From Actinomycetota bacterium (GTDB taxonomy: Bacteria; Actinomycetota; Thermoleophilia; Gaiellales; Gaiellaceae): DNA of 64,000 nt. The notes beneath the pieces were generated by a model. That model made no database searches and was not told the origin of the DNA. It saw only the letters and a program-made list of their open reading frames with translations. The position numbers and the translations under genes were made by a program. Below, in pieces: positions 1 to 64,000 of this stretch (position 1 is the first letter of the stretch; each line of letters opens with the position of its first letter). Location: positions 1-64,000 of the forward strand of contig VAWI01000024.1 in NCBI GenBank assembly GCA_005884005.1, given 5' to 3'.

Positions 1-12
1 TGACGCCCTTCC

Positions 13-18
13 TATACT
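13..18 (+). promoter_or_regulatory. Leaderless -10 box of murJ (TATACT)
   Basis: TATACT ends 7 nt before the GTG start of murJ. Transcription would begin at or next to the start codon, so no ribosome binding site is expected. Any -35 element lies outside the window. Confidence 0.6.
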
Positions 19-25
19 CGGCCAC

Positions 26-1600
26 GTGGACGGGCGAGACGCGGGCCGGCGCCTGGCCTGGTCGACGGCGATTTTCTCGCTCGCAACCGGACTCTCTCGG
101 ATCCTCGGGCTCGTCCGCGAGATCGTCGCCGCCTACTACTTCGGCGCCCGCGGCCGGATCAACGCGTTCACGGTCGCGTTCCAGGTCCCGAACCTCGTCC
201 GCGCGCTGCTGGCCGACGCGGCGATCTCGTCCGCCTTCGTGCCCGTCTTCAGCGAGCTGCTCGAGAAGGGCGAGCGCAAACGTGCCTGGCGCGTCGCCTC
301 CAGCCTCTTCTGGCTGATCCTGCTCGGGCTCGGCGGTCTGACCGCCCTCTGCATTGTGCTTGCGCCCTGGCTGATCACGCCTTTCGGGGACCCGGGCGGC
401 GACAAGCAGCTCGCGGTCGGGCTCGCCCGCGTGCTCTTCCCGATCGTGGTCCTGCTCGGGCTCTCCGGCGTCGTGGTCGGAATCCTCAACAGCTACGAGG
501 AGTTCGCGATCCCGGCGCTGACACCGGTCTTCTGGAACGTGGCGATCATCGTCGGCCTCGTCCTCGGCGTCCCGCGAGCCCACACGATCGACGCGAAGCT
601 CTACGTCTACGCGGTCGCGATTGTGATCGCCACGCTGATCCAGTTCCTGCTCCCGCTGCCGTGGCTGCGCGGCCGGGACGGACGGCTCCAGCTCGTGATC
701 GACTGGCGCGATCCTGCCGTGAAGCAGGTCTTCGTGCTGATGCTGCCGGTGACGCTCGGCCTCGGTCTGATCAACTTCAACGCGGTCGTCGACTCGGTCT
801 TCGCCTCGCGCCTGATCGACCCGGAGCTGGCGCCGACCGCGATCGACCGCGCCTTCCGGATCTACATGCTCCCGCAGGGGATGTTCTCGGTCGCCGTCGC
901 GACGGTGCTCTTTCCCTCCCTCTCGCGTCTGGCCACCCGCGGCGATCTCGACGGCTTTCGCTCGACCGTCGGGCTCGGCTTGAGGCAGATCGCCTTCCTG
1001 CTCGTGCCGGCGAGCGTCTTCGCGGCCGTGCTCGCCGAGCCGATCGTCCGGCTCATCTACCAGCGCGGCCATTTCGGGCCCGGGCAGACGCCCGTCGTTG
1101 CCGGCGCCTTGGCCGCCTTCTCGCTCGGGCTGACCTTCAACGGCGCGATGTTGATGCTGAACCGGGCCTTCTTCAGCCTCCAGTCGCCCTGGCTCCCGAC
1201 CGTGATCGCGGTCGCCAACCTCGCGCTGAACGCGGCGCTCGACGGGGCCTTCTACCGCCTCGGAACGTGGGGGATCCCGCTCTCGACCTCGCTCGTGAAC
1301 ATCGCAGGCACGGCCCTGCTGCTGCTCCTCCTGCGCCGACGGCTGCGGCGGATCGAGTTCGCACGGACGGCGGACGCGACCTTGCGCATCGTCATCGCCG
1401 CTGCCGTGCTCGCGGGTGTCTCGTACGGCGTCTGGCGTGGGCTGGACGAGGCGCTCGGCCGCGCGCTCTGGGCCCAGCTCGTCTCGGTCGGGGCCGCGCT
1501 CGCCACCGGCACGGCCGCCTACCTCGTTTCGTGTCGTTTGCTGGGAGTTCGCGAGCTGAACGCGTTGCTAGCCTTGCGAGAGCGCCTCCGACGGCGCTAA
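26..1600 (+). CDS. murJ: Lipid II flippase MurJ
   Basis: A 524-residue integral membrane protein of the MurJ/MviN family (MOP superfamily), which flips lipid II across the inner membrane for peptidoglycan synthesis. The N-terminus has the family pattern, with a first helix containing SLATGLSRILGLVREIVAAY, and hydrophobic segments continue to the end, consistent with about 14 transmembrane helices. The length is normal. The GTG start is chosen because a TATACT box lies 7 nt upstream and the conserved first helix begins at once. lepA follows after 6 nt, so the two are probably co-transcribed. Confidence 0.93.
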   Translation: MDGRDAGRRLAWSTAIFSLATGLSRILGLVREIVAAYYFGARGRINAFTVAFQVPNLVRALLADAAISSAFVPVFSELLEKGERKRAWRVASSLFWLILLGLGGLTALCIVLAPWLITPFGDPGGDKQLAVGLARVLFPIVVLLGLSGVVVGILNSYEEFAIPALTPVFWNVAIIVGLVLGVPRAHTIDAKLYVYAVAIVIATLIQFLLPLPWLRGRDGRLQLVIDWRDPAVKQVFVLMLPVTLGLGLINFNAVVDSVFASRLIDPELAPTAIDRAFRIYMLPQGMFSVAVATVLFPSLSRLATRGDLDGFRSTVGLGLRQIAFLLVPASVFAAVLAEPIVRLIYQRGHFGPGQTPVVAGALAAFSLGLTFNGAMLMLNRAFFSLQSPWLPTVIAVANLALNAALDGAFYRLGTWGIPLSTSLVNIAGTALLLLLLRRRLRRIEFARTADATLRIVIAAAVLAGVSYGVWRGLDEALGRALWAQLVSVGAALATGTAAYLVSCRLLGVRELNALLALRERLRRR

Positions 1601-1606
1601 GCGCCC

Positions 1607-3403
1607 ATGGACCTACAACGCATCCGCAACTTCTCGATCATCGCCCACATCGACCACGGCAAGTCGACGCTCGCCGACCGCATCCTCGAACTGACCAAGA
1701 CCGTGTCGGGGCGAGAGATGCGCGCGCAGGTGCTCGACACGATGGAACTCGAGCGCGAACGTGGGATCACGATCAAGGCGCAAGCCGTGCGCGTCAACTG
1801 GAAGGGCAACGAGCTCAATCTGATCGACACCCCGGGCCATGTCGATTTCACCTACGAGGTCTCCCGCTCGCTGCAGGCCTGTGAAGGGGCCGTGCTCGTC
1901 GTCGACGCGGCGCAGGGCGTGGAGGCTCAGACGGTCGCCAACGCATATCTGGCGATCGAGAACAACCTCGAGATCGTCCCGGTCGTCAACAAGATCGACC
2001 TGCCCCAGGCAGATCCCGACGCCGCCGCCGCCGAGCTGGCCGAGCTCGTCGGCGGGAAGCCGGAGGACGTGCTGCGGATCTCGGCCAAGACCGGGGAGGG
2101 GGTGGCAGACGTGCTCGACGCGATCGTCGAGCGGATCCCACCGCCTTCCGGCCTGGTATCAGCTGCCGCGCCACCCCGGGCGCTCGTCTTCGACTCCTCC
2201 TACGACCAGTATCGTGGAGTCGTCGCCTTCGTCCGCATGGTCGACGGCGCGTTCGCAGCAGGCGAGCCGCTCCGCGCGATGGCGCAGGGGACGCGCTTCG
2301 AGGCCGAGGAGGTCGGATTCTTCTCGCCGACGATGAAGGCCGCGGAGACGCTCGGCGCCGGCGAGGTCGGCTACGTGATCACGGGGTTGAAGGACGTCAG
2401 CCGGCTCCGCGTCGGCGACACGCTCACCTCGGAGCGGAACCCGGCGGCCGAGCCGCTGCCGGGCTACAAGGACGTCAAGCCGATGGTCTTCGCGGGCCTC
2501 TTCCCGACCGATTCGGACGACTACCCGGATCTCCGCGACGCGCTCGAGCGGCTGAAGCTGAACGACGCGGCGCTCTTCTACGAGCCCGAGACGAGCCAGG
2601 CGCTCGGATTCGGGTTCCGCTGTGGCTTCCTGGGCCTGCTGCACATGGAGATCGTCCGCGAGCGGCTCGAGCGCGAGTTCGACCTCGACCTGCTCGTGAC
2701 GGCGCCGAACGTCGCCTACCGTGTGCTCGAGCGGAGCGGCGAGTGGCTGGAAGTGCACAACCCGGCCGAGATGCCGCGCGAGCTCGACGCGGTCGAGGAG
2801 CCGTACGTTCGCGCCTCGATCATCGTCCCGAAGGACTACGTCGGGCCGGTGATGGAGCTGAACAACGACCGCCGCGGCCGCTTCGACCACATGGAGTACC
2901 TCTCGCCCGAACGCGTGCTACTCGCCTACGAGCTGCCGCTGGCGGAGATCGTGCTCGACTACTACGACCAGCTGAAGTCGCGCACGCGCGGGTACGCGAG
3001 CTTCGACTACGACGTCGCCGGCTTCCGCGAGGGCGCGCTCGCTCGCGTCGACATCCTGATCGGCGAGGAGCCGGTGGACGCGCTCTCGATGATCGTCCAT
3101 CGCGATGCCGCGTATTCGCGCGGCAAGGCGCTGGTCGAGCGCCTGCGGAAGGAAATCCCGCGCCAGTACTTCGACGTTGCCGTGCAGGCGGCGATCGGCT
3201 CACGCGTGATCGCGCGAGAGACGGTCAAGGCGAAGCGGAAGGACGTGCTCGCGAAGTGCTACGGCGGCGACATCAGCCGCAAGCGCAAGCTGCTCGAGAA
3301 GCAGAAGGCGGGCAAGCGGCGGATGAAGCAGGTCGGCGCCGTCGAGGTGCCCCAGGAGGCCTTCCTCGCCGTGCTCAACCTCAACGACGGAAGCAAGAAA
3401 TGA
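1607..3403 (+). CDS. lepA: Elongation factor 4 (LepA)
   Basis: A 598-residue translational GTPase that acts on stalled or mistranslocated ribosomes and in 30S biogenesis. The G1 P-loop AHIDHGKST is near residue 15, DTPGH and NKID follow, and the C-terminal part carries the EF4-specific domain ending [19 protein letters not shown]. Length is typical of the family. The ATG start lies 6 nt after the murJ stop. The TGA stop overlaps the proposed hemW start (ATGA), suggesting translational coupling. Confidence 0.97.
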
Positions 3404-4644
3404 GGCCTACAGCGTTCGGCGGCAAACAACTTCGGGCGTTCGACCGCTCTTGGCCGGGATTGACGGCCGCGCCGGCAAAGCCGCCACGGCCTCTTGGCGG
3501 CATCGCAAGCGATGCCTTGGTCCGGCACCTGTACGTCCACCTACCGTTCTGCGCGCACCGGTGCGGCTACTGCGATTTCGTCACCGTGGTCGGGCGCCGC
3601 GGCCAGCACGCCGGCTACGTGGACGGATTGCTGGCCGAGCTCGAGCTCGAGCGCGAGCTGCTCGCGCCGGAGCTCGAGACCGTCTTTCTCGGCGGCGGGA
3701 CGCCGACCTTCACCGAGCCGCGGGAGCTGGAGCGTCTGCTCGCGGCCCTGCCGGCGGCAGCAGAGGTCACGATCGAGGCCAACCCCGAGACGGTGACGCC
3801 TGCGCTGGCCGAGCTGCTTCGCCGCAACCGCGTCAACCGCGTCTCGCTGGGGGCGCAGAGCTTCCAGCCGGAGCTGCTCGGTGTCCTCGACCGCGTTGCG
3901 GGTCCTGATGACGTCCGCGCCGGTGTTGAGAACCTCCGTGATGCCGGTTTTGACAACATCTCACTCGATCTCATCTACGGCATACCGGGGCAGAGGCCCT
4001 CCGACCTCGCCGCCGACATAGGCGAGGCGCTCGGCCTTCGGCCCGAGCATCTCTCGTGCTACGAGCTCGAGGCGAAGCCGGGGACACGGTTCACGCACGC
4101 ACACGGGGAAGAGCTTCGTCGCCAGGCGGAAGCGATGGAGGGCTACTTCGAGTGCGTCGTCGAGATGCTCATCGGCGCCGGATACCGCTGGTACGAGACC
4201 GCCAATTTCTGCCGCGCGGTTGGCGGCCGAGACCTGCGCTCGCGCCACAACCTCGCGTACTGGCGCGGCCGCGACTACCTCGGCCTCGGAATCGGCGCGG
4301 TCTCGACGGTTCGCGGGCAGCGCTGGCGCACGACGCCTCGGCTCGGGCCCTATCTCGCGGCGCTACGCGAGGGCCGAAGGCCCCTGCGTGAGCTCGAATT
4401 ACTCCCGGACTCGGTGCAGCGAGAGGAACGGGTCATGCTCGGCCTGCGGCTGGACGAGCCGCTCCCCTTTGCGGCCGTCGCCGCGTCGGTCGACGCGGAG
4501 GCGCTCACGCGGCTCGAACGGCTTGGGCTCGCTCAGAGGGTCTCGCTCGGCGACGGCGAGCCGCCGGCCGCTCCCGGCGCGCTGACCCTGACACCTCAGG
4601 GCCGGCTGCTCGGCGATGCGGTGACAGCTGACCTCCTTGCCTAA
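3400..4644 (+). CDS. hemW: Heme chaperone HemW (radical SAM, coproporphyrinogen oxidase-like)
   Basis: Radical SAM protein of the HemW family, which carries heme to respiratory enzymes and was often misnamed oxygen-independent coproporphyrinogen oxidase. The cluster motif CAHRCGYC (CX3CX2C) sits in [14 protein letters not shown], followed by GGGTPT for SAM binding and a C-terminal HemW domain. The start is uncertain. ATG 3400 overlaps the lepA stop and has GGAAG upstream, giving 414 aa. TTG 3517, just before the conserved LYVHLPFC, gives 375 aa, the usual family length. The 39 extra residues look unconserved and contain a repeated hairpin. Confidence 0.9.
3477..3516 (-). repeat. Inverted-orientation copy of the CTTG-loop hairpin repeat
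   Basis: Between the lepA stop and the conserved start of HemW lies GGCATCG-CAAG-CGATGCC (3499-3516). It is the reverse complement of a hairpin with a CTTG loop found at 31.8, 51.05 and 55.1 kb. A second stem (GCCGCCA with TGGCGGC) precedes it. If it is a non-coding repeat, hemW starts after it; if hemW starts at 3400, it is translated into an unconserved N-terminal extension. Confidence 0.5.
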
Positions 4645-4647
4645 AAT
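4621..4647 (+). promoter_or_regulatory. hrcA promoter (GTGACA-15-TAAAAT)
   Basis: TAAAAT (4642-4647) overlaps the hemW stop codon and lies 10 nt before the ATG of hrcA; GTGACA stands 15 nt upstream. No CIRCE operator is present here, so hrcA does not appear to be autoregulated through the classical site. Confidence 0.5.
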
Positions 4648-4657
4648 CCCTGCAGAG

Positions 4658-5698
4658 ATGGCGAATGTTGCGACCGAGTTGACGGACCGGCAGCGCGCGC
4701 TTCTCCGCGGCGTCGTCGAGGAACACATCGCGACGGGCCAGCCCGTCGGCTCGAAGACGCTCGTCGAGCGCACCGGCCTCCGGGTCTCCCCGTCCACGGT
4801 TCGCGCCAAGCTCGCGGAGCTCGAAGGGCTCGGCCTGCTCACGCATCCCCACACCTCCGCCGGGCGCGTGCCGACTGAGGCGGCCTACCGGTCATACGCG
4901 GCCGGGCTGCTCGAGCGGCTGGAGCCGAACCCGGGACCGTTCCCGCTCGACCTGAGCGCCGCCCAGGCGGAGGTCGAGTCGGCGCTCCAGGCGACGACCG
5001 AGATGCTCTCGGCGGTCACCCGCCTGCTCGCGCTCGTCTCTGCGCCGCCGCTCGAGAGCGCCACGATCCGCCACGTCGAGGTGCTTCTGCTGCAGCCCCA
5101 GGTCGTGATGATCGTCGTGATCACGTCGGCGGGCGCGGTGACGAAGCGCGTTTACGCCTTCGCCGACCCAGTCGATCCCGGCCTTGCGAACTGGGCGGGC
5201 CAGTACCTGAACGACACGCTCGCGGGCCTGCAGCCGGGGACGCACCAGCTGCGGCAGCGGTTCGAGGATTCGAGCCTGTCCGAGCGCGAGGCCGCGTTTC
5301 TCGCGACTCTGCGGCCCACGTTCACGGAGCTGCTCGATGAGGGCCAGAGCCTCTACGTCGGCGGCACGGCCGGGCTGCTCGAAAGCGCCCGCGGTGACGA
5401 GCTCGAGGCCTATCAGCGCCTGCTCGAGCTGCTCGAGAAGCGCGCCGCGCTACTCGGCGTCCTCGGTCAAGCGCTCGATCCGCGCCGGCCCTTCGTCCGG
5501 GTGGGTGTCGAACTGGAGCACCCTGACCTGCAGCGGCTTTCCTTGGTCGGGGCTGCCTACGGCGTCGCCAACAGGACGCTCGGTGCCGTCAGCCTGCTGG
5601 GGCCGGTGCGAATGGACTACGAGAAAGCGCTCCGCTCGGTGCGGGGAGCAGCCTCTGAGCTCTCGCGGTTCGTCGAAGAAATCTACGAGAGCAATTGA
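4658..5698 (+). CDS. hrcA: Heat-inducible transcription repressor HrcA
   Basis: A 346-residue HrcA protein, repressor of class I heat-shock genes through the CIRCE element. The N-terminal winged helix contains LTDRQRALLRGVVEEHIATG and the recognition part SPSTVRAKLAELEGLGLL; the C-terminal GAF-like dimerisation part ends with GPVRMDYEKALRSV, typical of the family. ATG 4658 is preferred over the upstream TTG 4637 because the conserved region begins directly after it and the -10 box lies between them. It is followed by dnaJ, the classical hrcA-dnaJ pairing; grpE and dnaK are not in the window. Confidence 0.95.
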   Translation: MANVATELTDRQRALLRGVVEEHIATGQPVGSKTLVERTGLRVSPSTVRAKLAELEGLGLLTHPHTSAGRVPTEAAYRSYAAGLLERLEPNPGPFPLDLSAAQAEVESALQATTEMLSAVTRLLALVSAPPLESATIRHVEVLLLQPQVVMIVVITSAGAVTKRVYAFADPVDPGLANWAGQYLNDTLAGLQPGTHQLRQRFEDSSLSEREAAFLATLRPTFTELLDEGQSLYVGGTAGLLESARGDELEAYQRLLELLEKRAALLGVLGQALDPRRPFVRVGVELEHPDLQRLSLVGAAYGVANRTLGAVSLLGPVRMDYEKALRSVRGAASELSRFVEEIYESN

Positions 5699-5720
5699 CA
5701 GCGAGGGCCGGCGCTAGGCT
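5695..5720 (+). promoter_or_regulatory. dnaJ promoter (TTGACA-14-TAGGCT)
   Basis: A consensus -35 TTGACA (5695-5700) spans the hrcA stop codon. TAGGCT (5715-5720) lies 6 nt before the dnaJ ATG. The 14-nt spacer is short, so the -35 match could be partly fortuitous, but the -10 to start distance fits the leaderless pattern of this genome. Confidence 0.5.
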
Positions 5721-5726
5721 GGGCTG

Positions 5727-6845
5727 ATGGCGACGACGCAGCGGGACTACTACGAGGTGCTGGGCATTGGCCGCGCGGCCAAGGAGGCCGAGATCAAGCG
5801 GGCCTTTCGAGGGCTTGCTCGCGAGCTCCATCCCGACGTCTCGGATGCCCCGGATGCACAGGAGCGCTTTCGCGAGGTCGTCGAGGCCTACGAGGTGCTG
5901 TCGAAGCGCGAGACGCGCGAGCTCTATGACCGCTTCGGCCATGCGGGGCTCCGCGGCGGAGGCTTCACGCCCACGCAGTTCGACTTCGGCAGCCTCAACG
6001 ATCTGTTCGCGGCCTTCTTCGGCGACGACCTCTTCGGTGTCGGTGGCCGCACGTCACGCTCGCGCGGGGCCGACCTCGGAGTTCAGGTCGAGATCGAGCT
6101 GGTCGAAGCTGCGAGCGGAACCAAGCGCGAGATTCCGTTTCCGGTCGCCGTCACGTGCGGCACGTGCGGCGGCAGCGGGGCCGCGCCCGGGACGAGCCCG
6201 GTCCCCTGCGGCACCTGTGGCGGCGCCGGTCGCCTGCAGCGGGTCTCCCGGAGCGCCTTCGGCGAGTTCGTCCGCACGCAGACGTGTCCGGCCTGCCAAG
6301 GCGCCGGCCAGCAGATCGAAGAGCCATGCTCCGACTGCCAAGGCGACGGCCGCACGGTCGAGGAGCGAAAGCTCGAGGTCGAGATCCCGCCCGGAATCCA
6401 TGACGGCCAGCAGATCCGGATCTCAGGTGAAGGCCACGCCGGCGGCGGAGGCGCGCGTGCAGGCGACGTGTACGTCGAGGTTCGCGTGAAGCCCGACCCC
6501 CGCTTCGTTCGCGAAGGCAACGACATCTTCTCGACGGTCGATCTGACGATCACCGATGCTGCCCTCGGCGCGACCGTGTCCGTGCCGACACTGAACGGGG
6601 AGGTCGAGCTCGAGTTCCCGGAGGGGACGCAGGCCGGCGAGATCCGGGTGCTCCGCGGACGCGGGATGCCGGTCCTGCAGGGCTTCGGTCGCGGCGACCA
6701 GCGCGTCCTGGTCAACGTTGCCGTTCCGCGCCGGCTCAACGACGAGCAGCGCAAGCTGCTCGAGCAGTTCGCGCGCTCGACCGACGAGGAGACCTACCGG
6801 GCCGACGAGGGATTCTTCGAGAAGCTGAAGAGCGCGTTCCACTGA
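5727..6845 (+). CDS. dnaJ: Chaperone protein DnaJ
   Basis: A 372-residue type I J-protein and co-chaperone of DnaK. The J domain (about 5-70) carries the HPD tripeptide in ARELHPDVSD. A short Gly/Phe-rich linker is followed by four zinc-binding repeats: CGTCGGSG, CGTCGGAG, CPACQGAG and CSDCQGDG. The C-terminal substrate domain ends FFEKLKSAFH. Its TGA stop overlaps the CTG proposed as the prmA start (CTGA). Canonical in length and motifs. Confidence 0.97.
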   Translation: MATTQRDYYEVLGIGRAAKEAEIKRAFRGLARELHPDVSDAPDAQERFREVVEAYEVLSKRETRELYDRFGHAGLRGGGFTPTQFDFGSLNDLFAAFFGDDLFGVGGRTSRSRGADLGVQVEIELVEAASGTKREIPFPVAVTCGTCGGSGAAPGTSPVPCGTCGGAGRLQRVSRSAFGEFVRTQTCPACQGAGQQIEEPCSDCQGDGRTVEERKLEVEIPPGIHDGQQIRISGEGHAGGGGARAGDVYVEVRVKPDPRFVREGNDIFSTVDLTITDAALGATVSVPTLNGEVELEFPEGTQAGEIRVLRGRGMPVLQGFGRGDQRVLVNVAVPRRLNDEQRKLLEQFARSTDEETYRADEGFFEKLKSAFH

Positions 6846-7603
6846 TCGGCCTTCGGCGCGTCTCGGTCACCGTCGACGGCGAGGCCGCGGAGTCCGCGCG
6901 CGCCGAGATGCTGGCCCTCTTCCCGGAGGGCTTCGAAGAGGCCGAGCGCGGCGATGAGTTCGAGCTCTCCGCCTACACGGACTCGGGCGGCGAGGCGCGG
7001 ATGTCCGCTGTCTTCGGGGCGGTTGCGGCGAAGGACGTGCCCGCCGACTGGGAGGAGCGCTGGAAGCACTTTCACCGCCCGGTCCGCGCGGGCAGCCTGT
7101 GGATCGTGCCGCCGTGGGAGCGGGCTCCGGAGGACCGGGAGTCGATCACGATCGACCCCGGCCGCGCCTTCGGGACCGGGGCGCACCCGACGACGCGGCT
7201 CTGCCTCGAGCTCGTCAGCGAGCTCGAGCGGGGTTCCCTGCTCGACGTGGGCTGCGGCTCAGGCGTGCTCGCGATCGCGGCGGCGAAGCTCGGCTTTGGT
7301 CCCGTGGTCGGGGTCGACAGCGATCAGCACGCGATCGAGGCGGCTCGGGCAAACGCGGCTGCGAACGGCTTCGAGCTCGACTTCCGGCACGCGGATGCGC
7401 GCATCGACACGCTTCCAACCGCCGATGTCGCAGTCGCGAACATCAGCGAACAGCTCGTCGCCGCCGTGGGCCCGCGACTGGAGTGTGGACTGCTCGTGAC
7501 GTCGGGATACTTCGAGCCCCACGTCCCGCGGGTGCCGGGCTTTCATGCGATCGGTCGTCGGAGACTCGACGGGTGGGCAGCCGATCTGCACGCTCCGCAG
7601 TAG
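6842..7603 (+). CDS. prmA: Ribosomal protein L11 methyltransferase PrmA-like, CTG start proposed
   Basis: Class I SAM methyltransferase with LLDVGCGSGVLAIAAAKLG as the SAM loop and ITIDPGRAFGTGAHPTTRL, diagnostic of PrmA, which methylates ribosomal protein L11. The first ATG in frame is at 6908, but a family-like strand-helix segment (RRVSVTVDGEAAESARAE) is encoded upstream of it. No ATG, GTG or TTG occurs in that frame for over 100 nt further upstream. CTG 6842 overlaps the dnaJ stop as CTGA, exactly where coupled starts sit elsewhere in this genome. This gives 253 aa (231 aa from 6908). Function is confident; the start is an inference. Confidence 0.88.
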   Translation: MIGLRRVSVTVDGEAAESARAEMLALFPEGFEEAERGDEFELSAYTDSGGEARMSAVFGAVAAKDVPADWEERWKHFHRPVRAGSLWIVPPWERAPEDRESITIDPGRAFGTGAHPTTRLCLELVSELERGSLLDVGCGSGVLAIAAAKLGFGPVVGVDSDQHAIEAARANAAANGFELDFRHADARIDTLPTADVAVANISEQLVAAVGPRLECGLLVTSGYFEPHVPRVPGFHAIGRRRLDGWAADLHAPQ

Positions 7604-7606
7604 CAT
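7601..7606 (+). promoter_or_regulatory. Leaderless -10 box of mtaB (TAGCAT)
   Basis: TAGCAT overlaps the prmA stop codon and ends 8 nt before the GTG start of the methylthiotransferase gene. Confidence 0.45.
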
Positions 7607-7614
7607 CCCGCGCC

Positions 7615-8802
7615 GTGGCGCGCTTCTCGATCAGGTTCCTCGGCTGCAAGGTCTCGCAGACGGATGCCCAGGCCGTCCGCGAGCGGCTGCTCGCCGACGG
7701 CCACCGCGAGGTGCAGGACGCGGAGGTCGCGGTCGTCAATACCTGCTGCGTGACACACGAGGCCGTGCGCAAGTCGCGGCAGGCCGTCTCGCGCGCCGCG
7801 CGAACGCATGCGCACGTGTTCGTGACGGGATGCGGTGCCAATCTCGCCGGTGACGCGTTCGCGCGGATGCCCGCCAACGTCACGGTTGTCGCTCTTCCGA
7901 GCGAGCAGACACCCGGTTTCGTCGCCGGCGATGTGGGGGCGATTGGCTGCGTCCAGGCCGATGTGCGTCTCGACCGCGTTCGCGCCTTCGTGAAGGTGCA
8001 GGACGGCTGCAGCTTCTCGTGCAACTTCTGCGTCGTTCCGCTCGTGCGCGGCCGCTCGCGCAGCCGGGCGGCGGCGGCGGTGCTCGACGAGATTCGGCGG
8101 CGGGTCGCGCAGGGACACCGCGAGGTGGTGCTGACCGGGATCAATCTCGGCTGCTACCGCGACCGGGAGGCGGGCTACACGCTCGCTCGGCTCCTTCGCG
8201 AGGCGGGGGCGATCCCCGGGCTCGCGCGGCTGCGGCTCTCGTCGATCGAGGTCAACCACGTCAACGATGAGCTGGTCGCGGCGCTGCGCGAGACACCGAC
8301 GCTCGCGCGCCATCTGCACGTGCCCCTTCAGTCCGGGGACGATCGCGTGCTCCGCGCGATGGCCCGCCGCTACACGGCCGCAACCTATCTGCGGCGCCTG
8401 GAAGGGCTCGATGACTTCAATCTGACCACGGACGTGATTGTCGGCTTCCCGGGTGAGGACGAGCTTGCTTTCCGGCGGACGGTTCGGCTCGTCGGCGCCG
8501 CCGGAATCACCAAGGTCCACGTCTTTCCGTACTCGCCTCGTCCGGGGACCCGGACCGCCGGCGAAGACCCCGTCGCGCCCGCGACCAAGAAGGAACGGAG
8601 CGCACGTCTCCGCGCCGCCTCGCACGAGGCCTGCCTCGAGCGCTGGCGCTTGAAAGTCGGAACGGACGACCTGGTGCTCGTCGATCGCCCTGGCCGCGGC
8701 TACGGCGACGACTACTCGCCGTGGCTCGTCGATGCTCCCGTAGGCGAGCTCGTGCGCGTGCGCGCGGCGGCGGTGTCGGAGGAGGGGATCCTCGCTGCCT
8801 GA
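7615..8802 (+). CDS. mtaB: tRNA methylthiotransferase, MtaB type
   Basis: A 395-residue radical SAM methylthiotransferase. The N-terminal domain shows three cysteine sites (LGCKVSQTD, VVNTCCVT, VTGCGAN) that hold the auxiliary Fe-S cluster. The radical SAM motif is CSFSCNFC in DGCSFSCNFCVVPLVRGRSRS, and a TRAM-like RNA-binding domain ends the protein. The start sequence with GCKVSQ and the size fit MtaB/YqeV, which converts t6A37 to ms2t6A37 in tRNA, better than MiaB. The t6A synthesis genes tsaB, tsaD and tsaE lie in the same window. GTG 7615 is chosen from the -10 spacing and homology; the open frame extends further upstream only as a shadow of prmA. Confidence 0.9.
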   Translation: MARFSIRFLGCKVSQTDAQAVRERLLADGHREVQDAEVAVVNTCCVTHEAVRKSRQAVSRAARTHAHVFVTGCGANLAGDAFARMPANVTVVALPSEQTPGFVAGDVGAIGCVQADVRLDRVRAFVKVQDGCSFSCNFCVVPLVRGRSRSRAAAAVLDEIRRRVAQGHREVVLTGINLGCYRDREAGYTLARLLREAGAIPGLARLRLSSIEVNHVNDELVAALRETPTLARHLHVPLQSGDDRVLRAMARRYTAATYLRRLEGLDDFNLTTDVIVGFPGEDELAFRRTVRLVGAAGITKVHVFPYSPRPGTRTAGEDPVAPATKKERSARLRAASHEACLERWRLKVGTDDLVLVDRPGRGYGDDYSPWLVDAPVGELVRVRAAAVSEEGILAA

Positions 8803-9121
8803 CGACTGTCTCTTCTGTCGCCTCTACAAGGAGGGCGACCACGTGCGGGAGGCGGACGGCTTCGTGGCGATCGAGGACATCAACCCGCGCGCGGACGTCC
8901 ATCTGCTGGTGATTCCCGAACGGCACGTCCCGAGCTTTCGGGAGATCGGTGAGTTCGAACCGGTTGAGGCTAAGCGGATGCTCGAGTTCGTCGCCGACAC
9001 CGCACGCGAGGCGGGACTTGAGGACTACCGGGTGATCGTCAACGTCGGCGAAGGCGCCGGTCAGACGATCTTCCACCTGCACTGGCACATACTCGGCGGG
9101 CACGCCACGGGGTTGCCGTAA
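8795..9121 (+). CDS. HIT-family nucleotide hydrolase, CTG start proposed
   Basis: Histidine triad protein with the active-site motif HLHWHIL near the C-terminus and the core EDINPRADVHLLVIPERHV; the family hydrolyses nucleoside phosphoramidates and related nucleotides. The first ATG/GTG/TTG in frame is GTG 8843, but the residues just before it read DDCLFCRL, the zinc-binding CxxC that normally opens HIT proteins. The only start-like codon upstream is CTG 8795, 8 nt inside the end of mtaB. With CTG the protein is 108 aa, the normal HIT length. The yqeY start overlaps its TAA stop. Confidence 0.87.
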   Translation: MPDDCLFCRLYKEGDHVREADGFVAIEDINPRADVHLLVIPERHVPSFREIGEFEPVEAKRMLEFVADTAREAGLEDYRVIVNVGEGAGQTIFHLHWHILGGHATGLP

Positions 9122-9564
9122 TGAGCCTGATCGCGCGGCTCGAGCAGGAGCTCAAGCAGGCGATGGTCGCGCGCGACGAGGTGCGCCGGGACGCGCTGCG
9201 CTTGATTCTCTCCAGTCTGCGGTCGGCGGAGAAAGAACTGCACCGGCCGCTCCACGACGACGAGGAGCTGCAGGTGCTTCAGCGCGAACGCAAGCGCCGA
9301 CTCGAAGCGGCGGAAGCCTTCCGTGGGGGCGGCCGCGAGGAGCAGGCGTTGGGCGAAGAGCAGGAGCTGGCGGTGCTGGAGGAGTTCATGCCCGCGCCGC
9401 TCTCCGAGGAGGAGCTCGAGGAGATCATCGACGACGCGATCGCAGAGGTCGGCGCGACCAGCATCCGCGACCTCGGCCGGGTGATGGCGGACGTGATGCC
9501 GCAGGTCTCGGGACGCGCTGACGGCTCCGTTGTCAGCCAGCTCGTGCGAGAAAAGCTCGCCTGA
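9121..9564 (+). CDS. GatB/YqeY domain-containing protein
   Basis: A 147-residue YqeY-family protein, homologous to the tRNA-binding tail domain of GatB. It begins LIARLEQELKQAMVARDEVRRD and has the conserved core EEQELAVLEEFMPAPLSEEEL followed by a helical tail. The family often stands alone next to rpsU or phoH; its function is not settled. The ATG shares one base with the HIT stop. phoH follows after a 274-nt gap. Confidence 0.92.
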   Translation: MSLIARLEQELKQAMVARDEVRRDALRLILSSLRSAEKELHRPLHDDEELQVLQRERKRRLEAAEAFRGGGREEQALGEEQELAVLEEFMPAPLSEEELEEIIDDAIAEVGATSIRDLGRVMADVMPQVSGRADGSVVSQLVREKLA

Positions 9565-9645
9565 GCCACGACCTCCGGGACGGCGGACTAAAGCTTCCGC
9601 TGCGGTCGCGCTTTTGCTGTGTGCCAGGTTGACGCGCGCGCGAAC

Positions 9646-9668
9646 CCCCACCCTCTATTTGGGTGGGG
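9646..9668 (+). terminator. Possible terminator after yqeY (GC-rich hairpin)
   Basis: Perfect 8-bp stem CCCCACCC/GGGTGGGG with loop TCTATTT, 81 nt after the yqeY stop. There is no U-tract, so this is at best a non-canonical terminator. Confidence 0.35.
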
Positions 9669-9824
9669 TCTCACCCTCCTCCCTCGTGCCCGACGCTATC
9701 GAGCGAAAGCCTACGGATGTGGGACGCCCGCGTCACGATTGCGGAACTTTTGCTCCGCAAGACCGCGCGGGGCACACCTGCGGCCGCGTCTGCCTGGGCG
9801 GGGCGAAGGGGCGGGAACGGTCCC

Positions 9825-9830
9825 TACACT
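9825..9830 (+). promoter_or_regulatory. Leaderless -10 box of phoH (TACACT)
   Basis: TACACT ends 8 nt before the GTG start of phoH; no clear -35 is visible. Confidence 0.55.
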
Positions 9831-9838
9831 GAGGCCCG

Positions 9839-10798
9839 GTGCAGGAGGTTTTCTCCGTCTCGAACGAAGTCGCGGCCGAGCTCGCCACGATCGGCGACGG
9901 CGTCCTCGGCGCCCTGCGTGACCGCCTCCGGTGCACGATCGTGCTGCGCGGGAACCGGCTCACGATCGAGGGCGACGAGCCGCACGTCGAACAGGCCCGG
10001 GCCGTCGTAGACGAGCTCGCGGATCTGGTCGAGGGTGGCCACGACATCAGCCCGACCACCGTCGACGCGGTCCTCTCGGCTCTCGAGCAGACCGAAGACA
10101 TCCGCGAGGTCTTCGACGATGTCGTCTGGCGTCACCGCGGCAAGAAGATCGCCCCGAAAACGGTGACGCAGAAACGCTACGTCGATTCGATCCGCAATCA
10201 CACCGTCACGTTCGGGATCGGTCCCGCCGGGACGGGCAAGACGTACCTCGCGATGGCACTCGCGGTCGCTGCCTTGTCGAATCGCGAGGTCGGCCGGATC
10301 ATCCTGACGCGACCCGCGGTCGAGGCCGGCGAGCGGCTCGGCTTCCTGCCGGGAACGCTGTTGGAGAAGGTCGATCCCTATCTGCGGCCGCTCTTCGACG
10401 CGCTCTACGACATGCTCGAGCCCGACCGGCTGACGGCGCACATGGAGAAGGGCGTGATCGAGGTCGCGCCGCTCGCCTTCATGCGCGGCCGCACGCTGAA
10501 CGACTCGTTCATCATCCTCGACGAGGCGCAGAACACGAGCCCGGAGCAGATGCAGATGTTTCTCACGCGCCTCGGGTTCGGGTCGAAGGTCGTCGTCACC
10601 GGCGACGTCACCCAGGTCGACCTCCCGCGCGACCAGGCGTCGGGCCTGATCCAGGTCCAGGACATCCTCGGCTCACTGGACGGGGTCGCCTTCGTCCGCT
10701 TCGGGCACGAAGACGTCGTTCGCCACAAGCTCGTCCAGCGGATCGTCGAGGCGTACCGGCTCCACGCGGAGGAGACCGGCACCGAGCGGAGCAGATAG
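9839..10798 (+). CDS. PhoH family ATPase/RNA-binding protein
   Basis: A 319-residue PhoH/PhoL-type P-loop ATPase. Residues 1-80 resemble a KH-like RNA-binding part ([20 protein letters not shown]). Walker A is [11 protein letters not shown] and Walker B is [11 protein letters not shown]. The family is linked to RNA metabolism and is almost always next to ybeY, as here. The GTG start is set by the -10 box 8 nt upstream. ybeY begins 4 nt after the stop. Confidence 0.94.
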
Positions 10799-10802
10799 GA
10801 AC

Positions 10803-11180
10803 GTGATCGCGGTCGAAGTCTCGAATCGCAGCGGCGTCGAGGTCGACGAGGAAGGCGCGAGCGCCCTCGCGCGGTCGGTGCTCGAGGCCGAAGGAATTGA
10901 GGAAGGCGAGCTCGGCCTCGTCTTCGTCGGCACGGCCGAGATCCGATCGCTGAAGCGCGAGCATCTCGGCGTCGACGAGCCGACCGACGTGCTCTCGTTC
11001 CCGATCGACGGCCGGGAGCGGCTACCGCAAGGACTGCCGCGTCAACTCGGTGACGCGGTTCTCTGCCCGCAGGTGGTCGGCGAGGCGTGGAGGCAGCCGC
11101 TCGTGCACGGCCTCCTGCACCTGCTCGGCTACGAGCACGGGCCCGAGATGGAGGCGAGGGAGCGTTCGTGGCGCGCCTGA
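10803..11180 (+). CDS. ybeY: Endoribonuclease YbeY
   Basis: A 125-residue zinc-dependent endoribonuclease for 16S rRNA 3' end maturation and 70S quality control. The metal site is HGLLHLLGYEH (family HGxLHLxGYDH). DEPTDVLSFPI is the other conserved block. It is on the short side but complete. It overlaps the start of the next gene by 13 nt if that gene begins at GTG 11168. Confidence 0.95.
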   Translation: MIAVEVSNRSGVEVDEEGASALARSVLEAEGIEEGELGLVFVGTAEIRSLKREHLGVDEPTDVLSFPIDGRERLPQGLPRQLGDAVLCPQVVGEAWRQPLVHGLLHLLGYEHGPEMEARERSWRA

Positions 11181-11959
11181 CTATGCCGCGCCCGTGGCTA
11201 CGGGGAAACGGAGACGGCACCGGTCAGCAGGAGCGGTTGCGCAGGCCGCTGCGGCGGTCGCCCTCGATTCTCGACAGCTTCAACTTCGCCCTAGAGGGGA
11301 TCATCCACGTGCTGCGGACGCATCGGAACATGCGGGTGCACTTCGCCGTAGCGATCGTCGTGCTCGTGGTAGCCGTATGGGTCGGGGTCTCGAAGCTCGA
11401 GCTGATCGCGCTGCTGCTCGCGATCGCCTTCGTGTTCATCACCGAGATGGTCAACTCGGCGCTCGAACAGGCGATCGACGTTGCCACGACGTCGTTCGAC
11501 CCGCTTGCGAAGCTCGCGAAGGACGTCGCCGCCGGCGCAGTGCTGATCGCGACGGTGAACGCAGTTGCAATCGGCTACCTCGTCTTCTCGGGGGAGGTCT
11601 CCGAACGGAGCACGCGCCTGCTCGACCGCCTCCGCGACGCGCCCGCGAACCTGACCCTGGTGGCGCTCGTGCTCACGATCCTGGTCGTGATCGCGACGAA
11701 GGCCTACACCGGCCGCGGCACGCCCCTTCGCGGCGGCCTTCCCTCCGGCCACGCCGCGCTCGCATTCGCCGGCTGGGTCGCGGCCACCTACGTCGTCGGC
11801 GCCGAGCATCGCTTTCTGATCTCGTCGATCGCGCTTCTGATGGCGTTCCTCGTCGCCCAGACGCGGATCGAGGCAGGCGTTCACTCGACCGTCGAGGTCG
11901 CGTACGGGGGTCTCCTCGGCGCACTCGTGACTCTCGCCGTGTTCCAGCTCTTCTCGTGA
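11168..11959 (+). CDS. Fusion of diacylglycerol/undecaprenol kinase (DgkA) and PAP2 phosphatase
   Basis: Two lipid enzymes in one 263-residue membrane protein. Residues about 35-130 match DgkA-type kinases (NFALEGIIHVLRTHRNMRVH; FVFITEMVNSALEQAIDV with the catalytic and metal-binding Glu/Asn region). Residues about 160-263 match PAP2 phosphatases: GLPSGHAAL carries the catalytic His region and TRIEAGVHSTVEVAYG matches the RxxxGxHxxxD/E box. DgkA phosphorylates, and PAP2 dephosphorylates, lipids such as undecaprenyl phosphate in the membrane. GTG 11168 overlaps ybeY; ATG 11183 is the alternative. Its stop overlaps the cdd start (GTGA). Confidence 0.88.
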   Translation: MARLTMPRPWLRGNGDGTGQQERLRRPLRRSPSILDSFNFALEGIIHVLRTHRNMRVHFAVAIVVLVVAVWVGVSKLELIALLLAIAFVFITEMVNSALEQAIDVATTSFDPLAKLAKDVAAGAVLIATVNAVAIGYLVFSGEVSERSTRLLDRLRDAPANLTLVALVLTILVVIATKAYTGRGTPLRGGLPSGHAALAFAGWVAATYVVGAEHRFLISSIALLMAFLVAQTRIEAGVHSTVEVAYGGLLGALVTLAVFQLFS

Positions 11960-12324
11960 GTGACGACCTGCTTGCACGGGCGCAGGCGGCCGCGGAGCGC
12001 GCCTATGCGCCCTATTCGCACTACCTCGTCGGCGCTGCCATCCGGGCTCGGAATGGACGGGTCTACGAGGGCGTGAATGTCGAGAACGCCGCGTACCCGC
12101 TCGGAATCTGCGCCGAGCGGACGGCGATCGCCTCCGCGGTCGTCGACGGCTGTCGCCCGGGCGATTTGATCGAGATCGCGATCACGGCGTCGCCCTGCGG
12201 AGGTTGCCGTCAGTGGCTGCATGAATTTCGTCTCGAGCAGGTGAGATTCCCAAAGGCGGATGGCGAGGTCGTCTCCTACACGCCCGCTGAACTGCTGCCG
12301 GAGACCTGGGATCTGCCCGGATGA
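11956..12324 (+). CDS. cdd: Cytidine deaminase
   Basis: A 122-residue homotetrameric-type cytidine deaminase of pyrimidine salvage. The zinc and catalytic motifs are NAAYPLGICAERTAI (Cys and Glu) and SPCGGCRQ (two Cys ligands). The GTG start overlaps the upstream TGA as GTGA. Length is normal for the short tetrameric class. The cdd-era neighbourhood is common in Gram-positive bacteria and Actinobacteria. Confidence 0.95.
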   Translation: MSDDLLARAQAAAERAYAPYSHYLVGAAIRARNGRVYEGVNVENAAYPLGICAERTAIASAVVDGCRPGDLIEIAITASPCGGCRQWLHEFRLEQVRFPKADGEVVSYTPAELLPETWDLPG

Positions 12325-12418
12325 CGAATCGGCGCAGTCGGATCACGCTCCGACACGCTCGCGTCACACACCCGTGCGCCCTCGACTTCTATCGTCGTCC
12401 GCGGGCCCGCAGTTGGAC

Positions 12419-12436
12419 CCCACCCCCGGGGGTGGG
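12419..12436. repeat. 18-bp perfect palindrome upstream of era
   Basis: CCCACCCCC followed directly by GGGGGTGGG, 29 nt before the era ATG. A TATCGT -10-like box at 12390-12395 would place the palindrome in an era 5' leader of about 60 nt. No U-tract follows. The function is unknown; the G/C runs resemble the hairpin at 9646-9668. Confidence 0.45.
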
Positions 12437-12465
12437 CGCTTGAGACGCTGCGCCCCGAGCCGCGG

Positions 12466-13326
12466 ATGAAAAGCGGGTTCGTCGCCGTCGCGGGGCGGCC
12501 GAACGTCGGCAAGTCCACGCTTGTGAACGCGCTCTCCGGCGGGAAGGTCGCGATCGTCTCCGACAAGCCGCAGACGACTCGGCAGCGGATCTTCGGGATC
12601 GCGAACGGCGACGACTACCAGCTCGCGCTCGCCGATCTGCCGGGATTTCAACGGCCTCGGGACGCGCTCACGGAGCGGATGCAGCGGACTGTCGACCAGT
12701 CGTTCGAGGAGGTCGACGCCATCCTGTTCGTCCTCTCGGCGCGCGAGCGTATCGGCGCCGGCGACCGCTTCATCGCCGAGCGCGTCTTCTCGCTCGGAAC
12801 GCCCGTCGTGATCGCGCTCAACAAGGTCGACCGACTGAAGCCGGGCCACATCGCCGGGCAGATGCAGACCGCCTCACAGCTCGGCGAGTTCCACGCGCTG
12901 CATCCGGTCAGCGCGGTCACCGGCGACGGCATCGCGGAGCTCCGAGAAGAGCTCGTCGGTCTGCTCCCGGAAGGGCCGCTCTACTACCCGCGCGATCAGC
13001 GAACCGACCTGGTCGTCGAGCTGCAGATTGCCGAGCTGATCCGCGAGAAGGCGCTGCAGCTGACGCGAGACGAGGTTCCGCACGCGATCTCCGTCGAGGT
13101 CGACGAGCTGGGCGAGAAGGTCGTCCACGCGACCGTCTTCGTCGAGACGGAGTCGCAGAAGCAGATCGTCGTCGGCCGCGGCGGCTCTGTGATCAAGCAG
13201 ATTGGCACCCGCGCACGGCCGGAGATCGAGCACCTGCTCGGCCGGCAGATCTTCCTCGAGCTGCAGGTGAAGACGCGGCCGCGCTGGCGTCGCGACGCGG
13301 CGATGCTCGAGCGGCTCGGGATTTGA
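12466..13326 (+). CDS. era: GTPase Era
   Basis: A 286-residue ribosome-assembly GTPase that binds the 3' end of 16S rRNA. The G1 motif is AGRPNVGKSTLVNAL (residues 6-20). Switch and G3 parts are KPQTTRQRI and DLPGF, G4 is NKVD, and the C-terminal KH domain contains IVVGRGGSVIKQIGTRARPEIE. The TGA stop overlaps the TTG start of the HAD gene. Together with ybeY and the upstream genes it forms a ribosome-maturation cluster. Confidence 0.97.
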   Translation: MKSGFVAVAGRPNVGKSTLVNALSGGKVAIVSDKPQTTRQRIFGIANGDDYQLALADLPGFQRPRDALTERMQRTVDQSFEEVDAILFVLSARERIGAGDRFIAERVFSLGTPVVIALNKVDRLKPGHIAGQMQTASQLGEFHALHPVSAVTGDGIAELREELVGLLPEGPLYYPRDQRTDLVVELQIAELIREKALQLTRDEVPHAISVEVDELGEKVVHATVFVETESQKQIVVGRGGSVIKQIGTRARPEIEHLLGRQIFLELQVKTRPRWRRDAAMLERLGI

Positions 13327-14018
13327 GCCGACTCCTCGCCCTGTTCGACCTGGACGGAACGCTCTTCCTCACGCACGATCCGGTCAGCGGCCGCGCCCTA
13401 GTCGCGACGCTCGAGCAGATCTACGGCATCGAGGTCCCGGCCGACGCTCCCGCGAATGTGGAGCATCGGGGCCTGACGGCGAAGCGCATCGCCCGCAGTG
13501 TGCTTCGCGCCGAGGGCGTCGCCGACGCGGCGGTCGACGAGCGGTTGGATGCATGGTGCGCCGCGTTCGCCGAGCGCTACCGCGACCTCCTCGCCGGCGC
13601 AGATACGAGCGACTGGCAGGTGCGTCCCTGCGCCGCCCGGGGCCTCGCTCGCCTGCAGGCCGAAGGCGTTCGAGTCGCGCTGGTCACGGGGAATCCCGAG
13701 CCGATGGCGAGCGAACGTTTGCAACGACTCGGTCTCGCGGGCTTCTTTCCCCCGGGCCAGGGCGCGTTCGGCTGCGAAGCCGAGGAGCGACCGGCGCTGC
13801 TCGAGCTCGCCCGCGTGCGTGCCGGCGACTGGCCTGCCGCGGCGACCGTCGAAATCGGCGACACGCGGGAGGACGTCACGACAGCGAAGGCAGCCGGCTT
13901 CCGGTCGATCGCTGTCAGCTCGCCGCGCACCTGTGGTCGTGCCGAGCTCGCCGATGCCGACGTGGTCGTCGATGACATGGACGGCATCGTCCAGGCTGTC
14001 CTCGACACGGGCCGCTAG
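13323..14018 (+). CDS. HAD-family hydrolase (phosphoglycolate phosphatase-like)
   Basis: A 231-residue HAD phosphatase with motif I FDLDGTL, motif II VTGNPEP and motif IV EIGDTREDV, and an alpha-helical cap of the C1 type between motifs I and II. The substrate cannot be read from the sequence. TTG 13323 overlaps the era stop as TTGA. Its TAG stop shares the palindromic CTAG with the stop of the convergent FRG gene, so the two genes end on each other. Confidence 0.85.
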   Translation: MSRLLALFDLDGTLFLTHDPVSGRALVATLEQIYGIEVPADAPANVEHRGLTAKRIARSVLRAEGVADAAVDERLDAWCAAFAERYRDLLAGADTSDWQVRPCAARGLARLQAEGVRVALVTGNPEPMASERLQRLGLAGFFPPGQGAFGCEAEERPALLELARVRAGDWPAAATVEIGDTREDVTTAKAAGFRSIAVSSPRTCGRAELADADVVVDDMDGIVQAVLDTGR

Positions 14019-14812
14019 GGCTCGGAGCGTGGCGCGTAGTAACGAGCCAGCCAGCGCGAGAGGCCGTCGAGCCCCGGAAAGAGCACGCGTTCGGTGACGT
14101 TGGCCTGGTCGAGCTTGTCACGGACTTCCCATTTCAGCTCCGCTGGGATCATCAGCCGGCGGGCTAACTTCTGTCGCGGCTCCAGCCAGTCGTCGAGCCG
14201 CGCCTCAGGCCGTGACATCAGCGAGAACAGCGCGTACTGGTTGACGATCCGCTCGTCCAGCGAGGGCGGCTCGAGAAAAAGGACGTAGTCGTCAGTCGCC
14301 AGCCCGTCGAGGTCGCCGAGCCCGCGCGCCGCCTCAGCGAGTAGCTCGGCAGTGAAGACGTTCGACTGCTGACTGCGGAGCAGGTCGCGCAGCCGCGCCG
14401 GGGCGTATTCGTGCGCGGCCACGTAGTCGACTATCCAGACCACGCCCGGCCGATCGAAGAGCTCGACCTGCGCGGTCGCGAAGTGAGCGGCGACGTACGG
14501 CGAGTAGGTCCAGTCGAGCAGGCGGGTCGGCAGACCGTGATGCTGCGCGAGCGCGAGCCAGTTCCAGACCGAGTCGAAAGGGACGTCCTGCCGCTGTGCG
14601 TACTTGCGGAAGTTTCGAAGCAGGTGGCCCTCGACCGAGGCCGCGCTACCGCCCAGCCGGAGGAGGCTCGTCCGCAGGTCTTCACCGGCGTCGTTTCGGC
14701 CTCGAAAGGCGAAACTGGAGCGGAATCGCCGCAGCTCCGGATGCCAGGAGTCGGCGAAGAGCTGCTCCTGCAGCTCGGCCCAGCTCGAGACGTGAATCTC
14801 CTCCACGGCCAT
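14015..14812 (-). CDS. FRG domain-containing protein
   Basis: A 265-residue soluble protein with an FRG domain (named after the Phe-Arg-Gly motif), visible here as FAFRGRND, then LRTSLLR, then WNWLALAQHHGLPTRLLDWT and SPYVAAHFA. The domain's biochemical function is not established; it occurs in many single-gene accessory loci and some phage or defence contexts. Here it is a lone reverse-strand gene inside a housekeeping array, divergent from deoC with a 35-nt gap and convergent with the HAD gene. This arrangement suggests insertion as a single-gene cargo, though base use looks like that of its neighbours. Confidence 0.82.
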   Translation of the reverse strand: MAVEEIHVSSWAELQEQLFADSWHPELRRFRSSFAFRGRNDAGEDLRTSLLRLGGSAASVEGHLLRNFRKYAQRQDVPFDSVWNWLALAQHHGLPTRLLDWTYSPYVAAHFATAQVELFDRPGVVWIVDYVAAHEYAPARLRDLLRSQQSNVFTAELLAEAARGLGDLDGLATDDYVLFLEPPSLDERIVNQYALFSLMSRPEARLDDWLEPRQKLARRLMIPAELKWEVRDKLDQANVTERVLFPGLDGLSRWLARYYAPRSEP

Positions 14813-14835
14813 GCGTTTGCCCTTCGTGAGCGGGC

Positions 14836-14841
14836 TACACT
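14836..14841 (+). promoter_or_regulatory. Leaderless -10 box of deoC (TACACT)
   Basis: TACACT ends 6 nt before the deoC ATG, inside the 35-nt divergent gap with the FRG gene. Confidence 0.55.
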
Positions 14842-14847
14842 CATCGC

Positions 14848-15786
14848 ATGGCGCAGGCGCCGGCCCTCCCCACGGGCTTCGAGCTCCCGCTCGAGCCCAG
14901 ATTGCCCCGCATCGGCTCCGTCGACCAGGTCGCGGTCGAGGCGCGCGCGACGGACCTCTCGCGCCGCTCGATCAAGCGCGAGGCGAAGCTGTTCGCGCTC
15001 GATCTCGCCGTCCGGATGATGGATCTGACGACGCTCGAGGGCGCCGACACGCCCGGCAAGGTCGCGGCGCTCGCCTCGAAGGCCATGCGGCCGGATCCCT
15101 CCGACGCGAGCATTCCCTCGGTCGCTGCGGTCTGCGTTTACCCGAACCTCGTCCAGACGGCACGCGAACGAGTGGGGGATAGCGGCGTCAAGGTGGCCTC
15201 GGTTGCAACGGCGTTCCCGTCGGGGCAGAGCCCGACCGACCTCAAGGTCGCCGAAGCGCGCCGTGTCGTGGAGCTCGGCGCCGACGAGGTTGACATGGTG
15301 ATCGATCGGGGGGCCTTCCTGGCCGGCCGCTACGCGAAGGTCTACGACGAGATCGTCCAGGTCAAAGAGGCGATCGGCGAAACGCACCTGAAGGTGATCC
15401 TCGAGGTCGGCGAGCTCGGCACCTTCGACAACGTCCGCCGCGCGTCGCTGCTCGCGATCGCAGCGGGGGCGGATTTCATCAAGACCTCGACCGGCAAGCT
15501 GTCGTCCTCGGCGACGCTGCCCGTGACGCTGGTGATGCTCGAGGCGATCCGGGATGTCTTCGAGGAGACGGGTCGCCGGGTCGGGATGAAGCCCGCCGGC
15601 GGAATCCGCAACGCCAAGCAGGCGGTGCAGACGCTCGTGCTCGTCCACGAGACGCTCGGGCTCGACTGGCTGACGCCCGATCTCTTCCGCTTCGGCGCCT
15701 CCTCGCTCCTGAACGATGTCCTGATGCAGATTCGCAAGGAAAAGACAGGCAAATACCAAAGCCCGGACTACTTCACGATCGACTGA
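14848..15786 (+). CDS. deoC: Deoxyribose-phosphate aldolase
   Basis: A 312-residue class I aldolase that splits 2-deoxyribose 5-phosphate into glyceraldehyde 3-phosphate and acetaldehyde. The Schiff-base lysine is in DFIKTSTGK, with VCVYP and ILEVGELGT as other conserved blocks and GMKPAGGIRN near the end. It is longer than the E. coli enzyme (about 260 aa), with an N-terminal extension of about 50 aa. Its stop shares a base with the next start, so it leads a coupled operon with aldehyde dehydrogenases that could oxidise the acetaldehyde. Confidence 0.94.
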   Translation: MAQAPALPTGFELPLEPRLPRIGSVDQVAVEARATDLSRRSIKREAKLFALDLAVRMMDLTTLEGADTPGKVAALASKAMRPDPSDASIPSVAAVCVYPNLVQTARERVGDSGVKVASVATAFPSGQSPTDLKVAEARRVVELGADEVDMVIDRGAFLAGRYAKVYDEIVQVKEAIGETHLKVILEVGELGTFDNVRRASLLAIAAGADFIKTSTGKLSSSATLPVTLVMLEAIRDVFEETGRRVGMKPAGGIRNAKQAVQTLVLVHETLGLDWLTPDLFRFGASSLLNDVLMQIRKEKTGKYQSPDYFTID

Positions 15787-17282
15787 TGGCAGAGCTCGAA
15801 CAGCGCGGCGACCGGACGCCGGCTCCGGCCAAGTGGGAGTACGCGAGCGCGCCCGAGTCGCGCGAGATCGTCAACCTCCAGGAGCGCTACGGCCTGTTCG
15901 TCGGCGGCGAGTTCATCGAGCCGCGCTCAGGCGAGTACTACAGGACGCTCGACCCCTCGAGCGAGGAGCCGCTCGCGGAGATCCCGCAGGCGGGGGCCGA
16001 GGACGTCGCGCTCGCCGTCAGGACTGCGCGTGACGCATTCGAGGACGGCTGGTCTGCGGCCGCTCCGGCCGAGCGCGCCAAGTACCTCTACCGAATCGCG
16101 CGGATCTTGCAGGAGCGCTCGCGCGAGTTCGCGGTGCTCGAGTCGCTGAACGGCGGCAAGCCGATCCGCGAGTCCCGGGACGTCGACCTGCCTCTCGCCG
16201 CGGCGCACTTCTTCTACTACGCGGGGTGGGCCGACAAGCTCGAGTACGCGTTCCCGCATCGCCGTCCGAAATCGCTCGGCGTTGCCGGGCAGATCATCCC
16301 TTGGAACTTCCCACTGCTGATGCTCGCCTGGAAGATCGCGCCCGCGTTGGCCGCCGGAAACACCGTCGTGCTGAAGCCGGCGGAGACGACGCCGCTCTCG
16401 GCGCTGCTCTTCTGCGACGTCCTGCGGCAGGCGGAGCTCCCGCCCGGAGTTGTCAACATCATCACCGGAGACGGCGCGACCGGCGCGGCGCTCGTCAAGT
16501 CGGACGTCGACAAGATCGCTTTCACGGGCTCGACCGAGGTCGGCAAGGCGATCCAGCGCGAGCTCGCCGGCACCGGCAAGAAGCTGACGCTCGAGCTCGG
16601 GGGCAAGGCCGCGAACATCATCTTCGATGATTGCGCCCTCGACCAGGCGGTCGAGGGAATCGTCAACGGGATCTACTTCAACCAGGGCCACGTCTGCTGC
16701 GCCGGCTCGCGGCTACTGGTGCAGGAGTCGATTTACGAGCCGCTGATCGAGAAGCTGAAGCGGCGGCTGACGACGCTTCGCGTCGGCGACCCCCTGGACA
16801 AGAACACCGATGTCGGCGCGATCAACTCGCGCCAGCAACTGGAGAAGATCGAGGAGCTCGTCGCGGCGGGTAAGGAGGAGGGCGCCGAGATCTACCAGCC
16901 GCCTTGCCGGCTGCCCGAAAAGGGCTACTGGTTTATTCCGACCGTCTTCACCAATGTCGCGCAGAGCTACCGGATCGCCCAGGAGGAGATCTTTGGGCCG
17001 GTGCTGTCGGTGCTTACGTTCCGGACCCCCGACGAGGCAATCGAGAAGGCGAACAACACGCCCTACGGTCTCTCGGCCGGCGTCTGGACGGAGAAGGGCT
17101 CGCGGATCCTCTGGATGGCGCAGCGGCTCGAGGCCGGCGTGATCTGGGCGAACACCTACAACCGCTTCGACCCGGCTTCGCCGTTCGGCGGCTACAAGGA
17201 ATCGGGCTTCGGCCGGGAGGGGGGTCGGCACGGGCTGGAGCCCTACCTCGACTTCGACGGCGCGGAGGCCTTCGGCGGATGA
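15786..17282 (+). CDS. Aldehyde dehydrogenase, ALDH16-like catalytic subunit
   Basis: A 498-residue NAD(P)-dependent aldehyde dehydrogenase. The nucleophile is the Cys of GHVCCAGSRL (about residue 303), the general base Glu is in LELGGK (about 270), and the cofactor/oxyanion region is IIPWNFPLLMLAWK. All catalytic residues are present. It is coupled to deoC by a one-base overlap and to the next small gene by ATGA, and is followed by a half-length paralogue. This deoC neighbourhood and pairing resemble bacterial ALDH16, in which an active and an inactive ALDH domain are fused; here they are separate genes. Confidence 0.93.
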   Translation: MAELEQRGDRTPAPAKWEYASAPESREIVNLQERYGLFVGGEFIEPRSGEYYRTLDPSSEEPLAEIPQAGAEDVALAVRTARDAFEDGWSAAAPAERAKYLYRIARILQERSREFAVLESLNGGKPIRESRDVDLPLAAAHFFYYAGWADKLEYAFPHRRPKSLGVAGQIIPWNFPLLMLAWKIAPALAAGNTVVLKPAETTPLSALLFCDVLRQAELPPGVVNIITGDGATGAALVKSDVDKIAFTGSTEVGKAIQRELAGTGKKLTLELGGKAANIIFDDCALDQAVEGIVNGIYFNQGHVCCAGSRLLVQESIYEPLIEKLKRRLTTLRVGDPLDKNTDVGAINSRQQLEKIEELVAAGKEEGAEIYQPPCRLPEKGYWFIPTVFTNVAQSYRIAQEEIFGPVLSVLTFRTPDEAIEKANNTPYGLSAGVWTEKGSRILWMAQRLEAGVIWANTYNRFDPASPFGGYKESGFGREGGRHGLEPYLDFDGAEAFGG

Positions 17283-17452
17283 CTGCCGTCGACTACTCGG
17301 GTGTCCGCGAGGACGGTCGCTGGCTCGGCAAGGCCGGTTGGAGCTTCTTCTCCGCCGGGATCCTGTTCGCGCTTTGCGCGGTCGTCTACGTCGGCGCGAT
17401 CCTCGTCGTCGTAGCCACGTATGCCTGGACGATGGGGCATTTCGGGTCGTGA
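17279..17452 (+). CDS. Small membrane protein between two aldehyde dehydrogenase genes
   Basis: A 57-residue protein. Its polar N-terminal 25 residues are followed by one long or two short hydrophobic segments (from SFFSAGILFALCAVVYVGAI to about residue 50). Start and stop are both 4-nt overlaps (ATGA with the ALDH stop, GTGA with the next start), strong evidence that it is translated within the operon. No family was recognised. A role in anchoring the dehydrogenase to the membrane is possible but is only an inference from position. Confidence 0.75.
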   Translation: MTAVDYSGVREDGRWLGKAGWSFFSAGILFALCAVVYVGAILVVVATYAWTMGHFGS

Positions 17453-18246
17453 GCCGGCTCCCGGTCAAGAAGACTTACAAGCTCTACATCGGCGGCTCGT
17501 TCCCGCGCTCGGAATCCGGCCGCACCTACGAGGCGGAGGGGCAGAACGTCGCCCGCGCGTCGCGGAAGGACGTCCGCGACGCCGTACGCGTGGCGGGCGC
17601 CGCGCAGCCGAACTGGGCCGCCATGACCGCTTACAACCGGGGTCAGGTGCTGTACCGAGTCGCCGAGATGCTCGAGGCGCGGACGCGCGAGTTTGCCGAG
17701 CTCACCGGCGACGAGGCGGAGGTGCACGCGGCCGTCGATCGGTTCGTCTGGTACGCCGGCTGGGCCGACAAGCTCGCGCAGGTGCTCGGCTCGGCGAACC
17801 CGGTTGCGGGCCCGTACTTCAACTTCACCGTGCCCGAGCCGACCGGCGTCGTCGGTGTGCTCGTGCCCGACGAGCCGGCGTTACTGGGGCTGGTCTCCCG
17901 GCTCGCGCCGGTGCTGGTTGGGGGCAACGCCGCCGTCGTGGTTGCCTCCGAATCGCGACCGCTCGCGGCGATCGAGCTCGCCGAGGTGCTTGCGACCTCG
18001 GACGTCCCCGGTGGCGTGGTCAATCTGCTGACAGGTTTTCGGAGCGAGCTGGCGCCGGTGCTGGCGGCGCACATGGACGTGAACGCGCTGGACGTGACCG
18101 GAGCCGACGGCGACGTCCCCGAGCTGGAGCGGCTGGCGGCGGACAACGTCAAGCGGATCGTCCGGGGCTCGGTCGACGTTCAGAGCCCGTGGGAGATCGC
18201 CGGCTTCCTGGAGCTGAAGACGGTTTGGCATCCGATGGGTCTGTGA
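17449..18246 (+). CDS. Half-length, catalytically dead aldehyde dehydrogenase homologue
   Basis: A 265-residue protein similar to the N-terminal, cofactor-binding half of aldehyde dehydrogenases (KLYIGGSFPRSESGRTYEA; YNRGQVLYRVAEMLEARTRE; FVWYAGWADKLAQVLG). It ends before the catalytic Cys and lacks the Glu motif. Conserved blocks end cleanly and the gene is coupled to its neighbours, so it does not look like a decaying pseudogene. With the 498-aa partner the total (763 aa) is close to fused two-domain ALDH16 enzymes, whose second domain is inactive. A structural or regulatory subunit is inferred. Confidence 0.8.
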   Translation: MSRLPVKKTYKLYIGGSFPRSESGRTYEAEGQNVARASRKDVRDAVRVAGAAQPNWAAMTAYNRGQVLYRVAEMLEARTREFAELTGDEAEVHAAVDRFVWYAGWADKLAQVLGSANPVAGPYFNFTVPEPTGVVGVLVPDEPALLGLVSRLAPVLVGGNAAVVVASESRPLAAIELAEVLATSDVPGGVVNLLTGFRSELAPVLAAHMDVNALDVTGADGDVPELERLAADNVKRIVRGSVDVQSPWEIAGFLELKTVWHPMGL

Positions 18247-18353
18247 CCCGCTGTTGATCCGAAGCCGCCATGTATAGGCGCACCCAGCCTCCTCCCCGCG
18301 GCAAGCCTAAAAAGGAAATTCGTGCGCGTGGGTGACGGGATCGTCAAGAATCT

Positions 18354-18947
18354 GTGCCGGTGAACGCGGGGAGGCGCTTCAGTCAGGCAATTTCGGAGGG
18401 CGACGGCATCTCGCTGATCGCCCGCGTTTCGGCCGCAGAGGACGCCGCCCGGGTCGAGGAGCAGGGAGCCGAGGCGGTACTCGTCTCGGGGCCGAATAAC
18501 GGCGCGCTCATGCAAATCCGTAGCGCTACGACCTTGCCGGTGCTCGTGGCCGGGGCCGACGAGTCCGGAGCGCCGCCCCTGGACGCGGACGCCTGCCTTC
18601 TCGACGTCGGCGAAGATCTCGATTTGCTTGCCCGACTATCGAGCGAGCTCGCCGAGACCTGCGAGCTCGCGTTCCGAATCGACGACGAGGAACGACTCGA
18701 GTCCGCTCTCGAGCAGCTCGATCCCGAAATCTTCGTGCTCGCCGCCCCGGACGCGGACGGTGAGGAAGCGCTCGAGCGGGTGCTCGACCTGCTCCCTGAC
18801 GTCCCGGCCGGGAAACTGGCGATTGCCGACCTGTCGGGCCTCAGCCGCGAGGACGTCGGCGCGCTCGAACGTGCGGGGTTCGACGGCGTCATCGTCGAGC
18901 CGCGCAGCGTGGCCGATCTCGTCGGCGACGCGCCGCCTGACGTCTAG
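18354..18947 (+). CDS. TIM-barrel protein resembling indole-3-glycerol phosphate synthase
   Basis: A 197-residue protein with alternating strand-helix segments. The opening part (GDGISLIARVSAAEDAARVE, then GAEAVLVS) and an ending with LAIADLSGLSREDV resemble the TrpC/IGPS barrel, but the catalytic Lys/Glu pattern of TrpC was not found. It has no trp neighbours and the protein is shorter than TrpC. The function is unknown. GTG 18354 and GTG 18360 are both possible starts; the 107-nt gap upstream contains no obvious -10 at leaderless distance. Confidence 0.6.
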   Translation: MPVNAGRRFSQAISEGDGISLIARVSAAEDAARVEEQGAEAVLVSGPNNGALMQIRSATTLPVLVAGADESGAPPLDADACLLDVGEDLDLLARLSSELAETCELAFRIDDEERLESALEQLDPEIFVLAAPDADGEEALERVLDLLPDVPAGKLAIADLSGLSREDVGALERAGFDGVIVEPRSVADLVGDAPPDV

Positions 18948-18957
18948 GCCGCCGCCC

Positions 18958-19782
18958 CTACGCTCGCAGCAGCGGGCAGGTCAGGCAGGTCGGCCCGCCG
19001 TCCCCCTTCGAGAGCTCCTTGCCCTCGTAGGCCAACACCTCGACTCCCGCTCGCTCGAGGCGTTCGCGAGTCTCTGGATTGCCCTCGACGACAAGAGCGA
19101 CGCGCGGCGCTAGTGCCAACACGTTGGCGCCCATCGATTCGAACTCGCCTCCCGGCACCTCGACGATCTCGATCGTGCGCTCGGCGAGAAGTTGCGCGAG
19201 CCGCACAGGGAGCAAGCGCGTGTACGCGGCGACGAGATCGTCCGCGAGCGGGCTGAGCAAAGAGAGCAGATGCATGACTTCACTCTCGCCGTGCCAGTGC
19301 GGCAGGTCGAACGCGACGACGTCGAGACCCGTCGCCTCCGCGAGGACATCGGCGCCGGCCTGATTCGTCCGGTAGCCGAGGCCTACGAGCAACGTTCGCT
19401 CGTCGAGCCGGATGAGGTCGCCGCCTTCGGCCAAGGCAGGCTCGTCGAGCCGCGCAGCTACCGGCACACCCGCCCGTGTGAGATCGACGCCGAGCGCCGC
19501 GGGTTCGGCACGGCGGCCGACCTTGCCGGGCCGGAGCAGCACCGCGCCGTCGTCCACAATCAGCGCCGGGTCGTAGACGTAGATCGCATCGGGATCGTCC
19601 TCCACGGGTGCCTCGGCGAGGACCACCTCGGCTCCGGCGCCGGCGAGCAGCTCGCAGAGGGCTGCGTGCTCGCGTGCGATCCCAACCGGATCCGGCTCGG
19701 CGCGCCAGCCGTATTCTTGCCAGAGCCGAAGGTCGTCCGCCTGCGGCGGCCGTAGCAAGACGCGCCGCAACGGCGCAGTCAT
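18958..19782 (-). CDS. Amidinotransferase/dimethylarginine dimethylaminohydrolase (DDAH)-like protein
   Basis: A guanidino-group-modifying enzyme of the DDAH/arginine deiminase fold (274 aa from ATG 19782). Signatures: DPDAIYVYDPALIVDDGAVL, EGGDLIRLD, the His region HGESEVMHLL, and the C-terminal catalytic Cys in GGPTCLTCPLLR. This fits hydrolysis of methylarginines or a similar substrate. ATG 19782 is preferred to the longest frame (19854), which would overlap pfk. It lies 38 nt downstream of the phosphofructokinase gene on the same strand. Confidence 0.84.
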   Translation of the reverse strand: MTAPLRRVLLRPPQADDLRLWQEYGWRAEPDPVGIAREHAALCELLAGAGAEVVLAEAPVEDDPDAIYVYDPALIVDDGAVLLRPGKVGRRAEPAALGVDLTRAGVPVAARLDEPALAEGGDLIRLDERTLLVGLGYRTNQAGADVLAEATGLDVVAFDLPHWHGESEVMHLLSLLSPLADDLVAAYTRLLPVRLAQLLAERTIEIVEVPGGEFESMGANVLALAPRVALVVEGNPETRERLERAGVEVLAYEGKELSKGDGGPTCLTCPLLRA

Positions 19783-19820
19783 CGACGGACAGCCGTGGAG
19801 CTTGGACTCGGCGAGGGCCA

Positions 19821-20852
19821 CTAACCGAAGAACGCTTTGGCCACGTCGTACCACTCCGGCGGCACGGTCTTCAACTCCGCGGTCGCCTCCTTGAGCGGCA
19901 CCTCGACAACTCGGTCGCCTTGCAGGGACGCCATCTGCCCGAACCTCTCTTCGTGTGCGAGGTCGGCCGCCTTCAGCCCGAAGCGCGTGGCGAGCACGCG
20001 GTCCCGCGGCGTGGGGGAGCCGCCGCGCTGGACGTGCCCGAGCACGGTCACCCTCGTCTCGAAGCCGGTCCGCCCCTCGATCTCGCGTGCGAGCGCGTCG
20101 CCGACGCCGCGTTGCGAGAGCCGGACGTGGCCGAACTCATCCCGCTCGCCCGCCTCGGCAACCCCTTCGAGCTCATAGCCCTCCGAGACGACGACGATCG
20201 AGAAGTCCTTGCCCCGCTCGTGCCGGCGGCGGATGTCGTCACAGGCCTCGTCGATCGAGATCGGCTGCTCCGGGATGAGGATCACGTCGGCCCCGCCCGC
20301 GATTCCACTCATGACGGCGATCCAGCCCGTATGGCGCCCCATCACCTCGACGACCATGACGCGGTTGTGCGACTCGGCGGTCGTGTGAAGGCGGTCGATC
20401 GCCTCGGTGGCGATGAAGACTGCCGTGTCGAATCCAAACGTGTAGTCGGTCCCGTTGAGATCGTTGTCGATCGTCTTGGGAACGCCGATCACCGGAAAGC
20501 CATGCTCCTCGTGGAGCCGCGTCGCGACCCCGAGCGTGTCCTCGCCGCCGATCGCGACCAGAGCGTCGAGGCCCGCTCGTTCGAAGCTCTCCATCACGCG
20601 GTCGACGCCGCCCTCGAGCTTGTACGGGTTCGTCCGCGTCGTCCCGAGGATGGTCCCCCCGCGCGGCAGGATCCCCGAGATCTCGCGAGGGCCGAGCGGC
20701 TCCAGCTCGTCCTCGACGAGCCCGCGCCAGCCGTCGCGCACGCCGACAACGTCGTATCCACGCTGAAACGACCGCCGCCCCACCGCGCGGATAACCGCAT
20801 TGAGTCCCGGGCAGTCGCCCCCGCCGCTGAGGATGCCGATCCGCTTCGCCAC
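19821..20852 (-). CDS. 6-phosphofructokinase, sequence suggests pyrophosphate dependence
   Basis: A 343-residue group A phosphofructokinase (GGGDCPGLNAVIRAV at the N-terminus). Two sites that separate phosphoryl donors read as follows: GGEDTLG has Asp where ATP enzymes have Gly (E. coli Gly104), and GVPKTIDNDL has Lys where ATP enzymes have Gly (Gly124). Asp/Lys is the pattern of PPi-using enzymes such as the Amycolatopsis PPi-PFK. The reaction would be reversible fructose-6-phosphate phosphorylation by PPi. GTG start. The donor assignment is a motif-based inference; fold and reaction class are certain. Confidence 0.9.
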   Translation of the reverse strand: MAKRIGILSGGGDCPGLNAVIRAVGRRSFQRGYDVVGVRDGWRGLVEDELEPLGPREISGILPRGGTILGTTRTNPYKLEGGVDRVMESFERAGLDALVAIGGEDTLGVATRLHEEHGFPVIGVPKTIDNDLNGTDYTFGFDTAVFIATEAIDRLHTTAESHNRVMVVEVMGRHTGWIAVMSGIAGGADVILIPEQPISIDEACDDIRRRHERGKDFSIVVVSEGYELEGVAEAGERDEFGHVRLSQRGVGDALAREIEGRTGFETRVTVLGHVQRGGSPTPRDRVLATRFGLKAADLAHEERFGQMASLQGDRVVEVPLKEATAELKTVPPEWYDVAKAFFG

Positions 20853-21269
<417 letters not shown>

Positions 21270-21314
21270 GCGAGTCCAAGAGTAACCCCGTTTAGTCGCA
21301 GACCCCGCTTGCGG

Positions 21315-21342
21315 GCTCGGCAAGACCGCGCTCTTGCCGAGC
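21315..21342 (-). terminator. 11-bp hairpin between the broken and intact tRNA-Leu copies
   Basis: GCTCGGCAAGA, a 6-nt loop, and TCTTGCCGAGC form a perfect 11-bp stem. On the minus strand it lies downstream of the truncated tRNA copy and upstream of the intact one, so it could end transcripts from the duplicated promoter. There is no T-tract, so terminator function is tentative. Confidence 0.4.
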
Positions 21343-21362
21343 GTCGGAACCGCTTTTGGGCG

Positions 21363-21403
21363 AGAAGGAGGGGGCTCGCGGGGGAACCATGGGTTCACCC
21401 GCG
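21363..21403. repeat. Dispersed structured repeat, copy 1 (GGGGAACC family)
   Basis: This 41-nt stretch aligns with 39425-39464: both begin AGAAGGAGGGG and carry an inner GGGGAACC...GGGTT...CCC hairpin. The outer stem bases are CGCG paired with CGCG here but CATG paired with CATG in the other copy. The paired change argues that the folded form is maintained. It lies 5 nt from the end of the truncated tRNA copy. Confidence 0.6.
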
Positions 21404-21408
21404 TTTCT

Positions 21409-21472
21409 CACACGAGGCTTACGCCTCACCGGATTTTGAGTCCGGCGCGTCTGCCAGTTCCGCCACTTCGGC
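21409..21472 (-). pseudogene. Truncated tRNA-Leu(CAA) copy
   Basis: 64 nt identical to the 5' part of the intact tRNA at 21206-21269, from the first base through the anticodon and variable arms to the start of the T stem. The T loop and 3' acceptor strand are missing. The sequence just upstream, including GGTTACTCTT, is also duplicated, so the copy probably kept its promoter. It cannot fold into a working tRNA. Confidence 0.9.
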
Positions 21473-21657
21473 GCGAACGAAGAGTAACCCGCTTCAGTTG
21501 CCAACAAGGCTCGGCGGTAAGAGGCCACGAACTTGCGCGCAGAACGAGGACGTCGGGAACACGTATCTCGGGAAACTTGGGCGGCAGGCCAGTACGATGC
21601 GCTCCGCCACCTCGCCGAGACGTGGCTCCCGGTTTCCGCGGAGGAAAGGACCCCAGC

Positions 21658-22590
21658 ATGCATCGCCAGAAGATTTCGTCCGTAGCAGGGCTCGCATTTC
21701 TAGCCCTCGTCGTCGCCCTCGCGGCCGGCTGCGGCGGTAGCAGCAAGAAGGCTTCTAGCACGACCACGACTGCAGCCACCACCACGGGTGCGACCACCAT
21801 CACTACTCCTGCAGCCGACAGCAAGATCGCCGCGGAGGTTCCCGCAAAGTTCAAGTCGAAGACCATGGTCATCGCAACGGACGCCACATACGCGCCGAAC
21901 GAGTTCATCGGCACGAACGGCAAGTCGATCGAGGGCATGGACCCGGATCTTGGCAAGGCTCTTGGCGCCGTCATGGGAGTCAAGGTCAAGTTCGTGAACA
22001 CGAGCTTCGACGGCATCATCCCCGGCCTCGCCGCAGGAAAGTTCGATCTCGGGATGGCGTCGTTCACGGACACGAAAGAGCGCCAGAAGACCGTCGACTT
22101 CGTCACCTACTTCCAGGCGGGCACTTCGTTCTACGTCAAGGCGGCGGGCGGACCGACGATCAACTCGCTTGCCGACCTCTGCGGACACTCGGTTGGCGTT
22201 GAGCGGGGAACGACCCAGGCGGATGACTCCACCAAGCAGAATGGAAAATGCAAGTCAGCCGGGAAGTCCGGCGTCAAGGTCTCGGTGTATCCGGACCAGA
22301 ACGCCGCGAACCTGGCGATCTCGAGCGGCCGCCGCCAGGTCGGCATGGCCGACTCCCCCGTGGCGGCCTACATCGTCAAGCAGTCGAACGGGCAGTTCAA
22401 GCTGACGGGCAAGTCGTACAACACGGCCCCGTACGGGATCGCGATCCCGAAGGGAAGCGGTCTGACGAAGCCGTTTCTCGACGCGCTCAAGGTCCTGATG
22501 TCAGACGGCACGTACAAAGCGATCCTGACCAAGTGGGGGGTCCAGGACGGCGCGATCACGAACCCGAAGATCAACGGCGCGATTAGTTAA
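21658..22590 (+). CDS. Amino acid ABC transporter, substrate-binding lipoprotein
   Basis: A 310-residue extracellular solute-binding protein (family 3) for polar amino acids. A lipoprotein signal peptide runs from MHRQKISS to the Cys of LAAGC at about residue 26, followed by a Ser/Thr/Ala-rich linker. Typical motifs follow: ATDATYAPNEF, EGMDPDLGKALG, FDGIIPGLAAGKFDLG. ATG 21658 is chosen because GGAAAGGA lies 7 nt upstream, one of the few strong ribosome binding sites in the window. It is the first gene of a complete three-gene transporter. Confidence 0.92.
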   Translation: MHRQKISSVAGLAFLALVVALAAGCGGSSKKASSTTTTAATTTGATTITTPAADSKIAAEVPAKFKSKTMVIATDATYAPNEFIGTNGKSIEGMDPDLGKALGAVMGVKVKFVNTSFDGIIPGLAAGKFDLGMASFTDTKERQKTVDFVTYFQAGTSFYVKAAGGPTINSLADLCGHSVGVERGTTQADDSTKQNGKCKSAGKSGVKVSVYPDQNAANLAISSGRRQVGMADSPVAAYIVKQSNGQFKLTGKSYNTAPYGIAIPKGSGLTKPFLDALKVLMSDGTYKAILTKWGVQDGAITNPKINGAIS

Positions 22591-22613
22591 ACCACCCCGG
22601 CTCTAGGCCGTCG

Positions 22614-23531
22614 ATGGCGAGCGAGCCAGCCGAGCCGGTCCGACCAGACGAGATCAAGGCGATCCCGGTCCGCCGCCCGGGCCGGTGGGTCGCGGCCGCG
22701 CTCATCCTCTACCTCTCTGCGGCGCTGGGGAAGTCGGTCGCGACCAACCCGCGCTTCGAGTGGGGGATCATCGGCCACTACTTCACCTCGAGCCGGGTCC
22801 TCCAGGGGCTGGTCACCACGCTCGAGCTCACCGCGCTCTGCATGGCGATCGGCATCGTGATCGGAATCCTGCTCGCGGTCATGCGCCTCTCGCCGAATCC
22901 CCTGGTCTCGGCGACAAGCTGGCTCTACATCTGGTTCTTTCGAGGCACGCCCGTCCTGGTCCAGATCCTCTTCTGGGGCTACATCTCCGCCCTGTACCCG
23001 CGCCTTTCGCTGGGGATCCCGTTCGGCCCGCAGTTCGTGCATTTCACCGCGAATTCCGTCATCAGCCCGTTCGTGGCCGGGATGCTTGCCCTCGGGCTCA
23101 ACGAGGGCGCCTACATGGCGGAGATCGTGCGCGCAGGCATCATCTCGGTCGAGGAGGGCCAGACCGAGGCGGCGCAGAGCCTTGGGATGACTCGTTTGCA
23201 GACGATGCGGCGGATCGTTTTGCCGCAGGCGATGCGCGTGATCGTCCCGCCCACCGGCAACGAGACGATCTCGATGCTCAAGACGACGTCCCTCGTCAGC
23301 GTGATCGCGGTTACCGACCTGCTCTATTCGGTGGAACTGATCTACGCGGTCAACTACCGGACGATTCCGCTACTCATCGTGGCCAGCATCTGGTACCTGA
23401 TCGTCACGACACTGCTGTCGTTCGGCCAGTACTACCTCGAGCGCTATTTTGGTCGTGGTACGGCGCGGGAGCTGCCACAAACGCCGCTTCAGCGATTGCT
23501 CCGAACTCTGTCCATCCGTCACGGGGTCTAG
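22614..23531 (+). CDS. Amino acid ABC transporter, permease
   Basis: A 305-residue HisM/GlnP-type inner-membrane permease. The EAA loop for ATPase contact is visible as EAAQSLGMTRLQTMRRIVLP, and WFFRGTPVLVQI is a standard family motif. About five to six transmembrane segments are present. With a single permease gene in the operon, the transporter is probably a homodimer. It lies 23 nt after the binding-protein gene and 3 nt before the ATPase gene. Confidence 0.92.
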   Translation: MASEPAEPVRPDEIKAIPVRRPGRWVAAALILYLSAALGKSVATNPRFEWGIIGHYFTSSRVLQGLVTTLELTALCMAIGIVIGILLAVMRLSPNPLVSATSWLYIWFFRGTPVLVQILFWGYISALYPRLSLGIPFGPQFVHFTANSVISPFVAGMLALGLNEGAYMAEIVRAGIISVEEGQTEAAQSLGMTRLQTMRRIVLPQAMRVIVPPTGNETISMLKTTSLVSVIAVTDLLYSVELIYAVNYRTIPLLIVASIWYLIVTTLLSFGQYYLERYFGRGTARELPQTPLQRLLRTLSIRHGV

Positions 23532-23534
23532 GAC

Positions 23535-24317
23535 ATGAGCCAGATAACGAGTACCGACCCAATGGTCAAGGCGGAAAGCGTGCACAAGCGCTTCGGCCGT
23601 CTCGAGGTCCTGAAGGGAGTCTCTCTCGAGGTTCAGCCCGGCGAGGTCGTCTGCATGATCGGGGCCTCCGGTTCCGGCAAGTCGACGTTCCTACGCTGTA
23701 TCAACCATCTGGAGCGAATCGACGCCGGGCGGCTGTGGGTCGACGGGCGGCTCGTCGGCTACCGGCAGTCGGGCGACAAGCTCCACGAGCTGCGGGACGC
23801 CGAGGTCTGCCGCGAGCGCTCCGAGATCGGAATGGTCTTCCAGCGATTCAACCTCTTCGGGCACATGACCGCACTCGAGAACGTGATCGAGGCTCCGATC
23901 CGCGTCAGGAAATTAAGGAAGCGAGACGCCGTCGGGCAGGGAAAGTCCCTGCTCGAGCAGGTCGGGCTGACCGACAAGATCGACAACTATCCGGCGCAGC
24001 TCTCCGGTGGCCAGCAGCAGCGCGTCGCGATCGCGCGTGCCCTGGCGATGAAGCCGAAGCTGATGCTCTTCGACGAGCCGACCTCCGCTCTCGATCCGGA
24101 GCTCGTCGGCGAGGTTCTGGAGGTGATGAAGGGACTGGCTCTGGACTTCCGGACGACCATGATCGTCGTCACCCATGAGATGGGGTTTGCGCGTGAGGCG
24201 GCCGATCGGGTCCTGATGATGGACGACGGCCGGATCATCGAGGAGGGCACCCCGGAGCATTTCTTCGAAGCGCCCCGGGAGGAGCGAACCAAGCAGTTCC
24301 TGTCGGCGATTCTCTAG
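23535..24317 (+). CDS. Amino acid ABC transporter, ATP-binding protein
   Basis: A 260-residue GlnQ/HisP-type ATPase: Walker [15 protein letters not shown]-loop [15 protein letters not shown], signature LSGGQQQR, Walker [13 protein letters not shown] and H-loop VTHEMGFA. A short insertion (about residues 70-85, [15 protein letters not shown]) is common in this subfamily. It is the last gene of the transporter operon and converges on the larA-like gene with a 10-nt gap. Confidence 0.95.
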
Positions 24318-24327
24318 CGCGCGGGGC

Positions 24328-25851
24328 TCAGACTTGTGAGCGCTCCGTCGTAACGCGAAGCGGAAAGTATGGCGGTGACAAGAGGAAGCCGATCCGTGGC
24401 GGGCCGTCGGCGCGGCCGTGGGCCATCTCCAGGGCCGTCCCGATTCCCTGTGAGGGCACGAAGCCAAGCTGCCGCGCGGCGACGGCGTCTCGGCAGCCGG
24501 CGATGATCACCGCGCCAAGGCGGCCCACGGCCGGCGCGCAGGCGCTCCAGTCGGCGAAGGGGAGCAGCGGATGGCAGGAGCGCCGCCCGCGGTAGGCCTC
24601 GATCGCGCGCGAGTCGCCGGCCGCGGCGCGCTCAGCTTCAATCAGCTCGACCGGCTCGCGCCCGAAGCGGGTCGTCGCCTGGAAGAAGGCGCGGTAGGGC
24701 TGCTGGGTCGGATGAGCGAAGCGGCGGTGGAAGCGGTGCATCAGGATCGCGGTCCCGCCCTCGACCAGCGGAAAGCCGTCGCGCCACATCCGCAGCGCCA
24801 GGCCGAGCGCGAGGTAGGCGGCGAGCAGCGGGTTCGGCCGCTCGCGCGGCAGGAACGGCGTCGTCAGGGGGATCCCGATCACGATCGCGTCGAGTTGTCC
24901 GTCGAGCGGGGCCGATCGCGTCTCGACGCCGCGCAGGAGCGCCTCGGCGTGCGCGACGGAGGGCGGCCCGCCGTAGGCCGCGGCGATGGAGAGCTCCCGC
25001 CGGACCGAGCGGATGATCCGGTCGCGGGCCCAGCCCGGCAACAGTCCGAACGGTCGCCGCAGTGGAGAGCCCGCGATGCGGTCGAGCGCCTCCTGCTCGT
25101 ACGGGTAGCCGCGGGCGGCGCCGGCGAGACGGGGATGGTTGAGCGTCAGCGAGGCGCCGATTAGAGGTACCCGCCGCGACAGTTCGCGCTCGATCGCGAC
25201 AGCCAACTGCCACCCTTGCGATGCATTGGTCTCGAGCAGCGAGTACGCGCCGGCGGCTCGCAGGGTCTCACGGCCCGAGGCGCCGAGCAACGCTGCCGGG
25301 CCGCCGTGGACCACGGTTTCGGCGGCCGTCACGACGACGATCACATCGGTTTCGAGCAGGCTCCGATGGATGCGGAGCGGAATACGTCCAGACTGCCCGA
25401 TCTCGACCAGATCAGGGTCCTCGACGTCGTGGATCACGACCGTGCCCCGGAAGCGGCGAGCGAACTCCGGCGAGACGATCCCCAGCTGCTCGAGGTCGCG
25501 CTCGGCGAGCCTGCGGGCAAGCCCACCCGCGAGGAGCAAGGTCTGGTTCTCGACCGGGATGCCTGCGCGCCTGAGCTCGTCGACGACGGCCCCGATCGCC
25601 TCTCGTCGGGGGTCGTTGTGCGCGGTCGGGATCGGCAGGGACGGCGGCTCGATCACGATCGTCGCGCGGCCACCGCGTCGAACGAGCGCCTCGAGAGGCT
25701 CGCCGGCGAGTGGGAACCTGAGCGCGTCCCGCACGGCTGCGCCGACGTCGGCGATCGCCTCGCCCGGCTCGAGTGGCCGCAGGATGACGGAGTCGGCGGG
25801 TGCGTTCACGACCGTCAACCGCGACCCCGCGAGCATCGGGACGCGGTTCAT
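24328..25851 (-). CDS. LarA-like protein (nickel-pincer racemase family), apparently lacking the cofactor lysine
   Basis: A 507-residue protein of the LarA/DUF2088 superfamily (lactate racemase and relatives that use a nickel-pincer nucleotide). Similar blocks: a LLLAGGLAR-type loop after the first domain, VVIHDVEDPDLVEIG, and VVVTAAETVVHGG. In LarA the last block continues into SGGxK, whose Lys binds the cofactor; here it reads GGPAALLGASG with no Lys. No larB/larC/larE genes are nearby. Function is therefore unknown. Its ATG overlaps the stop of the GNAT gene (ATGA), so the two are coupled. Confidence 0.7.
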   Translation of the reverse strand: MNRVPMLAGSRLTVVNAPADSVILRPLEPGEAIADVGAAVRDALRFPLAGEPLEALVRRGGRATIVIEPPSLPIPTAHNDPRREAIGAVVDELRRAGIPVENQTLLLAGGLARRLAERDLEQLGIVSPEFARRFRGTVVIHDVEDPDLVEIGQSGRIPLRIHRSLLETDVIVVVTAAETVVHGGPAALLGASGRETLRAAGAYSLLETNASQGWQLAVAIERELSRRVPLIGASLTLNHPRLAGAARGYPYEQEALDRIAGSPLRRPFGLLPGWARDRIIRSVRRELSIAAAYGGPPSVAHAEALLRGVETRSAPLDGQLDAIVIGIPLTTPFLPRERPNPLLAAYLALGLALRMWRDGFPLVEGGTAILMHRFHRRFAHPTQQPYRAFFQATTRFGREPVELIEAERAAAGDSRAIEAYRGRRSCHPLLPFADWSACAPAVGRLGAVIIAGCRDAVAARQLGFVPSQGIGTALEMAHGRADGPPRIGFLLSPPYFPLRVTTERSQV

Positions 25852-26798
25852 GGCAGCGCGCGGTAGAGCCTGTAGTAGGTCGGACGGAAGCCGCGCCGCG
25901 GCCAGTGCCGCGCCGAGAGCAGGTTGACCGAGCGCCAGTCGGTGGTCATCGAACGGAAGCCGTGCTCGTGTGCCCAGGTCAGCGCGTGCCCGGTCAGCGC
26001 CAGGCTGACGCCCGACCGGCGCGCCGCGGGCAGCGTGGCCGCGTGCGAGAGGTCGATATTGCTGTTCGGAACGCGCAGGTCGCCGGTCGGTCGGCGGAAG
26101 AGCACGAGGTGTCCGACCGGACGACCGGCGCGCTCGGCGACGAAGTGGGTGTACAGCTCCGGGTCGTCCCAGAGATCGCTCCAGTCGGCTCGGAACTCCT
26201 CGTCACTCGGGATCGCCAGCCCGGAGAAGCTCGGCGGGCCAGCCTGGTGCTCGTAGAGGCTGCGGTCAAGTTGCGCCACCAGCTCGAGATCGTCGGGCTT
26301 TCCCGCCCGGATCTCCACGTGGGCCTCGACCGGTTTCATCGCCGCGGTCTCGCGTACGGCCCAGACGTACTGGACGCCGAAGGCGAGCCGCAGCCACGGA
26401 TCCATGAGCGCCTCGTCGCTCGCCGGGATCAGCGCAAGATGCCGGGTCGCGCCGGCCGCTACCCAGCGCGCCGCGAGCGCGGCATAGAGGTCGCGAATCG
26501 TTTCGCCCTGGCCCTCGGCCGCCGCGCAGCCTGCGAAGTCGACGATCGCGCGCCGGTCGCCCAGCAGTGGATCCTCCTCGACGCGGCCGATCAGATGGGC
26601 GACCACCTTGTCGCCGCTGAGCGCGACAACCCCGCCTGCCTGCTCGTGATCGAGATCACGTTGCAGCTGGGCGCGAAAGTCCGAGAACTCGGGTAGCAGC
26701 GCCTCCGCCTGCCGGTGGCGCGAGTGACGGTCCGCGAGCAGCGCCGCCGCGGCGGCAAGGTGCTCGTCTTCGAGCGGCTGGATTTCGATCCCGGGCAT
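25848..26798 (-). CDS. GNAT family acetyltransferase
   Basis: A 316-residue protein with a C-terminal GNAT fold (VGHLVLFRR, then the acetyl-CoA pocket ATLPAARRSGVSLALTGHAL and NLLSARHWPRRGFRP). The N-terminal half is a degenerate second acetyltransferase-like domain. The substrate is unknown. ATG 26798 is chosen over longer frames that would run into polA, and TATCGT lies 9 nt upstream on this strand. It is coupled to the LarA-like gene downstream. Confidence 0.83.
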   Translation of the reverse strand: MPGIEIQPLEDEHLAAAAALLADRHSRHRQAEALLPEFSDFRAQLQRDLDHEQAGGVVALSGDKVVAHLIGRVEEDPLLGDRRAIVDFAGCAAAEGQGETIRDLYAALAARWVAAGATRHLALIPASDEALMDPWLRLAFGVQYVWAVRETAAMKPVEAHVEIRAGKPDDLELVAQLDRSLYEHQAGPPSFSGLAIPSDEEFRADWSDLWDDPELYTHFVAERAGRPVGHLVLFRRPTGDLRVPNSNIDLSHAATLPAARRSGVSLALTGHALTWAHEHGFRSMTTDWRSVNLLSARHWPRRGFRPTYYRLYRALP

Positions 26799-26807
26799 CG
26801 GCGCGGG

Positions 26808-26817
26808 ACGATAGCTT
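26808..26817. promoter_or_regulatory. Overlapping divergent -10 boxes of polA and the GNAT gene
   Basis: Plus strand TAGCTT (26812-26817) ends 6 nt before the polA GTG. Minus strand TATCGT (26813-26808) ends 9 nt before the GNAT ATG. The two boxes share two bases in a 25-nt gap, so the polymerases would exclude each other. Confidence 0.5.
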
Positions 26818-26823
26818 TGGGCT

Positions 26824-29367
26824 GTGAGTCCCAAGACGTTGACCGGCGAGGAACTCCAGCTGGACGACGCGCCGGCACGCGATTCAGAGCTCTTCCTCGT
26901 CGACGGAAACAACCTCGCGTACCGCGCCTTCTTCGCGCTGCCCGAGGAGCTCGCGACGAGCGAGGGCTTCTCGACCAACGCCCTCCTCGGCTTCACGAAC
27001 ATGCTCTTCAAGCTGCTTGCCGACTACAAGCCGAAGGGGGTCGCGGTTGCCTGGGACACGCGGCCCGTCCACCGCCACGAGCTGCTCGACACGTACAAGA
27101 TCGAACGGAAGCCGATGCCGGGCCTGCTCTCGGAGCAGTTCCCCTACTTCCGACCGATCGTCGAAGCCTTTGGCTACCGAAATCTCGAGTTCGAAGGCTG
27201 GGAGGCCGACGACGTGATCGCCACGCTGGCGACGCGAGCCGACGAGGCCGGCGTGAAGACCACGGTCGTCTCCACCGATCGCGACGCCTTCCAGCTCGTC
27301 TCGGACAACGTCGCACTGATGATGACCCCGCGCGGCGTCTCGGATGTGCACGTCTACACGCCCGAGCGGGTCGAGGCTCGGCTCGGGATCCGGCCGGACC
27401 AGGTGCCGGACTTCATCGGGCTCAAGGGCGATCCTTCGGACAACATCCCCGGCATCCCCGGAATCGGCGACAAGACCGCCGGTCAGCTGATCGCGCAGTA
27501 CGGCTCTCTCGAAGACGTGATCGAGCACGCCGACGAGTTGACGCCGGCGCGTTCGCGAGCGGTCAAAGAGCACGCCGAGCAGGCGCGCGCGGCAAAGGAC
27601 CTCGCGACGATGCGGCGCGATCTCGACCTCGACTGCGATCCGGCCGAGCTCGTCCTGGCTCCACCCGACCGTTCGCAGCTGAAGGAGATGTTCCGGCGCT
27701 TTGAGTTCCGGAACCTACTCAACCGCGTCGACGAGCTGGACGAGGCCGTTCCCGCGTCGGCGCGCGAGATCGAGGGCGTCGCGGTGCGATGGCGCGAGGC
27801 CGAGCTCTCCGGCTCGGGCGGGTTCTCCGCGGACGGCGACCGGGCGGCGCTTGCGACGACGGAGGACGAGGTCGTGGTCGGTCCGAGGCCGGAGCGGCTC
27901 GAGGGCGAGCTCGTTGCCCACGATGCGAAGGCGCTTCGCGTCTCCGCTGCCGACGACACGATGATCGCCGCGTATTTGATCGAGCCAAGTCGCGCCTCGT
28001 ACGAGCTCGACGATCTGGCTGCCGAGTACGGCCTCGAGCTGCTGCCCGAGCCGCAGGCCGAGGAGGAGACCGCTCGGCTTGTCCGCCACGCAGCTGCGAC
28101 GCTGCGGCTGCGCGAGCCGCTGCTGGAGCGCGTCAAGGAGCGCGGCCACGAGCGGCTCTACCGCGAGATCGAGCTGCCGCTGACGCCCGTCCTGGTGGCA
28201 ATGGAGCAGGTCGGCGTCAAGATCGACACGTACCGGATGGGCGAGATCACGGCGCGGCTTGCCGACCGCGTCGAGGAGCTCGAGGCGAAGGCGCACGAGC
28301 TTGCGGGCGAGGAGTTCATCCTCCGCTCGACGCAGCAGGTGGCGCGGATCCTGTTCGAGAAGCTGGAGCTGACACCCGGCCGCAAAGGCAAGACGGGTTA
28401 CTCCACCGACACCCGCGTTCTGCGGACGATCCGCGGCGAGCACGAAATCGTGCCCGTGATCGAGGAGTGGCGCGAATACTCGAAGCTGCTCAACACCTAT
28501 CTCGGGCCCCTGCCCTCGCTGCTCGGTGACGACGGCCGCCTGCACACGACCTTCAACCAGACGGTCGCCGCGACAGGCCGTTTGTCGACCTCGAACCCCA
28601 ACCTGCAGGCGATCCCGATCCGCACCGAGCTCGGGCGCGAGATCCGGTCGGCATTCGTAGCCGAGCCCGGCTGGAAGCTGGTTTCCGCCGATTACTCGCA
28701 GATCGAGCTGCGGATCCTCGCGCACGTCTCGGGCGAGCCGAAGCTGCGCGAAGCGTTCGCGCGCGGCGAGGACGTCCATCGCGCCACCGCGGCGGAGGTT
28801 CTAGGCGTTGATCCTGCGAAGCTGACAACGGGCCAGCGCGCGATCGCGAAGATGATCAATTTCGGGATCGTCTACGGGATCTCGGCGTTCGGGCTCTCCG
28901 AGAACCTGGAGATCCCGCGCGAGGAGGCGCAGGCCTACATTGACGCGTACCTCGCGCGCTTCCCGCACGTTCAGGACTTCATCCAGCGAACGATCGAGCA
29001 GGCGAGGGGGGACGGCTACACGACGTCCCTGCTCGGCCGGCGCCGGCCCGTACCCGAGTTGCGTGCTTCCAACCGGCAGACCCGGTCGCTCGGGGAACGC
29101 CTGGCGGTCAACTTCGTCATGCAGGGCTCGAACGCGGACATCATCAAGGTGGCGATGATCGCGATTCACCGCCGGTTACGGGAGGAGGGGAGGGCGGCGC
29201 GGCTCGTGCTGCAGATCCACGACGAGCTGCTGCTCGAGGCTCCGGGAAACGAAGTCGCCGCGGTCAGGGAGCTCGTACGCCAGGAGATGATCGCTGCCTA
29301 CGACCTCGACCCGCCGCTCGCGGTGGACGTGGGCGCCGGCGACGACTGGCATGAAGCCAAGTCCTGA
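26824..29367 (+). CDS. polA: DNA polymerase I
   Basis: An 847-residue family A polymerase for Okazaki fragment processing and repair. The 5'-3' exonuclease domain (about 15-290) has VDGNNLAYRAF and EADDVIATLA. The middle domain lacks the DxE metal ligands of the proofreading exonuclease and is probably inactive, as in many actinobacteria. Polymerase motifs: A VSADYSQIELR (about 620), B RAIAKMINFGIVYG (about 672), C LVLQIHDELLLEAP (about 796). GTG start with a leaderless -10 box; longer upstream frames are shadows. Confidence 0.96.
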   Translation: MSPKTLTGEELQLDDAPARDSELFLVDGNNLAYRAFFALPEELATSEGFSTNALLGFTNMLFKLLADYKPKGVAVAWDTRPVHRHELLDTYKIERKPMPGLLSEQFPYFRPIVEAFGYRNLEFEGWEADDVIATLATRADEAGVKTTVVSTDRDAFQLVSDNVALMMTPRGVSDVHVYTPERVEARLGIRPDQVPDFIGLKGDPSDNIPGIPGIGDKTAGQLIAQYGSLEDVIEHADELTPARSRAVKEHAEQARAAKDLATMRRDLDLDCDPAELVLAPPDRSQLKEMFRRFEFRNLLNRVDELDEAVPASAREIEGVAVRWREAELSGSGGFSADGDRAALATTEDEVVVGPRPERLEGELVAHDAKALRVSAADDTMIAAYLIEPSRASYELDDLAAEYGLELLPEPQAEEETARLVRHAAATLRLREPLLERVKERGHERLYREIELPLTPVLVAMEQVGVKIDTYRMGEITARLADRVEELEAKAHELAGEEFILRSTQQVARILFEKLELTPGRKGKTGYSTDTRVLRTIRGEHEIVPVIEEWREYSKLLNTYLGPLPSLLGDDGRLHTTFNQTVAATGRLSTSNPNLQAIPIRTELGREIRSAFVAEPGWKLVSADYSQIELRILAHVSGEPKLREAFARGEDVHRATAAEVLGVDPAKLTTGQRAIAKMINFGIVYGISAFGLSENLEIPREEAQAYIDAYLARFPHVQDFIQRTIEQARGDGYTTSLLGRRRPVPELRASNRQTRSLGERLAVNFVMQGSNADIIKVAMIAIHRRLREEGRAARLVLQIHDELLLEAPGNEVAAVRELVRQEMIAAYDLDPPLAVDVGAGDDWHEAKS

Positions 29368-29369
29368 AC

Positions 29370-29402
29370 CGCCACGTCCGGGGTCTGACCCCGGACGTGG
29401 CG
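29370..29402. repeat. 33-bp perfect palindrome after polA
   Basis: Two 16-nt arms around a single central base: the left arm is CGCCACGTCCGGGGTC (29370-29385) and the right arm is its exact complement (29387-29402). It begins 2 nt after the polA stop and 10 nt before the -10 box of the next gene. With no U-tract it is not a classical terminator. The core GGGGTCTGACCCC resembles REP-like palindromes of soil bacteria. Confidence 0.7.
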
Positions 29403-29411
29403 CGAAGGACT

Positions 29412-29417
29412 TAGGGT
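29412..29417 (+). promoter_or_regulatory. Leaderless -10 box (TAGGGT) of the alpha/beta hydrolase gene
   Basis: TAGGGT ends 7 nt before the ATG at 29425. Confidence 0.45.
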
Positions 29418-29424
29418 CTTTTGC

Positions 29425-30246
29425 ATGCAGGTCGCGCTGCCTGATGGCTACAACCTCAACGTCGAGGAGGTCGGCGCCGGCTATCCGCTGATCGTGCTCC
29501 ACGGCGGGCCGGGGTTGGACCATTCGATGTTCAGGCCCTACCTCGATGCGCTGGGCGACGAGTACCGCGTGCTCTACGTCGACGAGCGCGGCCAGGGCCG
29601 CTCCCAGCGGGTCGACCCCGCGACGCTCTCGCTCGAGGTTTTCGCCCGGGACGTCGACCTGTTGGCCGAGACCCTCGACCTCGATGGTTTCGTCGTGCTC
29701 GGCCATTCGTTCGGCGCGATCATCACGACCTACCACGCCACCGAGCTCGGCACGGCGGCTGCGTACGTGATCTCGGCCGGAGGCGATTCGAGCGCCTCTC
29801 TCGAGGCCGATGTCGCGGCCGCGCTCGAGGCGTTGGGCGACAACGGAAAGGTGATCGCCCAATCCTGGGAGGACGAAAAGACCGTCGAAACGGACGAGCA
29901 GTTCAAGCAGCTCCTCCGCGACCAGCTGCCGTTCCACTTCCACGGCCAGGCGCCGCTGGGTTACGGCGAGGAGGCTGTCCCGTCGCCCGAAGTTCTACGC
30001 CACTTCGCCAACGCAGGCTACGGCGACTTTGATTACGGCCCGAAGCTGAAGGACGTCGATAGGCCGGCGCTCGTCATTGTCGGCGAGTACGACCGTACGA
30101 CGACGCCGCGCGCGGCCCGTGTCCTCTACGAGGGAATCCCGCGCAGCGAGCTGGTCGTCGTCCCGGAGGCGGGCCATCTGAGCTTCGTCGAACAGACCGA
30201 TGCTTACCTCTCGGCCGTGCGCAACTTCCTGGCCCGAACGACCTAA
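29425..30246 (+). CDS. Alpha/beta hydrolase, proline iminopeptidase-like
   Basis: A 273-residue cytosolic alpha/beta hydrolase. The oxyanion segment HGGPGLDHSMF and the block DERGQGRSQ are typical of the prolyl iminopeptidase branch. The nucleophile is Ser in LGHSFGA, the acid is probably the Asp of VGEYDRTTTP, and the His is in EAGHLSF. The substrate is uncertain. It lies between polA and rpsA with its own predicted promoter, so it is probably monocistronic. Confidence 0.85.
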   Translation: MQVALPDGYNLNVEEVGAGYPLIVLHGGPGLDHSMFRPYLDALGDEYRVLYVDERGQGRSQRVDPATLSLEVFARDVDLLAETLDLDGFVVLGHSFGAIITTYHATELGTAAAYVISAGGDSSASLEADVAAALEALGDNGKVIAQSWEDEKTVETDEQFKQLLRDQLPFHFHGQAPLGYGEEAVPSPEVLRHFANAGYGDFDYGPKLKDVDRPALVIVGEYDRTTTPRAARVLYEGIPRSELVVVPEAGHLSFVEQTDAYLSAVRNFLARTT

Positions 30247-30266
30247 TAGCGCCAGAACGCCGAGGC

Positions 30267-30272
30267 TATACT
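30267..30272 (+). promoter_or_regulatory. -10 box of rpsA (TATACT)
   Basis: TATACT ends 10 nt before the TTG start of rpsA; no ribosome binding site lies between them. Confidence 0.5.
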
Positions 30273-30282
30273 GACCGCCGCT

Positions 30283-31788
30283 TTGGCGAACGAGACAGTC
30301 AACCCCGAAACCGAGACCACCGAGCCCCAGGCGCCCCCGCCTGAACTCGACGACGCAGCGTTCTGGACGACAGGCCCCGAGGGCGAGCTCGTTCCGAACT
30401 ACGACGCCACCTTCCCTACGATCAACGAGGGCGAGGTCGTGCACGGCACCGTCGTCCGTGTCGACAAAGACGAAGTTCTGGTCGACATCGGCTACAAGTC
30501 GGAGGGCGTGATCCCGGTGGCCGAGCTCTCGATCCGGCGGTCGGTCAACCCGGAGGACGAGGTGCAGGTGGGCGAGGAGATCGACGCCCTCGTGCTCACG
30601 AAAGAGGACGCCGAAGGCCGGCTGATCCTCTCGAAGAAGCGGGCGCGGTTCGAGCTCGCCTGGAAGAGGATCGAGGGCGCGGCCGAGTCGGGCGAGCCCG
30701 TGCTCGGGAGGGTGATCGAGGTCGTCAAGGGCGGCCTGATCCTCGATCTCGGCGTACGGGGCTTTCTGCCCGCGTCGCTGGTCGACATCCGGCGCGTCCA
30801 GGACCTCGACGAGTTTCTCGGACAGGAGCTGCGTGCGAAGGTGATCGAGCTCAACCGCTCACGCAACAACGTCGTGCTCTCGCGCCGCGCCGTGCTCGAG
30901 GACGAGCGCAAGGAGCAGCGCCAGCAGATCCTCGACCGGCTCAATCCTGGCGACGTCGTCGAGGGACAGATCTCGAACATCGTCGACTTCGGCGCCTTCG
31001 TCGACCTGGATGGGATGGACGGCCTCATCCACATCAGCGAGCTCTCCTGGAGCCACGTCAACCACCCGTCGGAGGTGCTCGAGATCGGCCAGGACGTGAA
31101 AGTCAAGGTGCTCGACATCGACCGCGAGCGCCAGCGCATCTCGCTCGGCCTCAAGCAGACGCAATCCGATCCGTGGCAGCAGGTGCTCGACACCTACAGC
31201 GAGGGCGACGAGGTCGACGGCAAGGTGACGAAGGTCGTCACCTTCGGAGCCTTTGTCGAGATCCTGCCCGGCGTCGAGGGCCTCGTCCACATCTCCGAGC
31301 TCGCGCAGCATCATGTCGAGAACCCGCGCGAAGTCGTCTCCCAGGGGGACGAGGTAAAAGCGAAGATCATCGAAGTCGACGGCGAGCGCCGCCGGCTCTC
31401 GCTCTCGCTCAAGCGCGTCGAGGGTGGCGGCGTCGTGGCGCGCGCCGACGACGCGGAGCCGATCGAGGGAACTCCGGCCCTCGACCTTTCGGAAGAGGTT
31501 TTTCCCGAGTCGGAGGCTCCTGTCCTCGAAAGCGAGCCAGTCGAGGAGGAGGTCCCCCCGGCAGAGCTGGGCTCGACCGAACCGGAGCTCGAGGCCGAAC
31601 TTGAAGCCCAAGCCGTCGAGACGCCGGGCGGCGAGGCCTCGGAGACGGCGCCGCCGGATACCGGCGACCTCGAGCCGGAGCTCGTCGACGAGAGCATCGA
31701 GGCGGACGCCCAGGCGCCGGACGAGCCGGGCCCCGGCGACTCCGAGGGAGAGCCTCCCTCGGCGCCTCCCGAAGCCGAACAGGAGTAG
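30283..31788 (+). CDS. rpsA: 30S ribosomal protein S1
   Basis: A 501-residue S1 protein that helps mRNA bind the ribosome. There are four S1 RNA-binding domains starting near residues 48, 138, 223 and 307; the third and fourth contain the typical NIVDFGAFVDL and KVVTFGAFVEI. The last 110 residues are a Glu/Pro/Ala-rich acidic tail of low complexity. Four domains is the actinobacterial number (six in E. coli). The start is TTG 30283 (MANETV), set by TATACT 10 nt upstream. A structured repeat follows the stop after 8 nt. Confidence 0.95.
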   Translation: MANETVNPETETTEPQAPPPELDDAAFWTTGPEGELVPNYDATFPTINEGEVVHGTVVRVDKDEVLVDIGYKSEGVIPVAELSIRRSVNPEDEVQVGEEIDALVLTKEDAEGRLILSKKRARFELAWKRIEGAAESGEPVLGRVIEVVKGGLILDLGVRGFLPASLVDIRRVQDLDEFLGQELRAKVIELNRSRNNVVLSRRAVLEDERKEQRQQILDRLNPGDVVEGQISNIVDFGAFVDLDGMDGLIHISELSWSHVNHPSEVLEIGQDVKVKVLDIDRERQRISLGLKQTQSDPWQQVLDTYSEGDEVDGKVTKVVTFGAFVEILPGVEGLVHISELAQHHVENPREVVSQGDEVKAKIIEVDGERRRLSLSLKRVEGGGVVARADDAEPIEGTPALDLSEEVFPESEAPVLESEPVEEEVPPAELGSTEPELEAELEAQAVETPGGEASETAPPDTGDLEPELVDESIEADAQAPDEPGPGDSEGEPPSAPPEAEQE

Positions 31789-31796
31789 CTAGCCGA

Positions 31797-31850
31797 GGCG
31801 CTCGCTTGCGACGCCGACCTGGAGGATGTCCGAGCTTGGCTCGGGCATCC
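31797..31850 (+). repeat. Two-hairpin intergenic element after rpsA (copy A)
   Basis: Hairpin 1 (31797-31815) is GGCG-C-TCG, loop CTTG, CGACGCC with one bulged base. Hairpin 2 (31824-31850) is a 12-bp stem GGATGTCCGAGC/GCTCGGGCATCC with one T-G pair at position 6. The same two-hairpin layout with the same T-G position occurs after tsaD at 55094-55145, with paired base changes. It could be a terminator or a small mobile repeat; no U-tract follows. Confidence 0.6.
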
Positions 31851-31871
31851 GTTCTAATCCCGAGGCGAAAA

Positions 31872-32507
31872 ATGGGCCCGGTTTCTCGTATCCAAGGCGG
31901 ATCGCTATCACGTCCGGTCGCGGTCGCGATCACGGGGGGCATCGGAGCGGGCAAGACCGAAGCGCTGAACGCGTTCGCGCGGCACGGCGCCGCCACAATC
32001 TCGAGCGACGACATCGTCCACCGGCTCCTTCGTGACGACGACGAGGTGCGCGCGGCGCTGCTGGAGCGCTTTGGCACCGGCATCCTCGACGACGCCGGCC
32101 AGATCGACCGCGCCGCGATCTCGCGGATCGTCTTCGACGACCGCGAGGCACTCGCGTGGCTGGAGGCCCTTCTCCATCCTCGTGTCGTGGGGGAGTACCT
32201 CGCCTGGCGTGAGGCTCTCGCCGACCTGCCGGATCCACCGGCGGTCTCCGCGACGGAGGTGCCGCTCCTCTACGAGGTAGGCGGCGACGAGCGCTTCGAC
32301 GTGGTCGTCGTGATCACCGCGCCGGAGGAGCTCCGCCGGGAGCGCGCACGCGTGAGCACGCCCGAGCAGCGCGAGAGCCGCCTGATCCCCGACGAGGAGA
32401 AGGCCGCACGCGCCGACTTCAGCTACGTCAACGACGGCAGTCGGGGACAGCTCGACGAGTTCGTGGCAGACACGTTGCGCGCTCTCGAAGCCACACAGCC
32501 CGCGTGA
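31872..32507 (+). CDS. coaE: Dephospho-CoA kinase
   Basis: A 211-residue kinase for the last step of coenzyme A synthesis. The P-loop is GGIGAGKT, followed by ISSDDIVH and the core ATEVPLLYEVGGDERFD, all typical of CoaE. ATG 31872 is preferred because upstream residues would come from the repeat element and are not conserved. rpsA-coaE-transglycosylase is a familiar order in actinobacteria. Its stop overlaps the next start (GTGA). The pantothenate genes of the same pathway are at 46.7-49 kb. Confidence 0.93.
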   Translation: MGPVSRIQGGSLSRPVAVAITGGIGAGKTEALNAFARHGAATISSDDIVHRLLRDDDEVRAALLERFGTGILDDAGQIDRAAISRIVFDDREALAWLEALLHPRVVGEYLAWREALADLPDPPAVSATEVPLLYEVGGDERFDVVVVITAPEELRRERARVSTPEQRESRLIPDEEKAARADFSYVNDGSRGQLDEFVADTLRALEATQPA

Positions 32508-33058
32508 GGCGGGTCGCCGCCGCCGTCGCCGTCCTCGGCCTTGCCGTAGCCGGGGTCGGGTACGTCCACGTGACCGAGCCAGGCTGGTGGGTGCGGCTCT
32601 GGTACCCCCTCAAGTATGAGGCGATCGTCCGGGGACACGCACGGAACTACCGGCTCGATCCGGCTTTGCTCGCCGGGGTCATCTACCAGGAGAGCAAGTT
32701 CCGCTCGAACGTGAAGTCGAGCTCGGGGGCGATCGGCCTCATGCAGCTCCTTCCCGACACGGCGAAGGGAATCGCCCTCCACACCGGAGGGAGTCGATTC
32801 CGCGTCTCGGACCTCTACAACCCCGAGATCAACATCCGCTACGGCGCCTGGTACCTGCGCCACCTGCTGGACAAGTACGGCGACGAGCGCACAGCCCTGG
32901 CCGCTTACAACGCCGGCCAGGAGAACGTCGACGAGTGGCGGCGCGAGGGCCGGGGGATCGCGTTCTCCGAGACACGGCACTACGTGAAGCGGGTGGAGCG
33001 CCTGAAGACGCTCTACCGGAGAGGATATTCGAGCGAATTAGGGGCGACGTCATCGTGA
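32504..33058 (+). CDS. Lytic transglycosylase (Slt-type goose lysozyme fold)
   Basis: A 184-residue peptidoglycan lytic transglycosylase. An N-terminal membrane or signal segment (residues 2-25) is followed by the SLT domain: catalytic Glu in IYQESKF, then SGAIGLMQLLPDTA, and AAYNAGQ. It would cut glycan strands at the outer face of the membrane. The GTG start is coupled to coaE. Its TGA stop touches the first operator palindrome of the next gene. Confidence 0.92.
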   Translation: MRRVAAAVAVLGLAVAGVGYVHVTEPGWWVRLWYPLKYEAIVRGHARNYRLDPALLAGVIYQESKFRSNVKSSSGAIGLMQLLPDTAKGIALHTGGSRFRVSDLYNPEINIRYGAWYLRHLLDKYGDERTALAAYNAGQENVDEWRREGRGIAFSETRHYVKRVERLKTLYRRGYSSELGATSS

Positions 33059-33095
33059 TGCTTGACAAGCATCGTAGTGATGTCATAATGACATC
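33057..33095 (+). promoter_or_regulatory. Strong promoter with two palindromic operators for the RHH gene
   Basis: TTGACA (33062-33067), a 16-nt spacer and CATAAT (33084-33089) form the best sigma-70-like promoter in the window. Two 17-bp perfect palindromes overlie it: GATGCTTG-A-CAAGCATC (33057-33073) on the -35 and GATGTCA-TAA-TGACATC (33079-33095) on the -10. Their centres are 22 bp apart, about two helical turns. A repressor binding both would block transcription. Confidence 0.75.
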
Positions 33096-33098
33096 GTC

Positions 33099-33560
33099 GT
33101 GGAGCTACGCCCATTCGTCGAAGGCCTTCAGGCCGACCTCGAAGGTATCGCCGCCGTCGGCGACGATGCCGTCGCCGAGGCCGCTCGCCGGCTGACCTCA
33201 GCCGTCGGCGCCTCTGCCGGCCTGCGGCTGCTCGACGCGCTCACCGAAGCTGCGCTCGAAGTCTCGGACCAGCTTCCTTCCGGACACGTCGAGATCCGCC
33301 TCTCGGGACAGGATCCGTCGTTCGTCTATGTCGAGGAGGAGGGCGAGGCCCCTGCGCCTCCCATGGGTGATGACGCACTGGTCGCCAGGATCTCCTTGCG
33401 GCTTCCAGAGGGCTTGAAGCTCGCGATCGAGGCGGCCGCCACCCGCGAAGGCGTTTCCGTCAATGCGTGGCTCGTTCGCTCGCTCGCCCGTGCTGTCAGC
33501 TCGGCCGGCGGCGGGCGCCGGAGCTCAGGGAATCGACTCACCGGCTTCGGCCGGAGCTAA
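33099..33560 (+). CDS. Ribbon-helix-helix domain protein, probable autorepressor
   Basis: A 153-residue protein. The N-terminal 100 residues are of unknown type, with a helical and then a beta part (HVEIRLSGQD, DPSFVYVEEEGEA). The last 45 residues match an Arc/HicB-like ribbon-helix-helix: ARISLRLPEGLKLAIEAAA then REGVSVNAWLVRSLARAV. GTG 33099 lies 9 nt after the -10 box, so the mRNA is leaderless. The twin operators over its promoter suggest that it represses itself and the downstream genes (39-aa peptide, DUF4097 protein, MFS protein). Confidence 0.78.
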   Translation: MELRPFVEGLQADLEGIAAVGDDAVAEAARRLTSAVGASAGLRLLDALTEAALEVSDQLPSGHVEIRLSGQDPSFVYVEEEGEAPAPPMGDDALVARISLRLPEGLKLAIEAAATREGVSVNAWLVRSLARAVSSAGGGRRSSGNRLTGFGRS

Positions 33561-33570
33561 AGGAGGAGAG

Positions 33571-33690
33571 ATGTTCTTCCATCTGCCGTTCGGACATGCC
33601 GAGGTGCGCGTCGACTCGCGCGATCCGCACAAGATCCGCGCTACCCCGGCCCTCGAGGTCATTCGCCGCGTGCGGGCCCGCCGGTCATGA
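33571..33690 (+). CDS. 39-residue peptide of unknown function
   Basis: A short basic protein beginning MFFHLPFGHAEVRVDSRD and ending in an Arg-rich helix (IRRVRARRS). Translation is well supported: AAGGAGGAG lies just upstream at good spacing, and the stop overlaps the next ATG (ATGA). No family is recognised. It lies between an RHH regulator and a DUF4097 protein, so it may be part of a small regulated unit. Confidence 0.65.
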   Translation: MFFHLPFGHAEVRVDSRDPHKIRATPALEVIRRVRARRS

Positions 33691-34505
33691 GGCGCGAGGC
33701 GTTCGACACTCCGGGCGAGGTCGTGCTCGACCTTCGGGTCGCGCAGGGCCGCGTCGAGCTCGAGGCCGTGCCGGGCGGCACGACGACCGAGGTCGAGCTC
33801 GATGCCCGCGGCAACGACGAGGAAGTGAGCGAGCTGCTCGAGGAAGCCCGGATCGAGGCCCGCGAGCGGCGAGGGGGCCACGAGGTGGTCGTGCACATCG
33901 AAGACAGGCGACGGTTCGGATTTGGTTTCTGGCGGAAGATCGAGATCCGCCTGAAGATGAAGGTGCCCGAAGGCACGAAGGTGCAATTCGAGGGCGCGTC
34001 CGCAGACCTGCGCGGGCGCGGCCACTTCGGCGCGCTCGAGGCCGACAGCGCATCGGGCGACGTCGAGTTCGACGACGTTGGAGGCGATGCGACCGTCAAC
34101 GCTGCCAGCGGCGACGTGGCCGTACGCTCGATCGACGGCGCCGCCGAAGTCAACACCGCCTCGGGCGACGTCGAGCTCGGACGGGTCGGAGGCGACCTCG
34201 TTGCCAAGGCCGCCTCCGGCGACGTGAACGTCGACGACGCCGGCGCGAGCGTCAAGATCAGAACGGCTTCCGGCGACCAGCGCGTCGGCGGGGTCACCGC
34301 CGGCAGGGTCGAGCTTCAGTCGATGTCCGGCGACATCACCGTCGGCATTCGCCAGGGATCGAACGTCTGGGTCGATGCTCGCGCGATGAGCGGCGACCTG
34401 AGCTCGGAGCTCGAGCTCGGCGACGAGCAGCCGCCCGAAGACGCTCCGCTCGTGGAGCTGCGGGCAGCCTCGATGAGCGGCGACGTCGAAGTCGTTCGCG
34501 CGTGA
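33687..34505 (+). CDS. DUF4097 family beta-repeat protein
   Basis: A 272-residue protein built of repeats with the signature SGDV about every 17-20 residues from residue 115 to the end (DSASGDVEF, NAASGDVAV, NTASGDVEL, KAASGDVNV, SMSGDITV, AMSGDLSSEL, SMSGDVEVV). These form a right-handed parallel beta-helix in related proteins. No signal peptide or membrane segment is visible, so it is probably cytosolic or membrane-associated through partners. DUF4097 proteins often accompany envelope-stress regulators. It is coupled at both ends (ATGA, GTGA). Confidence 0.85.
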   Translation: MRREAFDTPGEVVLDLRVAQGRVELEAVPGGTTTEVELDARGNDEEVSELLEEARIEARERRGGHEVVVHIEDRRRFGFGFWRKIEIRLKMKVPEGTKVQFEGASADLRGRGHFGALEADSASGDVEFDDVGGDATVNAASGDVAVRSIDGAAEVNTASGDVELGRVGGDLVAKAASGDVNVDDAGASVKIRTASGDQRVGGVTAGRVELQSMSGDITVGIRQGSNVWVDARAMSGDLSSELELGDEQPPEDAPLVELRAASMSGDVEVVRA

Positions 34506-35776
34506 GTCAGGCGGGGCTGATCTCCGCGTCTTCGAGGCGCCTGGTCAGGCTGCCGGCGGCGCTCCAGCTGCGCGACTTCCGCCGCTTCTGGATCGGCGAG
34601 ACGGTCTCGCTCTTCGGCGACCAGATTACGCTGATCGCGCTGCCGCTCGTCGGGGTGCTCGCGCTGCACGCGAGCCCCGCGCAGATGGGCTTCCTCGGCG
34701 CTGCAGAGCTGTTCCCGAACCTGCTCTTCTCGCTGCATGCGGGCGCCCTGGTCGACCGCCGCGGCCGGCGGCGCCAGACGATGATCTTCGCGGCTCTCGG
34801 CCGCGCCGCGCTACTCCTGACGATCCCGGTCGCGTATGCCTTCGGGGGCCTGACACTGACACAGCTCTACGTCGTCGGTTTCCTGGTCGGGACGCTGAGC
34901 GTGCTCTTCTACGTTTCGTACATGACGCTGTTCGTCTCGCTTGTTCCCCGCGAGCGCTACCTCGAGGCGAACTCGCTCTTGAACGGCAGCCGCGCGCTCT
35001 CTTTCGTCGGCGGCCCAAGCGTGGGCGGGCTGCTGGTACAGATCCTCTCCGCGCCGGCGGCGCTCGTCGCGGACGCGGTCTCGTTCCTCGCCTCCGCGCT
35101 CGCGATGAAGTCGATCGATCCCGCCGAGCCTCCGACCGAGGAGGCCGAGCGCGGCCACCTCAAGGCGGGGATGAAGTACCTCTGGAGCTCGAGTGTGATC
35201 CGCGCCTCGCTGCTCGCGACCGCGACGATCAACTTCTTCAACTTCGTCTTCTGGGCGCTTTTCATTCTCTACGCGACGCGGGCCCTCGGTGTGCACCCCG
35301 GCGCACTGGGGCTCGTTCTCGGAGCGGCTTCCGTAGGCGGCGTGCTCGGCTCGATCTTCGCGGGCCGGATCAGCCGGCGGATGGGCGTCGGCCCCGCGTT
35401 CGTCCTGGGCTGCGTCTTGTTCCCGACTCCGCTCGTGCTCGTTCCGCTCGCGGGCGGCGCCCATTGGCAGATCCTCGCGTTCCTGTTCGCCGCCGAGTTC
35501 TTGTCGGGCTTCGGGGTGATGATCCTCGACATCACGGCCGGCTCGATCAAGGCGGCGCTCGTCCCCGACCGTCTGCGGGCGCGCGTGTCGGGTGCCTACA
35601 TGGTCGTGAACTACGGTGTCCGCCCGCTCGGCGCGCTCGTTGGCGGGGCGCTCGGGACCTGGATCGGGCTGCGGCCGACGCTCTGGATCGCCTCGGTCGG
35701 GGCGATCGCCGGGGTCCTCTGGTTGCTCCCGTCGCCGTTGCTACGGCTCCGCGATCTGCCTGACGTCGAAGAGTGA
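34502..35776 (+). CDS. MFS transporter
   Basis: A 424-residue major facilitator of the MFS_3/EntS-like drug or siderophore exporter group with 12 predicted membrane segments. It begins LRDFRRFWIGETVSLFGDQ, typical of the group; the loop-2 motif is visible as GALVDRRGRRR. The substrate is unknown. The GTG start overlaps the DUF4097 stop (GTGA), so it belongs to the RHH-led operon. Confidence 0.9.
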   Translation: MSQAGLISASSRRLVRLPAALQLRDFRRFWIGETVSLFGDQITLIALPLVGVLALHASPAQMGFLGAAELFPNLLFSLHAGALVDRRGRRRQTMIFAALGRAALLLTIPVAYAFGGLTLTQLYVVGFLVGTLSVLFYVSYMTLFVSLVPRERYLEANSLLNGSRALSFVGGPSVGGLLVQILSAPAALVADAVSFLASALAMKSIDPAEPPTEEAERGHLKAGMKYLWSSSVIRASLLATATINFFNFVFWALFILYATRALGVHPGALGLVLGAASVGGVLGSIFAGRISRRMGVGPAFVLGCVLFPTPLVLVPLAGGAHWQILAFLFAAEFLSGFGVMILDITAGSIKAALVPDRLRARVSGAYMVVNYGVRPLGALVGGALGTWIGLRPTLWIASVGAIAGVLWLLPSPLLRLRDLPDVEE

Positions 35777-35802
35777 GCCAGAAGACGGTTCTCGGTGGCG
35801 GC

Positions 35803-36273
35803 TCAGTCCGCTCGAAGCTCGTTCGCCTTAGCAGTCAGCGCCGCGAAGCCGCCCTGAAGGAAGTCGTTGGCCGCGGCAGCGCCCAGCGACCAGGTCAGTA
35901 GCCGCCCGAACCGCGGCGCCAGCATCTGGGTCGACGCCAGCCCGGCCGCGACCCAGGTTCCGATGCAGCGCGTGCAGGTGACAAGCTCGCCGATCGCCTG
36001 CTCCATGCCGCCGCTGACGGGCTCCTCGCCTCCGCCGTGGGCGTGTCCACGCACGAAGGGCTGGCGGATGAAGCTCGTCACCTCGTCGTGCGAGAGCGTT
36101 CGGGCCGCCTTGAACGAGGCCGCCGCGAGCACGGCGAAGTCGAGCGCAGTCTGACACTGAGGATCGCGGTCGAGCAGCCGCCCGAGCGCCCCGGCGGCCG
36201 CGAGCAGACCCGCGAAGGTGCCCATGATTTTGGCGTAGGAGCGGTAGGGCGGGCGTTCTTCGAACGCGGACAT
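35803..36273 (-). CDS. DUF1360 family membrane protein
   Basis: A 156-residue protein similar to DUF1360: [20 protein letters not shown], then a [16 protein letters not shown] segment with two Cys. Hydrophobic segments lie near residues 18-35, 105-125 and 130-150. DUF1360 members occur in sporulation and other membrane contexts; the function is unknown. ATG 36273 is chosen so that it does not run into uvrB, from which it diverges by 19 nt. Confidence 0.78.
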
Positions 36274-36279
36274 CGCAGC

Positions 36280-36285
36280 TAGCCT
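36280..36285 (+). promoter_or_regulatory. Leaderless -10 box of uvrB (TAGCCT)
   Basis: TAGCCT ends 7 nt before ATG 36293. A lone CGAAC half-site at 36261 resembles half a LexA box, but the second half is not conserved. Confidence 0.45.
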
Positions 36286-36292
36286 GTTCTTG

Positions 36293-38293
<2,001 letters not shown>

Positions 38294-38295
38294 CA

Positions 38296-38580
38296 ATGAC
38301 GCTCGCCTTCATCGTCGCGATCCTGGTCTGGGGCTTTGTCATCGGCGCGCTTGCGCGGCTTGCCATCCCAGGGCCCGATCCGATGCCGATCTGGATGACG
38401 ATGGCGATCGGGATCGGCGGTTCGCTGATCGGCGGCGTCGTCTCCCGGCTTCTGTTCGGGACGGCGACGAGCTTCTTCTTCGCCTTCCTCGGTGCCGTCC
38501 TGCTCGTGATCCTGTACCGGAAGTACGTCCAGCATCGGGCGATCTGGGGCCCGGGCGCGCGCCGGCCGCCGCCGGCCTAG
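38296..38580 (+). CDS. GlsB/YeaQ/YmgE family membrane protein
   Basis: A 94-residue protein with three hydrophobic segments and the Gly-rich pattern of the transglycosylase-associated family ([33 protein letters not shown]). The function is unknown; the family is often stress-induced. It starts 2 nt after uvrB, so it is probably in the same transcript. Confidence 0.85.
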
Positions 38581-38582
38581 AG

Positions 38583-39404
38583 CTACGCAGGCTCGGTTTC
38601 GAGAGGCTCGGGACCGCGCGGAAATCTTCGTATTCCGGTGAGGCCCCAGTCCGCCTCGCGCCAGACGTAGGTCTCGATGATCAACTCGCGCCCGTGTACC
38701 TCGTAGACGTGCAGGCCGCGCGCCTCGCCGCGGCGGTCGGGGCGTGGCTGGCCGAGCCCGGGCGCGATCGAGACCGTCGCCCCCCGCAGGTTGCCGGGGG
38801 CCACTTCGAACTCGTGCCGCTCGGAAACGGCCGCCTGGTGGATATGACCGGCAAGGATCAGCTCGGCGCCGGCGTCGACGAGCGAGGCGAGCACGTGGCT
38901 GCGCCGTGCGACCGGCTTCTTCCGCGAGCGCCAGGGCGCCCCGATCAGGTGGTGATGGAGCGCGACGACGCGGAGCGCGCCGTCGGGCGCTCCGGCGAGC
39001 AGCCCGGCGGCCCGTTGGAGCTGTCCCGAGCGGACGCCGCCCGACTGGTGGCGCCAGGGCCGCACCGAGTTGAGGCCGACGACGAAGAGGGCCTCCGAGC
39101 TGTGGACGGGCTCCGTTGTCTCCCACCGACGCTCGAACTCCCGGAACGGGTGCGTGAACCGGGCGGGAAAGGCCCACGGAATATCGTGGTTCCCGGGAAC
39201 CACGAGCAACGGCCGTCCAAGCCGCTTCAAGAACGCCGCCGCGCGGTCGTGCTCGCCCGGCCGTCCTCGGTGTGTGAGATCGCCGCTCGCGACGATCAAT
39301 TCGGGTCTGACGCGCCCGATCAGAGCGCCCAGCGCACGTTCGACTAGCGGTTCTTCCGACGTTCCTACGTGAAGATCAGAGATGTGGAGGAGGCGAACTG
39401 CCAC
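38583..39404 (-). CDS. Calcineurin-like metallophosphoesterase
   Basis: A 273-residue binuclear metal phosphoesterase: LHISDLHVG (Asp, His), ASGDLTHRGRPGEH, VPGNHDIPW, LHHHLIG and LAGHIHQ give the full set of metal ligands. It resembles class III cyclic nucleotide phosphodiesterases (CpdA) and related enzymes, but the substrate cannot be fixed. The GTG start lies 9 nt after TAAGGT on the same strand. Confidence 0.9.
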   Translation of the reverse strand: MAVRLLHISDLHVGTSEEPLVERALGALIGRVRPELIVASGDLTHRGRPGEHDRAAAFLKRLGRPLLVVPGNHDIPWAFPARFTHPFREFERRWETTEPVHSSEALFVVGLNSVRPWRHQSGGVRSGQLQRAAGLLAGAPDGALRVVALHHHLIGAPWRSRKKPVARRSHVLASLVDAGAELILAGHIHQAAVSERHEFEVAPGNLRGATVSIAPGLGQPRPDRRGEARGLHVYEVHGRELIIETYVWREADWGLTGIRRFPRGPEPLETEPA

Positions 39405-39413
39405 AGGAGATCA

Positions 39414-39419
39414 ACCTTA
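39414..39419 (-). promoter_or_regulatory. Leaderless -10 box (TAAGGT, minus strand) of the phosphoesterase gene
   Basis: Read on the minus strand, TAAGGT ends 9 nt before the GTG at 39404. Confidence 0.45.
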
Positions 39420-39424
39420 GATTT

Positions 39425-39464
39425 AGAAGGAGGGGACTCATGGGGAACCGTGGGTTTCCCCATG
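39425..39464. repeat. Dispersed structured repeat, copy 2 (GGGGAACC family)
   Basis: Aligned with 21363-21403 over 40 nt. The inner part folds as CATGGGGAA paired with TTCCCCATG. It lies in the divergent gap between the phosphoesterase gene and the 79-aa gene, between their two promoters. Confidence 0.6.
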
Positions 39465-39497
39465 CCCAGGCGTACCGGCACCGGCGAAGGAGGCTAG

Positions 39498-39503
39498 TAC
39501 ACT
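39498..39503 (+). promoter_or_regulatory. Leaderless -10 box (TACACT) of the 79-aa gene
   Basis: TACACT ends 7 nt before the GTG at 39511. Confidence 0.55.
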
Positions 39504-39510
39504 GAATTAC

Positions 39511-39750
39511 GTGCCTGACGAATCGACGGAGATCTTCGACGATCTCTACCTCGGCTTGCGCGCCGGCGGCGCCATGCGGAAGCAGCGCCGGGGCGAGCCG
39601 CTGACGGATGAGGAGCAGGAAGCCCTCGGCCGCTGGCAACGCCTCTCCACGTGGCGGAAGGCCGCTGCGGTCGGCGCGTTCGGAGTTGGGACGTTCGGCC
39701 TGGGCTTCACGCTCGGCGGCCTCGTCTTCGGCCGCTGGCGCAAGGCCTAA
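39511..39750 (+). CDS. Small protein with C-terminal membrane segment, unknown function
   Basis: A 79-residue protein. Residues 1-50 are charged and helical (IFDDLYLGLRAGGAMRKQ; LTDEEQEALGRWQ). Residues 51-73 are a Gly-rich hydrophobic segment (AAAVGAFGVGTFGLGFTLGG). No family is recognised. The GTG start is set by the -10 box 7 nt upstream. It converges with the AI-2E family gene with an 8-nt gap. Confidence 0.65.
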   Translation: MPDESTEIFDDLYLGLRAGGAMRKQRRGEPLTDEEQEALGRWQRLSTWRKAAAVGAFGVGTFGLGFTLGGLVFGRWRKA

Positions 39751-39758
39751 CTAGGACC

Positions 39759-40820
39759 TCACGCTTCCGCGTCCTTGGCAGGGAACAGGAGAGTCGGCAC
39801 CTCCTCCTCCGCTGGATCCTTGTCGCGGACGATCACGTCTACGAGCGTGACGAGCACCGCGGCGATCGGCACCGCGAGCAGCACGTAGACGCCGCCGAGC
39901 AGCAGCCCGATCGCCGTCACCGAGACGAGCACGACCAGCGGCGAGAGGCCGACCGCGTGGCCGAGCACCTTCGGGACGACGATGTAATCCTCGAGCAGCC
40001 GCACGCCGAGAACGGAGAGTCCTGCCCCAAGGGCGACCGGCCAGGACACCGTGAGCCCGACGCCGATCGCCAGAGCACCCGCAGCCAGCGGGCCCACGAT
40101 CGGGACGATCTCGACGACGCCCGCGAAGATTCCGAGCAAGAGCCAGAACGGCACCCCGATCGCCCAGAACGCGAGCGAGAGCACCGTCCCCACGAAGACG
40201 ATCAGGAGCAGCTGGCCGCGAACGAAGGCACCCAGCTTCGCGTCGATCAAGTCCCAGGTGTCCCGCACGGTCTTCCGTTGATCGTGCGCAACGACGGATA
40301 AGAGCAACCGTCTGGCCCGGTCTCGCTCGAAGATCCAGTACGCCGCGACGGCGAAGGTGAAAAAGATTCCGATCAAGACTTCGAACGCGGCTTTCGTCAC
40401 GCCCACTGAGGCGTGCAGGACCGAGCCCGCGGTTGGAAGCTTCTTCAAGCGTTTCTGCAACGCGCTCAGAATCGTGTGCTTGATCCCCGTCGAGTGCTTC
40501 GTCGCCTTGTTCAGCTCGCTGGTGGACGTCGGCACGGTCCCGAGTGCGTCGCCCAACTGGTTGACGGCACGTGGGACAACCAGCCAGAGGAAGAGCGCGA
40601 TCACGCCTGCCAGGGCCAGGTAGTGGATCGCGAGGCCGGCGCTGCGCGGCACGCGTCTCGCCTGCAGCCACTCGATTCCCGGCCGCATCGCAGCTGCGAT
40701 CACGAGGCCGAGGAAGAACAGCGAGACCAAGACGCGGAGCTTCCAAAGTGCAAGCGCGAGCGCGACAATGCCGACGACGACCAGTGTCGCAACGGCAGCC
40801 TTGCGAGCAGTCACGCCCAT
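39759..40820 (-). CDS. AI-2E family transporter
   Basis: A 353-residue protein of the AI-2E/YdjX-Z-like (PF01594) permease family with about eight membrane segments. Motifs: VPRSAGLAIHYLALAGVIAL, LGAFVRGQLLLIVFVGTVLS and GVVEIVPIVGP. Family members export autoinducers or exchange Na+ and H+; no assignment is possible here. It is a reverse-strand single gene, divergent from the PH-domain gene. Confidence 0.88.
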   Translation of the reverse strand: MGVTARKAAVATLVVVGIVALALALWKLRVLVSLFFLGLVIAAAMRPGIEWLQARRVPRSAGLAIHYLALAGVIALFLWLVVPRAVNQLGDALGTVPTSTSELNKATKHSTGIKHTILSALQKRLKKLPTAGSVLHASVGVTKAAFEVLIGIFFTFAVAAYWIFERDRARRLLLSVVAHDQRKTVRDTWDLIDAKLGAFVRGQLLLIVFVGTVLSLAFWAIGVPFWLLLGIFAGVVEIVPIVGPLAAGALAIGVGLTVSWPVALGAGLSVLGVRLLEDYIVVPKVLGHAVGLSPLVVLVSVTAIGLLLGGVYVLLAVPIAAVLVTLVDVIVRDKDPAEEEVPTLLFPAKDAEA

Positions 40821-40896
40821 GGTTTAGGTCATCCCCTTCGTCGGAGGTCGCCGAAACTCCGGCAGGACCGGGCTCGTTCATGGCGAAGCCGCGCGC

Positions 40897-41322
40897 GTGC
40901 GTCACGATCCCCACGAGCGGATCTACCTCGACTCCCGCCGTCACGGGGTCGTTCTCGTGCCTGCGCTGCTACGCGCCTTCCTGATCGCAGGCGCTGGCGG
41001 CTTTCTCTTCTCGCTGGCGTGGCCGGTCCCGCTTGCCGGCGCCGCCCTCGTCGTGGTCGCGGCGCTGCTCGCGCTCCGGGCCGTGTGGAGATGGGAGCGA
41101 ACCCACGTGATCATGACCGATGATCGGCTCGCCCTCGTGAGAGGCACGCTTCGGCGGCGCACCGCGGCAGTGCGGCTCGAGCGCGTCGGGGCGGTCGAGG
41201 TCGACCAGAGCCTGCTCGGCAGGGCGTTGGGGTACGGCACGCTGATCGCCGGGCCGCTCGAGATCACGTACGTGCCTCAACCGCGCAGCGTCTACGGACT
41301 CGTCGAGAGCCGCTCTCCGTAG
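40897..41322 (+). CDS. PH domain-containing membrane protein
   Basis: A 141-residue protein with two N-terminal membrane segments (about 20-60) followed by a bacterial PH-like domain (bPH2): HVIMTDDRLALVRGTLRRRT, then VRLERVGAVEVDQSLLGRAL and YGTLIAGPLE. This layout is common in YdbS/YdbT-like proteins. The function is unknown. It is followed after 30 nt by an ABC exporter. Confidence 0.82.
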   Translation: MRHDPHERIYLDSRRHGVVLVPALLRAFLIAGAGGFLFSLAWPVPLAGAALVVVAALLALRAVWRWERTHVIMTDDRLALVRGTLRRRTAAVRLERVGAVEVDQSLLGRALGYGTLIAGPLEITYVPQPRSVYGLVESRSP

Positions 41323-41352
41323 GCTCAAAACGGCGGGCGTTCAGGCAAAACC

Positions 41353-42237
41353 GTGATCGAAGTCGAGCATCTCACCAAGCGCTTTCGTCACGCGACGGCT
41401 GTCGACGATCTCAGCTTCAGCGTCCCGCGCGGTCGGATCACCGGCTTTCTCGGCCCGAACGGCGCCGGCAAGACGACGACGCTGCGTGTGCTACTCGGCC
41501 TCGCACTGCCGACGAGCGGACATGCGACCCTTGCCGGACGCCGCTACCGCGAGCTCGCTGCGCCGCTGCGAACCGTCGGCGCGGTGCTCGAGGCCTCTAA
41601 CTACCACCCGGCGCGCAGCGGGCGTAGCCACCTCCGAGTCCTCGCTGCGGCGGCCGGGATCCCGCAGGCGCGTGTCGATCAGGTTCTGGCCGAGGTCGAG
41701 CTGTCGGGTGCGGCGAAGCGCAAGGTCGGCGGTTATTCGCTTGGCATGCGACAGCGCTTGAGCGTGGCCGCCGCTCTGCTCGGTGAGCCTGAGCTGCTGG
41801 TGCTGGACGAGCCTGCGAACGGTCTTGATCCCGAAGGGATCCGCTGGTTGCGAAACTTCCTGCGCTCTTTCGCCGGCCGGGGCGGGACGGTCTTCGTCTC
41901 GAGCCACGTGCTTGGCGAGATGTCCCAGCTCGCGGACGAGGTCGTGATCATCCACCGCGGCAAGCTGGTCGCGCATCAATCGGTCGCGGAGCTGACGCTC
42001 CAGGCCACCGGTGCGACCCGGGTGCGCTCGCCGCGTGCCGAAGACCTGCTGGCGCGGCTGCGCGCCGGGGGGATCGACGCGGAGCCGACCGAAGCGGGGA
42101 CTCTCGCTGTGCACGCGCCGCCCGAGCGGGTCGGCGACCTGGCCGCCGAAGCCGGTATTCCGCTGCACGAGCTCGTTGCCGAAAAGGGCTCGCTCGAAGA
42201 GGCTTTCCTCGAGCTGACGGCGGAGCCCCAGCCATGA
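41353..42237 (+). CDS. ABC exporter ATP-binding protein
   Basis: A 294-residue ATPase of the BcrA/CcmA-like type: Walker A GPNGAGKTTTLRVLLG, signature YSLGMRQRLSVAAALL, Walker B LLVLDEPANGLDPEG, H-loop VSSHVLGEM. The C-terminal 80 residues are the extension usual for this class. The cargo is unknown (antibiotic or lipid export are possibilities). GTG start. Its stop overlaps the permease ATG. Confidence 0.92.
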   Translation: MIEVEHLTKRFRHATAVDDLSFSVPRGRITGFLGPNGAGKTTTLRVLLGLALPTSGHATLAGRRYRELAAPLRTVGAVLEASNYHPARSGRSHLRVLAAAAGIPQARVDQVLAEVELSGAAKRKVGGYSLGMRQRLSVAAALLGEPELLVLDEPANGLDPEGIRWLRNFLRSFAGRGGTVFVSSHVLGEMSQLADEVVIIHRGKLVAHQSVAELTLQATGATRVRSPRAEDLLARLRAGGIDAEPTEAGTLAVHAPPERVGDLAAEAGIPLHELVAEKGSLEEAFLELTAEPQP

Positions 42238-42980
42238 ACGCGCTGCGGGCCGAGCTCCTCAAGGCTGTGACGACGCGGCTACTGCTCTGGTTCGGACTCG
42301 GGCTGCTGGCGTTCCTGCTGCTCGTCCTCTCGATCCACATCGGCTCCCACGACCTGCTGAGCCTCAGCCAGCGCTCAACCCAGCGTTCGACGCTCGCGTT
42401 CGGCGGCCTGGCGGCGATCGTCGCCGTCCTGATCGGCTCGCTGCTCGTGACCGCCGAGTATGCGCACGGGACGATCAACCAGAGCCTGCTCGCCGTGCCG
42501 GTGCGCGAAAAGTTGCTCACGGCCAAGCTTGCCGCAGCGGTGCTCGTCGTTTTCGCGATCGCCGTCCTCGCGGACGCGGCTACGTTGCTGATCGCCGAGG
42601 TCTGGTATCACGGGCGTGGGGTGAACCTGCACCTCGGCAGCGACACGCTGGCGCCCTTCCTCGGCGCTGTGGGCGGCTCGATGATCGCAGCAGGAATCGG
42701 GGTCGGAGTCGGCGCGCTCCTCCGCAGACAGACGGGCGCGATCATCGCAATCCTCCTTTGGCTTCTGATCGGGGAGGGCGTGATCAGCGCCGCCGGCGAC
42801 TCGGCCCGGTTCGCACCCGGCCACGCCCTGGGAGCCGTCGTCGCCGCGCACGAGGTTGGCGCGAGGGACATGCTGGGGGTCTGGGCCGCCGTGGTCGTCG
42901 GGCTCCTCTACGCCGCCATCTTCTGCACAGCGGGTTTTCTGGTCGTGCTCAACTCCGACGCTCCGACCAGCGGCGACTAA
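42234..42980 (+). CDS. ABC exporter permease (ABC-2 type)
   Basis: A 248-residue ABC-2-type permease with six hydrophobic segments and the typical start MNALRAELLKAVTTR and loop TAEYAHGTINQSLLAVPVR. It is the partner of the upstream ATPase (ATGA overlap). uvrA follows with its own promoter. Confidence 0.88.
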   Translation: MNALRAELLKAVTTRLLLWFGLGLLAFLLLVLSIHIGSHDLLSLSQRSTQRSTLAFGGLAAIVAVLIGSLLVTAEYAHGTINQSLLAVPVREKLLTAKLAAAVLVVFAIAVLADAATLLIAEVWYHGRGVNLHLGSDTLAPFLGAVGGSMIAAGIGVGVGALLRRQTGAIIAILLWLLIGEGVISAAGDSARFAPGHALGAVVAAHEVGARDMLGVWAAVVVGLLYAAIFCTAGFLVVLNSDAPTSGD

Positions 42981-43002
42981 CCGCAGCGCGAAGGCGCAAA
43001 TA

Positions 43003-43038
43003 CGAACACTTGTTCGACCGGCCGTCCACGGCTAAACT
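43003..43038 (+). promoter_or_regulatory. LexA (SOS) box and promoter of uvrA
   Basis: CGAACACTTGTTCG (43003-43016) is a perfect CGAAC-N4-GTTCG inverted repeat, the consensus of the Gram-positive/actinobacterial LexA site. It overlaps the -35 TTGTTC (43010-43015), and a 17-nt spacer leads to -10 TAAACT (43033-43038). LexA binding would block the polymerase, so uvrA should be SOS-inducible. Confidence 0.85.
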
Positions 43039-43047
43039 GGCTTGTTC

Positions 43048-45891
43048 ATGGCTGCTGCAGACGAGCTGGTCGTCCACGGCGCCCGCGAGCACAACCTCAA
43101 AGACATCACCGTCCGGTTGCCGCGGAACGCGCTGATTTGCGTCACCGGGCTTTCCGGCTCCGGGAAATCGAGTCTTGCGTTCGACACGATCTACGCCGAG
43201 GGACAGCGCCGGTACGTCGAGAGCCTGAGCGCCTACGCGCGCCAGTTCCTGCAGATGATGGAGAAGCCGGACGTCGACTCGATCGACGGCCTCAGCCCGG
43301 CGATCTCGATCGACCAGAAGACGACCTCGCGGAACCCGCGCTCGACCGTCGGCACCGTCACCGAGATCTACGACTACCTGCGGCTGCTCTACGCGCGAAT
43401 CGGCAAGCCGCACTGCCCGATCTGTGGCCGGCCGATCTCCGGCCAGAGCCAGGAGTCCATCGTCGACCAGATCCTCCAACTCGAGCCCGGCACTCACTTC
43501 ACCGTCAATGCGCCGGTCGTCCGCGACCGCAAGGGCGAGTACAAGGACGTCTTCGAGCACCTCCAAGCCGAGGGCTTCAGCCGCGTCAAGGTCGACGGCG
43601 AGCAGCGTCTGCTCGAGGAGGGCGTGCCGGAGCTGGACAAGAAGTTCAAGCACACGATCGAGGTCGTCGTCGACCGGCTGGTGATCAAGGACGATCTCCG
43701 CACGCGGCTTGCGCAGTCCGTCGAGACGGCGGCACAGCTCGCGGACGGCCTGGTCGTGATCGACATCGTCGACGGAGCGGAGCTGACCTTCAGCGAGAAG
43801 TTCGCCTGCCCCGACCATGGCGTCTCGCTGCCGGAGCTGCAGCCGCGCATCTTCTCCTTCAACTCGCCGCACGGCGCCTGCCCGCGCTGCACCGGCCTCG
43901 GCCACCAGCAGGAGATCGACCCGGATCTGCTCGTTCCGGACACGACGCTCTCGATCGGCGAGGGAGCGCTCGTGCCCTGGGCGCTCGGCAACTCGGGGTT
44001 CTACGAGTCGGTGATCCAGGCGATCGCCGACCGCTACGAGATCGATCTCGAGCACCCGTGGCAGGACCTGTCCGAGGAACACCAGAACCTCTTCCTCTAC
44101 GGCACCGACGGCGAGCGGATCTACGTCTCGTACCGCAACCGGATGGGTCGTCGCCGCGCTTACACGATGGCTTTCGAAGGACTCGTCCCGAGCCTCGAGC
44201 GTCGCTATCGCGACACGGACTCGAGCCAGCAGCGCGAGCGGATCGAGGAGTACATGAGCTTCCGCCCCTGCCCGGTCTGCCACGGCGCGCGCCTGAAGCC
44301 GGAGGTGTTGGCCGTCACGGTCGGCGACAGGAATATCCACGAGTTCACGAAGATGTCGGTGACGCGTGCGCTCGAGTTCCTCGACACACTCCAGCTGAGC
44401 GAGACCGACCAGCTGATCGGCTCACGCGTGATCAAGGAGATCAAGGAGCGGCTGACGTTCCTCGACAACGTCGGCGTCGGCTACCTCGACCTCGACCGGA
44501 CGGCGGCGACGCTGTCGGGCGGCGAGGCACAGCGGTTGCGGCTGGCGACGCAGATCGGGAGCCAGCTCGTCGGCGTTCTCTACATTCTCGACGAGCCGTC
44601 GATCGGCCTCCACCAGCGCGACAACGGCAAGCTGATCGGAACGCTCGAGCGGCTGCGCGACCTGGGTAACACCGTGCTCGTCGTGGAGCACGACGAGCAG
44701 ATGATGCGCTCCGCCGACCACTTGGTTGACATGGGACCCGGGGCGGGTGAGCACGGCGGCCACGTCGTTGCCGAGGGGCCGGCGACCAAGGTCGAGCGAA
44801 ACAAGAAATCGGTCACCGGCCAGTTCCTCTCGCGGGCCCGCTCGATCCCGGTGCCGGAGCGCCGCACCGAGGACCTCGGCTCGTTTTGGGTGCGTGGAGC
44901 CTCGATGCACAACCTCAAGGACCTCGACGTCGAGTTCCCGGTCGGAAAGTTCGTCTGCGTTACCGGCGTCTCCGGGTCCGGGAAGTCGACGCTCGTGAAC
45001 GAGATCGTCTACAAGTCGCTCGCGAACCGGTTGCACAGGATGCGGGTCAAGCCGGGCGACCATGAGTCGGTCGAGGGGATCGAGGTCTTCGACAAGGTGA
45101 TCGACATCGACCAGTCGCCCATCGGCCGCACGCCGCGTTCGAACCCGGCGACCTATACCGACCTGTTTACGCCGATCCGCGAGCTGTACTCGCTGACGCC
45201 CGAAGCGAAGGTGCGGGGCTACAAGCCCGGCCGCTTCTCGTTCAACGTCCGCGGCGGCCGCTGCGAGACCTGCAAGGGAGACGGCCAGATCAAGATCGAG
45301 ATGCACTTCCTGCCCGACGTCTACGTCCCCTGCGAGACCTGCAAGGGCGCGCGCTACAACCGCGAGACGCTCGAGGTCCGCTTCAAGGGCAAGTCGATCG
45401 CGGACGTCCTGGCGATGTCGGTCGAGGAGGCGCTCGCGTTCTTCGCCAAGATCCCGAAGCTGCGACGGAAGCTGCAGACGCTGCACGACGTCGGCCTCGA
45501 CTACATCAAGCTCGGCCAGCCCGCGACCACGCTGTCGGGCGGCGAGGCCCAGCGGATCAAGCTGGCGAAGGAGCTCTCGAAGGTGGCGACCGGGCGGACC
45601 CTCTACATGCTCGACGAGCCGACCACCGGCCTGCATTTCGCGGACATCGAGAAACTGCTTGACGTCCTGCAGCGGCTGGTCGATGCAGGCAACACCGTGC
45701 TCGTGATCGAGCACAACCTGGACGTGATCAAACAGGCCGATTGGCTCATCGACCTCGGGCCCGAGGGCGGAGAGGCCGGCGGCGAGATCGTTGCGACCGG
45801 TACGCCGGAGCAGGTGGCCGAGGTCGAGGAGTCCTTTACCGGCCGATACCTGCGTGAGGTGCTACCCGAGCACGCTGCCGCGGCGGCCTGA
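43048..45891 (+). CDS. uvrA: Excinuclease ABC subunit UvrA
   Basis: A 947-residue damage-recognition ATPase of nucleotide excision repair with two ABC modules. Walker A motifs [10 protein letters not shown] (about 34) and GVSGSGKST (about 640), two LSGGEAQR signatures (about 489 and 829), and zinc modules [15 protein letters not shown]...CPVCHG and CETCKGDG...CETCKG. ATG 43048 is chosen over TTG 43042, which is only 3 nt from the -10 box; ATG is 9 nt away. A LexA box controls it. Confidence 0.97.
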
Positions 45892-45925
45892 CGCAACTCG
45901 CCGACGACGCGGACTAGGAGGACAT

Positions 45926-45953
45926 CCTGCGGCCCGGCTGCACGGGCCGCAGG
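45926..45953 (+). terminator. Hairpin after uvrA
   Basis: An 11-bp stem (CCTGCGGCCCG with CGGGCCGCAGG, loop GCTGCA) 34 nt after the uvrA stop. No U-tract follows. The rest of the 203-nt gap to 46094 holds no gene; it contains a short TAAAC/GTTTA stem near 46015-46030 and the next promoter. Confidence 0.5.
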
Positions 45954-46082
45954 GGGCTCGCCAAACAGTGTTCCTCGTTGGCTTTCATCGGCATCCAGGC
46001 AGCGCGCTTGAGCGTTAAACGTCGGTTTAGTGGTCTTTTCCGTATCAAGACTGTCTAAATCTCACGCACGCGACGCGTTGCG

Positions 46083-46088
46083 TACGCT
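46083..46088 (+). promoter_or_regulatory. Leaderless -10 box (TACGCT) of the Yip1 gene
   Basis: TACGCT ends 6 nt before the GTG at 46095. Confidence 0.5.
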
Positions 46089-46094
46089 GCCGAC

Positions 46095-46748
46095 GTGAGC
46101 GCCCACGTGGAGCCGGCGCGTCAGGACGACGCGCGCGCCTGGTGGTTGCGGGCGTTGCTCGTCGCACAAGCTCCGCGACCGGTCTTCGCGGCCCTGCGCG
46201 ACGATTCGCGTGACGCAATGGAGCATCGTCAGGACGCGATCGCCGCCGTCGTGTTCCTCGCCGGGCTCGCGCTGACCCTGATCACTTCGCAGGCTGCGAC
46301 GTTCGCCGATGATCCCGCCAGGGCCGGGATCGTGATTCCGGTCTGGCTCTTCATCGCGGGGCTGCTCGTGGGGAGCCTCAACTACTGGCTCGCCGGCGGC
46401 GTCCTCTACCTCGCGCTCAGCTGGCTTGGTGCGCGAAGCAGCTACAGGCAGGCGCGTCAATTGCTGGCGCTGGCGGCGGTGCCGCTCGCCCTCTCGCTGG
46501 TGCTGTTGCCGATCCGTCTCGCGCTCTACGGAGGCGACATCTTCCGCAGCGGCGGCTCGGACTCCGGCGCCGGAGCCCACATCTTTACCGTGCTCGAAGC
46601 GGGCTTCGGGCTCTGGTCGGTCGGGCTGCTCGCGATCGGCATTCGCGTCTTGAATGTCTGGAGCTGGCCGAGGATCGTGGGGGCGGTGCTCCTTTTCGGC
46701 GGCCTCGTCGGGGTCGCCGATCTAGCGTTGAGCTTGCTCGGCGGCTAG
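46095..46748 (+). CDS. Yip1/YckC-like multi-pass membrane protein
   Basis: A 217-residue protein with about five hydrophobic segments, a cytosolic N-terminus with PRPVFAALRDD (typical of bacterial Yip1-domain proteins), and the pair YRQARQLLALAAVPLALS and GLWSVGLLAIGIRVLN. The function is unknown. It overlaps the end of the convergent panB gene by 27 nt. Confidence 0.8.
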   Translation: MSAHVEPARQDDARAWWLRALLVAQAPRPVFAALRDDSRDAMEHRQDAIAAVVFLAGLALTLITSQAATFADDPARAGIVIPVWLFIAGLLVGSLNYWLAGGVLYLALSWLGARSSYRQARQLLALAAVPLALSLVLLPIRLALYGGDIFRSGGSDSGAGAHIFTVLEAGFGLWSVGLLAIGIRVLNVWSWPRIVGAVLLFGGLVGVADLALSLLGG

Positions 46749-47624
46749 TTCTGTCTCGAACTCGGCGAGCTCCTCGTCCGGGATCGAGTACGTGTGCTGC
46801 TCCTCCGGAAAGCGCTGCTCGCGCACGTCGGTGGCGTAGCGCTCGAGCGCGCCCTTGATCTCCGTGGCCAGGTCCGCGTACCGCTTCACGAAGCGCGGGG
46901 CCCGGCCCTCGTAGAGCCCCAGCAGGTCGTGGTAGACGAGCACCTGACCATCGGTCGCCGGCCCTGCGCCGATCCCGATCGTCGGCACGGTCAGAGCTTC
47001 GGTGATACGTTCCGCGACCGCGGCAGGGACTGCTTCGAGCACGACCGCGAAGCAGCCGGCGCGCTCGAGGGCTAACGCGTCTTCGTAAACCTGCCGGGCC
47101 TGATCGGCCGTGCGGCCCTGGGCCTTGAAGCCGCCCAGAACGGTCGCCGATTGCGGCGTCAGGCCGACGTGGCCCATGACCCCGATGCCGGCACCGGTGA
47201 TCGCGCGCACGCGCGAGAGCGACGGGCCGGCGCCCTCGAGCTTGACCACGTCAGCCCCGCCCTCCTTGATGAAGCGCACCGCGTTGTGTACGGCGTCGTC
47301 GTCCGAGGCCTCGTAGGTGCCGAACGGCATGTCGCCGATGATCAACGGCCGCTTGGCCGTCCTTGCGACCGAGCGGGTCAGGAAGAGCATCTCGTCCAGC
47401 GTCACCGGCACGGTCGAGTCGTGGCCGAGAACGACCATCGCTGCGGTGTCGCCGACGAGGATCAGGTCGATGCCGGCCGCATCCGCGAGGCTGGCGCCGG
47501 GGGCGTCGTAGGCGGTGACCATGACGATCTTCTCGCCGCGCCGCTTCATCTCGAGGAGCTCGGGGAGGGCCAGCTTTCCGGGTGCCGGTGTCGCCGGGCC
47601 GGGTTTGCGCGGACGGGTGCTCAT
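46722..47624 (-). CDS. panB: 3-methyl-2-oxobutanoate hydroxymethyltransferase
   Basis: A 300-residue enzyme that makes ketopantoate from ketoisovalerate and methylene-THF, the first step of pantothenate synthesis. Conserved blocks: KIVMVTAYDAPGASLADAAG, LVGDTAAMVVLGHDST, MPFGTYEAS and VMGHVGLTPQS. It is the last gene of the reverse-strand operon DUF2520-panC-panB; its ATG overlaps the panC stop (ATGA). The C-terminal extension beyond about 265 is longer than usual. Confidence 0.96.
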   Translation of the reverse strand: MSTRPRKPGPATPAPGKLALPELLEMKRRGEKIVMVTAYDAPGASLADAAGIDLILVGDTAAMVVLGHDSTVPVTLDEMLFLTRSVARTAKRPLIIGDMPFGTYEASDDDAVHNAVRFIKEGGADVVKLEGAGPSLSRVRAITGAGIGVMGHVGLTPQSATVLGGFKAQGRTADQARQVYEDALALERAGCFAVVLEAVPAAVAERITEALTVPTIGIGAGPATDGQVLVYHDLLGLYEGRAPRFVKRYADLATEIKGALERYATDVREQRFPEEQHTYSIPDEELAEFETELAAEQAQR

Positions 47625-48385
47625 TGCGCCTCCTTGTCGAGGACGACATTGTCGATCAGACGGGTCTTGCCGACGCGAAGGGCGGCTGCGAGCACGCGCG
47701 GCTCGAAGTCGGCGACCTCGACGTAGTCGACGTCGAGACCGTTCAGGCGGGCTCGGGCCTGCGCCGCATCCTTGGTCGCGAGGGCCCGCGGCAGCGCCAG
47801 CGCAAGCTCGCGTTCCTTGGGCGAGAGGTAGGCGTTCCGCGAGGAGAGCGCGAGCCCGTCCGCGTCCCTGACAGTGGGGACGACGCGGATCGCCACCTCG
47901 AGATCCAGATCGCGAACCATCCGTTTGACGACCGCGACCTGCTGCGCGTCCTTCTGGCCGAAGTAGGCCCGGTCGGGTCGAACGATGTTGAAGAGCTTGA
48001 GGCAGATCGTGGCGACGCCGCGGAAGTGGCCGGGCCGCCGCTCGCCTTCGAGGCGGCTGCCCAGCTCCTCGACCTCGACCCAGGTCTGGAACCCGGGCGG
48101 GTAAAGCTCGCCGGTCTCGGGCGCGAAGAGGAGGTCGACGCCAGCCTCCTCCGCGGTCTTGGAATCGCGCTGCTCGTCGCGCGGGTACGTGTCGAGGTCC
48201 TCGTTCGCCGCGAACTGCGCCGGGTTGACGAAGAGGCTTGCGACGACGAGGTCGTTCTCGGCGCGAGCGGCGCGGAAGAGAGCGAGGTGGCCCTCGTGGA
48301 AGGCCCCCATGGTGGGCACGAGGCCGACGGTTCCGTCGTGTGTTACCAGGCCGGAGGCATCGGCGATCGTCCTGACGATCTTCAC
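47621..48385 (-). CDS. panC: Pantothenate synthetase
   Basis: A 254-residue ligase joining pantoate and beta-alanine with ATP. Signature blocks: VPTMGAFHEGHLALFRAA, SLFVNPAQFA, FRGVATICLKLFNIVRPDRA, FGQKDAQQ and LSSRNAYLS. GTG 48385 overlaps the upstream stop as GTGA; longer frames are shadows of the upstream gene. It is a little shorter than typical (about 280 aa) at the C-terminal domain but all active-site motifs are present. Confidence 0.96.
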   Translation of the reverse strand: MKIVRTIADASGLVTHDGTVGLVPTMGAFHEGHLALFRAARAENDLVVASLFVNPAQFAANEDLDTYPRDEQRDSKTAEEAGVDLLFAPETGELYPPGFQTWVEVEELGSRLEGERRPGHFRGVATICLKLFNIVRPDRAYFGQKDAQQVAVVKRMVRDLDLEVAIRVVPTVRDADGLALSSRNAYLSPKERELALALPRALATKDAAQARARLNGLDVDYVEVADFEPRVLAAALRVGKTRLIDNVVLDKEAQ

Positions 48386-49044
48386 GAGCGCGTCGCCTCC
48401 GCCAGGACGTCGTAGAGCGGCTCCAGGTCGGGACGGGTGGCGCGGATGGCCTCGCGGTGGGCCTCGACGGTCTCGCAGTCCCCGCGCTCGATCGGGCCCG
48501 TCAGCTCGAAGCCGTTCTCGATCGTCCGTTGCATCAGCGGGACGAGCGCCTCCGGGGGCGCGCCCGTGGCGCGGAAGAGCTCGGACGCGACCCGATGGAG
48601 CGTGATCAGGTAGTTCGAGGCGATCGCGGCGCCCGCGTGGTAGAGCGGCCGCGCCTCGTCGGCAAGCTCGAACGGCTTCAGGCCTAGCAGCCGCGCCAGC
48701 TCGAAGCCGCGCTCGCGCGCCTCCTCGGTTTCCGCCGTGACCGCGGCGAACGCGCCGTCGAGCTGTTCCGGCCCTCGCGCGCGCGAAAACGTCTGCAGCG
48801 GGTGGAGTCCGAAACGCTGGTCGTGTGGATCGAGCGCCGCGAGCGGCGTGCCGCCGCTGACGTGGGCGATCCAGCCAGGTCCTGGGACCAGGTCCCGGGC
48901 CACGTCCCGAATCGCCGTGTCGGGCACGCACAAGAGGATCAGCTCGGCGCCGTCGTCGCGCACTGCAACGCCGCGCTCCTCGAGCCGCACGGCGACCGCC
49001 GAGCCGACTCGGCCGTTACCGATCACGGTGACACTCTCGAACAT
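48382..49044 (-). CDS. Rossmann-fold DUF2520 protein, candidate alternative ketopantoate reductase
   Basis: A 220-residue NAD(P)-binding protein: VTVIGNGRVGSAVAVRL at the N-terminus, LILLCVPDTAIRDVA, VSGGTPLAAL, FGLHPLQTF and a helical DUF2520 domain with NYLITLHRVASEL. It is the first gene of the panC-panB operon (GTGA overlap with panC). No panE is seen, and a DUF2520-type reductase (PanG-like) acting on ketopantoate would complete the branch. The role is inferred from fold and position. An SD-like GGAG lies 7 nt before the ATG. Confidence 0.82.
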   Translation of the reverse strand: MFESVTVIGNGRVGSAVAVRLEERGVAVRDDGAELILLCVPDTAIRDVARDLVPGPGWIAHVSGGTPLAALDPHDQRFGLHPLQTFSRARGPEQLDGAFAAVTAETEEARERGFELARLLGLKPFELADEARPLYHAGAAIASNYLITLHRVASELFRATGAPPEALVPLMQRTIENGFELTGPIERGDCETVEAHREAIRATRPDLEPLYDVLAEATRS

Positions 49045-49118
49045 ATTTCGCTCCAGTTCCGTAGCGGATACCGGGCAGCCAAAGCGTACCTGCCCACCGG
49101 TATGGTGGCGGGTTCTCG

Positions 49119-50975
49119 ATGCGGCTACGGGGTCTCATCGTCTTGACGGCGCTCTGCGCGGCGCTCGGCGCTGTCAACGCGGCGCCGGCGGCAGGCGCGC
49201 TCTTCGTCCCCTGCGGAGCGAACGGACTCGAGTGCGTGACGGTGAACGTGCCGCTGGACCGCAGCGGCGGGACTCCCGGGACCGTGTCGCTCCACGTCGA
49301 GGAGCTTCCCGCCCCCGGCATGCCTCGCGGAGTCCTGTTCCTGATCGCCGGCGGGCCTGGTCAGGCGTCGTCAGGCACCTTCGCCCTCGGCGCGAACGCC
49401 GTCGACCTCCGCGGCGAGTACCCCGGCTACACACTGATCGCCTTCGACCCTCGCGGCACCGGACGTTCCGGCCTCCTTCGCTGTCCCGAGCTCCAGGCCG
49501 ATCCGTTCGCGGAGCTGACGAGGGAGCAGGCGCTCGTCGCGAAATGCGCGACGGAGACCGGTCCGAGCCGTGCCTTCTACTCCACCCGCGACCACGTCGA
49601 CGACATCGACGCGGTGCGCCGGGCGCTCGGCGTCGACAAGATCGCTCTCTGGGGGACGTCGTACGGAACGCAGCTCTCCGTCGCGTACGCGCTCACCTAC
49701 CCGAGCCACGTCGAGCGGCTGCTTCTCGACTCGGTGGCCGACCCGGCGGGCCGCGACCCCTTCGCGCGCGACGACCTCCAGCAGATGCCGAAGGGGCTCG
49801 CGTCGCTGTGCTCGGGCGGGCTGTGTAGGGCGGCGACGTCGAACTTCGTTGGCGAGGTCGTCACACTCGCGAACCGGATGGCCGCCCATCCGGTCACGAG
49901 CAAAGTGGCGACGCCGAGCGGAGGGACGAGAACCGTGCGGGCCACCGGCTTCGACTTCCTGAGCGGCGCCGTGCTCGATTCCGACCTCAATGCGGGCCTC
50001 GCCGCCGAGCTGCCGGCGGCGGTGCACGCGGCCCTCCGGGGTCGGGCGCGCGCCCTACTCCGGCTCATTCAGCTCGACCGGGAGACGGCGCTCACGTCGG
50101 CGGAGGATCTCAGCATGGGGCTGTTCACCGCCACAGTCTGCGACGACGGCCCGTTCCCGTGGCATCCGGAGACGCCGCTCGCGCAGCGCCCGGGCTTGCT
50201 CGCAGCGGCCCGGAGCGCCCTGCCGCCGGGCTCGACCGGGCGGTTCGGCATTTGGGCGACCGACATTGGCCCGGCCGCCTTCTGCCTCCTCTGGCCGCCT
50301 CAGGCGCGCCGTCCGGGAATCGGCTCGGGGCCGCTTCCCAACGTGCCGGTGCTCGTCTTCGCCGGGAAGCGCGACCTCCGTACACCCGCCTCGAATGCGG
50401 CCGCGATCGCCGCGCGCTTCCCGCAGGGACGGCTCGTGACCGTGCCCGGCGTGGGTCACGCCGTTCTCGGTGCCGACTTCACGCGGTGCGCGCAGAACGC
50501 CGTGGGGATCTGGCTCTCGGGCGGAGTGCCGCCCTCGCGCTGCCCGCGCTCGCCGCTGCTCGTCAATCCGATCGGCGCCTTCCCGGTGTCCTTCGCGACG
50601 CTGAAGCCAGGCCGCGCCGGCGGCGCGCGCGGCCGGACGCTCGCCGCGGTGGCGAAGACCGTGCGCGAGGCCGCGGCCTCGTGGGCGTTCTCCCTCACCG
50701 GCTTCATGCAGGTGCACGCGATCGCCGGCCTTTACGGCGGCACGATTCGCGCGTCCGGAACGACCTTCGTGCTCAAGGGCTACAGCACAGTTGCCGGAGT
50801 AAGGATCAGCGGAAGCCTCCGCCTGTACCGGCCGGACTCGGGCTCGGCTCTCCCGGCGAGGTTCGTGGGTTCCGTGCGCGTGGACGGGACGAAGGCGTCG
50901 CACGGGCGGCTCGCGGTCGGGCCATCGGCGCTCAGTGGCCGCCTGGGTGGGCGGCGAGTTCACGGGCCGGCCTAG
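49119..50975 (+). CDS. Secreted alpha/beta hydrolase, tripeptidyl aminopeptidase-like
   Basis: A 618-residue secreted hydrolase. Signal peptide residues 1-27 (cut near AAPAAGA). The catalytic domain resembles SlpD/E-like and TAP-family peptidases: LIAGGPGQASSG oxyanion segment, FDPRGTGRSG, nucleophile Ser in WGTSYGTQLS, Asp in AGKRDLRTP and His in PGVGHAVLG. The last 120 residues form a beta-rich domain with repeated Gly (GLYGGTIRASGTTF; VRISGSLRLYRP) that is not part of the usual fold. TATGGT at 49101 is a possible -10. Confidence 0.87.
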   Translation: MRLRGLIVLTALCAALGAVNAAPAAGALFVPCGANGLECVTVNVPLDRSGGTPGTVSLHVEELPAPGMPRGVLFLIAGGPGQASSGTFALGANAVDLRGEYPGYTLIAFDPRGTGRSGLLRCPELQADPFAELTREQALVAKCATETGPSRAFYSTRDHVDDIDAVRRALGVDKIALWGTSYGTQLSVAYALTYPSHVERLLLDSVADPAGRDPFARDDLQQMPKGLASLCSGGLCRAATSNFVGEVVTLANRMAAHPVTSKVATPSGGTRTVRATGFDFLSGAVLDSDLNAGLAAELPAAVHAALRGRARALLRLIQLDRETALTSAEDLSMGLFTATVCDDGPFPWHPETPLAQRPGLLAAARSALPPGSTGRFGIWATDIGPAAFCLLWPPQARRPGIGSGPLPNVPVLVFAGKRDLRTPASNAAAIAARFPQGRLVTVPGVGHAVLGADFTRCAQNAVGIWLSGGVPPSRCPRSPLLVNPIGAFPVSFATLKPGRAGGARGRTLAAVAKTVREAAASWAFSLTGFMQVHAIAGLYGGTIRASGTTFVLKGYSTVAGVRISGSLRLYRPDSGSALPARFVGSVRVDGTKASHGRLAVGPSALSGRLGGRRVHGPA

Positions 50976-51051
50976 CCGCCGGACGAGACACTCAGAGCCC
51001 CGCGCAGGCGGCTACCGACCATATTTGCGACTCGTCCGGACGGCTGCCCGA

Positions 51052-51102
51052 GGCGTCGCTTGCGACGCCGGCCAAAAGGCCGCCCGATTCACTCGGGCGG
51101 CC
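51052..51102 (+). repeat. Two-hairpin intergenic element (copy C)
   Basis: Hairpin 1 is GGCGTCG-CTTG-CGACGCC (51052-51069). Hairpin 2 is GGCCGCCCGA, loop TTCAC, TCGGGCGGCC (51078-51102). The layout matches 31797-31850 and 55094-55145, but the linker differs. It lies in the 199-nt gap (50976-51174) between the secreted hydrolase and fmdB; no gene is seen in that gap. Confidence 0.55.
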
Positions 51103-51159
51103 GCTGATCCCGCTTACATCGAATCGTCGGCGATCTATACCTGCGTCCGGCAACGTCCG

Positions 51160-51165
51160 TAGACT
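51160..51165 (+). promoter_or_regulatory. Leaderless -10 box (TAGACT) of the FmdB gene
   Basis: TAGACT ends 9 nt before the ATG at 51175. Confidence 0.5.
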
Positions 51166-51174
51166 GCCGAGGCG

Positions 51175-51384
51175 ATGCCGATCTACGAGTACGTGTGCAT
51201 GGAGTGCGAGGCGCACTTCGAGGAGCTCGTCCGGAACGGTCACGATCCCGACTGTCCGGATTGCGGCGCCGAGAACGTGCGCAAGCAGCTCTCTGTCTTC
51301 GCGGCTCACGGCACCGCCGAGCAAGCGAGCTTCGGCGCGAGTCCCGGAGGCGGTTGCTGCGGCGGAAGCTGTGGCTGCCACTGA
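51175..51384 (+). CDS. FmdB-family zinc ribbon protein
   Basis: A 69-residue protein with an FmdB/CxxC-CxxC zinc ribbon: MPIYEYVCMECEAHFE and DCPDCGAENVRKQLS. A Cys/Gly-rich tail (GGGCCGGSCGCH) may bind further metal. The function is unknown; the family is a putative regulatory protein. It overlaps the UDG gene by 14 nt. Confidence 0.9.
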   Translation: MPIYEYVCMECEAHFEELVRNGHDPDCPDCGAENVRKQLSVFAAHGTAEQASFGASPGGGCCGGSCGCH

Positions 51385-52012
51385 ACTAGCCGCCTTCGCG
51401 GCCGACGTCGCCGGCTGCACGAAGTGCCGGCTCGCGGAGGGCCGGACCCAGGTCGTCTTCGGCGTCGGCGACCCGCGCGCCGATCTGATGTTCGTCGGCG
51501 AGGCGCCGGGATTCCACGAGGACCAGCAGGGCAAGCCCTTCGTCGGCCAGGCGGGCAAGCTGCTCGACAAGTTGCTGGCCGGGATCGGCCTCGGGCGCGA
51601 CCAGGTCTATGTGGCGAACGTGCTCAAATGCAGACCTCCCGGCAACCGCGATCCGCAGCCCGACGAGATCGAGGCTTGCGAGGGTCACCTCTTCCGCCAG
51701 ATCTCACTGATCGAGCCGAAGGTCGTCGCCACGCTCGGCAACTTCGCGACCAAGTTGCTCTCCGGCAAGCCGACGGGAATCACGCGCGTCCACGGGGCCG
51801 AGCAGGAGGCGACCCTGGGCGGGCGCCGCGTGCTGCTCTACCCGCTCTACCATCCGGCTGCGGCGCTCTACACGCCGGCGATGCTGAAGGTGCTCGAGGT
51901 CGACTTCGCCCGGCTGCCCGAGCTGCTCGGCCGCACGGCCGAGGAGCCGAAGCCAGCTCCGACGCTTGCGGCCCTCGCGCCCGAGCCCGCCGTTCAGCTC
52001 GGCCTCTTCTAG
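51371..52012 (+). CDS. Family 4 uracil-DNA glycosylase (Fe-S)
   Basis: A 213-residue base-excision enzyme that removes uracil from DNA. The 4Fe-4S ligands are the Cys pair in CTKCRL and the pair spaced by 16 residues in NVLKCRPPGNRDP and EACEGHL. Active-site motifs are VGEAPGFHED and YHPAAAL. GTG 51371 starts just before the conserved helix; longer frames overlap fmdB and the upstream gap. A nucleotidyltransferase-like gene follows at once. Confidence 0.93.
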   Translation: MAATELAAFAADVAGCTKCRLAEGRTQVVFGVGDPRADLMFVGEAPGFHEDQQGKPFVGQAGKLLDKLLAGIGLGRDQVYVANVLKCRPPGNRDPQPDEIEACEGHLFRQISLIEPKVVATLGNFATKLLSGKPTGITRVHGAEQEATLGGRRVLLYPLYHPAAALYTPAMLKVLEVDFARLPELLGRTAEEPKPAPTLAALAPEPAVQLGLF

Positions 52013-52013
52013 G

Positions 52014-52616
52014 CTGACGGGCGCTTTCGACGTCGCAGCCGCGGTCGCATCCAGTCTTCTTGACGATCCACATGTGACCGCAGTCACCCTGATCGGCTCG
52101 CGCGCCGCGGGTACCGCGACCGACTATTCCGACTGGGATTTCGCGGTCGAGGTGAACGACTTTCACGCGGTAGGGACGTCGTTGTCGTCAAGGCTCGCGC
52201 CGCTCAAGCCCCTGGCGCAACAGTGGGACCCTCTGAGCGAGCATTGGTGCTACATGCTCATGCTGGCTGGGCCAACGAAGGTCGACCTGCTGTTCCCCGC
52301 CGAGCCGCATCAGGCCGAGCCGTCATGGGTGGTGAGCGCGGAGACTCTCGTGCCGATCGACCGGCACTTCTGGGATTGGTTTCTCTGGCTCACCTCGAAG
52401 GAAGCTTCCGGCAAGAATGAGCTGGTGTCGGCCGAGCTCGACAAGATGTGGCGTCACCTGCTGCGCCCGCTTGGGATAGGGGAGCCGCCTTCCGCGCTGG
52501 ATAAAGCTCTGTGGTCGTACCTGGAGGCGCGCCAGGCTGTGGAGGCAAAGCTCGGCGTCGAGGTGCCGAGACGGCTCGAGCGGGAGGTGCGAAAAGTGTG
52601 GCCCGGCTCGAGCTGA
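52014..52616 (+). CDS. Nucleotidyltransferase-domain (MNT-like) protein, start uncertain
   Basis: About 200 residues with the polymerase-beta nucleotidyltransferase signature: GSRAAGTATDYSDWDFAVEV holds the GS and the two Asp of the active site, and a third acidic residue is in KVDLLFPAE. The rest is helical. It resembles single-chain MNT/aminoglycoside-adenylyltransferase-like proteins. The start is unclear. TTG 51966 lies inside UDG, GTG 52075 would remove the first helix, and CTG 52014, two bases after the UDG stop, fits best. It overlaps tsaE by 19 nt. Confidence 0.72.
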   Translation: MTGAFDVAAAVASSLLDDPHVTAVTLIGSRAAGTATDYSDWDFAVEVNDFHAVGTSLSSRLAPLKPLAQQWDPLSEHWCYMLMLAGPTKVDLLFPAEPHQAEPSWVVSAETLVPIDRHFWDWFLWLTSKEASGKNELVSAELDKMWRHLLRPLGIGEPPSALDKALWSYLEARQAVEAKLGVEVPRRLEREVRKVWPGSS

Positions 52617-53065
52617 CCTCGTCTTCGCCGGAAGAGACGGAGCGCCTTGCTGGCCGGCTTGCCCGCAGGCTGTTGGTTGGCAACGTGGTCACCGTCTCGG
52701 GCGAGCTCGGCACCGGCAAGACGACGTTCGTTCGCGGCGCCTGCCGCGCGCTCGGGATCGAGGTGCCCGTGACGAGCCCGACCTTCACCATCGGCCACCG
52801 CTACCCCGGAAACCCGGACGTCTCCCACCTCGATCTCTTTCGATTCAAGGGCGTCTCGCCCGCGGAGTGGGGTGATCTGGAGCCCTATTTCGAGGATGCA
52901 ATCTGCTTCGTCGAATGGCCCGAGGCGGCTGCGCGCGTCCTCCCGCCCGTGCGCGTCGCGGTACGTTTGTCGCACGTGGATCGCGAACACAGGACGATCG
53001 AGGTCGAAAGCGACGACCGGCAGCTGCTGGCGGAGGTCTCCGGCGATGTTGACGCTCGCGTTTGA
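52598..53065 (+). CDS. tsaE: tRNA t6A synthesis ATPase TsaE
   Basis: A 155-residue P-loop ATPase of the threonylcarbamoyl-AMP transferase complex. Walker A is GELGTGKTTFVRG, followed by VTSPTFTIGHRY and SHLDLFRF, all characteristic. GTG 52598 is chosen because upstream residues belong to the nucleotidyltransferase frame. It heads the tsaE-tsaB-rimI-tsaD cluster; the tsaB start lies inside its 3' end. Confidence 0.94.
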   Translation: MARLELTSSSPEETERLAGRLARRLLVGNVVTVSGELGTGKTTFVRGACRALGIEVPVTSPTFTIGHRYPGNPDVSHLDLFRFKGVSPAEWGDLEPYFEDAICFVEWPEAAARVLPPVRVAVRLSHVDREHRTIEVESDDRQLLAEVSGDVDARV

Positions 53066-53639
53066 CACCGCGACGGGCGTCGCCACGAGTGCGCTCGTCC
53101 GGGACGGAGAAGTGCTCGGCGAACGCGCCTCGCGGGCGGCGCGTGTGCTGGCCGACGCCGAGGAGCTGCTCCAGCAGGCAGGCGCCGACCCGCGCGATCT
53201 GAACCGCCTCGTCGTCGGCACCGGTCCGGGGAGCTTCACCGCGACCCGCATGGGACTTGCAGCCGCCCGCGCGCTTGCCTTCGCGCTCGAGCTGCCCCTC
53301 GCCGGGGTTTCCACGCTCGCCGCGCTCGCCGCCGGCGCTCCCGGCGCCCTGCCGGTGGTCGACGCAGGTCGCCGAGAGGTGTTCACGCTCGTCGACGGAG
53401 CTCCGGTTGTGGCGGCCCCTGGTCAGCTGCGGCTCGAGCCGGGGGAGACGTGCGTCGGCGACGGAGCCATCCGCTATCGCGATGTGCTCGAAGCGCTCGG
53501 CGCGAGGATTCCGGCTGGAGAGAGCGAGTTGCACCTTCCGCGGGCTCGGTTCCACGCGGAGCTCGCCGGCGAGCCCGTCGATCCCGAGGCGGTCGAGCCG
53601 CTGTACCTGCGACTTCCGGACGCGGAGCAGGCGCGATGA
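53046..53639 (+). CDS. tsaB: tRNA t6A synthesis protein TsaB
   Basis: A 197-residue ASKHA-fold partner of TsaD. It begins MLTLAFDTATGVATSALV, and VVGTGPGSFTATRMGLAAA is the diagnostic block. It lacks the metal-binding His pair of TsaD, as expected. ATG 53046 overlaps tsaE by 20 nt and its stop overlaps rimI (ATGA). Confidence 0.94.
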   Translation: MLTLAFDTATGVATSALVRDGEVLGERASRAARVLADAEELLQQAGADPRDLNRLVVGTGPGSFTATRMGLAAARALAFALELPLAGVSTLAALAAGAPGALPVVDAGRREVFTLVDGAPVVAAPGQLRLEPGETCVGDGAIRYRDVLEALGARIPAGESELHLPRARFHAELAGEPVDPEAVEPLYLRLPDAEQAR

Positions 53640-54112
53640 AGGAGATGACGCGAGTCGAGCTGCGGCGGCTCGAGATGCGGGACCTGAACGCGATCGAGCG
53701 GATCGAGCGGGCTTCCTATCCGACGCCCTGGTCGCGCTCGATGTTCGCGAGCGAGCTCGCGAAGCCGTCTTCGATCTGCCTCGGCGCCTTCGACCTCGAG
53801 ACCTTCGAGCTTGTGGGCTACCTCGTCATCTCCCGTTATGTCGACGCATGGCATGTGATGAACGTCGCTGTGACCGCGGAGCACCGCCGCCGCGGCATCG
53901 CGACGATGCTGCTCGAGCGGCTGTTCGAGGTGACGGCCGGCCGAGGCCGCCGCGGCTACACGCTCGAGGTGCGCGTCACGAACACGGAAGCAGTCGCCCT
54001 CTACGAACGACTGGGCTTCAAGCCCCGCGGCGTCAGGCGCGGCTACTACACGGACAATCGAGAAGACGCATTGATCATGTGGAAGGATCCAATCAGCGAG
54101 CCGGACGACTGA
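53636..54112 (+). CDS. rimI: Ribosomal protein S18 alanine N-acetyltransferase
   Basis: A 158-residue GNAT enzyme of the RimI type: YPTPWSRSMFASEL, MNVAVTAEHRRRGIATMLLE (acetyl-CoA loop) and EVRVTNTEAVALYERLGF are conserved. It is coupled to tsaB (ATGA). Its stop overlaps CTG 54109 as CTGA, the proposed tsaD start. rimI between tsaB and tsaD is the usual actinobacterial order. Confidence 0.94.
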   Translation: MKEMTRVELRRLEMRDLNAIERIERASYPTPWSRSMFASELAKPSSICLGAFDLETFELVGYLVISRYVDAWHVMNVAVTAEHRRRGIATMLLERLFEVTAGRGRRGYTLEVRVTNTEAVALYERLGFKPRGVRRGYYTDNREDALIMWKDPISEPDD

Positions 54113-55071
54113 TCCTGGGCATCGAAACTTCGTGTGACGAGACGGCCGCCGCGGTCGTCACGCCCGATGGGCGAATCCTCTCGAACGTCATCTCCTCGCA
54201 GGCGGAGCTTCACGCTCGCTTCGGGGGCGTCGTCCCGGAGGTCGCTTCGCGACGCCACCTCGAGCTCGTCGTGCCCGTGCTGCGGGAGGCACTGGCCGAG
54301 GCGGACGCCGAGCTCGAGACCCTCGATGCGGTCGCGGTCACGCAGGGACCCGGCCTCGTCGGCGCGCTGCTCGTCGGTCTCTCGGCTGCGAAGGCCGTCG
54401 CCTGGGCGAACCGGCTGCCGCTGGTCCCGGTCAATCACTTGCACGGTCACGTTGCATCGCTCTACCTCCAGCCGGAGCCGATCGAGCCGCCCTTTCTCTG
54501 CCTGCTCGCGAGCGGCGGTCACACGCTGCTGATCGACGTCGCCGAGCCCGGCGGCTTTCGCGTGCTGGGGACAACTCTCGACGACGCCGCGGGCGAGGCG
54601 TTCGACAAAGGAGCGCGGCTGCTCGGCCTCGGCTACCCCGGCGGAGCGGCCATCGACCGGCTGGCCCGCGAGGGCGATTCCGGCTCCTACGATTTCCCAG
54701 TCGCGCGAGTGCACGGGCTCGACTTCTCGTTCTCGGGCCTGAAGACGGCGCTGCTCTACACCGTCCGCGACCTCTCGGAGGACGAGCTCGAACGCCGCCG
54801 CGCCGATCTCGCCGCCGCCTACCAGCGTGCGATCGTCCGCGCCCTCGTCGCCCGGGTGCACGAGGCCGCCGAGCAAAACGCCGCGTCGAGGATCGCGGTC
54901 GTCGGCGGGGTCGCGGCCAACTCGGAGCTGCGGGCGGCGCTACCGGAGGCGGCCTTCGCGCCGCTGCCGCTCTGCACGGACAATGCGGCGATGATCGCGT
55001 CGGCCGCCCGCTACACGGAGGCAGTCCCCTTCCCCGGTTATCTTGCGCTCGATGCGTACGCGTCTGGCTAG
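54109..55071 (+). CDS. tsaD: tRNA t6A threonylcarbamoyltransferase TsaD
   Basis: A 320-residue catalytic subunit for t6A37 formation. It reads LGIETSCDETAAAVV from the third residue. The metal-binding HxxxH is in VNHLHGHVASLY, with LLASGGHT and the C-terminal VVGGVAANSELR and PLCTDNAAMIA. CTG 54109 overlaps the rimI stop (CTGA) exactly at the conserved start. GTG 54079 is a canonical alternative that adds 10 residues read from the rimI region; the first canonical start downstream (GTG 54271) would remove essential motifs. Confidence 0.95.
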   Translation: MILGIETSCDETAAAVVTPDGRILSNVISSQAELHARFGGVVPEVASRRHLELVVPVLREALAEADAELETLDAVAVTQGPGLVGALLVGLSAAKAVAWANRLPLVPVNHLHGHVASLYLQPEPIEPPFLCLLASGGHTLLIDVAEPGGFRVLGTTLDDAAGEAFDKGARLLGLGYPGGAAIDRLAREGDSGSYDFPVARVHGLDFSFSGLKTALLYTVRDLSEDELERRRADLAAAYQRAIVRALVARVHEAAEQNAASRIAVVGGVAANSELRAALPEAAFAPLPLCTDNAAMIASAARYTEAVPFPGYLALDAYASG

Positions 55072-55093
55072 CGCCGCCCGGGCAGGCCGCGAA

Positions 55094-55145
55094 GGCGTCG
55101 CTTGCGACGCCGTCTGGAGGACGTCCCGGCTTCACCGGGGCGTCC
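55094..55145 (+). repeat. Two-hairpin intergenic element after tsaD (copy B)
   Basis: Hairpin 1 is GGCGTCG-CTTG-CGACGCC (55094-55111). Hairpin 2 is GGACGTCCCGG, loop CTTCA, CCGGGGCGTCC (55119-55145), with a T-G pair at position 6 as in copy A. The similarity to 31797-31850 continues about 15 nt further (TCTAATC, CGAG). Base differences between copies fall in complementary pairs. Confidence 0.65.
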
Positions 55146-55178
55146 GTCTAATCTCGAGTCCAAAAGGCCACACGCGTT

Positions 55179-57767
55179 TTGAGTAAAGGAAGAGTGATCC
55201 GTGCGGCGCCGGTCGGCATCGTCGCGCTCGGCACGCTGGCGTTCCTCATCGGGGCCGGCGGCACACGCTCGACCGAGCCGACGCTCTCCTCGACCGCGGC
55301 GGCCTGGCGCGGGCTTGCGGGCAGCGCCCGGCCGCGGGTCGACGTCGGTCAACGCGTGATCGTCGTGCTCAAGGCGCCTTCGCTCGCGCAGCGAGTCGCT
55401 CGCGCCGGCGGCCGCGCGACCGACTCGCAGGAGCGGCAGTGGACGACGGCCGCCCTCGCGGCGCAACAGCAGGTCCTGGCCACGCTCGCTCAGCACGGGG
55501 TCCAGGTGCGGGTCGATTACTACTACTCGCGGGTCATCAACGGCTTTTCCGCCGCACTCGACTCGGAGGCCGTCGCGCTCCTCGAGCGGGAGCGGGAGGT
55601 CGCCGGCGTTTACCCGGTGCGGGTCGCTTACCCCGCCACGATCTCGTCCCAGCTGCTGGCGAAGAACGAGCTTGCACGCGGCGCTGCGCATCGCCCTGAG
55701 ATCATGCTGCCGGGGTTCGACGGCCGCGGCGTCACGATCGCGCTGCTCGACACGGGCGTCGACCGGGCCCAGCCGTTCCTCCGGGGACGAGTCCAAGACG
55801 GGATCAACGTCCTCAGCGACGGCGACTTTCACGCGCTTGCCGCGACGAAGCCCAACGATGCGACCAGGCTCGAGCGGCACGGGACGGAGATGGCGGGACT
55901 GCTTGTCGGCGCCGGGGGGCCGGAGGGGCTCGCGGGTGTTGCGACCGGCGCCTCGGTGCTTCCGATCCGCGTTGCGGGCTGGCAGCAAATTGTCGGGGGC
56001 GGCTGGGCGGTGTACTCGCGCACCGACCAGTTGATCGCGGGGCTCGAGCGGGCCGTAGACCCGAACGAGGACGGCGACGCGCACGATGCGGCCAGGATCG
56101 CCCTTGTGGCGCTGGCGGCTCCGTATGCGGCGTTCGCCGACGCGCCGGATGCCCGAGCCGTCGAGGGTGCGCTCGACCTCGACACCTTGGTCGTCGCCGC
56201 GGCCGGAAACGACGGGCCGGCCGGCCCTGCCTTCGGGAGCCTGTCCAGTCCGGGCGCATCACCGGCGGCTCTCAGCGTCGGGGCCGCCGACCTGCGCTCG
56301 CACACGGAGGAGGTACGGGTCGTCGTCCGCGTCGCCCTCGACGTGCTGGTCGACCGGCTGCTGCCCCTCGCCGGGGCCGTGCTGCCGACGCATGCCCGGG
56401 AGCTCGCGCTTGCGAGGCCGCAGGAACGGAGCTCCAGTGCGAGCCCCGGCGGATTCCTCGCCCCGCCGTCGCTGGACTCGTTCTTCAACCGAGACGGACT
56501 GAGCGTGGTCGCCGGCCGCGCCGCCCTCGTCCGCGCGGGCGACGATCCGGTCACCGCGGTCGAGAATGCCGCCCGCGCCGGCGCGGCGGCGGTCGTCCTC
56601 TACGGAACCGCGATTCCAGCCGGGGGACTCGGCCTCGACGAGAGCGTTCCCGTTCCGGTCGTCGCCGTCCCGGACGACGTCGCCCGCACGGCGCTCGACG
56701 CCCTCGCGGCCGGCAGGCATCCGGCCCTCTCACTCGGAGCGTCGCGCGTCGCTCGGAACGGCACCGGGGGCGGTGCTGCTCCGTTTTCGTCGCGCGGCCT
56801 CTCGTTCGACTGGCGCGTCCGCCCCAACCTCCTCGCCCCCGGTATCGCCTTGATGACATCGGAGCCCTCGGCGGCCGCGGACGGGACGGCCGCCTACGGG
56901 ACCGTGAACGGCTCGAGCGCTGCCGCTGCGACCGTTGCTGGCGCAGCCGCCTTGCTTGCGCAGGCGCGGCCGGACCTCGATGCGCAGGCGCTTCGCAGCG
57001 TCCTCGCCGGCTATGGCCGCCCGTTCGCGGACGGGTCCGTAACGACCCAAGGCACCGGATTGGTCGACGTGGGGGCCGGGGCGGCCGCCGAGCTCGCGGC
57101 CGATCCAACCACCCTCGCCTTCGGGCCTGCCGCTCGCACGAACTGGCGCTCCGTCCAGAAACTGACCATCCGGAGCCTGTCCAGCCGTCGGCTCGACCTG
57201 CGCGTGGCGTTGCCCCAGACCGGCGGCGCCGGCCTGGCGCTGACCGCCACGCCGGATCGCTTCCGGCTGCCTCCCGGCGGAAAGATCACCATTCGCGTCA
57301 AGGCGTCCTTCCAGGGCACCCCGAACACCGGTGCGCCCGCGGAGGGAACGATCGCGATCGGATCCCGCTCGACGTTCCCGCTGAGAATTCCGTGGGCGAT
57401 CCCCTTCGGGCGGTACAACGGGCCGCTTCTTACGGGCCTGCGGCTCTCAAAGCAGAGCTTCAAGCCCTCCGATACGACGCCGGCCGTGCTCTCGTTCCGC
57501 GCCGGAGGTCTTACGCGCGGCTCGGACGGAACCGAGGTCCACCCGGTCGGCCGACTCGACATGGTCCTGACGAGCGCGTTCGGCAGCCACCTCGGCCTGC
57601 TCGTCCGAATGCGCGACCTCCTGCCCGGCAGTTATGCCTTCGGCCTGACCGGGCGCGACCCGAACGGGAACACCTTGCCCGCCGGCGATTACACCCTCGC
57701 GCTCGCCGCCATGCCACCGGATGGCAGCCGCGCGACCTACCGAAAGGTGACGTTCACGATCAAGTAG
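55179..57767 (+). CDS. Secreted subtilisin-like serine protease (S8)
   Basis: An 862-residue secreted S8 protease. The signal segment (residues 7-28) is followed by an I9-type propeptide (about 55-145: VIVVLKAPSLAQRV). The catalytic triad is Asp in IALLDTGVD, His in ERHGTEMAG and Ser in NGSSAAAATVAGAAALL. A PA-type insertion lies at about 400-530. The Ser box departs from the usual GTSMAAPH pattern and the His box has Glu for the usual second His. The C-terminal 250 residues are beta-rich. TTG 55179 or GTG 55194 are possible starts. Confidence 0.88.
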   Translation: MSKGRVIRAAPVGIVALGTLAFLIGAGGTRSTEPTLSSTAAAWRGLAGSARPRVDVGQRVIVVLKAPSLAQRVARAGGRATDSQERQWTTAALAAQQQVLATLAQHGVQVRVDYYYSRVINGFSAALDSEAVALLEREREVAGVYPVRVAYPATISSQLLAKNELARGAAHRPEIMLPGFDGRGVTIALLDTGVDRAQPFLRGRVQDGINVLSDGDFHALAATKPNDATRLERHGTEMAGLLVGAGGPEGLAGVATGASVLPIRVAGWQQIVGGGWAVYSRTDQLIAGLERAVDPNEDGDAHDAARIALVALAAPYAAFADAPDARAVEGALDLDTLVVAAAGNDGPAGPAFGSLSSPGASPAALSVGAADLRSHTEEVRVVVRVALDVLVDRLLPLAGAVLPTHARELALARPQERSSSASPGGFLAPPSLDSFFNRDGLSVVAGRAALVRAGDDPVTAVENAARAGAAAVVLYGTAIPAGGLGLDESVPVPVVAVPDDVARTALDALAAGRHPALSLGASRVARNGTGGGAAPFSSRGLSFDWRVRPNLLAPGIALMTSEPSAAADGTAAYGTVNGSSAAAATVAGAAALLAQARPDLDAQALRSVLAGYGRPFADGSVTTQGTGLVDVGAGAAAELAADPTTLAFGPAARTNWRSVQKLTIRSLSSRRLDLRVALPQTGGAGLALTATPDRFRLPPGGKITIRVKASFQGTPNTGAPAEGTIAIGSRSTFPLRIPWAIPFGRYNGPLLTGLRLSKQSFKPSDTTPAVLSFRAGGLTRGSDGTEVHPVGRLDMVLTSAFGSHLGLLVRMRDLLPGSYAFGLTGRDPNGNTLPAGDYTLALAAMPPDGSRATYRKVTFTIK

Positions 57768-57831
57768 GGTCCCATACTCAGTCCGCTATTTGCGGCGACT
57801 TTTCCATCTGCCGAGTGCCGAAGGAGCGTCA

Positions 57832-59106
57832 GTGACCACACTCGAAGTCCCCGAATCACACCTCCGGGAGAATCCCTACGACATCGCCAAGGAACAACTG
57901 CGGCGCGTAGCCGAGCTGTTCGCGGTCGACTCAAACCTCGTCAACATCCTGCAGGAGTGCAAGAAGGCGGTCGTCGTCTCGGTGCCCGTAACCATGGACG
58001 ACGGCAACATCCTGGCTTTCGAGGGCTACCGCGTCACCCACAACGTCGCCAGGGGGCCGTCGAAGGGCGGGATCCGCTACCACCCCGACGTCGAGCTCGA
58101 CGAGGTCAAGGCTCTGGCGATGTGGATGACCTGGAAGTGCGCGCTGATGGGGATCCCGTTCGGCGGCGCGAAGGGCGGGATCGCAGTCGATCCGAAGAAG
58201 CTCTCGCCGAGCGAGCTGCAGCGGATGACCCGTCGCTACACGAGCGAGATCATCAATGAGATCGGGCCCGAGAAGGACATCCCGGCGCCCGACGTCGGCA
58301 CGACCCCGGCGGTGATGGCGTGGATCTTCGACACCTACTCGATGAACAAGGGCCATTCGGTGCTCGGCGTCGTCACCGGCAAGCCGCTCAACGTCGGTGG
58401 CTCGCTGGGGAGGTTGGAAGCGACCGCGCATGGTGCGCTCTACTGCATCCAGGAGGCGATCCGCAAGAAGGAGATGCGGATGGAGGGCCTGCGTGCGGTC
58501 GTGCAGGGCTTCGGCAACGTCGGCAGCTTCCTGGCCAAGTTCCTCGCCGAGCAGGGCGCGATCGTGATCGCGGTTTCCGACTCGCGCGGAGGCATCTACA
58601 ACGAGGACGGCCTCGACGTGGCCGCGGTGCTCGCGCACAAGCAGGAGACAGGGGCGCTCGAGGGACTGCGGGGGGCCGAGTCGATCACGAACGAGGAGCT
58701 GATCCTGCTCGATTGCGATGTCCTGGCGCCCTGCGCGCTCGAGCAGGTGATCACCACCGCAAACGCCGACCAGGTGAAGGCGAAGATCATCGCCGAGGGC
58801 GCAAACGGGCCGGTGACTCCCGCCGCCGACGAGATCCTCGACGATCGCGGCGTCTTGATCCTCCCGGACGTGCTCGCAAATGCCGGCGGGGTCGTCGTCT
58901 CGTACTTCGAGTGGGTCCAGGGGCTTCAGGAGTACTTCTGGAAAGAGGACGAGATCAACTCGAAGCTCCGCGACATCACCACGCGCGCGTTCAACGAGAC
59001 CTGGCGCACGATGGACGAGCGCAAGACGACGATGCGCCTCTCCGCCTACGGGCTGGCGGTGCGGCGCGTGGCCGACGCGACGATCACCCGTGGCCTGTAC
59101 CCGTAG
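57832..59106 (+). CDS. gdhA: Glutamate dehydrogenase
   Basis: A 424-residue hexameric-type Glu/Leu/Phe/Val dehydrogenase for reductive amination of 2-oxoglutarate or glutamate catabolism. Substrate and catalytic motifs: KGGIRYHPDV, KCALMGIPFGGAKGGI (catalytic Lys), and the Rossmann segment VVQGFGNVGSF. GTG 57832 is chosen because AAGGAG lies 5 nt upstream and the family homology begins there; the longer frame from TTG 57790 has no support. The length fits NAD-type enzymes of about 420 aa. Two palindromes follow. Confidence 0.95.
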   Translation: MTTLEVPESHLRENPYDIAKEQLRRVAELFAVDSNLVNILQECKKAVVVSVPVTMDDGNILAFEGYRVTHNVARGPSKGGIRYHPDVELDEVKALAMWMTWKCALMGIPFGGAKGGIAVDPKKLSPSELQRMTRRYTSEIINEIGPEKDIPAPDVGTTPAVMAWIFDTYSMNKGHSVLGVVTGKPLNVGGSLGRLEATAHGALYCIQEAIRKKEMRMEGLRAVVQGFGNVGSFLAKFLAEQGAIVIAVSDSRGGIYNEDGLDVAAVLAHKQETGALEGLRGAESITNEELILLDCDVLAPCALEQVITTANADQVKAKIIAEGANGPVTPAADEILDDRGVLILPDVLANAGGVVVSYFEWVQGLQEYFWKEDEINSKLRDITTRAFNETWRTMDERKTTMRLSAYGLAVRRVADATITRGLYP

Positions 59107-59117
59107 CGTTGCCGTCC

Positions 59118-59142
59118 AGCAAGTAACAGTCTGTTACTTGCT
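59118..59142. promoter_or_regulatory. 25-bp perfect palindrome, operator candidate 1
   Basis: Arms of 12 nt around one central base: AGCAAGTAACAG, T, and the exact complement. It shares AAGTAACAG-N-CTGTTACT with a second site whose centre is 81 bp downstream. It lies 11 nt after the gdhA stop. No T-tract follows, so a terminator role is unlikely; a dimeric regulator site is more plausible. Confidence 0.6.
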
Positions 59143-59202
59143 CAAAAAGTGTGTCGCGGGCTGAAACACTGGGGATGGCCCGCCTCCACAGCCCGATATC
59201 CA

Positions 59203-59219
59203 AGTAACAGACTGTTACT
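59203..59219. promoter_or_regulatory. 17-bp perfect palindrome, operator candidate 2
   Basis: AGTAACAG-A-CTGTTACT ends 2 nt before the GTG start of the glutaredoxin gene. It is the same half-site as at 59118-59142, so a regulator bound here would cover the transcription and translation start. Confidence 0.6.
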
Positions 59220-59221
59220 AA

Positions 59222-59512
59222 GTGAGCCGGTCCGAGCCGAAGCAATCCCCCCGCGTCGTTCTCTACGCAGCTCAGGGCTGCCACCTTTGCGAGCGGGCCA
59301 ACGCTCAGCTCGCAGCGCTTCGCGACGAGCTCGGGTTCGAGTTCGACCACGTAGCGATCGACGGCGACCGCGAGCTCGAGGCCCGCTACCGCGAGCTGAT
59401 CCCGGTTGTCGAGATCGACGGCGAGCGGGTCTGCACCTATTACGTCCAGCCGGAGCCGTTCCGGCGCAAGCTGGCGGCCGCACAAGCGGCGGGCGAAACA
59501 GCGGGTTTGTGA
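59222..59512 (+). CDS. Glutaredoxin-like protein (DUF836)
   Basis: A 96-residue thioredoxin-fold protein with CHLC as the redox motif in YAAQGCHLCERANAQL and the cis-Pro region IPVVEIDG. It belongs to the glutaredoxin-like DUF836 group. It is the first gene of a probable unit with rex, 46 nt away. GTG start; two palindromic sites precede it. Confidence 0.87.
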   Translation: MSRSEPKQSPRVVLYAAQGCHLCERANAQLAALRDELGFEFDHVAIDGDRELEARYRELIPVVEIDGERVCTYYVQPEPFRRKLAAAQAAGETAGL

Positions 59513-59558
59513 CATCCCTAAGCGGCGCACCGAGCGGAATTGGCAGAATGCTCGTGCG

Positions 59559-60209
59559 GTGTTACAAACTTCAGACCGGACGGAGGTTTCGAACGACCGG
59601 CTCGGCGTCGGCGTCGCCGCTCGCCTCAGCCGCTACCTCCAGGTCCTGACCCAGTCGAAGAAGATGGGCAAGGACCGCATCTCCTCCCAGGAGATCGCGG
59701 ACTACACGAACATCAACGCGACGCAGATCCGCCGCGACCTCTCAACGTTCGGGAAATTCGGCAAGCGTGGGGTGGGCTACAACATCGACTCGCTCCTCGG
59801 CGAGATCCGGAAGATCCTGCGGACGCAGGGGCAGCACAATGTCGCGCTCGTCGGGGCCGGGCGGCTCGGACAAGCGATCGCGAGCTCGCCGATCTTCGCC
59901 GAGCACGGGATCAACATCGCCGCCGTCTTCGACACCGATCCCGAGAAGGTGGGGCGGGAGGTGGGCTCGATGCCGGTCAGCGACTACCGGCAGCTCCGCG
60001 ACGCCGTCCGCGAGAAGAACATCATCGTGGGCGTGATCGCCGTGCCGGCGGACAACGCCCAGGACGTCGCCGACGAGCTTGCCGGCTCCGGCGTCAAGAT
60101 CATCTTCAACTACTCGGAGGCGCTGCTCGACGTCCCGCACGACGTGCAGGTGCACACGTCCAACCCGGCCGTGGAGCTCCTTCACGCCCTGTACTTCCAC
60201 CTGACCTAG
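59559..60209 (+). CDS. rex: Redox-sensing transcriptional repressor Rex
   Basis: A 216-residue NADH/NAD+ sensor that represses fermentative and respiratory genes. The N-terminal winged helix contains ISSQEIADYTNINATQIRRD, then a linker GKRGVGYNIDSL and a Rossmann domain with ALVGAGRLGQAI. The C-terminal swapped helix ends VELLHALYFHLT. GTG 59559 is chosen because the longest frame overlaps the glutaredoxin gene and lacks family similarity. No canonical Rex operator (TTGTGA with TCACAA) was found next to it. Confidence 0.94.
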   Translation: MLQTSDRTEVSNDRLGVGVAARLSRYLQVLTQSKKMGKDRISSQEIADYTNINATQIRRDLSTFGKFGKRGVGYNIDSLLGEIRKILRTQGQHNVALVGAGRLGQAIASSPIFAEHGINIAAVFDTDPEKVGREVGSMPVSDYRQLRDAVREKNIIVGVIAVPADNAQDVADELAGSGVKIIFNYSEALLDVPHDVQVHTSNPAVELLHALYFHLT

Positions 60210-60231
60210 TCGCGCTCGGCAGGATCGCGCC

Positions 60232-61479
60232 ATGAGGATCATCCTCTGGCACGGCTATCTGCTCGGCGGCACCGGCTCCAACGTGTACACGCGCGCGCTC
60301 GCGCGTGCCTGGGGCCGGCTCGGCCACGAGGTCGTGCTCGTCTGTCAGGAACGGAACCCTGGCGCCTACGATTTGGGCGGCGCGCGGGTCGTCCGGCCGG
60401 AGCTGCCGGACAAGCTGCTGCCGGTCTTCGTGCTCGACCGCTACGAGGGGCTCGAGCCGCGTCTGCTCCAGGATCTGACGGCTGAGGAACGCGGTCGCTA
60501 CGTCGAGGCGAACGCCGCCGCTGTTCGCGCCGAGCTTCCCGCCGACCTCGTCTTTGCCAACCATGTCCTCCTCGGGGGGCCCGTGGCGGCGGCTGCCGGC
60601 GCGCCGTACACGGTCAAGGCGCACGGCTCCGAGCTCGAGTACTCGATGCGCGGCAACGAAGAGCTGTCGGCGTGGGGCAGAGAGTCGCTCGCGGACGCCC
60701 GTGCGACCTTCGTCGGCTCGGCCCACATCCGCTCGGTGCTCGAGGAGGTAGTCGGCCATGTCGACCGCGTTTACGAGGTGCCGCCCGGCGTCGACGTCGA
60801 GGCGTTCAAGCCGGAGCCGCGAGCGGATGCGCTCGAACGCCTGCTGGACGAGGCGCGCCGCGACGCGCCGAACCCCGGTGGCGCGGAGGAGCGGTTTCCC
60901 GACGAGGGCAACGCCGAGCGGCTCGCGGCCTGGTTCGAGAGCGACGAGCCGACCGTTCTCTACTTCGGCAAGCTGCTCTACAACAAAGGCGTCCATGTCC
61001 TGTTCGAGGCCCTCCGCGAGATAGGAGCGCGCGCGGTCATCGTCGGCTTCGGCGATTACCGCGCCGAGCTCGAACGAACCGCCCCGCCGCGAACGCTCTT
61101 CACGGGACCGCTGGAGCACCGCCACCTCGTGCACCTGATCCCGCTCTGCGAGGTGACGGTCGTGCCCTCGATCTTCCCGGAAGCCTTCGGAATGGTGGCC
61201 GCCGAGGCCGCGGCAGCGGGCTCACTGCCGCTAGTCGCCCGGCACTCCGGCCTCGGCGAGATCGCCGACGGTCTTGCGGCCGCATATCCAATGGAGTACG
61301 GGGAGCTGACGAGCTTCGAGACCGGCAACGCCCAGGATCTGGCCGCCAAGCTCGGCCGCCTGTTGGCGTTGAGCGAGGCAGAGCAGCAAAGCCTCCGGGC
61401 GGCGGCGCGGTCGGCTGTCAAGGCCAATTGGAGCTGGGAGCAGGTCTCGGCCAGATTGCTCCAACCCTTCACCAACTAA
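60232..61479 (+). CDS. Glycosyltransferase family 4 protein
   Basis: A 415-residue GT-B glycosyltransferase. The N-terminal donor-cleft segment is HGYLLGGTGSNVYTRALARA; the C-terminal domain has LYFGKLLYNKGVHVLFEAL and the E-x7-E motif in EAFGMVAAEAAAAG, typical of GT4. An acidic insertion (about 205-235) separates the domains. The acceptor is unknown. It begins 22 nt after rex and is followed by the YbdK gene. Confidence 0.9.
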   Translation: MRIILWHGYLLGGTGSNVYTRALARAWGRLGHEVVLVCQERNPGAYDLGGARVVRPELPDKLLPVFVLDRYEGLEPRLLQDLTAEERGRYVEANAAAVRAELPADLVFANHVLLGGPVAAAAGAPYTVKAHGSELEYSMRGNEELSAWGRESLADARATFVGSAHIRSVLEEVVGHVDRVYEVPPGVDVEAFKPEPRADALERLLDEARRDAPNPGGAEERFPDEGNAERLAAWFESDEPTVLYFGKLLYNKGVHVLFEALREIGARAVIVGFGDYRAELERTAPPRTLFTGPLEHRHLVHLIPLCEVTVVPSIFPEAFGMVAAEAAAAGSLPLVARHSGLGEIADGLAAAYPMEYGELTSFETGNAQDLAAKLGRLLALSEAEQQSLRAAARSAVKANWSWEQVSARLLQPFTN

Positions 61480-61514
61480 AGTGGCCCTGTGCCCCTTCCG
61501 GTAATGCCGCACTA

Positions 61515-62738
61515 ATGGGCGACACGCAGCGGCTCACCCCCGACGAGCAGATCCGCTTGGCGCGGGAGGCATACGAGAACGGCACCGACTTCACGATCGC
61601 GGTCGAGGAGGAGTTCGCCGTCCTCGACCCGGAGACGCTTTCATTGACGAACCGGTTCGAGGAGCTGCAGGCCGCTGCACAGGGAACGCCGCTCGAAGAG
61701 CATCTCGTCGGCGAGCTGATCGCCTCGGAGGTCGAGGTCAGAACCGGCCGCTGCGAGAGCTTCGCCGAGGCGGCCGCGAAGGTCGGCGAGCGTCGAGCGC
61801 AGCTCGACGAGCTCGCCGGCGGCCTCGGGATCGCGCTCGCTGCCGTCGGCACGCACCCGTGGAGCCCGTGGCAGGAGCAGCGAATCATCGACACGCCCCA
61901 TTACCGAACCAACGACGAGCTACTCCGCTACGTCGTCTGGCGAAACAACACCTTCGGCTTTCACGTTCACGTCGGGATCCGGGGCGCCGACCGCGCGATC
62001 GCCGTCTGCAACGCGCTGCGGAACTTCCTCCCCGAGCTGCTCGCCGTCTCGGCGAGTTCCCCTTTGGTGGAGCGAGTCTGCACCTATCTTCATTCGGCGC
62101 GTACTGAGATCTTCACACGCATGTTCCCGCGCTGCGGGGTGCCCGACGCCTACGACGGCTGGCACGGATTCGAGGACTACGTTCGTTTCCTCTACGCGAC
62201 GCGCTCGATCACCGAGCACACGCAGATCTGGTGGAGCGTGAGGACGCACCTCGCCTTTCCGACCGTCGAGATTCGCATCTGCGACGCGCAACCGGATCTC
62301 GAGGAGTCTCGCTCGCTGGCGGCGCTCTGCTACGCGCTCACGGCCAGGATTGCACGGGCGCTCGACGAGGGCGAGCCGCTGCCGGACCATCCGCACCGGT
62401 TGATCGAAGAGAACTTCTGGCGGGCGATCCGCTATGGGCTTTCGGGCGAGCTGATCGATCTCGCACGCGGTGACGTCCGCCCGGCTCGCGCGCACCTCGA
62501 GCGCCTGCTGGAGTGGGTCGCCCCGGTTGCAGAAGAGCTCGGCGCGGCGCAGTATCTGTCCGTGCCGAACGCGAATTCAGCGGAGCGCCAGCTGGCAATG
62601 TACGAGGACGGGGCGACGATTGACGAGATCTACGCCGGCCTCGTCCGCCGCCGGGCGGCGAAGCCGCCTGTCCGCGCAAGCGGACCAGGGGAAGGGTTCC
62701 AGGGGAACCAGGAGGTTCCCCTGGCAGATTCCCAGTGA
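61515..62738 (+). CDS. Carboxylate-amine ligase, YbdK/GCS2 type
   Basis: A 407-residue glutamate-cysteine ligase 2 family member: FTIAVEEEFAVLD at the start, SEVEVRTGRCES, TFGFHVHVGI, and PTVEIRICDAQP with RQLAMYEDG near the end. YbdK proteins show weak gamma-glutamylcysteine ligase activity; the real substrate is uncertain. ATG 61515 begins just before the conserved block. The last 20 residues are an unconserved tail translated from a palindromic repeat (62699-62724). Confidence 0.88.
   Translation: MGDTQRLTPDEQIRLAREAYENGTDFTIAVEEEFAVLDPETLSLTNRFEELQAAAQGTPLEEHLVGELIASEVEVRTGRCESFAEAAAKVGERRAQLDELAGGLGIALAAVGTHPWSPWQEQRIIDTPHYRTNDELLRYVVWRNNTFGFHVHVGIRGADRAIAVCNALRNFLPELLAVSASSPLVERVCTYLHSARTEIFTRMFPRCGVPDAYDGWHGFEDYVRFLYATRSITEHTQIWWSVRTHLAFPTVEIRICDAQPDLEESRSLAALCYALTARIARALDEGEPLPDHPHRLIEENFWRAIRYGLSGELIDLARGDVRPARAHLERLLEWVAPVAEELGAAQYLSVPNANSAERQLAMYEDGATIDEIYAGLVRRRAAKPPVRASGPGEGFQGNQEVPLADSQ
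62699..62724. repeat. GGGGAACC-family hairpin inside the YbdK 3' end
   Basis: CCAGGGGAACC, loop AGGA, and the exact complement form a perfect 11-bp stem. The core GGGGAACC...GGTTCCCC is shared with 21363-21403 and 39425-39464. It lies within the last codons of ybdK, 11 nt before the next start. Confidence 0.55.
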
Positions 62739-63049
62739 CAGAGGAAAAGCCTCCGGAGCAGCCCCCGGAGAGCGAGCAGGAACTGGTCGAGCAGCTCCAA
62801 GCCGAGCTGGGCCGGCTCAAGGTCTCCGACCTGCTGCTGCAGACCGTCTACACGATCTCGTCGCTCGGCTACCACCGCCTGAGCGGCGAGAATAAGGATC
62901 TCGAGCAGGCGCGTCTCGCGATCGAGGCTTTGAAGGCGCTGCTCCCGGTGCTCGAAGGGGCCGTTCCAGCCGAGGCCGTTCGGGACTTTAATCAGGTCCT
63001 CGTCAACATGCAGCTTGCTTACGCCTCCGCAGCCGGGGAGGAGTCGTAG
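62735..63049 (+). CDS. DUF1844 domain-containing protein
   Basis: A 104-residue helical protein matching DUF1844: LQTVYTISSLGYHRLSG, then DLEQARLAIEALKALLPVLEG. The function is unknown; in some actinobacteria the family sits beside infC-rpmI-rplT. GTG 62735 overlaps the YbdK stop (GTGA). hppA follows after 95 nt. Confidence 0.85.
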   Translation: MTEEKPPEQPPESEQELVEQLQAELGRLKVSDLLLQTVYTISSLGYHRLSGENKDLEQARLAIEALKALLPVLEGAVPAEAVRDFNQVLVNMQLAYASAAGEES

Positions 63050-63144
63050 ACGTGCTGCGCCCGCCCGCCGCGCGCCCGCCGCTCGTTTGATAGAAACTGC
63101 GCCGCGCCGGGGCATCCCGGCGCTGACTTTGTGAGGGAGGCGGA

Positions 63145-64000
63145 TTGAGCGGGTTTTTCCACCATCACACCGTGCTGTTCGCGCTCCTCTGCGCGGGCGT
63201 CGCGATCGGGTTCGGAATCGGGCTGACCGTCTGGGTGCTCGGCCGGCCGGCCGGCAGCGAGCGCATGCGCGAGATCAGCCAGGCGGTGCAGGAAGGAGCG
63301 GCTGCCTACCTTCGGCGCCAGTACACGACGATCGGCCTCGTCTCGATCGCGCCGTTCCTCCTGCTCGGCTTCTACCACAAGCTCGGTTGGGGAACGGCGG
63401 TCGGGTTCCTGATCGGCGCAGGGCTGTCCGCCGCCGCCGGCTTCATCGGCATGAACGTCGCGGTCCGCGCCAACGTCCGCACCGCGGAGGCGGCCCGCCA
63501 CGGTCTCAAGCCCGCCCTGAATGTCGCGTTCCGCGCCGGCTCGGTGACGGGCCTGCTCGTCGTCGGGCTCGGCCTGTTCGGGGTCGCCGGCTACTACGGA
63601 GTCCTGACGAGCTGGTTCAACAAGTCGCAGGATGCGGCGATCCGCGACCTGATCGGGCTCGCTTTCGGCGGCTCGCTGATCTCAGTCTTCGCTCGCCTCG
63701 GCGGCGGCATCTATACGAAGGCGGCCGACGTCGGGGCCGACCTCGTCGGCAAGATCGAGGCCGGGATTCCGGAGGACGATCCTCGGAACCCGGCAGTGAT
63801 CGCCGACAACGTGGGCGACAACGTCGGCGACTGCGCCGGGATGGCGGCCGACCTTTTCGAGACCTACGCGGTCACCGCCGTTGCCGTAATGCTGCTGGGG
63901 CTCAGCTTCCCGTTCCACGGGAGGCTGCCGCTCTATCCGCTCGCGCTCGGCGGCGTCTCGATCCTCTCCTCGATCGTCGGCGTCTTCTTCGCGAGGGTCG
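63145..64000 (+). CDS. hppA: Membrane-bound proton-pumping pyrophosphatase, 5' part
   Basis: The first 285 residues of a K+-stimulated or K+-independent H+-translocating pyrophosphatase; the gene runs off the window. It pumps protons by hydrolysing cytosolic PPi. Diagnostic blocks: [34 protein letters not shown] (PPi and Mg binding) and [21 protein letters not shown] 63145 is chosen because GGGAGG lies 4 nt upstream. The Lys/Ala site that decides K+ dependence is beyond the window. Confidence 0.95.

Follow-up and report, generated by a model that had tools for sequence, protein, structure and literature searches.

The dnaJ-prmA junction in the window (the whole stretch of DNA analyzed, 64,000 nt) raises the question of where, and with which codon, translation of prmA begins. 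The initial annotation placed the start at a CTG that overlaps the dnaJ stop codon. Bacteria are generally regarded as almost unable to initiate translation at CUG.

The prmA start in the window

The local gene order is hrcA, dnaJ, prmA, and an mtaB-like methylthiotransferase gene. The dnaJ ORF (5727–6845, forward strand; NCBIfam TIGR02349, 395.7 bits) begins with ATG and ends with TGA at 6843–6845, with CAC as its final sense codon where most relatives have CGC. Its stop codon shares a four-nucleotide CTGA (6842–6845) with the candidate prmA start codon, CTG at 6842–6844 on the same strand, so that these coordinates bear out the overlap originally described. Counted from the CTG, prmA (ribosomal protein L11 methyltransferase; 6842–7603, forward strand) encodes 253 aa and ends in TAG at 7601–7603. 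The product matches Pfam PF06325 at 153 bits (gathering cut-off 22), and its best family match is the NCBIfam equivalog TIGR00406 (141.6 bits, E 3e-41, which is below its curated cut-off, 183.15). The mtaB-like gene follows at 7615–8802 (forward strand, with a presumed GTG start at 7615), scoring 310 bits against TIGR00089, which exceeds that model's cut-off, and 329 bits against TIGR01579, which falls short of the cut-off there.

The prmA frame is open from a TGA at 6428 on and contains no ATG, GTG, or TTG before the ATG at 6908–6910, which is codon 23 of prmA and the expected pick of a standard gene caller. The initial annotation, which had counted over 100 nt without such a codon upstream of the CTG, understated the case: the open stretch there is 414 nt, and its sole near-start codon is ATT 6812. 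An AlphaFold model of the protein read from the CTG (pLDDT 91) has an N-terminal domain and a SAM methyltransferase domain in the PrmA fold. Its best structural matches are Thermus PrmA structures (Z 24.6–25.9 over 225–237 residues), with model residues 4–6 to 252 aligned to Thermus residues 1–254. The match to T. thermophilus PrmA (PDB 2nxn, 3cjr) thus covers the full-length fold from residue 1, with Z about 25, although identity to the window protein is about 30%. As had been proposed from the sequence, the first strand and helix are encoded largely ahead of the first ATG: beta strand 1 occupies residues 5–12 and helix 1 residues 13–26, and the 21 codons between CTG and ATG (6845–6907, forward strand) cover the strand and most of the helix.

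The dnaJ-prmA junction in relatives

The PrmA query was matched in all 129 genomes of the order searched, some of the matches being weak or partial; the sequences used are mostly metagenome assemblies. The window's own family (f1) is apparently Gaiellaceae, because the f1 junction of locus L027 matches that of L034, from Candidatus Gaiellasilicea maunaloa, which NCBI places in Gaiellaceae. An in-frame CTGA is found at the overlap in 76 of the 87 f1 genomes scored, which is beyond chance, and in 28 of the 31 genera with a scorable overlap. Six more genomes have an in-frame TTGA, and none has an in-frame GTGA or ATGA. The remainder comprise one CTAG, one GTAG with a GTG immediately downstream, one out-of-frame GTGA with an ATG near the start, and two genomes in which no dnaJ was found upstream, both with an ATG at the homologous place; canonical starts are thus present in four of the five genomes without an in-frame NTGA overlap. 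The CTAG case (L083:395, forward strand, genome G048), where dnaJ ends in TAG, has no ATG, GTG, or TTG in the span scanned, and may be a sequence error.

Within the CTGA set, short indels shift the overlap by -15 to +21 nt relative to the alignment, and the prmA frame is always kept. In 28 CTGA genomes from 15 genera there is no ATG, GTG, or TTG from the upstream in-frame stop to codon 10 past the CTG; in L073, for example, the stop lies eight codons ahead of the CTG, and a canonical start is not reached until 38 codons past it. Two observations that the initial annotation had named as counting against a CTG start were not borne out. Relatives do not lack the N-terminus, which in the family is present from the overlap on and lines up with the beginning of PrmA structures already solved, and an assembly error hiding a canonical codon is very unlikely with CTGA common to 76 genomes, including one assembled as a single 2.6 Mb contig (L072, genome G054).

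Outside the family, all eight sequences from two other families of the order, f3 and f4, have GTGA or ATGA overlaps, and in family f2 the GTG or ATG lies upstream by a few codons. In other families of the class, 19 of 20 genomes have an ATG, GTG, or TTG within about three codons of the homologous position, most frequently as a GTGA overlap with dnaJ. One sequence from another family of the class (L331) has no canonical start near the aligned position and a CTG two codons in; it aligns poorly. Since most outgroup sequences have a GTG or ATG here or close by, the CTG start looks derived in f1, probably, on this comparison, from a GUG at the same place. A quick tree gives 11 start-state changes over 107 sequences, an approximate figure, since support is poor at many forks and f4 is nested inside f1.

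Coding constraint also changes at the CTG. Over 92 within-genus pairs, pooled and sharing sequences, so that they are not independent tests, dN/dS is 0.249 for codons 2–22 and 0.253 for the next 30 codons; for the 21 codons upstream of the CTG, read in the prmA frame, it is 1.69. Judged by these ratios, the 21 codons after the CTG are under protein-level selection like that on the gene body, and the 21 before it are not. Constraint begins at the CTG, with no canonical start able to serve the conserved protein in the window or in the 28 genomes just described.

This bears on the other places where PrmA might begin. A start at the downstream ATG or GTG, here ATG 6908, with the conserved upstream codons lying outside the protein, would agree with the presence of ATG 23 in many family members and with what a standard caller would be expected to choose. 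That codon is absent in many others, however, some of which have no canonical start for 30–90 codons; the codons ahead of it are constrained as strongly as the gene body; and starting there would delete strand 1 and ten of the fourteen helix 1 residues from a confidently modeled fold, all of which makes this reading very improbable. Frameshifting by -1 at the stop codon of dnaJ, giving a DnaJ-PrmA fusion in which prmA needs no start codon, is about equally improbable. The prmA frame is indeed the -1 frame of dnaJ, open across the junction, and the final dnaJ codons are conserved, but the junction (by eye TTC CGC TGA in most, with CGT or CAC in others) contains no X XXY YYZ slippery heptamer, and slippage would mean re-pairing from CGC or CAC to CCG or CCA in the P site, with final codons that vary among CGC, CAC, and CGT. 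Also against it are the sharp switch of frame usage at the overlap, in-frame stops 8–19 codons upstream in several relatives, the ordinary GTG or ATG at the junction in outgroups, and a PrmA model that begins where solved PrmA begins. A neighboring non-canonical codon such as ATC 6845 has hardly better prospects: ATC directly follows the CTG in the window's genus, but in most other genera that codon is AGC, ACC, ACG, or others while the CTG is retained, and the position with skewed base composition is the C of the CTG. The predicted start of prmA at CTG 6842 is well supported by these comparisons.

Codon choice at overlaps in the family

Beyond what the initial annotation described, the CTG start is a family-wide trait of prmA, and CTG is also found at other overlaps in the family. 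A second likely CTG start in the window is that of tsaD (54109–55071, forward strand), at a CTGA overlap (CTG at 54109–54111), with a GTG 10 codons upstream as an alternative. CTGA is found at 11 of 90 family tsaD loci, the others having mostly GTGA, and the tsaD CTG sites are predicted to pair more strongly with the anti-Shine-Dalgarno sequence than the GTG sites (median -8.75 vs -4.7). For rluD, eight of 30 loci have CTGA, and in seven of these no canonical codon is close by. An rluD-like gene at L126:14092 (forward strand), and likewise that of L142, follows a CTGA overlap; upstream no canonical start is close, and downstream the first is 22 codons away. In rluD loci L150 and L162 an in-frame TGA lies directly ahead of the conserved region, with no canonical start in the following 20 codons and a GTG overlapping the TGA in another frame; a small indel or a fault in the assembly may be responsible. 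The tsaE gene was considered and set aside, since its CTG 52613, in an in-frame CTGA overlap, lies five codons past a GTG, and canonical starts are close at hand in most oriented relatives. In a census of four-base overlaps in 340 kb of genome, ATG was counted 19 times, GTG 14, CTG 13, and TTG 2, with about half of the 13 CTG overlaps followed by an ATG within two codons. Among the three genes compared (prmA, tsaD, and rluD), CTG is accepted at the other two and preferred only at prmA.

Whether this preference reflects selection can be approached through the final dnaJ codon, which in f1 is CGC in 70 cases, CAC in seven, CGT in six, and CGG in one or two. A start that is merely tolerated, with the C before TGA coming from codon bias or stop-codon context, not from selection for a weak start, would be in keeping with CGC as the commonest arginine codon (55%) and with C as the commonest base ahead of TGA in sampled G000 genes (66 of 153). 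Against this, same-region codon usage predicts 21.5 CGG of 78 where two are observed, in a naive test that ignores relatedness. The terminal arginine column is also the most skewed of 14 CGN columns, ranks first for skew among the 59 fourfold column sets of the dnaJ tail, and has the least G of the arginine columns in the dnaJ alignment; comparing columns within one alignment keeps relatedness, though shared ancestry is only partly controlled in these codon-choice statistics. Overlaps at tsaD in the same family, taken as a control, favor G (GTGA 49, CTGA 11, ATGA 9, TTGA 5), and differ from those at prmA with a naive Fisher p of 7e-25. A merely tolerated CTG seems unlikely on these figures, if far less so than the alternative start positions; it concerns the purpose of the CTG and not its place, and could hold together with the core of the reading preferred here. 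CUG is kept at prmA, with GUG and AUG avoided, and the reason is presumably that a weak start would hold PrmA low relative to DnaJ.

A possible reinitiation start on CUG

Translation of prmA from CTG 6842 by termination-reinitiation, as a family-wide CUG start that would keep PrmA levels low and couple them to DnaJ synthesis, is the reading preferred here, with a probability of roughly 0.87. A ribosome, or its 30S subunit, that finishes dnaJ at UGA 6843–6845 would re-initiate on the overlapping CUG; the ordinary CAU initiator tRNA would read this codon with a first-position mismatch, so that initiation would be with fMet and residue 1 would be Met; and a start this weak, without clear Shine-Dalgarno pairing, would leave PrmA output low and linked to that of DnaJ. 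Translation of prmA would then depend on translation of dnaJ. The stop/start overlap, as CTGA or TTGA, is conserved in the family, as is expected for termination-reinitiation. A Shine-Dalgarno sequence offsetting the CTG was looked for upstream of prmA and not found: predicted anti-Shine-Dalgarno pairing there is weak, at a median of -2.3 kcal/mol, and falls short of that in shuffled sequence, which makes de novo initiation look unlikely and favors termination-reinitiation. The weak pairing also counts against the preferred reading, as does the CTAG junction of L083.

An altered initiator tRNA, with an M1-type anticodon stem, was considered as the cause and rejected, as 31 of the 41 family genomes, two from the window's genus among them, carry the canonical GGGCTCATAACCC arm. 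The incomplete G000 assembly did not yield the arm. A tRNA-Met(CAT) was found at nine of nine loci checked.

A broader proposal is that the family regularly starts at CUG in overlaps, nearly always at prmA and partly at tsaD and rluD, and that CUG at prmA is actively selected over GUG and AUG as a conserved low-output reinitiation switch without a Shine-Dalgarno site; this is slightly more probable than not. A housekeeping gene that keeps CUG over 28 genera and avoids GUG and AUG is a natural setting in which to ask why initiation discriminates against CUG and whether reinitiation relaxes that discrimination. Gene callers limited to ATG, GTG, and TTG can be expected to place prmA N-termini wrongly across a large family of soil bacteria, and to do likewise for some tsaD and rluD genes. 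A literature search on initiation at CTG in Actinobacteria or Gaiella found nothing relevant.

Among known systems, the closest in arrangement are the ATGA and GTGA termination-reinitiation pairs of Huber et al. (2019; PMC6728339), with coupling at overlapping gene pairs established in E. coli and Haloferax. The likeness lies in the four-nucleotide stop/start overlap, the shared strand, and the conserved pairing of genes; the difference is that prmA has CTG, of which the searched text of that paper makes no mention, and weak Shine-Dalgarno pairing. With known bacterial CUG starts prmA would share CUG initiation, with a first-position mismatch as in GUG and UUG. Such starts yield 0.86% of AUG output in E. 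coli and make up 0.024% of the start codons of bacteria (PMC11497404), and a mycobacterial screen saw no enrichment of CTG starts (PMC4633059); both sets of figures count against the preferred reading. AUG to CUG switches account for two of 61,358 ancestral starts (PMC5622118). An output below 1% of that of AUG would fit a role in keeping PrmA low. Known CUG starts are thus rare and rarely evolve, whereas prmA keeps its CUG across those 28 genera, with GUG and AUG absent.
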